From: a virus
IMG/VR virus record: IMGVR_UViG_3300024264_002217
Location: 1-38,230 of that record
Length of the DNA: 38,230 nt
Direction: 5' to 3' (one strand)
Below the pieces are notes generated by a model that made no database searches, was not told where the DNA came from, and worked only from the letters and a program-made list of their open reading frames with translations. The position numbers were made by a program, and so were the translations under genes. Positions 1-38,230 of the stretch are shown in pieces (the first letter of the stretch is position 1; every line of letters begins with the position of its first letter).

Positions 1-120
1 GTGAGTAGTACCAAGAGGATAGCCTGGTCCCATGTCTTTAGTAGCTATAAGGCCAAGGCCATGAAGTGAACTCTTGTCAATAGTAATACAAGAAGGTAAA
101 GGTCTATAGTCAAATTTCAT
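1..120 (-). CDS. SET-domain-like protein, 3' end cut by the window edge
   Basis: The first 40 codons of a gene that continues past the left edge. The visible N-terminus contains SSLHGLGLIATKDM, which resembles the opening strand of SET domains (a small residue, hGlGl, fAt, then a charged residue and a turn before the cofactor site), followed by GYPLGTTH. Known SET proteins transfer methyl groups from SAM to protein lysines, and short stand-alone SET proteins occur in phages. The catalytic NHS and GxY motifs would lie outside the window, so the family call rests on the N-terminal motif only. The ATG lies 1 nt after the TGA of the zinc-finger gene, so the two are probably cotranslated from the promoter near position 620-648. 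Confidence 0.5.
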   Translation of the reverse strand, partial: MKFDYRPLPSCITIDKSSLHGLGLIATKDMGPGYPLGTTH

Positions 121-121
121 A

Positions 122-352
122 TCATCCTTTATATAAGTTACTACCCCAACCTACTCTCTGATCCATCTTTCTAATAGTAGTAGCAGCAGAGCTATCTTTT
201 ATTATCTCAGTTTCAGCATACTCAGTCTTTCCAGAAATAATATTCCTAACATACCAAGCATTAGTAGTTGAACACTTTACACAAGTCTTAGTAGAAGGTA
301 AAGCTTTTATCCTAAGAGGATTTATATCCTCAGCACATTTACTACACTTCAT
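122..352 (-). CDS. Small DksA/TraR-like zinc-finger protein
   Basis: A 76-residue protein with a four-cysteine zinc finger at its N-terminus: C3-x2-C6, then about 17 residues including INPLRIKALPST, then C24-x2-C27. This matches the DksA/TraR C4 pattern (CxxC, I..RL.A.P....C..C). DksA-type proteins bind the RNA polymerase secondary channel; TraR-like plasmid and phage versions have only a short helix plus the finger. Here the finger is at the N-terminus and a 48-residue polar tail follows, so the coiled-coil with its acidic tip is missing. A zinc-binding role is well supported. RNA polymerase binding is only an inference. The ATG overlaps the end of the upstream gene by 11 nt. Confidence 0.6.
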   Translation of the reverse strand: MKCSKCAEDINPLRIKALPSTKTCVKCSTTNAWYVRNIISGKTEYAETEIIKDSSAATTIRKMDQRVGWGSNLYKG

Positions 353-593
353 TTGCTTCCATAATAGAGTTAATATCTTCTCTACTCTGCCATCCTCTTA
401 CATCATCTTCACCATCAACTAATACTTCAAAAGAAACTACTTCTTCTGGTTTAGAGATAGGTGAATTAGGGGTAGAGTATAATCCTGCTCCAGCAACAAC
501 TGATATTACTCTACCGTTATTAAACCGATGCTTAGCCATAATACCACCTCCGATAGGATGATCAACAAATACTAAGTTTTTAAAACTTGCCAT
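342..593 (-). CDS. Conserved-looking small phage protein of unknown function
   Basis: An 83-residue protein I cannot assign to a named family. The central part (MAKHRFNNGRVISVVAGAGLY...) reads like a compact beta-rich domain, and the C-terminal half is acidic with VSFEVLVDGEDDVRGWQ. No signal peptide, membrane segment or cysteine motif is present. It is the first gene after the promoter at 620-648, and its ATG directly follows the leader AAAAAGGTT. An internal Met at residue 19 (MAKHRF) is an alternative start, but the upstream ATG fits the conserved leader better. The 3' end overlaps the zinc-finger gene by 11 nt. Confidence 0.6.
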   Translation of the reverse strand: MASFKNLVFVDHPIGGGIMAKHRFNNGRVISVVAGAGLYSTPNSPISKPEEVVSFEVLVDGEDDVRGWQSREDINSIMEANEV

Positions 594-619
594 AACCTTT
601 TTATTTTTATTTATACTTA

Positions 620-648
620 AATATACGAACTTTATCTCTGTTACGCAA
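620..648 (-). promoter_or_regulatory. Sigma70-type promoter P1
   Basis: On the minus strand: TTGCGT (643-648), a 17-bp spacer, TATATT (620-625), with TTCG just before the -10. The -35 overlaps the GTT GCG TAA stop region of the gene at 641-1030. The start codon of the 83-residue protein lies 27 nt downstream of the -10. Spacing and sequence match nine other sites in the window. Confidence 0.75.
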
Positions 649-1030
649 CTAAATCCTTGTAATATCTTACACCATTTTCAGATATAAACTTGTATGCCTC
701 TTGAACTTCTTTATGATCATACTTACGCATTTCTGTAATACCGTTAAGTTTTTCTTCAAACCATTCATTATGGAAAAAATGTTTACCGTCTTTATTTACA
801 TAATTATTATCCGGGAACTTATCTTTTATAGTTGTAAAGAGTCTATCTTCTGCTTCTTTTGCTTCTTCTTCAGTTTTAAACCATGAAGATTTTCTGATCT
901 TAAACTCAGTAAGACCGTGCTTTAAAATATCGTACTTAAAACGTTCCATTACATCTGCCTTTGATGTAATACCAGCTTTAAAATACTTTGATCCTTTGTA
1001 GTTAAATACTACTAAATATAATTTATGCAT
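641..1030 (-). CDS. GIY-YIG/T5orf172-like small protein
   Basis: A 129-residue protein starting MHKLYLVVFNYKG. The segment YFKAGITSKADVMERF resembles the core of GIY-YIG-like nuclease domains of the T5orf172 type, where a strand ending in K.GiT is followed by an Arg in a helix (here R at ERF). A later YVNKDGKHFFHNEWF could supply the usual acidic or aromatic residues of that fold. Known GIY-YIG enzymes cut DNA; catalytic ability is not demonstrable here. I chose the ATG at 1030, 1 nt after the stop of the Myb-like gene, over an in-frame TTG at 1039. Its last codons double as the -35 box of promoter P1. Confidence 0.45.
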   Translation of the reverse strand: MHKLYLVVFNYKGSKYFKAGITSKADVMERFKYDILKHGLTEFKIRKSSWFKTEEEAKEAEDRLFTTIKDKFPDNNYVNKDGKHFFHNEWFEEKLNGITEMRKYDHKEVQEAYKFISENGVRYYKDLVA

Positions 1031-1031
1031 A

Positions 1032-1334
1032 CTATTCAAATAACATTAACATTTTAGCTTTAGATATAGAACCATCATTAAGTTTAGTATCTACAGCTTT
1101 AATGAACTCCTTAGTCCACTTATCCTTTTTTAATCCTTTAGTCCCTTCAGTAAGAATACTAAGTACCTCTTTAACTCTAAATGCAATAGCATCATAAGTT
1201 CTATCAACCTGCTGAGCATATTGATCTAATACAATAGAGTAATCTTTCCTTGTAATGTTAGCTAAATAGTAATCTAAAAATGAGTTAGCTTCTTCAATAG
1301 ACCAAGCTTCATAATGTCTTTTTGCTTTTTTCAT
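1032..1334 (-). CDS. Myb/SANT-like helix-turn-helix protein
   Basis: A 100-residue basic protein. Residues 10-57 (AWSIEEANSFLDYYLAN ... VDRTYDAIAFRVKEV) follow the pattern of Myb/SANT-like and phage helix-turn-helix domains: a Trp plus acidic first helix, a middle helix, then RT.dAi..R in the recognition helix. A role in DNA binding or transcription is inferred from this alone. A Lys-rich segment (GLKKDKWTKEF) follows. The start is an ATG directly after AAAGGTT, the leader motif also found at 593 and 10394. It sits third in a short operon of small genes driven by P2. Confidence 0.5.
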   Translation of the reverse strand: MKKAKRHYEAWSIEEANSFLDYYLANITRKDYSIVLDQYAQQVDRTYDAIAFRVKEVLSILTEGTKGLKKDKWTKEFIKAVDTKLNDGSISKAKMLMLFE

Positions 1335-1351
1335 AACCTTTATTTTTTTAA

Positions 1352-1537
1352 TTAAACTTCTTGAACTTTTTCGTATCCATCCATACTAGCTCTAGAACCA
1401 TCAGGAGTTTCAACTATTATTTCTCCTGCATCCATAGAGCGGACAACTACTTCATATACTCCCTTATGACCATTCACCATTGAACAATCTAGTAAAACTC
1501 TTTCACCAAGTACACATTCTTTTAATCTCTTAACCAT
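1352..1537 (-). CDS. Small hypothetical protein
   Basis: A 61-residue protein, not recognised. The sequence (LGERVLLDCSMVNGHKGVYEVVVRSMDAGEIIVETPDG) alternates hydrophobic and polar residues with Gly turns, as in a small beta-barrel such as an SH3- or KOW-like fold; that is a guess from pattern only. It is the first gene after promoter P2 (1557-1585) and ends 17 nt before the Myb-like gene. Confidence 0.55.
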   Translation of the reverse strand: MVKRLKECVLGERVLLDCSMVNGHKGVYEVVVRSMDAGEIIVETPDGSRASMDGYEKVQEV

Positions 1538-1556
1538 AGTATTTTATCTTTATTAT

Positions 1557-1585
1557 AATATAAGAAGAATAGTTCAGTTACGCAA
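1557..1585 (-). promoter_or_regulatory. Sigma70-type promoter P2
   Basis: Minus strand: TTGCGT (1580-1585), 17-bp spacer, TATATT (1557-1562), with TTCT before the -10. The -35 sits inside the final codons GTT GCG TAA of the zincin-like gene. It drives the 61-residue protein and the genes after it. Confidence 0.75.
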
Positions 1586-1943
1586 CTAATCTCCAATCTT
1601 TCTCTGCTTTAAAAGCTGCTACTTCATAAGGATGATCTGAGTAAGAGTATCCCATGTTGTAGTATCGAGTCATCCATGAAGGAGACTGTAAGTAGTGTTG
1701 ATATTCATGCACGATAGTCTGAGCTAGATGCTCTGCATCTTCTATATTCTTATAGTATATTACTATTGTATTATAGTCAAAGATATACTCTGCTTCAGGA
1801 TTATCATCTTCAGTATAGACTGAATGTACATAAGGTTGAAACTCTATATAAGGAGTACAGTCATGGTGTTTGCTATGACCATAGACGTCAATACATTTAT
1901 CTAAATATTTCTCAGCTAATCTTCTAGTAGTTCTTAAGTGCAT
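1578..1943 (-). CDS. Small zincin-like metalloprotease-type protein
   Basis: A 121-residue protein carrying VHEYQHYLQ, an HExxH zinc motif, with a downstream HPYEVAAFKAEKDW that supplies a plausible third ligand (Glu in YEVAA), as in gluzincin-like small phage and bacterial proteins. The first half holds paired Tyr/His-rich strands (DYNTIVIYYKNIED). Known members of such families are putative peptidases or their inactive relatives; substrate unknown. There is no signal peptide, so it acts in the cytoplasm if expressed. It starts with ATG after AAAGGTA, driven by P3, and its last codons (LVA, stop) overlap promoter P2. Confidence 0.6.
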   Translation of the reverse strand: MHLRTTRRLAEKYLDKCIDVYGHSKHHDCTPYIEFQPYVHSVYTEDDNPEAEYIFDYNTIVIYYKNIEDAEHLAQTIVHEYQHYLQSPSWMTRYYNMGYSYSDHPYEVAAFKAEKDWRLVA

Positions 1944-1963
1944 TACCTTTATTTTTATATCTA

Positions 1964-1992
1964 AATATAAGAAGAAATTATCAAGTTACCAA
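1964..1992 (-). promoter_or_regulatory. Sigma70-type promoter P3
   Basis: Minus strand: TTGGTA (1987-1992), 17-bp spacer, TATATT (1964-1969), with TTCT before the -10. The -35 lies in the last codons of the radical SAM gene. It drives the zincin-like gene, whose ATG is 21 nt downstream of the -10. Confidence 0.7.
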
Positions 1993-2856
1993 CTTTTCTC
2001 TATATAAATTTGCACTATCTTCTCCTGCCATACACCCATCTACATTACATCCTGCACATGCTGGTAATGCTTTTCTATCTCCTTTTAGTAAAGCTCTTCT
2101 GATAGAGTTATAGTATATGCTATTCCATAGCTCAGGAAAATCTTTTTTATTTACATTTCCTAATCCTATCTGTTTTCTAGACCAATCATTACAGCATAGA
2201 AGAAGATCTCCATTCCAATCTACCATTGCTTTGTACATAGGAAAGAAGCAAGGACGTTTAATACTCTTAACCTCTCCTAATATTCCTCCTCTATTGTTAA
2301 AGTTATAATCATCAAATAAAGTAGATGAACCATCATCATAATGGTCTCTAACTCTATATCCTACATCTGTATTATCTAACTCTTTAAGTTTATTTACTAT
2401 CTTAGTATAGTGTTCATCTCCATCATAACAATCAACTGTTAGGTAAGATAGTTTAGCCTCTATAATATCCTCTAGCTTTAACTTACCGGACATAATATTA
2501 TCTCCATTAGAAGTGATTGTAGTATAAAAATTCTTAGAAAATACTTTTACAATGTCTATTATATTTTTATTGAGAGTAGGTTCACCAAAACCTGTAATAT
2601 GAATATCACCATCATAGTTTGCATTTTTGAGCTGATTAGAAAGTCTTTCAGCTACAGCAACTGGCATATTTAGATTAAGGTTAGGGTATACTTCAGGGTT
2701 ACTTCTAGGGCAGAAGCTACAGGTCCTGTTACAAAGTTCTGTAGGATTTATTTCTACTACAGCAAGACCAGGAAGTAAAGGGTTGGAAATAGTAGCCTGA
2801 TTAATCCTTTTCTTCCGGAAAGTAATGTGTTTTTCAATGTCGAATTTTTCACTCAC
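1981..2856 (-). CDS. Radical SAM protein with SPASM-type C-terminus
   Basis: A 291-residue enzyme. CNRTCSFC at residues 42-49 is the CxxxCxxC motif that binds the SAM-cleaving 4Fe-4S cluster. Further conserved parts are GFGEPTLN (GGE-like motif) and a C-terminal Cys-rich region: RPCFFP, LLLCCNDW, GLGNV and LPACAGCNVDGC, typical of SPASM auxiliary-cluster domains. Relatives modify peptides, sugars or other small substrates, and similar genes occur in polysaccharide loci. The substrate is unknown. The start is GTG at 2856, overlapping the end of the glycosyltransferase gene by 8 nt, so translation is probably coupled. It would need an electron donor; a ferredoxin-reductase-like gene lies at 36.4-37.1 kb. 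Confidence 0.85.
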   Translation of the reverse strand: MSEKFDIEKHITFRKKRINQATISNPLLPGLAVVEINPTELCNRTCSFCPRSNPEVYPNLNLNMPVAVAERLSNQLKNANYDGDIHITGFGEPTLNKNIIDIVKVFSKNFYTTITSNGDNIMSGKLKLEDIIEAKLSYLTVDCYDGDEHYTKIVNKLKELDNTDVGYRVRDHYDDGSSTLFDDYNFNNRGGILGEVKSIKRPCFFPMYKAMVDWNGDLLLCCNDWSRKQIGLGNVNKKDFPELWNSIYYNSIRRALLKGDRKALPACAGCNVDGCMAGEDSANLYREKLVT

Positions 2857-3538
2857 TAAACATTCTATTAAACTCTTTTAACCAGAGGTCAGAGTATTTA
2901 CAATTTCTATAATTTTCAAACCATGGACCTCCTTCTGTAAAATGAAGAAGTTTAGGAGTACCTTCAGTATACCAATCAGTTAACCAGTTCCATTCATAAG
3001 AGAGAGAACCTATTAAAGAATCATCTAGCCAATTAAACCTATGTAAATGGGCTCCTGTTGTCTCTTCATTATTGATATATTCAACTGTGAGTTGTTTGTT
3101 ATATAAATGACTATTATTCCATAACATTACTGAACTCCAATTTTTTCTAGGGTACTGAGTTTGAACTCTACCGTCCATCTTATATTTAAATAGCGGCTTA
3201 TATTCATGCTTAACTACTTGAATAGCATACTCTAAGCGATTTTGTTCAATTAATTTAAGAGGATCATCTAGAAATAAAGTATCACAGTCAACAAATAAAG
3301 AGGTACCTTTAAAATCTGATAAAAAAGGAACTAAGAATCTAGAAAAAGTAAATTCAGTTGATCCTAATTTATCTTCTCCTCTCCAATAATGCCCATCTTT
3401 TCTTAACTCTTCTAATTTAAGAGGTATTATTTCTATTTTAGAGATATCTGAACATTGGGTTAGTATAGAGTTCTTACATACTTGATATGCTATATCTTCT
3501 CTAGAATCATAACCTATAAAAATTTTATACTTTAACAC
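2849..3538 (-). CDS. GT-A fold glycosyltransferase (GT8-like)
   Basis: A 229-residue protein starting MLKYKIFIGYDSRED, the usual first strand of GT8-like enzymes. LFVDCDTLFLDDP at residues 81-93 contains the DxD motif (D84, D86) that holds the metal and the nucleotide sugar. Late HLHRFNWLDDSLIG and LLHFTEGGPW fit acceptor-side motifs, including a metal-binding His. It probably adds one sugar to a phage- or host-surface glycan in the cytoplasm. The start is GTG at 3538, overlapping the stop of a 22-codon hydrophobic reading frame. Confidence 0.8.
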   Translation of the reverse strand: MLKYKIFIGYDSREDIAYQVCKNSILTQCSDISKIEIIPLKLEELRKDGHYWRGEDKLGSTEFTFSRFLVPFLSDFKGTSLFVDCDTLFLDDPLKLIEQNRLEYAIQVVKHEYKPLFKYKMDGRVQTQYPRKNWSSVMLWNNSHLYNKQLTVEYINNEETTGAHLHRFNWLDDSLIGSLSYEWNWLTDWYTEGTPKLLHFTEGGPWFENYRNCKYSDLWLKEFNRMFSE

Positions 3539-3600
3539 CCTATAGTTATTATTCCATAGGTTACTAATGCATAAAGAACTATTTCTAAAAATAATTTCAT
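3532..3600 (-). CDS. Possible 22-residue single-pass membrane microprotein
   Basis: The 63 nt between thyA and the glycosyltransferase gene hold a 22-codon frame: ATG starts 1 nt after the TAG of thyA and its TAA overlaps the GTG of the next gene. The peptide (MKLFLEIVLYALVTYG..., ending in IIGC-like hydrophobics) is almost wholly apolar, enough for one membrane helix. The exact fit between neighbours argues for a translated frame, either functional or as a coupling leader. I recognise no family, and at this length chance cannot be excluded. Confidence 0.35.
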   Translation of the reverse strand: MKLFLEIVLYALVTYGIITIGC

Positions 3601-3601
3601 A

Positions 3602-4396
3602 CTAGTTGCTTAATGGTGCTTTTATTGCAGGATGACTCTGATACTTAACAAGCTCTACATCAAAATCTCCTCTGTAAATATCATAGCAGCTTAACTTTAC
3701 TAAAGGGAGATTAAATCCAGACCTATTAACTTGTTTAGCTGCTTGTTTTAAATGATTAGTATATAGATGAACATCTCCAAAGTTTCCTATCAGCTCTCCA
3801 GGCTCTAATCTAGTCTCCTTACATAGTAATAACAGTAACAGACCGTAACTACTAATGTTAAATGGTACTCCTAAGAATAGGTCAGCACTACGTTGATTCC
3901 ACATCAGAGAGAGCTTACCATCTGCTACATAGCATTGGAAAGAATAATGACAAGGAGGTAAAGTCATTTCCTCTAAATCATCTACATTCCAAGCTGATAC
4001 TAAATGCCTTCTACTATCAGGTTCATTAATTAACCCTACTATGAGATTCTCTAATTGATCATACCCATTCCAATCTCTCCATTGCTTTCCATATACAGGT
4101 CCTAACTCTCCATCTGTTCTACCAGACTTTTTATAGTCACCGTCCCATATCTTACAATTGTTATCTTGAAGGTATTTAATATTAGTATCACCTCTAAGGA
4201 ACCATTTTAACTCAGTAACCATAGTTTTAAAAGCTACCTTCTTAGTAGTTAATATAGGAAAGCCTTCTGACATGCTGTGTCTAATTGTAGCTCCAAAGGT
4301 AGAAAGAGTACCGGTACCAGTTCTATCTTTTTTTGCTATACCATTCTCTAATACGTTCTGTAAGAGCTTTTGATATTGCCTATCTAAATTATTCAT
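3602..4396 (-). CDS. thyA: Thymidylate synthase ThyA
   Basis: 264 residues, the same length as E. coli ThyA. It converts dUMP plus methylene-tetrahydrofolate to dTMP and dihydrofolate. Visible hallmarks: RTGTGT near residue 25 (phosphate loop), WFLRGDTNIKYL, WDGD, GPVYGKQWR, the catalytic Cys149 in TLPPCHYSFQ, the substrate-binding RSADLFLGVPFN, and a C-terminal HPAIKAPLSN. All key residues look intact. It starts with ATG at 4396, 7 nt after the SGNH gene. In phages this enzyme boosts thymidine supply for DNA synthesis; DUF1599 at 35 kb may belong to the same nucleotide theme. Confidence 0.97.
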   Translation of the reverse strand: MNNLDRQYQKLLQNVLENGIAKKDRTGTGTLSTFGATIRHSMSEGFPILTTKKVAFKTMVTELKWFLRGDTNIKYLQDNNCKIWDGDYKKSGRTDGELGPVYGKQWRDWNGYDQLENLIVGLINEPDSRRHLVSAWNVDDLEEMTLPPCHYSFQCYVADGKLSLMWNQRSADLFLGVPFNISSYGLLLLLLCKETRLEPGELIGNFGDVHLYTNHLKQAAKQVNRSGFNLPLVKLSCYDIYRGDFDVELVKYQSHPAIKAPLSN

Positions 4397-4403
4397 TCTA
4401 TAG

Positions 4404-4991
4404 TTAAATTATTGGTTTGGTTATAATATTATTATAAATATTCATAGCATAATTATAGTTTCCCATTTTACCCAAATGCCATTTATCAATTCCTCGTGGG
4501 TATTTTTGTAAATAATCTTTAGTAAAGTCAATATCAAATGTAGTTAAAGCAGTGATATCGAAATAGTATTTAAACTCAGAAGATACTAATAGGTTGATTG
4601 CGTTGATTCCCTTATCTTTTAAATATAGATTGACTTGATTAACTATAGTTTTGTTATCGAATCTTTCACTGTATTTAGTATGAAAATCTTTAAACCAAAC
4701 TTCACTTCTTCCCTTACCCCAAATGTTTATCAAACCAGTGTCTCTTTTTTTATCACGAAAAAAGTGATACCTATCAGAATATGTCCACATTATAATAACT
4801 GTATCATTTAATTTAAATGAGAAGTTAAATACATTATGTTGTATGCTCCTATTACTTGCTCCTGGACTGCCTAGATTAATTAACTCTTTGTCAAGCTTAT
4901 TAGAAAGCACTGCAGGCCAAGATTCCCTAGAAGGATTTGATACTCCCTCACAATAAGTATGACTACAGCCTAGCGTAATAAGTCTACTCAC
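4404..4991 (-). CDS. SGNH/GDSL-type hydrolase-like protein
   Basis: A 195-residue protein whose start LITLGCSHTYCEG matches block I of SGNH enzymes with GCS in place of GDS (candidate nucleophile S10). Block II is NLGSPGASN (39-47), a block-III-like strand is VIIMWTYSDR, and IDKWHLG near the C-terminus gives the Asp/His pair of block V (H172). Such enzymes are often O-acetyl esterases or transferases on carbohydrates. The same four blocks occur in three genes at 10.4-13.0 kb and, degenerate, at 13.6-14.4 kb. It starts with GTG overlapping the TGA of the upstream glycosyltransferase gene. Confidence 0.7.
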   Translation of the reverse strand: MSRLITLGCSHTYCEGVSNPSRESWPAVLSNKLDKELINLGSPGASNRSIQHNVFNFSFKLNDTVIIMWTYSDRYHFFRDKKRDTGLINIWGKGRSEVWFKDFHTKYSERFDNKTIVNQVNLYLKDKGINAINLLVSSEFKYYFDITALTTFDIDFTKDYLQKYPRGIDKWHLGKMGNYNYAMNIYNNIITKPII

Positions 4992-5725
4992 AATACATTT
5001 TTCTGAATATTAGAATTTAGTTTAGTCCAAAAACTATCAACCCTATCGTACTGGTGGTAAATATAGTATTCTTTTTTAGTATCCCAAGCTGTGTCAGATA
5101 AATTAATTACATAATTACTATCGGTAGCTTTGTAATTATACTTACTGTATGCAAGTATGTTAAATGCCATTTGGTCTACTGTACTATTTTTACTGGTATT
5201 AAATTTACTGAAAGCTTTTGATTGGAATGTATAATCAAATGTATCTTTAAACAAAGAAATAATAGTCTCATTTTTACCTAAGACTACACCAGCACATAGA
5301 TGATGTCTACTTTTAATTTTATTATACTCAGAAGGATACTTCTCTAGCATTTCCTTGGTAGCCCATTCGTTATCTGAGAGTGGGTAATCCCCGTCAATGC
5401 CTATATGTAAATCACTTGAACCATACAACTCAGGATTCTTATGAAAGTAAACATCCCTACAGTCCACACTTAACACTTGTTCTGAAGTATGGTACTTTAA
5501 AAGAACATCTGATATATCTTTAAATCTTTTTGTAACAACATGAATATTATCTAAATCTTTTTGAAAAACAATCCAGCCATTGGAAGTTAAGTACTGTTTA
5601 GTAAGATTATCACACTCATATACAACCATTAACTTTTTACCTGTATACCCTGTGTTATTTAAAGAACTTACAAAATTATAAAGATTAGCTGCTGTATAAT
5701 TATAACATGATGATACAACAATCAT
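4988..5725 (-). CDS. GT-A glycosyltransferase-like protein with DxRD motif
   Basis: A 245-residue protein. VLSVDCRDVYFHKNPELY (about 84-101) matches the D-x-RDVxF-x-xxP motif of a family of predicted nucleotide-sugar transferases, where the aspartates bind the metal. HHLCAGVVLGK and STVDQMAFN follow in the order seen in that family (acceptor loop and catalytic Asp). The N-terminus MIVVSSCYNYTAANLYNFVSSL is the expected Rossmann strand, with no signal peptide. It overlaps the SGNH gene by 4 nt (GTGA), suggesting the two act on one glycan. The sugar is unknown. Confidence 0.7.
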   Translation of the reverse strand: MIVVSSCYNYTAANLYNFVSSLNNTGYTGKKLMVVYECDNLTKQYLTSNGWIVFQKDLDNIHVVTKRFKDISDVLLKYHTSEQVLSVDCRDVYFHKNPELYGSSDLHIGIDGDYPLSDNEWATKEMLEKYPSEYNKIKSRHHLCAGVVLGKNETIISLFKDTFDYTFQSKAFSKFNTSKNSTVDQMAFNILAYSKYNYKATDSNYVINLSDTAWDTKKEYYIYHQYDRVDSFWTKLNSNIQKNVL

Positions 5726-5727
5726 AC

Positions 5728-5916
5728 TTACCCATAGATATTTAAAGATAAAGTATTATCCATATTGAATAACCTTTTGATTTTCACTCTTCCTGTTGGA
5801 AGTTTAGAGCACTGTTCATATGTCTTGCCTTCCATAACTATATGGTAACCAGGAATAACTGTTTCTCTAATTCTAGCGTTGATTTTGTCTGATGCAATAA
5901 AATACTCTCTGTTCAT
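5728..5916 (-). CDS. Small hypothetical protein
   Basis: A basic 62-residue protein, not recognised (starts MNREYFIASDKINARIRETVIPGYH). It has no Cys motif or membrane segment. It is the first gene after promoter P4 (5935-5962) and stops 2 nt before the DxRD glycosyltransferase start, so it leads a five-gene run down to the radical SAM gene. Confidence 0.5.
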   Translation of the reverse strand: MNREYFIASDKINARIRETVIPGYHIVMEGKTYEQCSKLPTGRVKIKRLFNMDNTLSLNIYG

Positions 5917-5934
5917 AATATTATCTTTTTATAT

Positions 5935-5962
5935 AATATACGAAAAAAAGCTCTAGTATCAA
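5935..5962 (-). promoter_or_regulatory. Sigma70-type promoter P4
   Basis: Minus strand: TTGATA (5957-5962), 16-bp spacer, TATATT (5935-5940), with TTCG before the -10. It lies in the 48-nt gap between the 2OG oxygenase gene and the 62-residue protein. Confidence 0.7.
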
Positions 5963-5964
5963 AA

Positions 5965-6507
5965 TTATATTACTGTTTTATTATTATTATAGAACCATGT
6001 TGCTAGAGAATATCTGGTTCCTTTCGTTATTTTCTTTACTGCGTGAAATGTCTTAGCAGGAAACAAATATAACGTTCCAGTCTTTTTTTCAAACTGATGT
6101 ATTTTTCTTTTACTATCTCTGTATAGAAGCTCTCCTCCTTCATATGATTCGTTTAAGCTTATAAGTCCGGTATAATATTCTCCCATCCTAGTAACATCAT
6201 TATGCCAGTTAAAATGATCTAATTCATTATACTTTATAAAATGGAAAGCCTCATACTTGTCTATAGAATGGAAATCAACATTTAACTTAATACTCAAATA
6301 ATGAATCATATCATATCTGATAGGCATATCTATAAAGTAGCAAATATCTGATTTTCTATCTCTATCTTTAATATCATACCTTTCATTAACATTACCATCG
6401 CTATCTACAAACTCCATATAATTAACAGGTTCAGCCCTATGTTCATTAGCGTCAATTATATCTTGACACTGTTTTTCTGATAAGAAGTTTTCTTTAGTCC
6501 AAATCAT
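5965..6507 (-). CDS. 2-oxoglutarate/Fe(II)-dependent oxygenase (prolyl 4-hydroxylase type)
   Basis: A 180-residue enzyme of the double-stranded beta-helix class. WHNDV gives the HxD iron ligands (H102, D104), TFHAV the distal His (H155), and TRYSLATWFY the Arg (R165) that binds 2-oxoglutarate; GLISLNESYEGGELLY is the usual strand between them. The family hydroxylates proline or other side chains, or small molecules. The substrate here is unknown, but the neighbours (sulfotransferase, glycosyltransferases, SGNH) suggest decoration of a surface polymer or virion protein. Its ATG overlaps the TGA of the sulfotransferase gene (ATGA). Confidence 0.9.
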   Translation of the reverse strand: MIWTKENFLSEKQCQDIIDANEHRAEPVNYMEFVDSDGNVNERYDIKDRDRKSDICYFIDMPIRYDMIHYLSIKLNVDFHSIDKYEAFHFIKYNELDHFNWHNDVTRMGEYYTGLISLNESYEGGELLYRDSKRKIHQFEKKTGTLYLFPAKTFHAVKKITKGTRYSLATWFYNNNKTVI

Positions 6508-7037
6508 ATTACAACAGAAGCTTTTTTGCCTCTCAATTTTCGAATAGGGTCAAAATATTCTAGATCTAATTTAATATCTTTATCTTGTAAAGATTTATTA
6601 GAGTATACATCTTCATAGTAGTCTATATTAATACCAATTCTGTTAGATAAATCTTCTAAGGAATTACTCCAATCAGTCATTTTATCAGTAAAGTAAGGAA
6701 TATGTTTCTTATTAAAATCTGATACTTCATTCCATACTGTGAGACTGTTGGAATGGTTATCTAATCTCATTGCAACAAAAGACTCTGTAGCAGCTACTAA
6801 ATCTCGTCTTGAAAGTATAACTACTTTTTCAAAATTTTTACTGAAGTTTATCAATTCCTCCATCTCTAATCTGTATATTATCATTTTACAGACTGTACTT
6901 TTATGGTAACGGGAATAGATATTAGGACTTTTATGGAAAGGTTCGAATAGTCCTTTAAGTTTATTTCGTTTTGAAATACTAAATAACAAGTTAGAAGAGC
7001 CACTTCTAGGAAGAGCCACTATCAAACAATTTTTCAT
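6504..7037 (-). CDS. Sulfotransferase-like P-loop protein
   Basis: A 177-residue protein starting MKNCLIVALPRSGSSNLLF; PRSGSS at 10-15 is the 5'-phosphosulfate loop of sulfotransferases. FEPFHKSP and VVILSRRDLVAATESFV fit the later strands, the second containing the Arg and Ser that bind the 3'-phosphate of PAPS. It is short (typical carbohydrate sulfotransferases have 250-300 residues), so the acceptor domain is reduced. The likely role is transfer of sulfate to a glycan in the cytoplasm, by analogy. It overlaps the 2OG oxygenase gene by 4 nt and starts 14 nt after the 44-residue gene. Confidence 0.75.
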   Translation of the reverse strand: MKNCLIVALPRSGSSNLLFSISKRNKLKGLFEPFHKSPNIYSRYHKSTVCKMIIYRLEMEELINFSKNFEKVVILSRRDLVAATESFVAMRLDNHSNSLTVWNEVSDFNKKHIPYFTDKMTDWSNSLEDLSNRIGINIDYYEDVYSNKSLQDKDIKLDLEYFDPIRKLRGKKASVVI

Positions 7038-7050
7038 AAAACGTATAAAA

Positions 7051-7185
7051 TTACTGTACGTTATTCTTAAAGTAAGTTATAAAGTTAGTAATAATATTTC
7101 TAGCTTTAGTCTGTTGGTCTGATGTAAGAGCTCTAGTAGTCCTATTTCTACTTTTAGATGCTTGTATAGTTTTGTATATTGCCAT
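7051..7185 (-). CDS. Small basic protein directly after the Hint protein
   Basis: A 44-residue frame in the apparent 154-nt gap: ATG at 7183-7185, TAA at 7051-7053, 6 nt after the stop of the Hint protein and 13 nt before the sulfotransferase. The N-terminal half (MAIYKTIQASKSRNRTTRAL) is strongly basic and the C-terminal half is a likely amphipathic helix (KARNIITNFITYFKNN). I recognise no family. The tight fit and codon use like the neighbours argue that it is real. It may bind nucleic acid or belong to the virion, but that is a guess. Confidence 0.55.
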   Translation of the reverse strand: MAIYKTIQASKSRNRTTRALTSDQQTKARNIITNFITYFKNNVQ

Positions 7186-7191
7186 AATAAA

Positions 7192-9114
7192 TTATTTGTT
7201 ATGTACTACTGTTTTTTCAGCTATGTAAGTATTTGTTCCAGGAACAGTAAAGTTATATACTGGGGTTTCATCAGGTGTAATGTAGAATTTAAAGTCTTGA
7301 ATTTCACTCCATATACCGTCAATTAATACCTTACTTCCTCTTTCTAAAATCTTAATATCTTTTTGTTCAGATAACCAAGGTTCTTGCTCTTGTATAGGAG
7401 ACATTGCTCTCCAACCATCTTCAGTATAAAAAGGATGCTCTGGTGTAAACCTTAATCCAGCTTCTTCTCCATCTATTATTAAATCGAATACTCCACCATC
7501 TAAATAGCCTAATTTAAGACAAGCATCTTTATGATCACCCACCGTATGTCTATGGTCGATAGCTGAAACTTCTCTAGTAACTTTTCTTTGTCTCTCAATA
7601 TCGTAAGAGTAAACTATATCTCCTTCTTTAATGTCTTCTATATTTACTTCACCATTAGGAGTGTCGATCTTAGTACCAGCAAGGAAGCATGTTGTATAAG
7701 GAAACCATCTACCTGCTCCCATGTAGTTGTGTAGTACTACATTAGATCCTGAAAGAACATATGTATCTACGCTTTCAAGGTCAAGGTCTATTCCTTTTGC
7801 TTCTTCTAGATTATCATAAACTATAATGGAGTGAGATGCTATTTTAACTTGATTACCGTTACTATCATAAGCAAAATCTCCTTCATCTAATTCATAAGCT
7901 TTTCTAAATTTAATAACGTCTTCTGTTTCATCATAAGAAGCCATAAAGACTGAAGAACCTATATAGGATTCGTCTCCAGTTTCCCAGGTAAATTTTCTCA
8001 TTACCCAGTCTTTATTAGTCCTTACGCCAGCAGAGTCAAGGATAGAAGATGATATGTGGGAACCTGAAGGAAGGGTTGAACCAGGAATCTGCCATATGTC
8101 TAAGATTTCAAAGTTATCTGAATCAGGTGATCCTGAAATAAAGTATGAAGTATATAAAGCACCAGAACCAGTAACAACTGAATCTGCTCTAACTCCTTCT
8201 CCTGAAGCACTTAATATATAAGTTCCACCTCCAACACCTTTAGCTACTTTTTCAAAATTAGTTACGAATTCAAATTTGTGTTTATTATTTACTTCAAAAG
8301 TAACATCACTTCCGGAATAACTACTTGTAGTAAGAAGAGTAGGAGCTTCTAATAGAGCATCTATTTCATATTCTCCAAGAAATCCTACTTCTAAATCTGA
8401 ACCATATACTATATTAACACTTCTAATTGATCTAGCATGTGAAGATGATATACTATTCTGATAGTTAGTAATAAATGTATCGTCAGCTAGAACGTGAGAT
8501 TTAAATTCATTTATTCTATAATCTGATCCTGTTTCAGGAAGACCTAGTTTATAAAATCTAAGGTTACCTTTGTTAACTTTCATTTTAAAACCTCCTTTTG
8601 AAGCAAAGTCTGGAACATTAGGTCCATTAAACGAAGATGATAAGCTATCAATCACTCCATAAGTAGAGGATGAATGATATAAAGGAACAACAGATGCTAG
8701 ATCATTATTTCCATAAAATAAATCAAATAAAGCTAATTCTGATTTAGCATACACAGAATCAAATGTTGCTGACTCATCATAAGCTAATCTTAGAATAAAT
8801 TTATCATCTGCATCATCAACTGTCTCAGGATAAATAGTACAATCATCTACTTGAACTTTATTAAAGCTAGTAATAAAAGTTGCACTACTTGAAATATAAG
8901 TCTCCATGGACTTAACAAAAAAGTCTTGAAAGTTTTTATAAACTACGGTTAAGTTTGTAATATTGCTTCCTGATAGTATATCTTTTAATGGTTCAAAACT
9001 TAATCTTTCGGATATAATATTATCACCGATAGCAGTATCAGTATTAATTTCTAGTAACTTTGGATTATTAGAATCATCTATTACGAAATCAGCTGAAAAT
9101 AGGGTACCCTTCAT
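7192..9114 (-). CDS. Virion-type protein with ATP-grasp-like N-terminus and C-terminal self-cleaving Hint domain
   Basis: 640 residues. The last 165 form a complete Hint (hedgehog/intein) domain: Cys476 in CFLAGTKIDTPNG (block A), FTPEHPF with T557 and H560 (block B), VYNFTVPGTNTYIAE, and His638-Asn639 followed by one Lys and stop. There is no homing endonuclease and no C-extein, as in bacterial intein-like or hedgehog-type domains that cleave off or activate the preceding part. Residues 8-27 (ADFVIDDSNNPKLLEINTDT) resemble the D...E-x-N metal site of ATP-grasp ligases, and KFILRLAYDESA (105-116) resembles their ATP-binding Lys strand; this order would mean a circular permutation. The middle (200-470) is rich in Ser/Gly (SGSGAL, SGSHISSS) like phage structural proteins. 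The Hint call is firm; the ATP-grasp reading is an inference. Confidence 0.8.
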   Translation of the reverse strand: MKGTLFSADFVIDDSNNPKLLEINTDTAIGDNIISERLSFEPLKDILSGSNITNLTVVYKNFQDFFVKSMETYISSSATFITSFNKVQVDDCTIYPETVDDADDKFILRLAYDESATFDSVYAKSELALFDLFYGNNDLASVVPLYHSSSTYGVIDSLSSSFNGPNVPDFASKGGFKMKVNKGNLRFYKLGLPETGSDYRINEFKSHVLADDTFITNYQNSISSSHARSIRSVNIVYGSDLEVGFLGEYEIDALLEAPTLLTTSSYSGSDVTFEVNNKHKFEFVTNFEKVAKGVGGGTYILSASGEGVRADSVVTGSGALYTSYFISGSPDSDNFEILDIWQIPGSTLPSGSHISSSILDSAGVRTNKDWVMRKFTWETGDESYIGSSVFMASYDETEDVIKFRKAYELDEGDFAYDSNGNQVKIASHSIIVYDNLEEAKGIDLDLESVDTYVLSGSNVVLHNYMGAGRWFPYTTCFLAGTKIDTPNGEVNIEDIKEGDIVYSYDIERQRKVTREVSAIDHRHTVGDHKDACLKLGYLDGGVFDLIIDGEEAGLRFTPEHPFYTEDGWRAMSPIQEQEPWLSEQKDIKILERGSKVLIDGIWSEIQDFKFYITPDETPVYNFTVPGTNTYIAEKTVVHNK

Positions 9115-9134
9115 AGGTTTAGATTTTTATTATA

Positions 9135-9163
9135 AATATAGGTTAATAAAGTAAACTAACCTA
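9135..9163 (-). promoter_or_regulatory. Probable promoter P5 before the Hint protein gene
   Basis: The minus strand has TATATT (9135-9140) at the usual distance from the ATG (20 nt), but the position 17 bp upstream reads TAGGTT, a weak -35. A 7-bp inverted repeat (9139-9145 and 9157-9163, TAGGTTA/TAACCTA) spans the spacer and could be an operator. Of the ten sites this is the weakest match. Confidence 0.45.
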
Positions 9164-9201
9164 CAGGTTTATATAAATATCAGTAAAATAAATTAGTCTG
9201 T

Positions 9202-9231
9202 GCTCCTCATCTATATAATGAGCTCCTGAGC
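9202..9231 (-). terminator. Imperfect stem-loop in the longest gap, possible terminator
   Basis: On the minus strand GCTC, a 5-nt bulge, CTCAT, a 7-nt loop, ATGAG, GAGC: a 9-bp interrupted stem just after the 56-residue gene. It is followed by an AT-rich run without a clean T-tract, so termination is not certain; it may instead stabilise the mRNA 3' end. With P5 it fills the 125-nt gap 9115-9239, the longest stretch without a gene in the window. Confidence 0.35.
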
Positions 9232-9239
9232 TACACATG

Positions 9240-9410
9240 TTAATTTCCAAATAATTCTTCTATACTTTCATTGCTCCAACCTGCGGCTCTTGAAAGTTCT
9301 CTAAGAAGTTCTACATACTCATCCCAAGAAATATCAGAATGATCCATTTTTACTGTAATTTTTCTATCCCAATGTTTAACTGAGAGTTTAAAAGGTGTGT
9401 TATTTTCCAT
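9240..9410 (-). CDS. Small hypothetical protein
   Basis: A 56-residue acidic protein (MENNTPFKLSVKHWDRKITV...). Two short strands precede a helix-rich acidic end (DISWDEYVELLRELSRAAGW). I recognise no family. I start it at the ATG at 9408-9410; the frame stays open to a GTG at 9446, but that would overlap the preceding 55-residue gene by 47 nt, while the ATG overlaps it by only 11 nt. Confidence 0.55.
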   Translation of the reverse strand: MENNTPFKLSVKHWDRKITVKMDHSDISWDEYVELLRELSRAAGWSNESIEELFGN

Positions 9411-9567
9411 CACAATTATTTCTATGTTTATTAAACCATCCGCCACACTTACACTTAATCCAGTATGAAGTAGTTGCTATTATAGGGGAAGCAGCAAAGG
9501 CAGTCCAAATGTTTGGATGCCAATGCTCTCCACAAAATCCTAAGGTATGTCTTATAACTTCTACCAT
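9400..9567 (-). CDS. Small Cys/His-rich, partly hydrophobic protein in an apparent gap
   Basis: A 55-residue frame filling the space after the DUF932 gene. Its ATG overlaps that gene's TAA (TAATG at 9565-9569), a common coupled start, and its TAA is at 9400-9402. The sequence has FCGEHWHPNIW, then a hydrophobic stretch (TAFAASPIIATTSYWI), then CKCGGWFNKHRNNC. Cys and His residues on both sides of a possible membrane hairpin could bind a metal. Small proteins with an LGxCGExHP motif are familiar to me from T4-like marine phages, function unknown. The gene lies partly antisense to an unconvincing plus-strand frame. Confidence 0.6.
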   Translation of the reverse strand: MVEVIRHTLGFCGEHWHPNIWTAFAASPIIATTSYWIKCKCGGWFNKHRNNCDGK

Positions 9568-10394
9568 TATACTAAAGCAGTAGCTAACTTAAACAACTCT
9601 TTATTTACTTTCATATCCTTCTCAAAGGATTTAATCTTACGTACCTTACGTACTTTAGCTCCAGTAAGAGCAGCGTGAAAGTCTCCTTGAGTGATCTTCT
9701 CTTGAATAACGTTAAACACTCTCCATAAATCATCTCCTTTATCCGCATCTCTTTTTGGGTCTAATATATCTGTGATAGTCTCTTCATCATACTGAAGCTC
9801 TTTTACTCCAGCTCTAATAAGCATAGCATCTAAAGCCATCTTTCTCTTTTCATCTTCAGTTAAGATTCTATTCTTCATATTATTCATTACCTGAACTCTA
9901 TTAGGAAGATCTTCTACTGCTTGACGAACTACATTTCTAAGCTCACCGAAAGTATAACCCTTATGTTTAATTTTAAAGTCACTAAATTGCTCATCAGCAA
10001 TTACTAAACCGTTACTACAAACTAATCTAAATATACCAACGCTAAACTTAAACGCTTGCATACCGTCATGAGAGTTAGTGAGAAGTATTCTAGGATAAGC
10101 ATCATCACCATCAGCAGAAGTAATCTTAATATCTGGGTTCTGGAAAGCAACCATATGCTTAGAAAAGATAGTACCTCCTTCTTTTCTACTCTTTCTTTGA
10201 GCAGCTTGGACTGGTAACCAACCTAACTTTTCTAGGTCATCAATAATAGTTTCAGTATTTACGAATAAATACTTACTACTAACGTCTGGGTTAGTTGGAG
10301 CATCTGCAAATACTAGAGGAGTTGAGTTTTTTATTTGATCTTTGGTTAGGTACCCATCTAAACCTTTACCGAAACTTAACATAACATCTTTCAT
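9567..10394 (-). CDS. DUF932 family phage/plasmid-like protein
   Basis: A 275-residue protein. FRLVCSNGLVIADEQFSDFKIKHKG is the hallmark of DUF932 (phage/plasmid-like protein family), with the upstream NSHDGMQAFKFSVGIFR strand and the downstream helical region typical of it. The family is widespread on plasmids and phages; its role is not established, though a link to DNA replication or gene transfer is often suggested. It is the first gene after the strong promoter P6 and has the leader AAAAAGGTTATAATT before its ATG, so it may be expressed early and highly. Confidence 0.85.
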   Translation of the reverse strand: MKDVMLSFGKGLDGYLTKDQIKNSTPLVFADAPTNPDVSSKYLFVNTETIIDDLEKLGWLPVQAAQRKSRKEGGTIFSKHMVAFQNPDIKITSADGDDAYPRILLTNSHDGMQAFKFSVGIFRLVCSNGLVIADEQFSDFKIKHKGYTFGELRNVVRQAVEDLPNRVQVMNNMKNRILTEDEKRKMALDAMLIRAGVKELQYDEETITDILDPKRDADKGDDLWRVFNVIQEKITQGDFHAALTGAKVRKVRKIKSFEKDMKVNKELFKLATALV

Positions 10395-10424
10395 AATTAT
10401 AACCTTTTTAATTTATATTCTATA

Positions 10425-10453
10425 AATATAAGAAATCTTTTTCAGTTACGCAA
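10425..10453 (-). promoter_or_regulatory. Sigma70-type promoter P6
   Basis: Minus strand: TTGCGT (10448-10453), 17-bp spacer, TATATT (10425-10430), with TTCT before the -10. The -35 and flanks match P1 and P2 base for base (GTTGCGTAAC), but here they encode the C-terminal KLRN and stop of the SGNH gene in another reading frame. Confidence 0.78.
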
Positions 10454-11287
10454 CTTTTTTATAAAGGAATCTGCAATTTTTTTTTGAAAAGTGCTACCTG
10501 CATGTACTAAATCACATGCCAGGTTATATGTTTTTTGTTTATCAGGAAAGTCCTTGACTACAATACAATCTTTTTTAAAGTAGTTAATATTAGGAATAAA
10601 GTATACTTCAGCATTATTTTTTTTAGCATGACCTTGTATAGCTTCTAGATATGAATTTATATAAAACATTCTATTAAGATCATTTTCGACCTTATCTATA
10701 TCATGGTAATGTAATTCTTTACTAATCTTATCTGAAATATTATACTTTTGTTTAATTTGTCTATAATATTTATCTATTTTATTAAATTGACGGGTAGTTA
10801 ACTTACTACCGTAGTCTTTATAGTAAATCTCTCTAGTAGGAGAAGGAATTAATATAAAAACTTTATCGAACTTTATAGACTTACTATATCTTAAAAAATT
10901 TATGTAGTTAATACCTATGTCCCCTCCACAAGAAGATAAGTTCCAGCATTCTTGATTAAGATGAGAAGCTACTAAGTATGGCCATGTCTTTTCTAGGAAT
11001 TGATATTCGCCGAAAGTATCACTACACCCTAATGTTACTATACCTGTAGATTTTTTATGAAATTTATTACAACGGAACCCATGATCATTAATAGTATAGG
11101 TAGGGTGAACTAGTTTATTATTAACAATAAATCCTCCTCTATTTAAATTATCTCTAGACTCTTTGTCTTTAAAAACTTTTTCTAATTCTAATATTTCTTC
11201 TTTACCGTGACGATAATTTCTAGTACCAGGTTTATACATAACTGGTTGCCCACTAAATAAAGTCTTCGTAGTTTTTTTTAATATCAT
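10442..11287 (-). CDS. SGNH-type protein, paralogue 1 of the tandem set
   Basis: 281 residues. It shares with its two upstream neighbours a Y-x-x-N-x-x-GFR segment (NDHGFRCNKF), block I VTLGCSDTFGEY (candidate nucleophile Ser in GCS), a block-II-like WNLSSCGGDIG, a strand ending in IPSPTRE, and a C-terminal DLVHAGSTFQKKIADSF with the block V Asp/His. Known SGNH enzymes cleave or transfer acyl groups, often acetyl on sugars. Two starts are possible: ATG at 11287 (35-nt overlap with the upstream gene) or ATG at 11239 (no overlap); neither has a clear ribosome site. Its final codons contain the -35 of promoter P6. Confidence 0.7.
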   Translation of the reverse strand: MILKKTTKTLFSGQPVMYKPGTRNYRHGKEEILELEKVFKDKESRDNLNRGGFIVNNKLVHPTYTINDHGFRCNKFHKKSTGIVTLGCSDTFGEYQFLEKTWPYLVASHLNQECWNLSSCGGDIGINYINFLRYSKSIKFDKVFILIPSPTREIYYKDYGSKLTTRQFNKIDKYYRQIKQKYNISDKISKELHYHDIDKVENDLNRMFYINSYLEAIQGHAKKNNAEVYFIPNINYFKKDCIVVKDFPDKQKTYNLACDLVHAGSTFQKKIADSFIKKLRN

Positions 11288-12089
11288 AATTTTTAAAAAA
11301 ATAATCAGCTATTCTTTTCATATATAAATGTCCAAAATGACGATAATCTAATGCATATGAGTCGTCAACTACCATATCCTGGACTCTAAAATAATGTCTA
11401 TGAGGACAGGAAGGATTAAGAAGATATACTAATTTAGCTCCGTACTCTTCACATACATTGTAAATAGCATCAGTATATTTATAGTAATTTAATTCCTGAA
11501 GTTCTAAACTATTGGTGCTATCAATTTCGATTGAATCAAGAATAAGTAAAGTATCTTTACTATATTTTTTCTTAAGAGCAGTATTATCAGAGAATGTAGA
11601 CTCATTTTCTATATTGTAACCGTAGTAGTTATCATCTAACCAAGTATAATTTCTAGCAAGATTTGGAATTAGAAAAAATACATATTTAGGTCTTATAAGA
11701 TCGATATACTTTCTTAGTATTACATAACATTGAGCTATAGAAGCTCCTGGAACGCCTAGATTAAAATTTTTTATTCCTAAAGATTCAGTAAGGTAAGAAG
11801 GCCAGGTTCTTTCTTCATATTGGTATGCACCGTATGTGTTGCTATCACCTAACGCTATAAAACTATCAGTTTTAAAAAACTCATCTGATCTAAATCCATA
11901 TTTGTTTCTTTTATATGTTGGAGGTAAAGGTTTGTTGTTTTTGTAAAAACCATTCTGTTTTGCATTAGCTATATATTTTGGACTTTTAAAAAAATCATTT
12001 TGTTTAGCATCTCTTCTATCTTTACTCCAGTCTAGATTGCTAATTTGAAGATCGTTGAAGGATGCATTAGTAAATTGAAGTAATGCCAT
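11253..12089 (-). CDS. SGNH-type protein, paralogue 2, with canonical GDS
   Basis: 278 residues from the ATG at 12089 (MALLQFTNAS). The frame is open to a TTG at 12149, but that would add a spurious hydrophobic leader inside the upstream gene. The same blocks as its neighbours appear: NKYGFRSDEF, IALGDSNTYGAY (true GDS block I), NFNLGVPGAS (block II), FFLIPNLARN (block III with the shared Pro and Arg), and DYRHFGHLYMKRIADYF (block V). It is the best-conserved catalytic site of the set. A role in acylating or deacylating a surface glycan is inferred from the family and from the sugar genes elsewhere in the window. Confidence 0.75.
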   Translation of the reverse strand: MALLQFTNASFNDLQISNLDWSKDRRDAKQNDFFKSPKYIANAKQNGFYKNNKPLPPTYKRNKYGFRSDEFFKTDSFIALGDSNTYGAYQYEERTWPSYLTESLGIKNFNLGVPGASIAQCYVILRKYIDLIRPKYVFFLIPNLARNYTWLDDNYYGYNIENESTFSDNTALKKKYSKDTLLILDSIEIDSTNSLELQELNYYKYTDAIYNVCEEYGAKLVYLLNPSCPHRHYFRVQDMVVDDSYALDYRHFGHLYMKRIADYFFKNYDIKKNYEDFI

Positions 12090-12981
12090 AGTCTGATAGG
12101 TTGTAAAGAGTATCTTTCTTATGAATAGAATTAAAAAATAAATCAGCAATAAAAGAATGTGTCTCTTTACTCCAATGACTTAAATCTCTAGCTTTACAGA
12201 TACCGGTTAGATGAGTATCTTGATTATTATAGAGAACATAATTAAGGTAATCACGAACATCTTCTAAATAAATATACACAAATCTTATATGGTTCTTTAA
12301 ACATAAGTATCTTATAGCATTTAAATTGGAAGAGTAATTTAAGACATAATTCGGCTCATTTAAAAAAAATGACTTTTTATATTTCTCTACAAAATCATAC
12401 TCTTTATCAAGCTCAGGATCTTCTAAATGAACTTGTTCCCAAGGACCAAGGTTAAATATATGATTTCTTTCCTCTACTGCTGTAGGGCTTTTATAAATTT
12501 TACCAATCTGCTCTGTTCTTAAACTGTTAGGTCCTAAAAGAGCCACTGTATGTATATCTATCTTATCTAAATATGTAAGTAGGTACCGGTAAGCAGTATT
12601 AATACTTGTACCTGCTGAACCTAAATTATATAAAGGAAGTTTTAGCTTATCAGCTAATTTACTACCCCATACTTCTTCTAGATGGAGACCTGTTCCAAAT
12701 GTAAAACTACATCCTAACGTTACTAATCCTTTACCTTTATCAAATTCATTAGATCTAAATCCTGTACTGTTGTAGTCGTATGAGATAGGGTTATCTATGT
12801 ATCCATACTTCTCTAAAACAAGTTTGGAGTCTCTTCTTTGGAGATTAGATCTTAAAGTTTCTTCTGAATCTGTGGTGTTCCACCATTGAGTAGAAGAAGG
12901 TACACCGGGGGTAGTGTGAAGAAAATCAGGAAGTTTAAATTTACTTTTCGATTTTTTTTTAAAATTTTTGAATGTCACCAT
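12067..12981 (-). CDS. SGNH-type protein, paralogue 3
   Basis: 304 residues, with a Lys-rich N-terminus (FKNFKKKSKSKFKLP) not seen in the others. Blocks: NSTGFRSNEF, VTLGCSFTFGTG (block I), LYNLGSAGTS (block II), ALLGPNSLRT (block III-like, P-x-x-x-R), and ARDLSHWSKETHSFIADLF (block V Asp/His). It is the first of three adjacent paralogues and its ATG overlaps the TGA of the 99-residue gene, so all four genes are likely cotranslated. The shared GFRS-N/D-EF segment before block I marks these three as one subfamily. Confidence 0.72.
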   Translation of the reverse strand: MVTFKNFKKKSKSKFKLPDFLHTTPGVPSSTQWWNTTDSEETLRSNLQRRDSKLVLEKYGYIDNPISYDYNSTGFRSNEFDKGKGLVTLGCSFTFGTGLHLEEVWGSKLADKLKLPLYNLGSAGTSINTAYRYLLTYLDKIDIHTVALLGPNSLRTEQIGKIYKSPTAVEERNHIFNLGPWEQVHLEDPELDKEYDFVEKYKKSFFLNEPNYVLNYSSNLNAIRYLCLKNHIRFVYIYLEDVRDYLNYVLYNNQDTHLTGICKARDLSHWSKETHSFIADLFFNSIHKKDTLYNLSDYGITSIY

Positions 12982-13274
12982 GCTTTAGCTAATTCTAGAA
13001 GCTTCCAGCAATCAATTTGTTCGTCAGAAAGGTCTTTAGCATGTAGATGTTCTAAACAACTTTCTAAGGCCTGAACCCATTGAGACCTAGGAAGAGATAT
13101 TTCGTACATACTATCGGCTCCCTCAAACGTAATTTCAAATAGAGGAGCTGTTCTATTACCATTTTTTTGCATAGCTAATTCTATACCTTGAACTATACTC
13201 CTAGTTACTGCAAGAGTCTTTTTAGTAAATAGTCCTTCAAATTCTTCTGTTGATTTAAAATGTAATTTAACCAC
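12975..13274 (-). CDS. Hypothetical protein
   Basis: A 99-residue protein with no family I can name. It predicts as two long helices around a strand pair (FEITFEGADSMYEISLP); the C-terminal half is acidic and ends ...ELAKAW. The start is GTG at 13274, overlapping the 105-residue gene by 8 nt; no ATG lies nearby in frame. It belongs to the operon driven by P7. Confidence 0.55.
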   Translation of the reverse strand: MVKLHFKSTEEFEGLFTKKTLAVTRSIVQGIELAMQKNGNRTAPLFEITFEGADSMYEISLPRSQWVQALESCLEHLHAKDLSDEQIDCWKLLELAKAW

Positions 13275-13584
13275 GGCTTTCTGATATTTTTCTAGCTTTA
13301 TCCCATACCTTACCTTTCTCTAATGAGCCAGTATCTGAATAATCTATTACGTTATTAGTACCCCAAGCATAAACTGGGCCAAAGTATTCATAAGTCATCA
13401 TGGGAACATCTACGTTACCTAACTCAGTATATTGAGGTTGAGTTATCTTACGAGGTCCATTAAAAGATCTAAAGTCTTTCGTAGTAACTCTACGCCATTC
13501 ATCTTTCATAAAAATCTCTAAAGAACCTGCAACGTTATAATCGTTGATAAGATTCTGTTGCTCTAATCCGCCTTTCTCTGCCAT
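13267..13584 (-). CDS. Hypothetical protein, first gene after P7
   Basis: A 105-residue protein, not recognised. It contains WRRVTTKDFRSFNGPRKIT and MMTYEYFGPVYAWGTN, aromatic strands resembling small structural or head-associated phage proteins, but this is only an impression. ATG with the leader AAAAAGGTTATATT; promoter P7 lies 24 nt upstream. The gene ends by overlapping the 99-residue gene. Confidence 0.55.
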   Translation of the reverse strand: MAEKGGLEQQNLINDYNVAGSLEIFMKDEWRRVTTKDFRSFNGPRKITQPQYTELGNVDVPMMTYEYFGPVYAWGTNNVIDYSDTGSLEKGKVWDKARKISESRG

Positions 13585-13607
13585 AATATAACCTTTTTAT
13601 TTATCTA

Positions 13608-13636
13608 AATATAAGAAAAATATATCAGGAAAACAA
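13608..13636 (-). promoter_or_regulatory. Sigma70-type promoter P7
   Basis: Minus strand: TTGTTT (13631-13636), 17-bp spacer, TATATT (13608-13613), with TTCT before the -10. The -35 lies in the last codons of the gene at 13625-14395. It drives 13267-13584, the 99-residue gene and the three SGNH genes. Confidence 0.7.
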
Positions 13637-14395
13637 ATTTCCATGACCATTTTCTTTCATAGTTCTGTAAAAATATTCTTCTAAGTATAAATGACCCACA
13701 CCGTCTAAATGTTCTCCGTCATACATTCTTTTGTAAGCACCATCTGGAATCTTACTATAGAGAGAGTCTTCAAATAAAAGATCATCTTTTAAATGAAATA
13801 GAAGAGGATTATTTTTACTATTATAAAACTCTTCTGGGTAGTCATCTAAGTGAATGTAATAAAAGTTTCCTAATCTAGATTCCACATACTCTTTCCATCT
13901 AGAAAGCATTAAGGCATAGTTCCATAAGGTAACATTTTCCATTTTATCTGAGCCTTTGTTAGCTCTGAAAAATATATCTCTATCAGTAGGAGGAAGTATT
14001 AGTATTGCAGCACTGTCTTGAAAATCTATCTCTTGTTGCCCGTTAGTTATTCCTCCGACTAAATTATAAGATAGAGTAAATAAACTTTCTCCGCTCAATT
14101 TAGGAACTATAACTTCGCACTTGCCTTCAAGACGTTTACTTAATATGTCTGTCCAACCTTTACCTTTTCTAAACTCTACTATATCAGGAAGATTAGAATC
14201 ATAACCGTATAAATCTGAGATTCTTTTAAATTCTTTAGAAATTAATTTTCTATCCCAATTTACTTTTTCTCTAAATTTATTCCATTTGTTAGGATTAAAC
14301 TCCTTAGGAATGTATTTACAGTCTATTGAAGCTCTAGGAAATTCAGAACCGTATCCTAAAAGTTCATTTGTTCCTAATAATATAACCTTTTTCAT
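13625..14395 (-). CDS. SGNH-like protein with a degenerate nucleophile site
   Basis: 256 residues. The layout follows the SGNH set: a first strand VILLGTNELLGYG in the block I position, a block III-like AAILILPPTDRDIFF (shared Pro and Arg), and a C-terminal MYDGEHLDGVGHLYLEEYF with the block V Asp and His. The block I Ser is not present (GTNE instead of GCS or GDS), so the protein may be catalytically dead or use another residue. It also has a long insertion between blocks I and II rich in Lys/Asn. It starts 1 nt after the lytic-enzyme gene. Confidence 0.5.
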   Translation of the reverse strand: MKKVILLGTNELLGYGSEFPRASIDCKYIPKEFNPNKWNKFREKVNWDRKLISKEFKRISDLYGYDSNLPDIVEFRKGKGWTDILSKRLEGKCEVIVPKLSGESLFTLSYNLVGGITNGQQEIDFQDSAAILILPPTDRDIFFRANKGSDKMENVTLWNYALMLSRWKEYVESRLGNFYYIHLDDYPEEFYNSKNNPLLFHLKDDLLFEDSLYSKIPDGAYKRMYDGEHLDGVGHLYLEEYFYRTMKENGHGNLFS

Positions 14396-14396
14396 A

Positions 14397-14990
14397 TTAA
14401 AATTCTAATATATAATTACTAAATTTTACCATATATGATGTCATTTTGGTTCCGTTACCATCCTTAAACTCATATCCTTTTCTTAAAAACTTTCTAACAT
14501 TACCTGGTCCAGCTAAATGTGCTGCTGCTAAAATGCCAGATTCAGTTATATAAATACCGTTTACGGTCTTACCAGAGTACTTACTAATAGTTCTTCTAAG
14601 TATTTTTTTGTTATGAGTCAGCAAAGCATACATAGCTTCCTCTTGGATAGAACCATTAGCTAAAAACTCTCTATTGGATACATTTTTATATCCTAATGCG
14701 TTAAGAGTCTTTCTACCAAACTGATACTTTCCTAAATATCCGAATTGGTTGACAGCTTTGTAGTTTCCGGAAGACTCTCTCATTCCTAAGTCTTCTAAGA
14801 ACCTACTATGGTTTTTCATTATGAGCTCCACTCTTGGAGCTTCTATTTTTACTGGGGGTAATTCTTCTAAGGCCAAGGGCCTCGAAGGAGGTTCTACTTC
14901 TGATTCTACTTCTTCTCGACTATACATTGTAAACGCCATCACAAAAGTAGATAGCAAGCTCACTATAACAGTTAATAATAAGTTTTTCAT
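14397..14990 (-). CDS. Membrane-anchored lytic transglycosylase-like enzyme
   Basis: 197 residues. MKNLLLTVIVSLLSTFVMAFT is a signal peptide or signal anchor, followed by a Pro/Glu-rich linker (EVEPPSRPLALEELPPVK). The globular part from about residue 60 holds LGMRESSGNYKAVNQFGYLGKYQFG: the Glu of RESSGN is the expected catalytic acid of SLT-type transglycosylases, and GxxGKYQFG is typical of phage versions. GILAAAHLAGPGNVRKFL fits the C-terminal helix. It would cut peptidoglycan in the periplasm, for lysis or as a virion-associated enzyme. The N-terminal anchor suggests Sec export rather than holin release. Confidence 0.75.
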   Translation of the reverse strand: MKNLLLTVIVSLLSTFVMAFTMYSREEVESEVEPPSRPLALEELPPVKIEAPRVELIMKNHSRFLEDLGMRESSGNYKAVNQFGYLGKYQFGRKTLNALGYKNVSNREFLANGSIQEEAMYALLTHNKKILRRTISKYSGKTVNGIYITESGILAAAHLAGPGNVRKFLRKGYEFKDGNGTKMTSYMVKFSNYILEF

Positions 14991-15004
14991 AAAATAATTT
15001 TAAG

Positions 15005-15154
15005 TTAAAATAAGTCTAGGAAGTCTGTTCCTAACTTCTTTTCTCTCAACTTATCGTTGAGTTCTGATTGCTTAACCAGATCGTCTGCAACCTTTCTTTC
15101 TAATGGCTTACGTTTTTTCCAGGTGGAAAATTTATTAGGTTTCTTTTTTGCCAT
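15005..15154 (-). CDS. Small Lys-rich protein in an apparent gap
   Basis: A 49-residue frame filling most of the 178-nt gap between the lytic enzyme and the HNH-like gene: ATG at 15152-15154, TAA at 15005-15007. The sequence is highly charged (MAKKKPNKFSTWKKRKPLER, then a helix DDLVKQSELNDKLREKK, then LGTDFLDLF). The acidic-aromatic tail recalls short interaction tails. I recognise no family. Codon use and position argue for a real gene. Confidence 0.55.
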   Translation of the reverse strand: MAKKKPNKFSTWKKRKPLERKVADDLVKQSELNDKLREKKLGTDFLDLF

Positions 15155-15168
15155 GGTAATAAATAGTT

Positions 15169-15801
15169 TTAAAGTCTAGAAATAAATTCACTTCCGTCTT
15201 CTTTATCATCTTCATACAGTCCTAATTCTTTAAGATGCTCTATATGATGTTTATCCAATTCCCAGTCGAACTCTTTATCAGCGTGTTCAACGTAGTCTTC
15301 CATTTGCTCTGCTTGTTTCTCTTCTATAGGCGATGCTGCATATAGGAAAGAGCAATTGTAGCAGAGAAACTCTAAATTATCTAAATGATAATTTTTTCTG
15401 TTACCATCCTTAAAGTTAAGTATAACTGGTACTTTAGTATCTGTAACTCTTCTTTCTGTAAATCCACATTTAGTACATTTTTCTTCTATCATACCTTCAA
15501 AGATAAGTCTCTGCTTAATCTTAGAAGCATCAAAATGTTCTACAGGAATCCTTCCCTCAATTAAATCTATCAACGGTGGCTCTTTCCCACCATTAGTTAA
15601 AAACTTAGGAATACCTTTGCCCTCTTGATTCATATGAGAATCTAAAAGAGTTGCTCCGTCTTCGTTTTTATACATCTTAGCATATTTCTTATAGTGATTA
15701 TAAGATACATGAAGATATCTGGCTGCTGCCATATTAGAACGAGTCATCTTCTGAGCTCTAAGGATGTCTTCCTTGTTTAATATCTTAGAAGGACGAGCCA
15801 T
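15169..15801 (-). CDS. HTH plus degenerate HNH/zinc-ribbon protein
   Basis: 210 residues. The N-terminal 45 residues (KEDILRAQKMTRSNMAAARYLHVSYNHYKKYAKMY) look like a helix-turn-helix. Residues about 108-152 follow the HNH layout: CTKCG, PVILNFKDGN, HLDNLEFLCYNC. The four zinc-binding Cys are intact, but the usual catalytic His before the DGN turn is replaced (LNF) and the last His of NCH is Ser (NCSFLY). It probably keeps a zinc fold and DNA binding without nuclease activity. The C-terminus is acidic. Its TAG-side neighbours are small phage genes; the start is ATG just before the upstream TAA. Confidence 0.6.
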   Translation of the reverse strand: MARPSKILNKEDILRAQKMTRSNMAAARYLHVSYNHYKKYAKMYKNEDGATLLDSHMNQEGKGIPKFLTNGGKEPPLIDLIEGRIPVEHFDASKIKQRLIFEGMIEEKCTKCGFTERRVTDTKVPVILNFKDGNRKNYHLDNLEFLCYNCSFLYAASPIEEKQAEQMEDYVEHADKEFDWELDKHHIEHLKELGLYEDDKEDGSEFISRL

Positions 15802-16200
15802 TTAGTAATCTATACCTTGAATTCCTTGAGGAGTATCGTCTACAGAAGAAATAAAAACATCTTCTTTTTCATCATTTAAGACATTAGTAACACTCTCCTT
15901 AACTGATTGTGATATGGCTGATTCATCTGTATCTAAATCTAACATTTCAATATGAACTGTCCTTCCAGAAAGCTCAGCTTCTTTTAATGCAATCGCTCTT
16001 GCTCTGTCTTGATCCATAATTATAATATCGTTATAAGTATGATCACCAGAACCTTCTACAGTAGTAATACCTACTACGGGCTTAGCTGTAGAACAATTTA
16101 CACATACGTGATAGCCCATTTCCTTTCTCTTAGGATGGAGAGTTGATTCACTACATGATGGGCAATTTAACATTTGGATACTTTGCATAGTTTGAGTCAT
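15802..16200 (-). CDS. Zinc-ribbon protein of unknown function
   Basis: 132 residues. The N-terminus has a clear four-Cys ribbon: CPSCSESTLHPKRKEMGYHVCVNC (C13, C16, and the later CVNC pair). The remainder is acidic and mostly helical, with a Gly-rich turn VEGSGDHTYND and a polar C-terminus. Such ribbons occur in transcription or virion assembly proteins; nothing more specific can be said. It is the first gene after P8, and its TAA abuts the ATG of the HNH-like gene (TAAATG). Confidence 0.55.
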   Translation of the reverse strand: MTQTMQSIQMLNCPSCSESTLHPKRKEMGYHVCVNCSTAKPVVGITTVEGSGDHTYNDIIIMDQDRARAIALKEAELSGRTVHIEMLDLDTDESAISQSVKESVTNVLNDEKEDVFISSVDDTPQGIQGIDY

Positions 16201-16224
16201 ATAACCGTTTTTTAATTAGATATA

Positions 16225-16253
16225 AATATAAGAATAAAAAATGGAAAAAGCAA
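16225..16253 (-). promoter_or_regulatory. Sigma70-type promoter P8
   Basis: Minus strand: TTGCTT (16248-16253), 17-bp spacer, TATATT (16225-16230), with TTCT before the -10. It occupies the 57-nt gap 16201-16257 and drives the zinc-ribbon, HNH-like, Lys-rich and lytic-enzyme genes. Confidence 0.72.
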
Positions 16254-16257
16254 CTAA

Positions 16258-16671
16258 TTAAGCATCTAAATTGCTAATAACTTCCCATACTTGAGTAGGA
16301 GTTTTGAAGGGAACGACTTTAGTATTTTTATTTTTTTCCATTGTAATGGTACCATCCCATTCTTTATCTGGGGATAAGGTGTAGAGGTAGGTTTGTATTA
16401 ATCCTAATTGTTCTTTGCTAAAGTGCATCTTCATAAGGTTCTCTATAACATGGAAGAACTGATCTTCGTAAGCAGTCATGTCCATTCCTATCTCTGAATT
16501 CATAAAGTCTCTACGATCTTCAATTTTTTTGAGTTGCTGAATAACTTCTATAAATAAGTTTTTGTCCATAGATTGTTTGTCTAATCCTCTTTGTTTGATT
16601 CTATAACTCAAAGGATGAATAGAAAATAATACCTGCCTTAGTCTTTTTTTAGGATTCAATATCTTGGTCAT
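16258..16671 (-). CDS. Hypothetical protein
   Basis: 137 residues with a basic N-terminus (ILNPKKRLRQVLF) and a helical core (AYEDQFFHVIENLMKMHFSKEQLGLIQTYLY). The core recalls a small protein found in T4-like marine phages, without an assigned role. A short beta segment (WDGTITMEKNKNTKVVPF) closes the protein. It starts inside the end of the 124-residue gene (23-nt overlap), so the two are probably translated together. Confidence 0.55.
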   Translation of the reverse strand: MTKILNPKKRLRQVLFSIHPLSYRIKQRGLDKQSMDKNLFIEVIQQLKKIEDRRDFMNSEIGMDMTAYEDQFFHVIENLMKMHFSKEQLGLIQTYLYTLSPDKEWDGTITMEKNKNTKVVPFKTPTQVWEVISNLDA

Positions 16672-17023
16672 CTACTGGAATGTCTGGGCTACTGCCGGAT
16701 AATGCTTTTCTAACTAACTTATCAAAGTATTCTATGTAAATAAAGAATCCAATGATAGACTTATCTTTAAGGTTTCTATCTCTTTCTACTCTCAAATCAT
16801 AATCAGCAAGTCCTTTTTCTAATCTTTCTTCTAATTCAATAGCAATATCATTTTGCTCTGTTCTAGATAGTGCTCCAAACTCAGTAGGAACAAATTGTAC
16901 TTTAACTCCTTTTTTAGTAGGATCTTCATTTGTATCTGTCTTAAGAAGAAATGTATGGCCTGCAAAGTTTATCTTAGTAGCTTCTGATATTATCTCTTTA
17001 ACGTATGTTTCTAATTTGTTCAT
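16649..17023 (-). CDS. Hypothetical protein
   Basis: 124 residues, not recognised. An N-terminal helix (MNKLETYVKEIISEATKINF) precedes strands (HTFLLKTDTN, GVKVQFVPT), an Arg/Glu-rich helix, and IIGFFIYIEYF. The opening helix resembles the delivery-like N-terminal helices of some phage head proteins, but evidence is thin. It shares the 11-mer ACTATTTATTA just upstream of its ATG with the Lys-rich gene at 15154. Confidence 0.5.
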   Translation of the reverse strand: MNKLETYVKEIISEATKINFAGHTFLLKTDTNEDPTKKGVKVQFVPTEFGALSRTEQNDIAIELEERLEKGLADYDLRVERDRNLKDKSIIGFFIYIEYFDKLVRKALSGSSPDIPVDDQDIES

Positions 17024-17035
17024 ATTAATAAATAG

Positions 17036-17209
17036 TTACCCAAACAGCATTTGTTGGGAATTGTTATTTCCTTCTGATATTACTTTATGGCTGCTTACAG
17101 CTCTGTTTCTACTCCACTGTTGGATAGACCAATCTAATCTATCTGTGGTAAGTTCTATTTCTTCTACCTTCCCGTCTACAAGAGTAAATTCTACTATATA
17201 CTTTTTCAT
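17036..17209 (-). CDS. Small hypothetical protein in an apparent gap
   Basis: A 57-residue frame in the 182-nt gap before the GT2 gene. Its ATG (17207-17209) overlaps the TGA of that gene as ATGA and it stops at 17036. The sequence has a beta hairpin (KKYIVEFTLVDGKVEEIELT) and an amphipathic helix (DRLDWSIQQWSRNRAV), ending SQQMLFG. I recognise no family. The stop/start overlap strongly suggests it is translated. Confidence 0.6.
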   Translation of the reverse strand: MKKYIVEFTLVDGKVEEIELTTDRLDWSIQQWSRNRAVSSHKVISEGNNNSQQMLFG

Positions 17210-18360
17210 AAGTTAATTAAGTCTTTAGTGTATGTTTCAAGTCTGTGTATAGTAATAAATAGATTTCCTAATTGGAACTTTCCTTCTTTACCGCTATCGT
17301 CTAATATCTGAGAGATTTTTTGAATATGTTGGAAATCAGTATTATTAAATAACCTGCCGTCAATATCTATCACTACATCATTAGTACATATATGAGAAAG
17401 TGTATTTATTTTGTCTTGTAAGTCTATATTAGTATTAGGTTGCTCTTCTAGAATATAGCTAGCAAAATCATTATCCATACAAATACAATCGCTCCAAGGT
17501 TCTAATGCATGTAAAAGATTCTTATTAGAATTCTTTATTCTTATTCCTACATTATACTTATTAGGTACTATTGGTTTCATTAAAGAGTCATGAAGTACTC
17601 CTGTACCCCATTTGCGAATAAAATTACGCATATTCTTTCCAGTTGTATAGAGCCATTCCTCTGAGTTAACTCCTGCTGAACCTCCTGCATGTTTGTTAAA
17701 TCTTGAACCTCTAGAAGTAAAATGATATACTAATGCATCCCATGATTGTAATACTCTATAACCATTTAATACAAATCTATTAAATAAGTCACTATCCTCT
17801 TTAGATTGAGGAGCAAATAATTCATCATGCCCACCTATAGATAAAAAATCTTCTCTGTACATACACCAAGGAGCAAATATACCTTCTGTAGTTCTATCCT
17901 CTTTTAAATCTTCTCCTAGTTTATACCAAGTTTCAAAGTTAAATTCATCAGCTTCTAGTCCAAAGTTTCTGATAATCTTTTCAGGACCGTCTGGATGTAG
18001 AGGAGGTTCGACTCTTGTAGCTGACACTACAGTACCTTTTGTAAGGTGTTTAAGAATATTCTTATCTAGATCTTTTCCGGCAACCATGTCAGCATGATAT
18101 GCCATAATAATATCAGTAGTAGCCATCTCTATACCTTTATCAAACATTCCTACAATTCCTATTCGATCAGGTCCTGGGTTATGGTAAACTATTAAATCTT
18201 TATCATTTTGTTGTTCGATCCATTCTTGAGTGCCATCTGTGCTGGCATCATTTAAAACTAAGACTTCATGCTTAGTATCTAGGTTGCGGATAGATGTATA
18301 TGCAAGCTGGAGAAATTCTAGATTATTTCTAGATGGAATAACAAATGTAATTTTTTGCAT
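17206..18360 (-). CDS. Family 2 glycosyltransferase with C-terminal extension
   Basis: 384 residues. The N-terminal GT2 domain is clear: ITFVIPSRNNLEFLQLAYTSI, VLVLNDASTDGTQEW (first Asp pair for nucleotide), MAYHADMV (DxD equivalent), GGHDELFAPQSKEDSDLFNRF (acceptor-side acidic motif with catalytic Asp), and a downstream DALVYHF metal His. About 110 further residues form a second small domain (IDLQDKINTLSHICTNDVVIDIDGRLF...) of unknown role. It is the last glycosyltransferase of the 17-34 kb run. 13 nt separate it from the epimerase. Confidence 0.92.
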   Translation of the reverse strand: MQKITFVIPSRNNLEFLQLAYTSIRNLDTKHEVLVLNDASTDGTQEWIEQQNDKDLIVYHNPGPDRIGIVGMFDKGIEMATTDIIMAYHADMVAGKDLDKNILKHLTKGTVVSATRVEPPLHPDGPEKIIRNFGLEADEFNFETWYKLGEDLKEDRTTEGIFAPWCMYREDFLSIGGHDELFAPQSKEDSDLFNRFVLNGYRVLQSWDALVYHFTSRGSRFNKHAGGSAGVNSEEWLYTTGKNMRNFIRKWGTGVLHDSLMKPIVPNKYNVGIRIKNSNKNLLHALEPWSDCICMDNDFASYILEEQPNTNIDLQDKINTLSHICTNDVVIDIDGRLFNNTDFQHIQKISQILDDSGKEGKFQLGNLFITIHRLETYTKDLINL

Positions 18361-18373
18361 ACTAATCAGTTCT

Positions 18374-19264
18374 TTAAATTATATGTTGCTTACGAATGTA
18401 TTCTTTAATGTAATCTTTAATGTAATCAGTTATCTTGATGCTAGCTTTCCATTCAAGGTCAAGAAAAGCTTTTTTATCTGTACATAAAGTCGTAATAGCC
18501 TCTCCAGGTTTGTCTTCTTTATACTCTACTTTAGAATATTTGTAGTAATTAAAAATTTCTTTTATAGAATAATTTTTACCAAATCCTAGTTCATATATTT
18601 TACCCCACTTGCTGAGAGTCTGAATGGCTATAAGAGCATCTACGATATCATCAACATGAGTAAAATCTCTTCGTTTAGTACCATCACCAAATATAATCAT
18701 AGGTTTATCTTCTTCGTAAGCCTTTTCCCATTTACCTATAACCGTACAATAGCCTCCCTCTTTGAGATGATAGGGACCGTAGACATTATAAAAACGAGTA
18801 ATGGTAGCGTTAAGTTTGAATCTGTCCTGATAAAGCATTACTACTTCCTCACCTATATCTTTACTGAATGTATAAGGATTTTTAAACTTGCCAGAATGAT
18901 GAGAGCTGGATCCTGCATACTGTAAGGGAATATTATTTTTAGAACAGAAGTCTGCTACTCTAATAGTACCTGTAGCGTTTACTTCAAAGTACTCTAAAGG
19001 TTTATCAAAGGAAGGCTGTATTCTTGCTAGTGCTGCAAGATGGTAAACTACATCAATCTTTTGTTTTGTAAAGTTATCAGCTACTACTTTGTTATAGTCA
19101 ACTGTTCTTATATCTTCTTCTATGTAAGTTGCTCCGTCTAAATGATTAGTTTTCTTTCCAGTATTATAGTTATCTATGCTAACTACATTATACCCAAACT
19201 TTAACAGTCTTTTAATAAGATTAGTTCCTATAAAGCCTGCTCCGCCAGTTACTATTATATTCAT
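18374..19264 (-). CDS. NAD-dependent nucleotide-sugar epimerase/dehydratase (extended SDR)
   Basis: 296 residues. TGGAGFIGTN (6-15) is the GxxGxxG NAD-binding loop, the Asp in VVSIDNYN selects NAD, HLAALA fits the next strand, and the catalytic set is S119-S121 plus Y131-x3-K135 (PYTFSK). RFYNVYGPY and RRDFTHVDDIVDA are the standard nucleotide-sugar-binding segments. Closest in pattern to UDP-glucose/GlcNAc 4-epimerases; the exact reaction cannot be told by eye. It supplies an activated sugar for the neighbouring transferases. ATGA overlap with the upstream gene. Confidence 0.92.
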   Translation of the reverse strand: MNIIVTGGAGFIGTNLIKRLLKFGYNVVSIDNYNTGKKTNHLDGATYIEEDIRTVDYNKVVADNFTKQKIDVVYHLAALARIQPSFDKPLEYFEVNATGTIRVADFCSKNNIPLQYAGSSSHHSGKFKNPYTFSKDIGEEVVMLYQDRFKLNATITRFYNVYGPYHLKEGGYCTVIGKWEKAYEEDKPMIIFGDGTKRRDFTHVDDIVDALIAIQTLSKWGKIYELGFGKNYSIKEIFNYYKYSKVEYKEDKPGEAITTLCTDKKAFLDLEWKASIKITDYIKDYIKEYIRKQHII

Positions 19265-20151
19265 AGTTTAAATTTAGATTCGTTAAAGTTCTCTCTATAC
19301 AATGATTTAGCTTTTGTACTATTAATATAGTAAAAATTATCATCAGAGACAAGCTTTTTTATTAAATATTTAGCTTTATCTAAGTCACCTACTTCTACTG
19401 TAAGGTCTGGATGGCATATCTCTTGAGTATCTAATCCTTTGTATCCTATACAAGGTACACCTAAGTATGCACAATTTAAAGCAAAGGTACCTGCAGCATG
19501 AGTTCTCATTAAATGAACTCCTACTTTAAACTCATTAAGCTTATGTATCCAATCTTTCCATTCCATGTAAGGAAGTATACTAACTAATTGTTCTTCTCCT
19601 TGTTGCTTTCTACCCATGGCAGGTGCTGATACTTTATCATAAATAGAACTAGCAACTATATATGAATCGAATCCTCCATACCAGCTGACAAAATTTCCTC
19701 CAATTATAACCCCTTCTCTTTTAACTTGCTTTACTTCTCCTACAGCATCGTCAATCATAAGAGATTTCATTACTCTAATATCTTTGTGAGAAGTTAAACC
19801 ATAATAATATTTCTTATCACTTTCGTTATGAACATATATGATATCTGCCTGTCTTAATGTGTTAAAGTAGTTTATCTGTTTATCTAACGTATAGTCTTGA
19901 AAGTACCAATGAGGCCCTTCTTGCATTACAGCTACCTTATTACAGACGGTTTTAAGTTTACTAAGATCAAAATCAGGATTTTTTTTAGGAATAATTGTAA
20001 TACCTAAATCGTACTTTTTATCTGGTATTTGATTAATATTATAATGATCAGCATTTGATGCAACCATCCAAGCAAACTCTGTTCTCATATTAGTATGAGT
20101 TCTAGGGACCTTTCCTGTAAACCCCATTTCAGTAAAGAAAGCTATTTCCAT
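19261..20151 (-). CDS. GT-B fold glycosyltransferase-like protein
   Basis: 296 residues from the ATG at 20151 (MEIAFFTEMGFTGK). This start has AAGGA 6 nt upstream, better than an in-frame TTG at 20163. The N-terminal half ends with IIYVHNESDKKYYYGL, and the C-terminal Rossmann half holds GVIIGGNFVSWYGG and HAAGTFALNCAYLGVPCIGYKG, resembling the donor-binding site of GT4/GT-B enzymes. Overall identity is modest and no E-x7-E motif is clear. It overlaps the upstream transferase by 10 nt. Confidence 0.6.
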   Translation of the reverse strand: MEIAFFTEMGFTGKVPRTHTNMRTEFAWMVASNADHYNINQIPDKKYDLGITIIPKKNPDFDLSKLKTVCNKVAVMQEGPHWYFQDYTLDKQINYFNTLRQADIIYVHNESDKKYYYGLTSHKDIRVMKSLMIDDAVGEVKQVKREGVIIGGNFVSWYGGFDSYIVASSIYDKVSAPAMGRKQQGEEQLVSILPYMEWKDWIHKLNEFKVGVHLMRTHAAGTFALNCAYLGVPCIGYKGLDTQEICHPDLTVEVGDLDKAKYLIKKLVSDDNFYYINSTKAKSLYRENFNESKFKL

Positions 20152-21080
20152 ACGTCCTTCCAAGTTTTAGCTTTGTAGTTAGGATTAAAAAGATTGTAAC
20201 AATTCTCTTCAGAATACCGATTAGCTTTAACATACCAGTCATTACTTCTTCTCTTTTTATTCATAGTATCTCCAGTCTCACCATATACGTTGTTACGTTT
20301 GTTAGGATGATTTCTATTATGTACTACTAGTATATTTCTTATACTATACTGAGGAATATTTCCTAATACCTTCTGAGTCATAAGCATAAATGCTGTATCT
20401 TCATGAACAAAAAATACTGATTGAGGAATATTAACACCTGCTTTAATAACTTCAGAACTTATAACTAATCCACAACCATTAAATTTATGTTGAGGTAATG
20501 TAACTACCCCTAAGTCTTGAGCTCCTCTATTAATCTCTTCCATCTCATCTGCAGTCATAGTATATTTAACTGACCACCAGTTATCATAATCATTCTCTAT
20601 AAAAGGCTTGTCAGTAAATTTAGGATGCTCTAACATTTTCCAACTATCATCCCACATTTTACAAATACCGAAAGTAGCTAAGTACTTAGGTGATGAAACG
20701 TTACTATGGAGTATATTAAGAGCTGAGAATGTTTGAGAAGGTACAAGCATATCGCTTTCACCCCATATAAGAACGTCAGCAAGCTCACAGTACCTAGTAT
20801 TGAACTCTCTTCTATAGTCTGATATAGTGGTTATGCCGTGAGTAGTAGTTACGTTAAACCCTTCTCTATTACAAATCAGTCTTATGTTATTTAAACATTT
20901 ATCATAAGCTTCAGGACTTTGTGCTTTTTCTAAATCTTGGCCTGCTGCTATATTTATATCGACTAGAACATTTCCTTCATATAATTTTATAGCTTTACTT
21001 AATGTAGACAAATACTCCTCTATAATGTCAGATTCATACCACTGCACTAAGCATCCTATCGCAAATGAAGTTTTATTCAT
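20142..21080 (-). CDS. GT-A glycosyltransferase-like protein
   Basis: 312 residues from the ATG at 21080 (MNKTSFAIGCLVQWYESD); a TTG two codons upstream is also open. DVLIWGESDMLVPSQTF gives an acidic E-S-D in the place of DxD. GCGLVISSEV and FFVHEDTAFMLMTQ fit the acceptor loop and catalytic acid of GT2-like enzymes, and ILVVHNRNHPNKRNN supplies a possible metal His. The N-terminal first 80 residues are less typical, so this may be a distant branch. It overlaps the HAD gene by 8 nt and the next transferase by 10 nt. Confidence 0.6.
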   Translation of the reverse strand: MNKTSFAIGCLVQWYESDIIEEYLSTLSKAIKLYEGNVLVDINIAAGQDLEKAQSPEAYDKCLNNIRLICNREGFNVTTTHGITTISDYRREFNTRYCELADVLIWGESDMLVPSQTFSALNILHSNVSSPKYLATFGICKMWDDSWKMLEHPKFTDKPFIENDYDNWWSVKYTMTADEMEEINRGAQDLGVVTLPQHKFNGCGLVISSEVIKAGVNIPQSVFFVHEDTAFMLMTQKVLGNIPQYSIRNILVVHNRNHPNKRNNVYGETGDTMNKKRRSNDWYVKANRYSEENCYNLFNPNYKAKTWKDVWK

Positions 21081-21555
21081 ACCCAAGTTGATTCATTACT
21101 TTAGACCAATCTCCTTTAAACAATATATAATTTAATTTTCGTTTCTCCAACTCTTCTATAGTTTCATTATATAGCACAGTGTAGGGAAGATTGTTCTCAT
21201 GCTTTCTACTTAAATCGTCTATAAATAAAGATTCCTTACTTAAGTAGGGTAGTTTATCTATAGAACGATTTACTACTATTATATCTTGGTAATAGAAGTT
21301 ATTATTATCTAACCATTGTTTTGTAATATTAAATGCATCAGCGAATGGTCTAGCAGTAAGAATTACAATCTTATAGTCTTTTGATAATTTAATCAATGCT
21401 TCTCTTGCTCCTTCTAAAGGTTCATCAGATAATATCTCTTCTCTACTGAAGGCTAAATCGTAATTACATACTCCATTGATAGTATGTTTTTTAATTCTCT
21501 TCCAGTGAGTGTTAAGAGTACTATCTAGATCACAATATAATACTCTGTTCGACAT
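21073..21555 (-). CDS. HAD-like phosphatase (5'-nucleotidase type)
   Basis: 160 residues. VLYCDLDSTLNTH holds the DxDxT catalytic motif (D9 nucleophile, D11 acid), YKIVILTARPF the motif II Thr, and SLFIDDLSRKH the acidic motif IV; a Lys in between serves as motif III. The small size fits NT5C-like or sugar-phosphate phosphatases of the C0 type seen in phage and capsule loci. The substrate is unknown. It lies between the PhnW-like aminotransferase (26-nt overlap) and the GT-A protein, so it may act on a sugar-phosphate intermediate. Confidence 0.8.
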   Translation of the reverse strand: MSNRVLYCDLDSTLNTHWKRIKKHTINGVCNYDLAFSREEILSDEPLEGAREALIKLSKDYKIVILTARPFADAFNITKQWLDNNNFYYQDIIVVNRSIDKLPYLSKESLFIDDLSRKHENNLPYTVLYNETIEELEKRKLNYILFKGDWSKVMNQLGYE

Positions 21556-22411
21556 CTTTGATAAAGTTCTTGTAATTAATATTACTATCAGAGTAGGTAA
21601 ATATTTGATAGTAATCTTCTTTGGAATTTAATCCATATAATTGATACTTTTCAGCTATACTTATTGGCACAGCATCTTTTTTAATAGTAATAACAGGACA
21701 GATATGATCGCCTATTATTTTATTAGAAGGTAAACTCTTTCTAATAAGGTCTGAGTTTTTATATATTTTATTTTTAAGCTCTTTAATATTAAACTTTATA
21801 AGAACTTGCTTTAGATTTTCTATTAAATGTATAGGTGCAGTCATAGGAAACTGGTTAGATTTGCTATACTCCAGGTAGAGATGTAGATTAAGATAGGAAA
21901 AAGATTTATCCTCTCTAATTAAATCTAAACAATCTTTTCTTATTCCTACTATGCTTAAACCAGGAAAACCTCCTAAAAGTTTATTTGAACACGTTACAAA
22001 CGTCTTAGGATTTTCCAACGTGTAAAAAGGAAATGAACTTATTGCGTCTACTATACCTGCATCCTCACATAGGTTAACTCTACTAAGTGAAGTTTCTAAT
22101 CTAACATATAAGTACTCTTCTCTAGATAGATAATCTATACTTTTACTTTTGTATTTTTTTATCAATTCGTCCCATCTAGTTAAGAACTTTCCTTGTACCC
22201 CAATAGGAACTAACTTATACTTAAAAGAACTTATAAGAGCCTCTATACCGACTGTTCCACTTCCTGGTATGAATACTATTTCATAATTATCTAATCCAAA
22301 TTTAGACTTAAATAATGTTTGAGTTTCTTCATATAGAGAAAAAAATTCTTTATCTCTATGAGAATACTCTATACTTAACTCAGATGTTATATGTGTATTA
22401 GGACCGAACAT
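21530..22411 (-). CDS. PLP-dependent class V aminotransferase, 2-aminoethylphosphonate transaminase-like
   Basis: 293 residues. The order of motifs matches the PhnW/class V family: FGPNTHITSEL at the start, SHRDKEF, FIPGSGTVGIEA (phosphate loop), RLETSLSRVN, the PLP-ring Asp in VDAISSFPF (D122), and the Schiff-base Lys144 in CSNKLLGGFPG, which parallels the K-x-x-x-G-x-PG motif of 2-aminoethylphosphonate transaminases. Known PhnW interconverts phosphonoacetaldehyde and 2-aminoethylphosphonate. It is about 70 residues shorter than usual, with a trimmed small domain, so the substrate may differ. Next to an ATP-grasp gene. Confidence 0.75.
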   Translation of the reverse strand: MFGPNTHITSELSIEYSHRDKEFFSLYEETQTLFKSKFGLDNYEIVFIPGSGTVGIEALISSFKYKLVPIGVQGKFLTRWDELIKKYKSKSIDYLSREEYLYVRLETSLSRVNLCEDAGIVDAISSFPFYTLENPKTFVTCSNKLLGGFPGLSIVGIRKDCLDLIREDKSFSYLNLHLYLEYSKSNQFPMTAPIHLIENLKQVLIKFNIKELKNKIYKNSDLIRKSLPSNKIIGDHICPVITIKKDAVPISIAEKYQLYGLNSKEDYYQIFTYSDSNINYKNFIKDVEQSIIL

Positions 22412-23489
22412 CTATAAACTCTTTTAATGTTTTATATACTAAATTAAAATGATTCTTTTTATCCAACCAGTCATTATAGTAACGGGGAAACAATTTACTC
22501 CACTCTTGTTCGTTTTGTTTCAAGTGAGTTACTAGAGTAGGATCGTAAGGATTATAATAAGGAGGAGTATAACTACCCATACCGTTAGGATAACCAGATG
22601 CATAAGTTGGCTGTACTTCTAAAAAACATAGTTTGTTATTATCAAAATCGTATATTGCATCTACTCCTTGGTGATTAAGCTCTAAGGATGATACAGCATC
22701 TATAATCTCATCTTTAAAATCTGTCATAACTTTTTCGCAGAAGGTATTATAGTAGACAAAATTATCTATATGTTCACTCTTAAATTTACCTGCTGTTATT
22801 GCTAACCAATCATTTTCATCTACTACTCTACCATAACCTGATATAACTTTATCACCTGCTACATGTATACGGAAAGATGAATTAACTTTTCTTTCTTTAT
22901 CTACTGAGTTAATCAGCTTTACGCATATACGTTTAGTATCTATTCTACTATTAGAAGAAGTATATTGACTATAGTCCTTATCTAACTTAGCTAAAGCATC
23001 TTTAAGTTGACTCTCTTCTCTAATAAGGTATGTATGCTTTCCGGAAACGCTATTATTAAGTCTTATAAGGAAAGGATACTCTATACTATTCTTTTCTTGC
23101 TGTGTGTAGAAGTCTTTTGCATTATCGAAGTAGAATGAATCAGGACAGTATACTCCTGCCTCTTTCCATTTCTTGAAAGTTTTTTCTTTGCTTTGTACGT
23201 ACTTAAATCCTTGAGCTGAATTTGTAATGTAAGGTAGATTGCCAGTAGCATCATTCTGAGATATCATTCCTTTATATTCTTTCTCAGTTATTAATTCTGG
23301 ATCTGGATACCATCTAATGTACTCTACTGTATCTTTATACTGTTCGAATGCTTTTAGAACACTAACTCCATCTTCACCGTCAACATCTAATACAGGACCG
23401 AAATGTTCCTGCATTGACTCTTTTTCGAATATTCTCCAATTTTTACTAGCTCTCTTAGAACTTCTATTTGCTGCTATAACCTTATACAT
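22398..23489 (-). CDS. ATP-grasp family ligase
   Basis: 363 residues from the ATG at 23489 (MYKVIAANRSSK), 4 nt after the upstream stop; a TTG at 23510 would overlap that gene. Visible ATP-grasp signatures: FLIRLNNSVSGKHTYLIR (Lys/Gly-rich ATP loop), FRIHVAGDKVISGYGRVV, and GVDAIYDFDNNKLCFLEVQPT with the metal-binding Asp and E-x-Q. Such enzymes join a carboxylate to an amine or thiol via an acyl phosphate. In this locus it could attach an amino acid or similar group to a glycan, an inference. It overlaps the PhnW-like gene by 14 nt. Confidence 0.75.
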   Translation of the reverse strand: MYKVIAANRSSKRASKNWRIFEKESMQEHFGPVLDVDGEDGVSVLKAFEQYKDTVEYIRWYPDPELITEKEYKGMISQNDATGNLPYITNSAQGFKYVQSKEKTFKKWKEAGVYCPDSFYFDNAKDFYTQQEKNSIEYPFLIRLNNSVSGKHTYLIREESQLKDALAKLDKDYSQYTSSNSRIDTKRICVKLINSVDKERKVNSSFRIHVAGDKVISGYGRVVDENDWLAITAGKFKSEHIDNFVYYNTFCEKVMTDFKDEIIDAVSSLELNHQGVDAIYDFDNNKLCFLEVQPTYASGYPNGMGSYTPPYYNPYDPTLVTHLKQNEQEWSKLFPRYYNDWLDKKNHFNLVYKTLKEFIDVRS

Positions 23490-23493
23490 ATTG

Positions 23494-24228
23494 TTATAAA
23501 TATTTATCAACTAATTTATCAAAGCCATGCGTACCGTATATTCTTTTCTTAATGTCCGCATCGATGTTAGAAGATAATGAACCTCCTTTAAAGTGAACAA
23601 TATAAGTACTGTCAGGATTGTTATTATATTCTTTAAGAGTATAACAGCTTACCGAAGTCCTAGCAATATTAATGACGTTATTATCAAATTCTTTTACTGT
23701 CTTAGCTAACATAGGACTTTCTTTAGCTTGTTCACTATTATTAGAATCTATATTTTTTATCCATTGTTTAATAAATCGATAACTTTTCTCAGTTGGTTTA
23801 AAAGCAGTGTAGCTTCCTAGATAAGGATTGTCTGGTTTTTCATCTCCTCTGTAGCACAATTGAATATCGTCATCAGATATTATTTCAGATATGTCTTTTA
23901 AGAATATACAATCACCATCCACCATAACTGTTGTAGTATCATACTTCTTTAATGCCTCAAGTAAGTATTTAGCTTTAGAGGTTACTACTGATTGCCATCC
24001 TATGCCCCATGTTCCTCCTTCATCAAAGCTTGATACTAAATTAGTTTCTAGTATATCTACTTTATCATAAGAAGCTAAAAAATACTGTTTATCCTTTAAG
24101 TCCAATCCAGTATCAGCTATTACTACTTTATCTACTTTAGACATATCTACTACATCATATAGAGATTTCATAAACATCTTACCGTAAGGAACGTAAGAGG
24201 AGTTAAGACTTAAAAATATATTATACAT
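23494..24228 (-). CDS. GT-A nucleotide-diphospho-sugar transferase
   Basis: 244 residues from the ATG at 24228 (MYNIFLSLNSSYVPYGKMF). The frame continues upstream but only as antisense to the preceding gene's end. TTVMVDGDCIFLKD contains the DxD metal motif; GGTWGIGWQSVVTSKAKYLLEAL precedes it in family order. YRGDEKPDNPYLGSYTAFKP and the C-terminal TYIVHFKGG (metal His) complete a typical GT-A fold. The donor sugar cannot be told. The 8-nt overlap with the upstream transferase suggests they act in sequence on one glycan. Confidence 0.75.
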   Translation of the reverse strand: MYNIFLSLNSSYVPYGKMFMKSLYDVVDMSKVDKVVIADTGLDLKDKQYFLASYDKVDILETNLVSSFDEGGTWGIGWQSVVTSKAKYLLEALKKYDTTTVMVDGDCIFLKDISEIISDDDIQLCYRGDEKPDNPYLGSYTAFKPTEKSYRFIKQWIKNIDSNNSEQAKESPMLAKTVKEFDNNVINIARTSVSCYTLKEYNNNPDSTYIVHFKGGSLSSNIDADIKKRIYGTHGFDKLVDKYL

Positions 24229-24991
24229 CGGTATAGAGCTCTTTGTAGGTTCTTTCCATCCAGTAAGAAACATGTCTAGGATTTTTTGGAATAGCATTGA
24301 AATGGTAAACCCATCCAGCATTAAGGAAAATTAATTCATCTGGTCTCCAGTCTCCTTCTAAGTGCAGAGTACCTTTCCTATATAAGTCTTGGAGGTTATA
24401 ACATTCTGGTAAGTATTTTATTTCTACCCCGAAGTCTCTTGCTAAAAAATTTATTATAGTTTGATCTGTTCCTGCTTTTATATGTGAACTTAGTTCAAGT
24501 ATATTGCTATGATTCTTCTGATAGTATTCTTTAACGTAAGAATAAAAGTCTTCATGTTCTTTAGAGGTAATTTGAAAGCCTCCGTTAAAGTACTTCCAGA
24601 CTTCTATACTATCTTTATTAGGAAATAAACTTTCCTTCCAGTTCTTAATACTCCTAGTAGTCCATTCATAGCAACCATTATTAAGTACAACACTAAACTT
24701 ACCTTCTGTTTCTTCAAAGAAGTTAGGACAGTTAGGATGAACTATAGTATCGGCATCGATTAAAAGTACTTGGTCATACTCTATATTATTAGCTTTCAAA
24801 ATGTCATGAACCCAGTAACGTTGTAGAGTTATCTTCATCTGCTCAACAGGTACTATAGGAGCAGTCCACTCTACTACTTTTATATCTTTATACTGCTCAG
24901 ACCACTTACTCCATGACTTAACAGAGTAATGGTAAGGAGTGTTTCTTCCATCTCCTGTTTCAATATTTGGAATGAATACTATATTTGCCAT
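24221..24991 (-). CDS. GT-A glycosyltransferase with DxD (LIDADT)
   Basis: 256 residues. QVLLIDADTIVHPNCPNFFEE carries a classical DxD. TTRSIKNWKE, FNGGFQITSKEHEDF (acceptor loop) and GTDQTIINFLARDFGVEIKYLP (catalytic acid region) follow, and WVYHFNAIPKNPRHVSYWM supplies the metal His. No membrane segment. This is one of the clearest glycosyltransferases in the locus. It starts 13 nt inside the DUF115/GT42-like gene, so expression is coupled to the nonulosonate module upstream. Confidence 0.85.
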   Translation of the reverse strand: MANIVFIPNIETGDGRNTPYHYSVKSWSKWSEQYKDIKVVEWTAPIVPVEQMKITLQRYWVHDILKANNIEYDQVLLIDADTIVHPNCPNFFEETEGKFSVVLNNGCYEWTTRSIKNWKESLFPNKDSIEVWKYFNGGFQITSKEHEDFYSYVKEYYQKNHSNILELSSHIKAGTDQTIINFLARDFGVEIKYLPECYNLQDLYRKGTLHLEGDWRPDELIFLNAGWVYHFNAIPKNPRHVSYWMERTYKELYTDV

Positions 24992-25740
24992 GCTTCTATT
25001 CTTTCAAATCTTTCATCAGCTGGATTCGTTGATGAGCATATTTTTAACGATATATTATTTTTAGTAAACCAATCATATAATTCAGGAGTAGTATCTATTG
25101 AGTCTTGAGTTTTTTGCTCTTCAGCTGAGTTTACTTTGAAAGGAACTAAGTCATCATTATAACTATGAGCCCCTGTACCTAAGTCCCATCCTACTGTAAT
25201 CAGCTCAGTACACCCTAGTAGCAAGGCCATTGGTATAGCTTGTTCATAGAGTATAGAAGTACCCCACCAAGTCTGAGTTTCTTCTCCTAACATACGAAAC
25301 TTATTATAGTCTGCAGCTTTATGTATACTTTGCTCATAATTAATAGTAGGAGGGTTAACTACAGGAACCCACATGTCTACAGGATGAGGTTTGATTGCTA
25401 GTTTATCTGATTGTTCTTTAACATAGGATAAAGATAATCCATAGAAGATAATACAGTCTAAATTTTCATAGTCATAGCCATTATACTTATCAAAATTATA
25501 AGTATTAACTATATGAAAGTCTGATTGACCTCTAATTTTATCGTATGCCTGTTTAACTGCTAGTATAACTATATCGTCTCTGTTATACAAATTCTCTAGG
25601 TCATGATCATTAAGTGAAGGACCAGGAGCTAAGATAACAGCTTTCTTACCTTGATACTTATCTTTAAGTACTTCTAACCTTTCTTGTATAGATTCTTTAG
25701 AAGATAATTTACCCTTAAGTGACTTAGTTAAAGTGTTCAT
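24979..25740 (-). CDS. DUF115/GT42-like glycosyltransferase, possible sialyltransferase
   Basis: 253 residues. GKKAVILAPGPSLNDHDLENL matches the CMP-binding loop of DUF115 and GT42 (Campylobacter Cst-type) enzymes (GxGPSL). TWWGTSILYEQAIPMALLLGCTELITVGWDLG matches their T-S...A..lG...I...G.D segment. Characterised relatives transfer sialic or pseudaminic acids from CMP. Placement directly after the NeuB-type gene and 3 kb from a cytidylyltransferase-like gene supports that reading. The catalytic His (often in a later motif) is plausibly HSYND. Substrate is inferred. Confidence 0.65.
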   Translation of the reverse strand: MNTLTKSLKGKLSSKESIQERLEVLKDKYQGKKAVILAPGPSLNDHDLENLYNRDDIVILAVKQAYDKIRGQSDFHIVNTYNFDKYNGYDYENLDCIIFYGLSLSYVKEQSDKLAIKPHPVDMWVPVVNPPTINYEQSIHKAADYNKFRMLGEETQTWWGTSILYEQAIPMALLLGCTELITVGWDLGTGAHSYNDDLVPFKVNSAEEQKTQDSIDTTPELYDWFTKNNISLKICSSTNPADERFERIEAWQI

Positions 25741-26785
25741 CTATTATAATTGTATTTGCTTCTACATTTTGATTAAAAGTCTTTCCTACAAGTGAGCTAA
25801 GATCCTTCCACTTAAAACCACTTCCAGGAGATATCATATGTATATCTTCTTTAGTTAATACTTCACCTCTGAGCATTTTATGCTTCAATGCTAGTGACCT
25901 TTCTAATTTTTCTTTAGCTGCATCTACAGCTTCATCTCTAAACATATCCCAGTCGCCTATTGAAAACTCTACCGATCTTATATCATGAACCATATCATGA
26001 AATGTAACCATATCAGCTGAGCCTTTATGATCAGTTCCTTTCATAGATGTATCTAACGTTACATGCTTCTCAATTATCTTAGCTCCCATAGCTACAGCAG
26101 CCACAGGAATGTGAGTACCTAACGAATGGTCTGAGTACCCTACTATGTAGTCTGGATAATGAGCTTTAATATAATCTATGCTAAGTAAGTTAAGTTTGCT
26201 ATATTCAGATGGGTATTGAGACAAACAATGAAGTATGGAGATGTTCTTTTTGTTCCTACTTTCAAAAATATTCATTACTTCTTCTAAATCACTATCACTT
26301 GCCATCCCAGTAGATATAATAACGTCTTCTGATCTATCAGCAATTGCTTCTATAAGAGGAATATTAGTCAAATCTCTAGAAGCTATCTTTATCTTATCAA
26401 CATCTACCATATCAAGTAGCTTAATAGTTTTAACTGAACATAATGTCTGTACAAATTCAAATCCTTTTGATTTTATGTAGTTTCCAAGTTCAGCATGATC
26501 TTCATAAGACAGCTCTAAAAACTCTCTATGCTCTCCGTAGGTTGGTCCAAAGCTGTTAGGACCCGTATAAGGTCTTTCCATACCTTCCTTAGATAGCTCT
26601 TCATCTAAATCTCTTTTAGTAAGTTTAATAGCATTGGCTTTCTCAAACCTATCACCAGTAATCTCGTCGTAAGTATACCTATCAATTTGATCTATGAGTT
26701 TCTTAGCTATACTAATGTCCCCGTTATGGTTCTGACCGACTTCAGCTATAATATAGATTTCATCTTTGCTCTTTATTAAACTCAT
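25724..26785 (-). CDS. neuB: NeuB-type N-acetylneuraminate/nonulosonate synthase
   Basis: 353 residues. It condenses phosphoenolpyruvate with an N-acetyl-hexosamine to a nine-carbon sugar acid. Visible: IIAEVGQNHNGD (15-23), KIKIASRDLTN, VIISTGMAS, ILHCLSQYP, GYSDHSLG, and EKHVTLDTSMKGTDHKGS, all family hallmarks with metal-binding His residues. The last 60 residues (RSLALKHKMLRGEVLTKEDIHMISPGSGF) are the antifreeze-like SAF domain that closes the active site. Whether it makes Neu5Ac, legionaminate or pseudaminate cannot be told; no NeuC-like 2-epimerase lies in the window, so the hexosamine may come from the host or from genes elsewhere. It overlaps the next gene by 17 nt. Confidence 0.95.
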   Translation of the reverse strand: MSLIKSKDEIYIIAEVGQNHNGDISIAKKLIDQIDRYTYDEITGDRFEKANAIKLTKRDLDEELSKEGMERPYTGPNSFGPTYGEHREFLELSYEDHAELGNYIKSKGFEFVQTLCSVKTIKLLDMVDVDKIKIASRDLTNIPLIEAIADRSEDVIISTGMASDSDLEEVMNIFESRNKKNISILHCLSQYPSEYSKLNLLSIDYIKAHYPDYIVGYSDHSLGTHIPVAAVAMGAKIIEKHVTLDTSMKGTDHKGSADMVTFHDMVHDIRSVEFSIGDWDMFRDEAVDAAKEKLERSLALKHKMLRGEVLTKEDIHMISPGSGFKWKDLSSLVGKTFNQNVEANTIIIDEHFN

Positions 26786-27084
26786 ATTTCTTCTATTCTT
26801 TTTGTTTTATCGTCTATTAGTAAATCAAAGGCTGGTTTATGGCCAGTAATAAGTTTGTGATGCTTTGCACCCCAGGTAAGTAGTTGTTTCTTAGTAACAC
26901 CGTACCAATCTATACCTGATACTGATCCTCTTGCTGTATAGTAAGTAATCTCATGACCATCATCATGTAAATCATTTATCTTATCTATATTGATCCAAAT
27001 AGGTCTTGCTAGACTGTAATTAGATCGATCATCATTCATACCATAATCAGCTATAGTATCATCTATATCGACATATATCTTCAT
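26782..27084 (-). CDS. Small HAD hydrolase of the capsule-biosynthesis type
   Basis: 100 residues. IYVDIDDTIADYG has the DxDxT nucleophile motif, ITYYTARG motif II, and FDLLIDDKTKR motif IV, while GIDWYGVTKKQLLTWGAKHHKLITGHKPA matches a family of short HAD proteins in capsule and lipopolysaccharide loci. There is no cap domain, so the substrate is open to the solvent. It overlaps NeuB and the dehydrogenase by 4 nt on each side; a role as a sugar-phosphate phosphatase in the same pathway is the simplest idea. Confidence 0.8.
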   Translation of the reverse strand: MKIYVDIDDTIADYGMNDDRSNYSLARPIWINIDKINDLHDDGHEITYYTARGSVSGIDWYGVTKKQLLTWGAKHHKLITGHKPAFDLLIDDKTKRIEEI

Positions 27085-27899
27085 TCGCTTACTGCTCTTC
27101 CTTTATCAGCTTCCCAATCCTTCTCAGGTCTTACCTGTAGGTTAGTAACCCATCCCCCTTTAATTGTATTTAAGTCCACGTTATGTTTATCAGCAAATAC
27201 TAATAACGCATTAACATCTTTAGGAAAGCAAGTCCCTCCGTAACCTAACTTACCATCTGGTCCCGGTACATCCATATGAGTCTCTCCGATGCGACCATCT
27301 ACTGCAAAACCATGCAATGCTTTATTCCAATCAGCTCCTATTTTATTAGCTAGTATCTTAAACTCATTCATAATAGAAACCTTAGTAGCTAGAAAACTAT
27401 TATTCATATACTTAATTAACTCAGCTGTGGTAGGGTCAGTTTCTATAATATTCTTACCAAAGAATCTATATTCAAATAACTTTTTGACCTTCTTAGTCAG
27501 TTTAGGTATACCTCCTAGAATAATTCTAGATTGTGTTAGCATATCTAACTTAGCTTTTCTCTCAGTAAGAAATTCAGGACTAAACACAATATCTAATCCA
27601 GGATAGATAGACTTTAAGGTATTGGTAGTACCGGGGAGGACTGTAGATTTTATAATATATACAGGTCCTGGTTTAAGTGCTTTAAATACTGAGTGGATAT
27701 ATTTTAGGTCCTGTACTCCGTCTTTCCCCATAGGGGTAGGAACACATACAAATACAAAGTCACATGCAAATAAGTCTTCTAACTTATGAGTTGACTTAAG
27801 AGGATCGATATCATATACCATTACCTCTACTTTAGATGAAAAAGCAAATACTTGACTTTCACCTACAAAACCATTTCCTATAACTCCTACTTTATACAT
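27081..27899 (-). CDS. UDP-glucose/GDP-mannose dehydrogenase lacking its C-terminal domain
   Basis: 272 residues. VGVIGNGFVGES (4-15) binds NAD; CVPTP, IIKSTVLPGTT and FSPEFLTE are family motifs; K163 and N167 lie in IKYMNNSFLATK; the catalytic Cys224 is in GYGGTCFPKDVN. The reaction is a two-step oxidation of a nucleotide sugar to its uronic acid. Usual members have about 390-440 residues and a third, nucleotide-binding domain after the Cys motif; here the protein ends 48 residues after the Cys. Short versions occur in marine phages, so this may be functional with a different sugar-binding mode. First gene after P9. Confidence 0.88.
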   Translation of the reverse strand: MYKVGVIGNGFVGESQVFAFSSKVEVMVYDIDPLKSTHKLEDLFACDFVFVCVPTPMGKDGVQDLKYIHSVFKALKPGPVYIIKSTVLPGTTNTLKSIYPGLDIVFSPEFLTERKAKLDMLTQSRIILGGIPKLTKKVKKLFEYRFFGKNIIETDPTTAELIKYMNNSFLATKVSIMNEFKILANKIGADWNKALHGFAVDGRIGETHMDVPGPDGKLGYGGTCFPKDVNALLVFADKHNVDLNTIKGGWVTNLQVRPEKDWEADKGRAVSE

Positions 27900-27919
27900 T
27901 AATATCTTCTGTTTAATAT

Positions 27920-27948
27920 AATATACGAATTCTTTTTCTTTATTCCAA
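27920..27948 (-). promoter_or_regulatory. Sigma70-type promoter P9
   Basis: Minus strand: TTGGAA (27943-27948), 17-bp spacer, TATATT (27920-27925), with TTCG before the -10. It lies in the 57-nt gap between the WavE-like gene and the UDP-sugar dehydrogenase, so it is an internal promoter for the nonulosonate half of the glycan locus. Confidence 0.74.
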
Positions 27949-27956
27949 AATATAAA

Positions 27957-28715
27957 TTAAATTAAGTTTTTTGGTTCTATGTCATGTAAAACTCCTTCTA
28001 CATTGTATTTACTAGCATCTAAAATATAATTTTTCTTAAATGTTTTCCAACTAGAATTATAACCTTGGGACTTTGGGTATGCGGTAGCTAGGTAATTTCC
28101 AGCTGCTTTATTATTAGATTTAAAAGGAATATTAAATAGCCTAAAAATATCTTCTTTAGTCCCAAAAAAGAATAAATCATCAAAGTACCATTCTTCTGGA
28201 GATTGTAAAATAACTTTCTTATTAAATATATCTTCTGTATTGTAAGGAATCTTTTTAAGATCTTTCAACGCTTTTGTAATCCAATTGTTCTTATTATAAA
28301 GTTGGTAGTCTACTCTACATTTTAAGATATAATCAAATTCCATCTCTTGGGTATAGCCTTTTTTAATTCCTTCTAATGTAGAATATATTTGAATATTAAC
28401 ATTAGAGTCAAAGTTTTCCATGTCAATATAACCAGGATAACAAAAACTAAGTTGATTTAATAGATCTCTGTAATATGGGGAGTTACCGTTCTTTTTATCA
28501 ATTCTTACATAACTACAGGGAAAATGGACATTACTTGATTCAACGCCAGGTATAAATTTACTGTAGGTACTGACTACTATATTGTGTAACCCGATAGAAT
28601 TTAGATAATTAATATTATCATACATCTGAGGTGTATTTAATGGTCGTCCATCAAGTACTACTAATATTTCAGTACCATCGTATACGTAATTTTCTCTTGT
28701 ATTATGAGTTTCCAT
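27957..28715 (-). CDS. WavE-like lipopolysaccharide-synthesis protein
   Basis: 252 residues from the ATG at 28715 (METHNTRENYVYDG). An ATG 13 codons earlier is in frame but lies inside the upstream gene. EILVVLDGRPLN opens the fold, DYILKCRVDYQLYNKNNW holds the K-x-R-x-D of WavE-type glycosyltransferases, and DDLFFFGTKEDIFRLF is a further conserved part. WavE-type proteins act in core polysaccharide synthesis. Identity is low; a generic GT-A protein is an alternative. It overlaps the cytidylyltransferase-like gene by 14 nt. Confidence 0.45.
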   Translation of the reverse strand: METHNTRENYVYDGTEILVVLDGRPLNTPQMYDNINYLNSIGLHNIVVSTYSKFIPGVESSNVHFPCSYVRIDKKNGNSPYYRDLLNQLSFCYPGYIDMENFDSNVNIQIYSTLEGIKKGYTQEMEFDYILKCRVDYQLYNKNNWITKALKDLKKIPYNTEDIFNKKVILQSPEEWYFDDLFFFGTKEDIFRLFNIPFKSNNKAAGNYLATAYPKSQGYNSSWKTFKKNYILDASKYNVEGVLHDIEPKNLI

Positions 28716-29394
28716 TAGTATAAAGTGTTTCAGCAACTTTAAATTGCCATTCATGGTCTATATCGAAAGCTTCTAATTCTGGTATTGGAAACAATTTAAT
28801 GCCTCCTGGTTCAGTAAAGTCCCCCATGTACTTATAATCTTTAATAAGATCCATAGGTGAAGCATACAGTACATGAGCTGCTTCGTAAGTAGGTTCTACT
28901 GCTTTAGTATTAAGAAGAGTTTGACCTTCAGGCCATGGAGTAACCATAATTCCTTCTTTATTCCAATAGTATTGTTTTTTTTCTATTACTGCAAATAAGT
29001 TATCTTCTTCTTGTTCTATAAACTTTTTAACAAATGAGTCTATAGTTTCTACCTTTAACAGAGGGTTACAGCCGCTAATTATTACGACATATTTATATGG
29101 GAGTTTATCATGCCATTCAAATATCTTAGTTATGTCACTATCGTTATTAGCTGATTCAAAACTTCTTTGAAAGGTTCTAATGTTTCTTTTAATATTAGCT
29201 TCATAAAATAATTCCTCTTCGTATACTGAAGCGTATATTTGATCAGAAGGTATAATAGATGATGATAGAAGTTTATCCAAAACTATACCAAACAGATTTG
29301 AATCTGCAAAATGTCTCAGCATTTTGTTTGGTACTCTTTGACTATTAAGTCTAGCCTGTACTATAAAAACCGTATTGTCTAATTTTGATATCAC
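28702..29394 (-). CDS. CMP-sugar synthetase-like cytidylyltransferase (NeuA/SpsF type)
   Basis: 230 residues. VFIVQARLNSQRVPNKMLRHF is the nucleotide-binding start of CMP-sugar synthetases and SpsF (AR..S.R.p.K), ISGCNPLL the metal region, and LEAFDIDHEWQFKVAETL the C-terminal D-x-D-h-x-W motif. The known reaction couples CTP with a sialic-type acid to give CMP-sugar. With NeuB and a GT42-like transferase nearby this would complete activation and transfer of a nonulosonate. The start is GTG, with the upstream TAG overlapping it (TAGTG). Confidence 0.75.
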   Translation of the reverse strand: MISKLDNTVFIVQARLNSQRVPNKMLRHFADSNLFGIVLDKLLSSSIIPSDQIYASVYEEELFYEANIKRNIRTFQRSFESANNDSDITKIFEWHDKLPYKYVVIISGCNPLLKVETIDSFVKKFIEQEEDNLFAVIEKKQYYWNKEGIMVTPWPEGQTLLNTKAVEPTYEAAHVLYASPMDLIKDYKYMGDFTEPGGIKLFPIPELEAFDIDHEWQFKVAETLYTNGNS

Positions 29395-29978
29395 TAAGTT
29401 AAATTTAGTGAACGCTCTCTTTTTACTTTATTAGATACTATCTTAGCTAAAGTGTTGCGCTCCATATTTTCTTTCCTGTCTCCTTTAACAATATAAGAAT
29501 ATTTTTTTTCTGAGGCAAAATTTATGTTGATAAAATGAGTTTCGCAAAACTTGTTTAAAGAGTCTAATTTATCTTTATCTGTAGCTTCTATTATTATTAG
29601 AGATTTATTTTGAGTATTTGTATAAACCATCTCTAAAGTAGATGCAATGTCAGGAACTCTATTAGAATCTATATAAGTTATAGATGGAGAGTAATTCTTT
29701 AATACTTCATTTAGTTCACTCTGAACCAATCCGTATTCAATTTTAGTATCTACTCCTATTTTGTTAAGAGCATTATTTTTAAAGTCTATAGCCCATCTTG
29801 GGTGTAGCTTACCTCCAAACTTATTAAAAGCATCAAATGCTATAAAATTTCTGTGAGTGACTTTTTTTTCTAATATCTTCTCTAGTATTAAACTAGTGAA
29901 AGAACCTTTGCCAAATCCTATTGAAAGAATAGGTCCAGTTAATTTATTAGCTTTACTAAATACATTCCATATCTCCAT
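29394..29978 (-). CDS. Methyltransferase-like protein
   Basis: 194 residues from the ATG at 29978 (MEIWNVFSKANKLTGP), 13 nt after the GT2 gene. GPILSIGFGKGSFTSLI (15-31) resembles the SAM-binding glycine loop, followed by FIAFDAFNKFG (the acidic strand-2 end) and ITYIDSNRV, in the layout of small TylF/MacO-like sugar methyltransferases. The Lys-rich C-terminus (SNKVKRERSLNLT) is unusual. It may O-methylate a sugar of the glycan, but the call is tentative. The longer reading upstream lies in the GT2 gene. Confidence 0.5.
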   Translation of the reverse strand: MEIWNVFSKANKLTGPILSIGFGKGSFTSLILEKILEKKVTHRNFIAFDAFNKFGGKLHPRWAIDFKNNALNKIGVDTKIEYGLVQSELNEVLKNYSPSITYIDSNRVPDIASTLEMVYTNTQNKSLIIIEATDKDKLDSLNKFCETHFININFASEKKYSYIVKGDRKENMERNTLAKIVSNKVKRERSLNLT

Positions 29979-29991
29979 ATAAATAAATAGT

Positions 29992-30621
29992 CTACTGTAG
30001 TGTATCGTAATAAGCGTTTTGCTTTTCTTGTCTTTTAATATCTTTAGGATGATATAAGGATAGTTCCTCTTTAGCAGGTAATGGTGCATAAGTCTTATGG
30101 CCGTCTAGTACTTCATGAACTTTATTCTTCCATCTGATTTCTGGTTTGTTCTTCCAAATACGCCATTGATAGTCTGGATAGTTAATCCATCCTTTATCAT
30201 CTACTTTCCAACCCCATTTAGTTATATGATCTTCAGTTAAACCTTCTACTGTGTTAACTCTAGGAACTAAATAAACTTCATTGTCAGGATTAGATTCTAG
30301 TATTATAGGTAGAGCTGTAAGAAGAGATTTATGAGGAAATTCATCTGCATCTATTTGAAATATGTAATCTCCATTGCAGTAATCAGTAAGTTGATTTTTC
30401 CAGTTAGCAAAATGACCATTGAAGTCTAAGCCTCTCCAAAACTGTACATTAGGGTATTTACTTTGTTTAGCAAGCCAGGTAGCTATCTCTTCTTCACCAT
30501 TTTTTTGGTCGAACAATATAATTATTTCATCTTGTTGCCTTTTATTCTTTCGAATAAGATTGACAAGTTTTTGAATCTCTACAAACTCATTACAAACTGT
30601 TATAGCATAACTAATCTTCAT
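29992..30621 (-). CDS. Family 2 glycosyltransferase (short, LpsA-like)
   Basis: 209 residues. ISYAITVCNEFVEIQKLV opens the GT2 fold; EIIILFDQKN gives the nucleotide Asp; DYIFQIDADEFPHKSL is a strong DxD motif; and YQWRIWKNKPEIRWKNKVHEVL is the acceptor motif of short GT2 enzymes that build lipopolysaccharide cores, including the typical R-x-W and VHE. It probably adds a hexose in the cytoplasm. The ATG overlaps the end of the upstream gene by 11 nt. Confidence 0.9.
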   Translation of the reverse strand: MKISYAITVCNEFVEIQKLVNLIRKNKRQQDEIIILFDQKNGEEEIATWLAKQSKYPNVQFWRGLDFNGHFANWKNQLTDYCNGDYIFQIDADEFPHKSLLTALPIILESNPDNEVYLVPRVNTVEGLTEDHITKWGWKVDDKGWINYPDYQWRIWKNKPEIRWKNKVHEVLDGHKTYAPLPAKEELSLYHPKDIKRQEKQNAYYDTLQ

Positions 30622-31069
30622 AAAAACCTATTACCTCTAATGCATCCATAAAGCCTCTTTCACTATCGAAATGTTGTATGTTAGCCATATCCATCTTAAC
30701 TGTTTGACCTTCAGGGTATCTTTTAGATTCTATTTCCTCATTAGTTAAGTTAACAGCTTTTACTGCTCCCCACTTCCAGTTATCTTTATTATTACCGTCA
30801 GCAAATACCATGCCCTTACCTGGAAGGGTTATAGTAGCAGGAAACCAAACTCTATCGTTTTTGTCAGTATGCATTAGATCTCTATAAAGTTCAGGAGATG
30901 TAGCTAGTGTATTCTTAACTAAGTCTGAGTCTTTACTCATAAAGGTAGATGTACTAAAACCACTACCGAAGCACATCCAGGTAGTTACCTGCTGTCCATC
31001 TTGTTCAAAGTTCTGTTCATAGCATGCGTTGCTGCCAAATGGTCCTTCTACTAATTTATCTTTATCCAT
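30611..31069 (-). CDS. Conserved-looking hypothetical protein inside the glycosyltransferase run
   Basis: 152 residues, not recognised. It has a Cys/Trp-rich beta segment (NACYEQNFEQDGQQVTTWMCFGSGFST), a helical segment (SPELYRDLMHTDKNDRVWFP), and a second beta part (ITLPGKGMVFADGNNKDNWKWGAVKAV). Its setting between a GT4 and a GT2 gene with overlaps at both ends (8 and 11 nt) suggests cotranslation, although the protein itself looks more like a small phage protein than an enzyme. Confidence 0.5.
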   Translation of the reverse strand: MDKDKLVEGPFGSNACYEQNFEQDGQQVTTWMCFGSGFSTSTFMSKDSDLVKNTLATSPELYRDLMHTDKNDRVWFPATITLPGKGMVFADGNNKDNWKWGAVKAVNLTNEEIESKRYPEGQTVKMDMANIQHFDSERGFMDALEVIGFYED

Positions 31070-32363
31070 CTATTCGTAATTTAGGTAGTTTAAACTCTTC
31101 TTTTTTTTCTTCTGTTAGTTTAGGAAGATCGAGAGTAGGTAAATTTAGAGGAACTTGAACTGCTATCTCTGGAATATATTTATCTAAGAGTTCTGCAATT
31201 TTAGATTCCATATTTTCAAATGAAAAGTTAGTCTTTATAAAGTGTGCTTGTTTCTTAGCTGGAACAGTAAACTTCTTAGGATTTTTAAATACCTCAGTTA
31301 ATGCTCTTCCTACAGCTGCATCTTCTGGTTTAAACCATTCTGATTGTTCTAATATCATATTCTTTACAGCTGCAGACTTATCTACTTTCTCTAATGAACC
31401 TCCTATAAGTAAGGACATATCAGGCTTAAGGAAATCTGTTTGACCTGACCATCCAGAGCAAATAATTGGCTTCTTAGTTAAAGCAAACTCTGCTAAAGGT
31501 CTTCCAAAACCTTCTCCTTTTGTAAAGCTAACCATCGCTTTAACTTTAGGATGATTATATAATTCGTTCATTTCAGTATCGGATATCTCTCCGTGTAGTA
31601 AGTAAATGTTAGGAAGAGAGCCTTTAACTGTCTTTCTAATACTCTCTATCTGATCTAGTATAAGTTCTCTATCTAGTATAGATGTTCCTACTTTCATAGT
31701 CTTAAGAAGCAAAGCAGGTTTTTTAGGCTTATTCTTAAAAGTCTCTAAGAAAGCTTTTATTAGATACCCTATATTCTTTCTGTCATGACCTAAATTACCT
31801 TGCATCCAATGACCTACACTTAAGTAACAAAATGATTCCTTAATGTCCGATAGATCTAAACTACTATTAGTAGGGTAGTATTTAGTGAGGTCTACTCCTT
31901 CTAGTAAAACTTCTACAGGTGTAGTTAATCTCATAGTCTTCTTAACACCCTTATCTTCATAGTCCCATGCAGTATTCTCAAATACCTTTTTAGAGTGATT
32001 AGAAGATGTAAATACAACGTCCATTTTATTAGCTCCTTCTAGCCACGAAGGATCTACTAATGTAGTTTCCATACCTGCTGTTATGCCAATATTATACTTG
32101 CCTATCTTTTGAAACTCATTAGGTACAGTAATCATAACCCAAATGTCAGGTTGTTTATCTGCTTTAGGAATAATCAACGAACTAAGTACATCTTCGTTGT
32201 GGTCTTTTAGATAACCGAATCTAGTATTACCCCATCTCTGTGAGAGTAGCTTTACGTCGTACCTACCTGTATTTATTATACCCTTTACTAAATCTCTAGC
32301 TCTTGCTCCATATCCAGAATAAGTATCGATTGGGGAGCTTATTACGATTGTTGGTTTACTCAT
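31062..32363 (-). CDS. GT4-type GT-B glycosyltransferase
   Basis: 433 residues. SPIDTYSGYGARARDLVKGI is the N-terminal acceptor-domain Gly loop; the C-terminal domain holds SFTKGEGFGRPLAEFALTKKPIICSGWSGQTDFL with the E-x7-E motif (EGFGRPLAE) for UDP- or GDP-sugar. It ends with a Pro/Leu/Lys-rich tail (LNLPTLDLPKLTEEKKEEFKLPKL), an unusual addition that may bind a partner or membrane. This and the next gene are the two largest transferases of the locus and probably add main-chain sugars. One nt separates them. Confidence 0.92.
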   Translation of the reverse strand: MSKPTIVISSPIDTYSGYGARARDLVKGIINTGRYDVKLLSQRWGNTRFGYLKDHNEDVLSSLIIPKADKQPDIWVMITVPNEFQKIGKYNIGITAGMETTLVDPSWLEGANKMDVVFTSSNHSKKVFENTAWDYEDKGVKKTMRLTTPVEVLLEGVDLTKYYPTNSSLDLSDIKESFCYLSVGHWMQGNLGHDRKNIGYLIKAFLETFKNKPKKPALLLKTMKVGTSILDRELILDQIESIRKTVKGSLPNIYLLHGEISDTEMNELYNHPKVKAMVSFTKGEGFGRPLAEFALTKKPIICSGWSGQTDFLKPDMSLLIGGSLEKVDKSAAVKNMILEQSEWFKPEDAAVGRALTEVFKNPKKFTVPAKKQAHFIKTNFSFENMESKIAELLDKYIPEIAVQVPLNLPTLDLPKLTEEKKEEFKLPKLRIDG

Positions 32364-32364
32364 T

Positions 32365-33795
32365 TTAATAACCTGATAATTTATGTTCTACATATTTTGA
32401 TGGCCTATCACCAACTTTAATTAAGTCAAAAGAAGGACGAGGTTCAAAGTTATCCCAAGCTTTTTCCATACTCTTACTTATATTCTTACTCATAGTAACA
32501 GCAGACATTTGAGCTTCTTCTGATTTAGCCCATTCTCTACCTGCAAGACCTCTCTCAGCTCTTTCTTCTTTACCAAGATCATAGACTTCTTTTATTCCCT
32601 CCGCAGCGTCTTCAGCTGAGCATCTATCGTCAAATATGTAAGGTGTAAGAGGAGAACCTGCTAGTGAGATATTACTAGGGAATACAGGTCTAGCCCACTT
32701 ACCATGCTCTTTAAAAGTACCTCTATGGTTGGAAGGAAAATTAGCATCGAAGTCTACCCAATCTCCTTTGCTGTCTTGGAATCTCATTTGATCTTGCATA
32801 CCTCCTGTAACGTTAGCTATAATCATTGTACCAGCCATCATACTTTCTGTCAATGCTAGTCCCCATCCTTCATTAGATGAAAGTAACATAGTAACATCAG
32901 CTATATTATAAAGTAGGTTCATTTGATCCGGTGCTAATCTTTCATCAGCAAAGTATATGTTTACGTAATCTGGATCAGTCATTGCTTCTTTTACTGCTCT
33001 TAGATCAGTACCGTGTTCAGATACTACTTCTGTCTTCATTACTAGAGCACATTTTCTAGCCTTCTCTTTACCTATCAAATCACAGAACTGTCTGTAAGCT
33101 AGTATAGTATCAGAAGGTCTCTTTCTGTGAATATTTCTAGAGTTGAAAAATACTACAAAGTCTATTTCCTTTTCTCTGAATAATTGTTTCTTAAACTCTG
33201 TGAATTCTTTAGTAGTCTTATCTACTGGTTTAAATACAGTATCATCTATTCCATGAGGAACGTAATCAATAATTTTATCCTTCGCCTCTTCCCCTAAAAC
33301 TAGCTCATTAATATTTTTAGTTTGTTTAGATATAGCCATTAGCAAGTCTACTGAGTTGTAGTAGTTCTTGTTGTACTTAGGAGCAGGATAATCATCCCAT
33401 ATATTTAGCCAGAAGATAGGAATCTTAGTTCTAATCTCTCTTTCAATTTCAAACAACCATATCCAGTATCTTGGATCAGTAAAGATAAAAATAGCATCTG
33501 GCTTCTCTTCTTTAATTAGTCCTCTGACCTGCATTGCATTTCCATAACCATGATTAGGTAGTACCCTTACGCTAGCATCTTTAATGTCTAATCTTTTATT
33601 GATATCTTCTGATAGGTCTAATACTTTGCCTTGTTCAGGATGCTTTAATGCTGCTCCTAAATTAAACCAGTTGTACTTATGTGATGTATTAATAACAAAC
33701 TCTCTTGCCATAGTAGCAATACCAGAATGCATACGAATATCATCACACAGAAGAAGTACTTTTTTTCTGTCTTCTTTCTTAATATATCCTTTCAT
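32365..33795 (-). CDS. GT4-type GT-B glycosyltransferase, first enzyme of the glycan locus
   Basis: 476 residues. VLLLCDDIRMHSGIATMAREFV is the first strand and Gly loop, IDYVPHGIDDTVFKPV the linker, FFNSRNIHRKRP the donor-binding Arg/Lys segment, and NEGWGLALTESMMAGTMIIANVTGGMQDQM the E-x7-E donor motif (EGWGLALTE). It is the first enzyme gene downstream of the ribbon-helix-helix gene, directly abutting it, so regulator and enzyme would be cotranscribed. Fits family 4, substrate unknown. Confidence 0.93.
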   Translation of the reverse strand: MKGYIKKEDRKKVLLLCDDIRMHSGIATMAREFVINTSHKYNWFNLGAALKHPEQGKVLDLSEDINKRLDIKDASVRVLPNHGYGNAMQVRGLIKEEKPDAIFIFTDPRYWIWLFEIEREIRTKIPIFWLNIWDDYPAPKYNKNYYNSVDLLMAISKQTKNINELVLGEEAKDKIIDYVPHGIDDTVFKPVDKTTKEFTEFKKQLFREKEIDFVVFFNSRNIHRKRPSDTILAYRQFCDLIGKEKARKCALVMKTEVVSEHGTDLRAVKEAMTDPDYVNIYFADERLAPDQMNLLYNIADVTMLLSSNEGWGLALTESMMAGTMIIANVTGGMQDQMRFQDSKGDWVDFDANFPSNHRGTFKEHGKWARPVFPSNISLAGSPLTPYIFDDRCSAEDAAEGIKEVYDLGKEERAERGLAGREWAKSEEAQMSAVTMSKNISKSMEKAWDNFEPRPSFDLIKVGDRPSKYVEHKLSGY

Positions 33796-33978
33796 TTATA
33801 ACTTGATTGAATTTTGTTTGTGTAATTTTTCTCTAAATTCTATATCAGTAAGATACAAAAAAATCGCCCGATCTGCAAGCTTTTTAAAAGAAAAATTATT
33901 CTCTAGGCATGATACCTTAAATTTGGTGTAGAGAGGTTGAGTAATTTTAACTGAAGTAAGTTTTTCTTGTTTTGTCAT
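33796..33978 (-). CDS. Ribbon-helix-helix (Arc/MetJ-like) regulator
   Basis: 60 residues. TSVKITQPLYTKFKVSCLENNFSFKKLADRAIFLYLTD follows the ribbon-helix-helix plan: a basic beta strand for the DNA groove (SVKIT), a first helix, a short N-F-S turn, and a second helix. It ends in a charged tail. Such proteins bind palindromes as dimers and often repress their own operon. Two adjacent 16-bp palindromes lie just upstream (33983-34011), and its stop abuts the start of the first GT4 gene, so control of the glycan locus is the natural guess. Confidence 0.72.
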   Translation of the reverse strand: MTKQEKLTSVKITQPLYTKFKVSCLENNFSFKKLADRAIFLYLTDIEFREKLHKQNSIKL

Positions 33979-33982
33979 AACT

Positions 33983-34011
33983 ATATATAATTATATATTT
34001 ATATATAAATA
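33983..34011 (-). promoter_or_regulatory. Two abutting 16-bp palindromes, candidate operator and promoter
   Basis: Both 33983-33998 (ATATATAATTATATAT) and 33996-34011 (TATTTATATATAAATA) read the same on both strands; they overlap by 3 nt and end 4 nt before the ATG of the ribbon-helix-helix gene. The block contains TATAAT-like words on the minus strand but no clear -35. Being purely A/T, palindromy is cheaper by chance than usual, yet two full 16-mers back to back before an RHH gene is notable. Confidence 0.5.
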
Positions 34012-34013
34012 GG

Positions 34014-34958
34014 CTAAAAAACGAAAATATCGGCACAGTGATCACATTTACCTATAGGTGATTTACAGCTATGTGATTTTTCTGCATACTGACCTTTATC
34101 GTCAAGTACATTATCCATAAAGTTATTCATAGATTCAATAACTTGTTTAGTTTTACGAGGTCCAGCTGTAGGGGTAAATTGTTGAACTCTCTTTTGCATA
34201 GAAGCAAACTCAGCTTCAGCAGGTACTCTTCTTTTAACTATAAAGTACTCTACATCAATTTTATCTGGATCTATTCCAAATTGTTTTGCAAAGAACTCTC
34301 TGTACAGTATTACCTGTGCAGTAAGATTAGGATTCTTTTTTTGATTATCTCTCCATCCTGAGGTAGAAGTTTTTATATCCATAATAGTCCATCTATCAGT
34401 ATTAGGATGGTAAAATACTAAATCTACTAGTCCTTTAAACATTACACCAGGACGTAACTCTTGGTATAACAGCGTCTCTATACCAGCCAATTTCATATTC
34501 TTAGTACTAAAGTATGCTGCTCTCTTTTTAGTAATAAATTCTAGAATATGTTTACCGTCTAACCAAAATTGAGTTAGTTCTTTTTCATTAGAAAAATGAT
34601 CATGTCCGTTTTGAGCTTTACCTGATTTATATGCTTTAATCATATTATCGTACAAAAGCTTACTCAAATCCATCTCATTTGCAGTCTTGACTTTATCGTA
34701 GTAGAGTACCTTTAACCACTCTTGAATAGTTTCATGCATAGCTGTACCAAAACACGTATAGATATTCTGTTTAAATGGTACTAATCCTCTTAGATATTGC
34801 ATCTCCCACAGCTTAGGACATTTATTATATGTACTGATAGAACTATATGAAATGTGCTTATTCTTTTTAGGAGACTGTTTAATCTTAGATTCCCAAACTT
34901 GCTTAACTAGAGGATTTTTTACCTTCTTCTCTGTTTCTGCATAAATTTTCTTTGGCAT
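34014..34958 (-). CDS. PD-(D/E)XK nuclease, RecB/Cas4-like
   Basis: 314 residues. ISYSSISTYNKCPKLWEMQYLRGL with a Cys is the start of the RecB/AddB-Cas4-like domain, and FGTAMHETIQEWL is the next helix. The catalytic core is GLVDLVFYHPNTDRWTIMDIKTS (D in VDLV, then D-x-K), followed by LTAQVILYREFFAK with the Q-x3-Y motif. The C-terminal CKSPIGKCDHC with the early Cys suggests an iron-sulfur cluster, as in AddB and Cas4. It probably trims DNA ends during replication or recombination. No CRISPR array is present. It sits 1 nt after DUF1599. Confidence 0.88.
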   Translation of the reverse strand: MPKKIYAETEKKVKNPLVKQVWESKIKQSPKKNKHISYSSISTYNKCPKLWEMQYLRGLVPFKQNIYTCFGTAMHETIQEWLKVLYYDKVKTANEMDLSKLLYDNMIKAYKSGKAQNGHDHFSNEKELTQFWLDGKHILEFITKKRAAYFSTKNMKLAGIETLLYQELRPGVMFKGLVDLVFYHPNTDRWTIMDIKTSTSGWRDNQKKNPNLTAQVILYREFFAKQFGIDPDKIDVEYFIVKRRVPAEAEFASMQKRVQQFTPTAGPRKTKQVIESMNNFMDNVLDDKGQYAEKSHSCKSPIGKCDHCADIFVF

Positions 34959-34959
34959 A

Positions 34960-35331
34960 TTAGTTTTCTTTCCATTTACCTTTATATACTATTTGACTAA
35001 TGATACCGTAATTAGTAATATCTTGAAAAGTATCTATTAAGGTCTCATTCTGAGCTTTACGATTAGTAATGATCATATTCTTCCATCTATTAATCTTATC
35101 TGATAATCTATACCATAGACCGGTCATAGCAAAATCAGTTTCTTTCTGATTTACTAGCTGTGTACCTGCTGATACATTACCCATTCCGTAATCAAGATGC
35201 TTTTTAGCAAACAGTTCAAACTGCTCGTCTACAATATCTTGATATGCATTGTAAATAGTTGGATATTCTCTCTCTAAGATTTCTCTTGCCGAAGGAGGGT
35301 TCTTGGCATTCATAATTTCTCTATCGCTCAT
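34960..35331 (-). CDS. DUF1599 (nucleotide-modification-associated) protein
   Basis: 123 residues. KKHLDYGMGNVSAG, LWYRLSDKINRWKNMI and ETLIDTFQDITNYGIIS match the DUF1599 layout (K..DYG, R..DK..R, then D...D..NY). The family has a MazG-like helical look, and members have been linked to nucleotide metabolism or modification in phages. No catalytic role is proven. With ThyA at 4 kb it may belong to the phage's nucleotide supply. First gene after P10. Confidence 0.75.
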   Translation of the reverse strand: MSDREIMNAKNPPSAREILEREYPTIYNAYQDIVDEQFELFAKKHLDYGMGNVSAGTQLVNQKETDFAMTGLWYRLSDKINRWKNMIITNRKAQNETLIDTFQDITNYGIISQIVYKGKWKEN

Positions 35332-35337
35332 ACTATA

Positions 35338-35366
35338 AAGATACGAAAATTTTAGAAATGATGCAA
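35338..35366 (-). promoter_or_regulatory. Sigma70-type promoter P10
   Basis: Minus strand: TTGCAT (35361-35366), 17-bp spacer, TATCTT (35338-35343), with TTCG before the -10. The -35 overlaps the last coding bases of the GT10-like gene. The leader to the DUF1599 ATG is only 6 nt after the -10, so the transcript may be nearly leaderless. Confidence 0.65.
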
Positions 35367-36410
35367 ATTATTTAACCATAATTTTAATTGGTCATAATCA
35401 CAAAATCTATAAGACTTCAATACATCTTCAGATACAAGGTAATTATCTCTTTTAAAATTAGATATACTAACTCTAAGGTTTTGATTATGTATAAGGATTG
35501 GAATCATTTCTCTGTATACTTTCTGTACTTTGGATATACTCCATGATGAAATATCTTCTACTAGTTTATAAATTTTATCCATTCTTACATCGTGCTTTTC
35601 TTCTTCATCGTATGATTCATCCCACCACTGACTAAAAGTTTTAAAACCTAGTTCTTTTAATGCCTTAATGTAGTTAGGAGCAGATAGAACAATAAAAGGA
35701 TTAGCGTACTTAAATGCTTTATCAACTTTTTCAGTTACAAAAATAGTTTCTCCGTAATAAGGTAAATGATTATAATATTGAGTTTCAGTAACTAAGTGAC
35801 AAAAAGAAGTGTTAGCGTAGTAACCTCCTACAGAAGAAATATTACCCGGTATATGATTGTTTTTTAAATCATATGTTCTATAGCTGTAATGGCAATTTTT
35901 AAGTAGGTCTCCTTTATCTAGTTTATTATAGAATAGCTCCCTATGGTGACGGTGTTTTCTATTAAGATATAAAAAATGTTTTATAAATCTTCTATTTGGA
36001 TTAGCAGGTATCATAGCTCCTGCTTCAGATATTTCACCATGATCACAAAAGCTAATAAAGTTGCATAGCTTTTTTATATTAAACTCTGTGAATCTATCAG
36101 CCCAATTATGAGTATAAATAAAAAATTTATCTTCTAAATTATATTTCTTAATAAAATTTTTTAATACTTTAAGATGAGGAAAAAGTTCGTATTCTAAGTT
36201 ATCGAAATTATATACTTCCAAATGTTCAACCCACCAGAACTCTCTTCCTTGATTTCCGTACTTAAGAAATAATTCATCTAAGTGTTTTTCTAATTCAGTT
36301 TTACTAAACTTAAGGTTAGCATTAGAAAGAAAAAAATCACCGTGTAATTTCCATCCAATAAGATTAGACTCATTATGATTTATGACTACACTACCATCAT
36401 ATGCTAACAT
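35352..36410 (-). CDS. GT10-like glycosyltransferase
   Basis: 352 residues. GETIFVTEKVDKAFKYANPFIVLSAPNYIKALKELGFKTF resembles the donor-binding motif of GT10 fucosyltransferase-like enzymes (TEK...al....P.iv......l...GF.tf), followed by WWDESYDEEEKHDVRMDKI. The first half (LNRKHRHHRELFYNKL) lacks familiar marks. I know the TEK...GFKTF segment from unannotated marine phage genes, and sugar transfer is the best guess. A Gly/Asn-rich centre separates the halves. It is 1 nt from the ferredoxin-reductase gene. Confidence 0.55.
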   Translation of the reverse strand: MLAYDGSVVINHNESNLIGWKLHGDFFLSNANLKFSKTELEKHLDELFLKYGNQGREFWWVEHLEVYNFDNLEYELFPHLKVLKNFIKKYNLEDKFFIYTHNWADRFTEFNIKKLCNFISFCDHGEISEAGAMIPANPNRRFIKHFLYLNRKHRHHRELFYNKLDKGDLLKNCHYSYRTYDLKNNHIPGNISSVGGYYANTSFCHLVTETQYYNHLPYYGETIFVTEKVDKAFKYANPFIVLSAPNYIKALKELGFKTFSQWWDESYDEEEKHDVRMDKIYKLVEDISSWSISKVQKVYREMIPILIHNQNLRVSISNFKRDNYLVSEDVLKSYRFCDYDQLKLWLNNLHHF

Positions 36411-36411
36411 A

Positions 36412-37125
36412 CTAACCGAATATTTCGACTCTAATATCTTTCGTCATTTCGAAACCTCTTTGTCCTAATTCAAATCGTCCTTCAGAGACCATTCTATCCC
36501 ATCCACAAAAATAGACTAAAGGTTTTGTTTCCATTTGATCGATAAGAGATAGATAGTGTTTGTGTACATGACCTTGAGCAAGTCCAGGTACCTTTTCTCT
36601 ACTTAATGTAGGAATATATTCAAATCCTTCGAGTTCATCTTGTATAAGTTCTAACTCCTCTCTATAAACAATATCTTTTTGTGTTCTAGTGCCAAAGAAA
36701 AGTTTGATATTTTTAAATGGTACTTTATTTTCATAGAGATAATTTATCATTGAACGAAATGGTGATATACCAGAACCAGTTGATACAAAGTAGATATCTC
36801 TATCCATTAGATTATCTGGTAAAGTAAATACTCCCATTGGTCCTCTGTAGATAAACTCATCTCCTATCTTTGCTTCATTGAATAAGTATTCACTCATAGC
36901 TCCACCCTTGAGGTATGTTATGATAAGTTCAAATTCATTTGAACCATTATCCCAGGAAGCTATTGAATAATTTCTAACTACCGAACCTTCTTGACCAGGT
37001 TTAGCACAAAGTTGTACTAATTGTCCTGAAATATAATTTAATTTATCGTAAAGTGGAGATTCAAAAACAAAACGCCAGTTAGCGTCTGTTTCTTTTATAA
37101 CCTTTTTTAAAACCGCTACATCCAT
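36412..37125 (-). CDS. Ferredoxin-NADP reductase-like flavoprotein
   Basis: 237 residues, a complete bacterial-type FNR fold. RNYSIAS is the FAD-binding R-x-Y-S motif, GGAMSEYLF the second flavin segment, FVSTGSGISPFRSMI the NAD(P)-binding loop, LFFGTRTQKDIVYREEL the next, and YFCGWDRMVSEG the C-terminal Cys/Gly nucleotide site. It moves electrons between NAD(P)H and a ferredoxin or flavodoxin. No ferredoxin gene is in the window; it could use the host's and might serve the radical SAM enzyme at 2 kb. Phage-encoded reductases of this type are unusual. Confidence 0.9.
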   Translation of the reverse strand: MDVAVLKKVIKETDANWRFVFESPLYDKLNYISGQLVQLCAKPGQEGSVVRNYSIASWDNGSNEFELIITYLKGGAMSEYLFNEAKIGDEFIYRGPMGVFTLPDNLMDRDIYFVSTGSGISPFRSMINYLYENKVPFKNIKLFFGTRTQKDIVYREELELIQDELEGFEYIPTLSREKVPGLAQGHVHKHYLSLIDQMETKPLVYFCGWDRMVSEGRFELGQRGFEMTKDIRVEIFG

Positions 37126-38230
37126 TTATAAGTAAGTAATCTTGTTGTCGTCTTCTTTTGTTTTAGGTAACCAACCTGTAGTGCCATCTTTATAGAGAAC
37201 TCTATTTCTAGATGGTCCTTTTTGGAGTACCTTTTCTATTATTTTATTTTCTACTAATTCATTGTCATTTTCATCTACTACTTTCCAGTCAGAAGGTTCC
37301 AATCCTCTTGCTTCATCTGGGAGTACTTGTTCTGATTCAACTTCTATGTCGTTAATATCTTCTTCTTCAAAATTATCCCATAAGTCTTCTTCTAATTCGT
37401 CTTCATATTCATCATAAAGATTCTTTCTATTAGCATGATCAAATGCAAAGTTAGCTGCAACTACTAATGAGATAGCTAAAGGATCAAAGACAAATATAAT
37501 TACTAGGAGTAGGATATTAATTATTTTATCCATAGGAGTTCCAGTAAGTCCTGAAAGGTACTGTAAAGGTCCTAACTCACCTACGGTGTCTGAGCTATTC
37601 TGGAATGATAGTATTTTAAGTTGTATTGTTTGTAAACTATCAGCTGCTACTGTTCTCTTTGCGTTAGCTTCTTTACGATTCTCTTCTTCAATCCCAATAC
37701 GCGATTGAGCCAATCTAAGCTCAGCAGTTGAGACTGTTGATCTAAGACCGCCCACAGCCGATGTGTCCCGTACTTGAATCGAGGTAGCTTTAGCATTAGA
37801 GAGAGTACTAATATTGCCAGATATTCTTTCAAGTTCCTCATCATACCTACTAACATCATCTTCATAAAATTTAGCTTTGTTTTCTAAAAACTCTATTTGG
37901 TTCTCATTAACTACTAGCTTCTGATACGTTTCTTGATATGCTGCACTTAAAAATCCGTATATACCCATACTAGTAATTAATACTAATACTACCGCAGCTA
38001 TGGAGAGATACGTTCTAAGAAGCTTATTGATAGTATTCCAATACTGATATAAGAGAGAAGCTATGACAAGTTTAGCTACTTCTAATGAACCAGCCATTAT
38101 AACAACTTCAAATGTAGCTCCAGCAAATAGTTTAGATAGTCCACTTACTGAATAAAAAGCAGCAGAAGCAGATACCGATAGTGCCGATATCGCTATGATG
38201 GACGGAAATATATTACGTTGTATTCTTTTT
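37126..38230 (-). CDS. Multi-pass coiled-coil membrane protein, 5' end cut by the window edge
   Basis: The frame remains open to the right edge (44 codons upstream of the first ATG at 38097), with hydrophobic sequence there (SIIAISALSVSASAAFYSVSGLSKLFAG), so the ATG at 38097 is probably internal. About 367 residues are visible: three membrane spans near the N-terminus (the last YLSIAAVVLVLITSMGIYGFL), a coiled coil (ENQIEFLENKAKFYEDDVSRYDEELERI...), a further span (INILLLVIIFVFDPLAISLVV), and an acidic cytoplasmic tail ending in a basic beta segment. It resembles a membrane protein of large marine T4-like phages whose role is unknown; it could scaffold a membrane complex. Confidence 0.7.
   Translation of the reverse strand, partial: KRIQRNIFPSIIAISALSVSASAAFYSVSGLSKLFAGATFEVVIMAGSLEVAKLVIASLLYQYWNTINKLLRTYLSIAAVVLVLITSMGIYGFLSAAYQETYQKLVVNENQIEFLENKAKFYEDDVSRYDEELERISGNISTLSNAKATSIQVRDTSAVGGLRSTVSTAELRLAQSRIGIEEENRKEANAKRTVAADSLQTIQLKILSFQNSSDTVGELGPLQYLSGLTGTPMDKIINILLLVIIFVFDPLAISLVVAANFAFDHANRKNLYDEYEDELEEDLWDNFEEEDINDIEVESEQVLPDEARGLEPSDWKVVDENDNELVENKIIEKVLQKGPSRNRVLYKDGTTGWLPKTKEDDNKITYL

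Follow-up and report, generated by a model that had tools for sequence, protein, structure and literature searches.

The locus and its core gene

The window, i.e., the whole stretch of DNA that was analysed, is a 38,230-base virus record from IMG/VR. It encodes on its minus strand a protein of 640 residues, here called the core protein, in which an ATP-grasp-like domain is followed by two Hint domains. All structures used in this study are predictions, and the full-length AlphaFold2 model, built from the family alignment, has a mean pLDDT of 85. The features of the core gene are listed below, with the basis of each assignment in brackets.

7192..9114, minus strand: core gene, fusion of an ATP-grasp, a degenerate Hint and an active-type Hint domain, 640 aa, ATG start (ORF call, model, family alignment)
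8332..9114, minus strand: residues 1-261, predicted glutathione-synthetase/YgiC-type permuted ATP-grasp lacking the N-terminal substrate lobe (model, Foldseek, VIA-align)
9043..9090, minus strand: putative metal-site motif D9...E22-x-N24 (invariant in 51 sequences; hhalign with YgiC/YjfC/Gss)
8767..8802, minus strand: KFILRLAYDESA strand, residues 105-116, with R109 invariant and K105 near-invariant (family alignment)
7726..8238, minus strand: first Hint domain, residues 293-463, Gly293 in place of Cys1, terminal H462-N463 retained (profile A6 against PDB sequences, model)
7690..7725, minus strand: linker YMGAGRWFPYTT, residues 464-475, between the Hint domains, at the site of the Cys/Trp/Tyr-rich tail of relatives (sequence, alignment)
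7198..7689, minus strand: second Hint domain, residues 476-639, with C476, T557-x-x-H560 and H638-N639 (Pfam, model, sequence)
7195..7197, minus strand: Lys640, the sole residue past the Hint domain, i.e., the +1 position (sequence)

The N-terminal ATP-grasp-like domain

The preliminary description of this DNA likened two stretches of the ORF, ADFVID...LLEINTDT and KFILRLAYDESA, to the metal site and the ATP-binding lysine strand of ATP-grasp enzymes in permuted order. Both motifs are present in the ORF, and the check for an N-terminal fold unrelated to ATP-grasp, once run, returned a match to the glutathione synthetase (GS)/YgiC type. The model of residues 1-261 (AlphaFold2, mean pLDDT 88) was matched by Foldseek at E ≤ 4e-5 only to glutathione synthetases, GSS effectors, homoglutathione synthetase and YgiC (6e-7 for 5oet, 1.9e-6 for 3kak and 6e-6 for 7uk8), and the next match after this ATP-grasp set, at E 0.015, was to unrelated chains. 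The best 27 rows of VIA-align were GS, GSS, YgiC, YjfC, GspS, trypanothione synthetase (TryS), Cp1B and related putative enzymes, with Z values of 7 to 10.6 and alignments spanning the entire domain (for 1m0w, Z 10.6 with an rmsd of 4.8 over 224 aa); non-permuted ATP-grasps reached a Z of at most 5. The family profile A5 searched against PDB sequences retrieved no ATP-grasp, only a chance match to S100-A9, and the kinship is visible by fold, and by profile only in direct comparison with YgiC/YjfC/Gss. In that profile–profile alignment, D9, E22 and N24 superpose on D102, E115 and N117 of YgiC. The fold match and the match of the metal-site motif bear out the proposed ATP-grasp-like N-terminus in permuted order, and residues 1-261 are, as modelled, a GS/YgiC-type permuted ATP-grasp fold.

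Among 51 aligned relatives, with identities down to ~20%, D9, E22, N24, F106, R109, D113, K173 and R231 are invariant. The candidate ATP-binding lysines, chosen by conservation rather than by residue-level superposition, are K173, invariant in the 51 relatives, and K105, which is near-invariant. The Arg that precedes the metal Asp by two residues (R-x-D; R100 in YgiC, R139 in Cp1B) is Ser7 here and Ser/Gly family-wide, and the N-terminal substrate lobe is missing, with residue 1 of the model aligning to residue 119 of GS, 94 of YgiC and 310 of GspS. Cp1B, which belongs to the same fold class, makes amides, and Ala in place of its R139 abolished or strongly reduced activity (PMC12568646). The loss of this Arg together with that of the substrate lobe suggests that ligase activity in the core protein could be altered or gone.

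Two Hint domains at the C-terminus

Direct reading of the sequence gives C476, TPEH at 557-560 and VVHNK at the terminus. Pfam Hint_2 matches above its cut-off at 475-510 (30.6 vs 28.4 bits), as does NCBIfam intein_Cterm at 618-639, and Pfam Intein_splicing (489-639) and PT-HINT (483-590) both fall under theirs. The model of residues 471-640 superposes on Tetrahymena BIL2 (6y75) with Z 21.4 and an rmsd of 1.7 over 145 residues. The earlier reading of a Hint domain with Cys476, T-x-x-H, a terminal His-Asn and one trailing Lys was therefore confirmed by sequence, Pfam, NCBIfam and model. The domain departs from a canonical splicing intein in that the +1 nucleophile and the C-extein are absent, a single Lys following Asn639. 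Its residues point to a BIL-type domain with a complete putative catalytic set, which agrees with the earlier suggestion that it may, in principle, be able to form a thioester at residue 475.

The region before C476 had been described as Ser/Gly-rich and of structural type; this description did not hold, since most of it proved to be another Hint domain, in degenerate form. Its profile A6, compared with PDB sequences, matches the C. thermocellum BIL domain 2lwy at E 2.7e-5, and the model of residues 290-463 superposes on 2lwy with Z 19.0 and an rmsd of 1.4 over 138 residues. This first Hint domain has lost its nucleophile and has retained the His-Asn.

Occurrence and architecture of the family

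Matches to a degenerate DNA pattern written from the KFILRLAYDE(S)A strand were found in 26 viral contigs, most of which code for homologues beginning MKG(T)LFSADF...LLE.NTDT. An alignment-based scan placed homologues at 80 viral-contig loci and neighbour-based scans added more, giving a comparison set of 118 distinct core proteins, some of them cut by contig ends. The family is present in IMG/VR contigs, and the core gene is single-copy in all ten large records (91-326 kb). A T4-type gp23 was found in four of the nine records tested, showing that at least those four phages are T4-like; one gp23 match (G003:C1:95809-97233, L111) has one TAA inside it, which an intervening sequence, a frameshift artefact or a fault in the assembly could explain.

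When 50,697 phage records were searched by tblastn with the complete protein, with the N-terminal part alone and with three relatives, the output was Hint matches, one chance match (E 0.9) or nothing; at tblastn sensitivity, no core homologue was found in cultured phages among these records. A structure search of BFVD gave nothing at E ≤ 0.001. A first scan of bacterial and archaeal genomes found no member of the family, and a second found one, on a contig of an archaeal (Euryarchaeota) MAG (L280), positions 1-5006 of which hold the core gene together with DUF932 and SGNH-like genes resembling those of the window. This contig is probably a misbinned phage. Lookalikes of glycine decarboxylase and of an APS-kinase-like P-loop protein were also seen by eye in phage loci (L035 15698-17416 and L093 13016-13453, respectively).

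The degenerate Hint domain ends in HN in 111 of the 118 core proteins, and in relatives it is followed by up to three Cys-Hint domains in a row (by none in some), separated by spacers of one to about eleven residues. A TxxH-like block B is present in 58 of 65 family Cys-Hint domains. Among the 62 family Hint domains that have the HN, the +1 residue is K/R in 49 and C/S/T in none. BIL domains likewise have a residue other than Cys, Ser or Thr at +1 (PMC7664689), and the family domains are accordingly of the BIL type rather than splicing domains. In the lineage of L003, L006, L040, L055 and L068, the last Hint domain (C-terminal 140 aa) has Cys1, ends VSGLGDN... and has its HN mid-domain rather than at the terminus, which would limit it to the N-terminal step, as in Hedgehog.

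In 68 of the 118 proteins, the architecture is ATP-grasp, Hint and a Cys-rich tail, and an alignment of 20 members with this tail shows C468, C470, C475, G476, C484, C487 and H465-N466 to be invariant. The Cys/Trp/Tyr-rich tail, x-CWCPWxYCGxxCxxxxCPxC, follows the HN of the degenerate Hint domain in L236, L243, L271 and about 65 others; 66 of the 68 proteins have a Lys among their final three residues. A few distant relatives end in an S74-chaperone-like region, with matches to PF13884 (6.5e-4, just under the cut-off), the virion structural family phrog_6121 (3e-12) and the tail fibre family phrog_9942 (1e-3).

Neighbouring enzymes and a shared C-terminal tag

Five neighbours of the core gene in the window bear on what follows.

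6504..7037, minus strand: sulfotransferase-like gene, so named by sequence resemblance only, C-terminus KKASVVI, tag-like (no Pfam match)
5965..6507, minus strand: 2OG-Fe(II) oxygenase, C-terminus NNNKTVI, tag (PF13640, 1.4e-12)
4988..5725, minus strand: gene with no Pfam match, C-terminus IQKNVL, tag (sequence)
4404..4991, minus strand: SGNH/DUF6071-like gene, C-terminus ITKPII, tag-like (domain search, sequence)
27957..28754, minus strand: WavE-like glycan gene, farther off, C-terminus EPKNLI, tag (domain search, sequence)

All four genes downstream of the core gene end in a hydrophobic tag or a tag-like sequence. Across the family, 2OG-Fe(II) oxygenases lie near the core gene in 35 of 47 lineages, accompanied by sulfotransferase-like, halogenase-like, radical-SAM, SET-like, NodU-like and SGNH-like proteins; several of these names are tentative and given by sequence resemblance, with a Pfam or PHROGs check for some only. 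Immediately upstream of the core gene, many lineages encode a small protein that is rich in Cys, probably binds zinc and is often tagged (L088 7612-7941 and its homologues, such as L280 3865-4125).

The C-termini of the neighbours follow a consensus close to K-x-x-K-K-[ST]-L-I, or KK[ST]LI in short form. The strict pattern occurs at the true C-terminus of 189 of 672 non-redundant neighbour ORFs, compared with 8.6 expected from internal positions, and moving the frame inwards by 3 to 15 residues leaves 5 to 9 matches. The patterns were set after inspection of the data, which is partly offset by the inward-shift and internal-position controls and by a separate halogenase set. LI-like C-terminal residues are found in 87 of 96 2OG enzymes, 29 of 30 radical-SAM enzymes and all 14 halogenases, and the tag is absent from housekeeping phage genes (DUF932, thymidylate synthase, ssDNA-binding) in the same loci. 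In the record G003, clear tags cluster within ~5 kb or less of the core gene.

Among the non-redundant halogenase homologues, 49 of 49 carry the LI tag where the core is present and 10 of 51 where it is absent (Fisher p 6.6e-19, ignoring phylogeny); nearly all of these ten are on short contigs. However, the tagged halogenases resemble each other more than they resemble the untagged ones and may be one clade, so that the p value overstates independence. For sulfotransferase-like proteins, 73 of 75 occur with the core and the other two are on contigs under 5 kb, a result that is only supportive, as the set offers no untagged contrast. On the core-bearing contig L280, the halogenase and the oxygenase are untagged and a small protein beside them is tagged. 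The halogenase and 2OG genes examined in the phages HTVC008M and P-SSM2 have no tag.

The tag was also considered as a by-product of the ribosome-binding sites of downstream genes that overlap the tagged ones. ATA is somewhat favoured in tags, and a close downstream gene is commoner for tagged genes; however, the codons vary and the tags persist where the next gene is distant or convergent, so this was rejected as the whole explanation. The varied codons, and the presence of tags where no gene follows closely, point to the peptide level. The tag is common to unrelated enzymes and occurs almost only where the core protein is present. The tag and the domain architecture are solid, and computation also shows the conservation of residues in the metal site and the Hint domains, the single copy of the core gene, the tag enrichment and its association with the core.

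Proposed role and alternatives

Characterised members of the GS/YgiC-type fold turn a carboxylate into an acyl phosphate and then join it to an amine. YgiC activates the carboxylate at the C-terminus of a peptide, and the E. coli enzyme carries the annotation peptide--spermidine ligase. The reading that we favour, while holding it tentatively, is that the core protein is the centre of an undescribed phage protein-modification cluster, and most likely a carboxylate-amine ligase that processes itself and either acts on the tags or is addressed by them. Judging from the conserved residues, C476 would take the acyl group of Thr475 to form a thioester, which, because the +1 residue is Lys, would be resolved by an amine (the Lys640 side chain or another) or by water, with Asn639 cyclising. 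The Hint domain would thus be removed and the ligase part left, possibly capped through its C-terminus. There is precedent for such a step in Tetrahymena BIL2, the nearest Hint domain by fold, which resolves its thioester with lysine to give an isopeptide bond (PMC8616854). The mature ligase would recognise KK[ST]LI-type tags on the oxygenases, halogenases, sulfotransferases and radical-SAM enzymes encoded alongside it and would then either dock the tagged enzymes or join their C-termini to an amine acceptor. Action of the ligase on the tags is proposed from their co-occurrence and from a fold class that handles free carboxylates. The stronger form of this proposal, a conjugation system in which a Hint-matured ATP-grasp ligase covalently joins the C-termini of the tagged enzymes (KK[ST]LI-COOH) to an amine acceptor, we consider unlikely as it stands; if true, it would be a functional parallel to ubiquitin-like conjugation built from unrelated parts.

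The tails of the 68 relatives, whose Cys and HN positions are invariant in the 20 aligned members, could instead be read in terms of a RiPP-like pathway, in which the tagged enzymes modify the Cys/Trp/Tyr-rich segment of 25-30 residues and Asn cyclisation sets it free as the product. On this view, the protein of the window would be a derived form whose peptide has shrunk to YMGAGRWFPYTT between two Hint domains, a domain order like that of intein-based peptide cyclisation. The neighbours include enzymes that would act on Trp and possibly Tyr, and the 2OG enzyme of the window weakly matches a peptide-maturing 2OG model, both of which would fit. However, the tandem-Hint members have only 0-12 residues between their Hint domains and hence no product peptide, and the regular Cys spacing equally fits a zinc- or disulfide-stabilised end, which makes this a somewhat unlikely, though possible, account. 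The lost Arg of R-x-D and the missing substrate lobe, taken with a tag that is strictly C-terminal on many unrelated enzymes, would suit a pseudo-ligase that binds tags non-covalently and gathers the enzymes as a docking scaffold, its Hint domains merely trimming the protein. Such a scaffold would have no need of D9/E22/N24 and K173, invariant in all 51 relatives, and we think it improbable that the core protein acts in this way.

The preliminary description had also called the product a virion protein, and the S74-chaperone-like ends of a few relatives, a domain common to virion and tail-fibre families, are in keeping with a protein associated with the fibre or the capsid, in which the C-terminal modules (S74-like chaperone, Cys-rich end and Hint domains) can replace one another as ends for autoprocessing or assembly, while the enzymes encoded nearby modify virion proteins. 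In HTVC008M, oxygenase and halogenase genes of a comparable kind do sit amid tail, terminase and baseplate genes. However, no structural genes were recognised beside the core in the loci examined, gp23 lies ~56 kb from the core gene in G002 (the one record compared in detail), Pfam and PHROGs give the window protein no S74, structural or fibre domain, and one would not expect a passive virion protein to have an ATP-grasp with an intact metal site. A virion location is thus not supported, and this explanation is quite unlikely. It is likewise distinctly doubtful that the tags are degradation or localisation signals independent of the core, with the co-occurrence reflecting a single phage clade. 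C-terminal hydrophobic tails can act as degrons, and the greater similarity among tagged halogenases would fit one clade; against this, many unrelated enzyme families are tagged in the same loci where DUF932, thymidylate synthase and ssDNA-binding genes are not, and the clear tags of G003 stay close to the core gene.

Comparison with known systems and significance

The core protein shares with GS, YgiC-YjfC and GspS the fold over residues 1-258, the order of elements and the D/E/N metal site, whereas it differs from them in its missing N-terminal substrate lobe, in the Ser/Gly that replaces the R-x-D Arg, in its fusion to Hint domains and in being viral. With BIL domains (Clostridium thermocellum BIL, Tetrahymena BIL2/BUBL1), it has in common the Hint fold, C1, TxxH, the terminal HN and the lack of C/S/T at +1; unlike them, it lacks a C-extein, contains a fused ligase fold, has mostly K/R at +1 and combines one degenerate copy with a tandem of zero to three full ones. 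In the Tetrahymena BUBL loci, where a ubiquitin-like protein is paired with BIL2, the Hint domain does ATP-independent amide chemistry with Lys, a precedent for the step proposed here, although the N-extein of the core is an ATP-grasp rather than a ubiquitin-like fold.

RiPP/graspetide clusters resemble the present loci in having an ATP-grasp, peptide-tailoring enzyme families and, as in relatives of the window protein, a Cys/Trp/Tyr-rich segment. Here, however, the precursor-like tail and the ligase are in one protein, and a tag is carried by the enzymes rather than a leader by the precursor. The marine T4-like phages HTVC008M and P-SSM2 encode related halogenase and 2OG families; in these phages, the genes examined are untagged and tblastn found no core homologue.

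To our knowledge, no known system has this domain combination, tandem Hint arrays and a C-terminal tag tied to one core protein, and our literature searches, which covered open-access papers only, found no paper describing the same combination. The fusion, singled out at the start as the strongest candidate for an undescribed system, has kept that standing, chiefly on account of the tag and of the architecture seen across the family. If the core protein binds or ligates the tag, this would be a novel means of addressing or joining proteins and possibly a ligation tool. It would also assign a definite task to the many genes for oxygenases, halogenases, sulfotransferases and radical-SAM enzymes that marine phages carry and that are usually filed as auxiliary metabolic genes.
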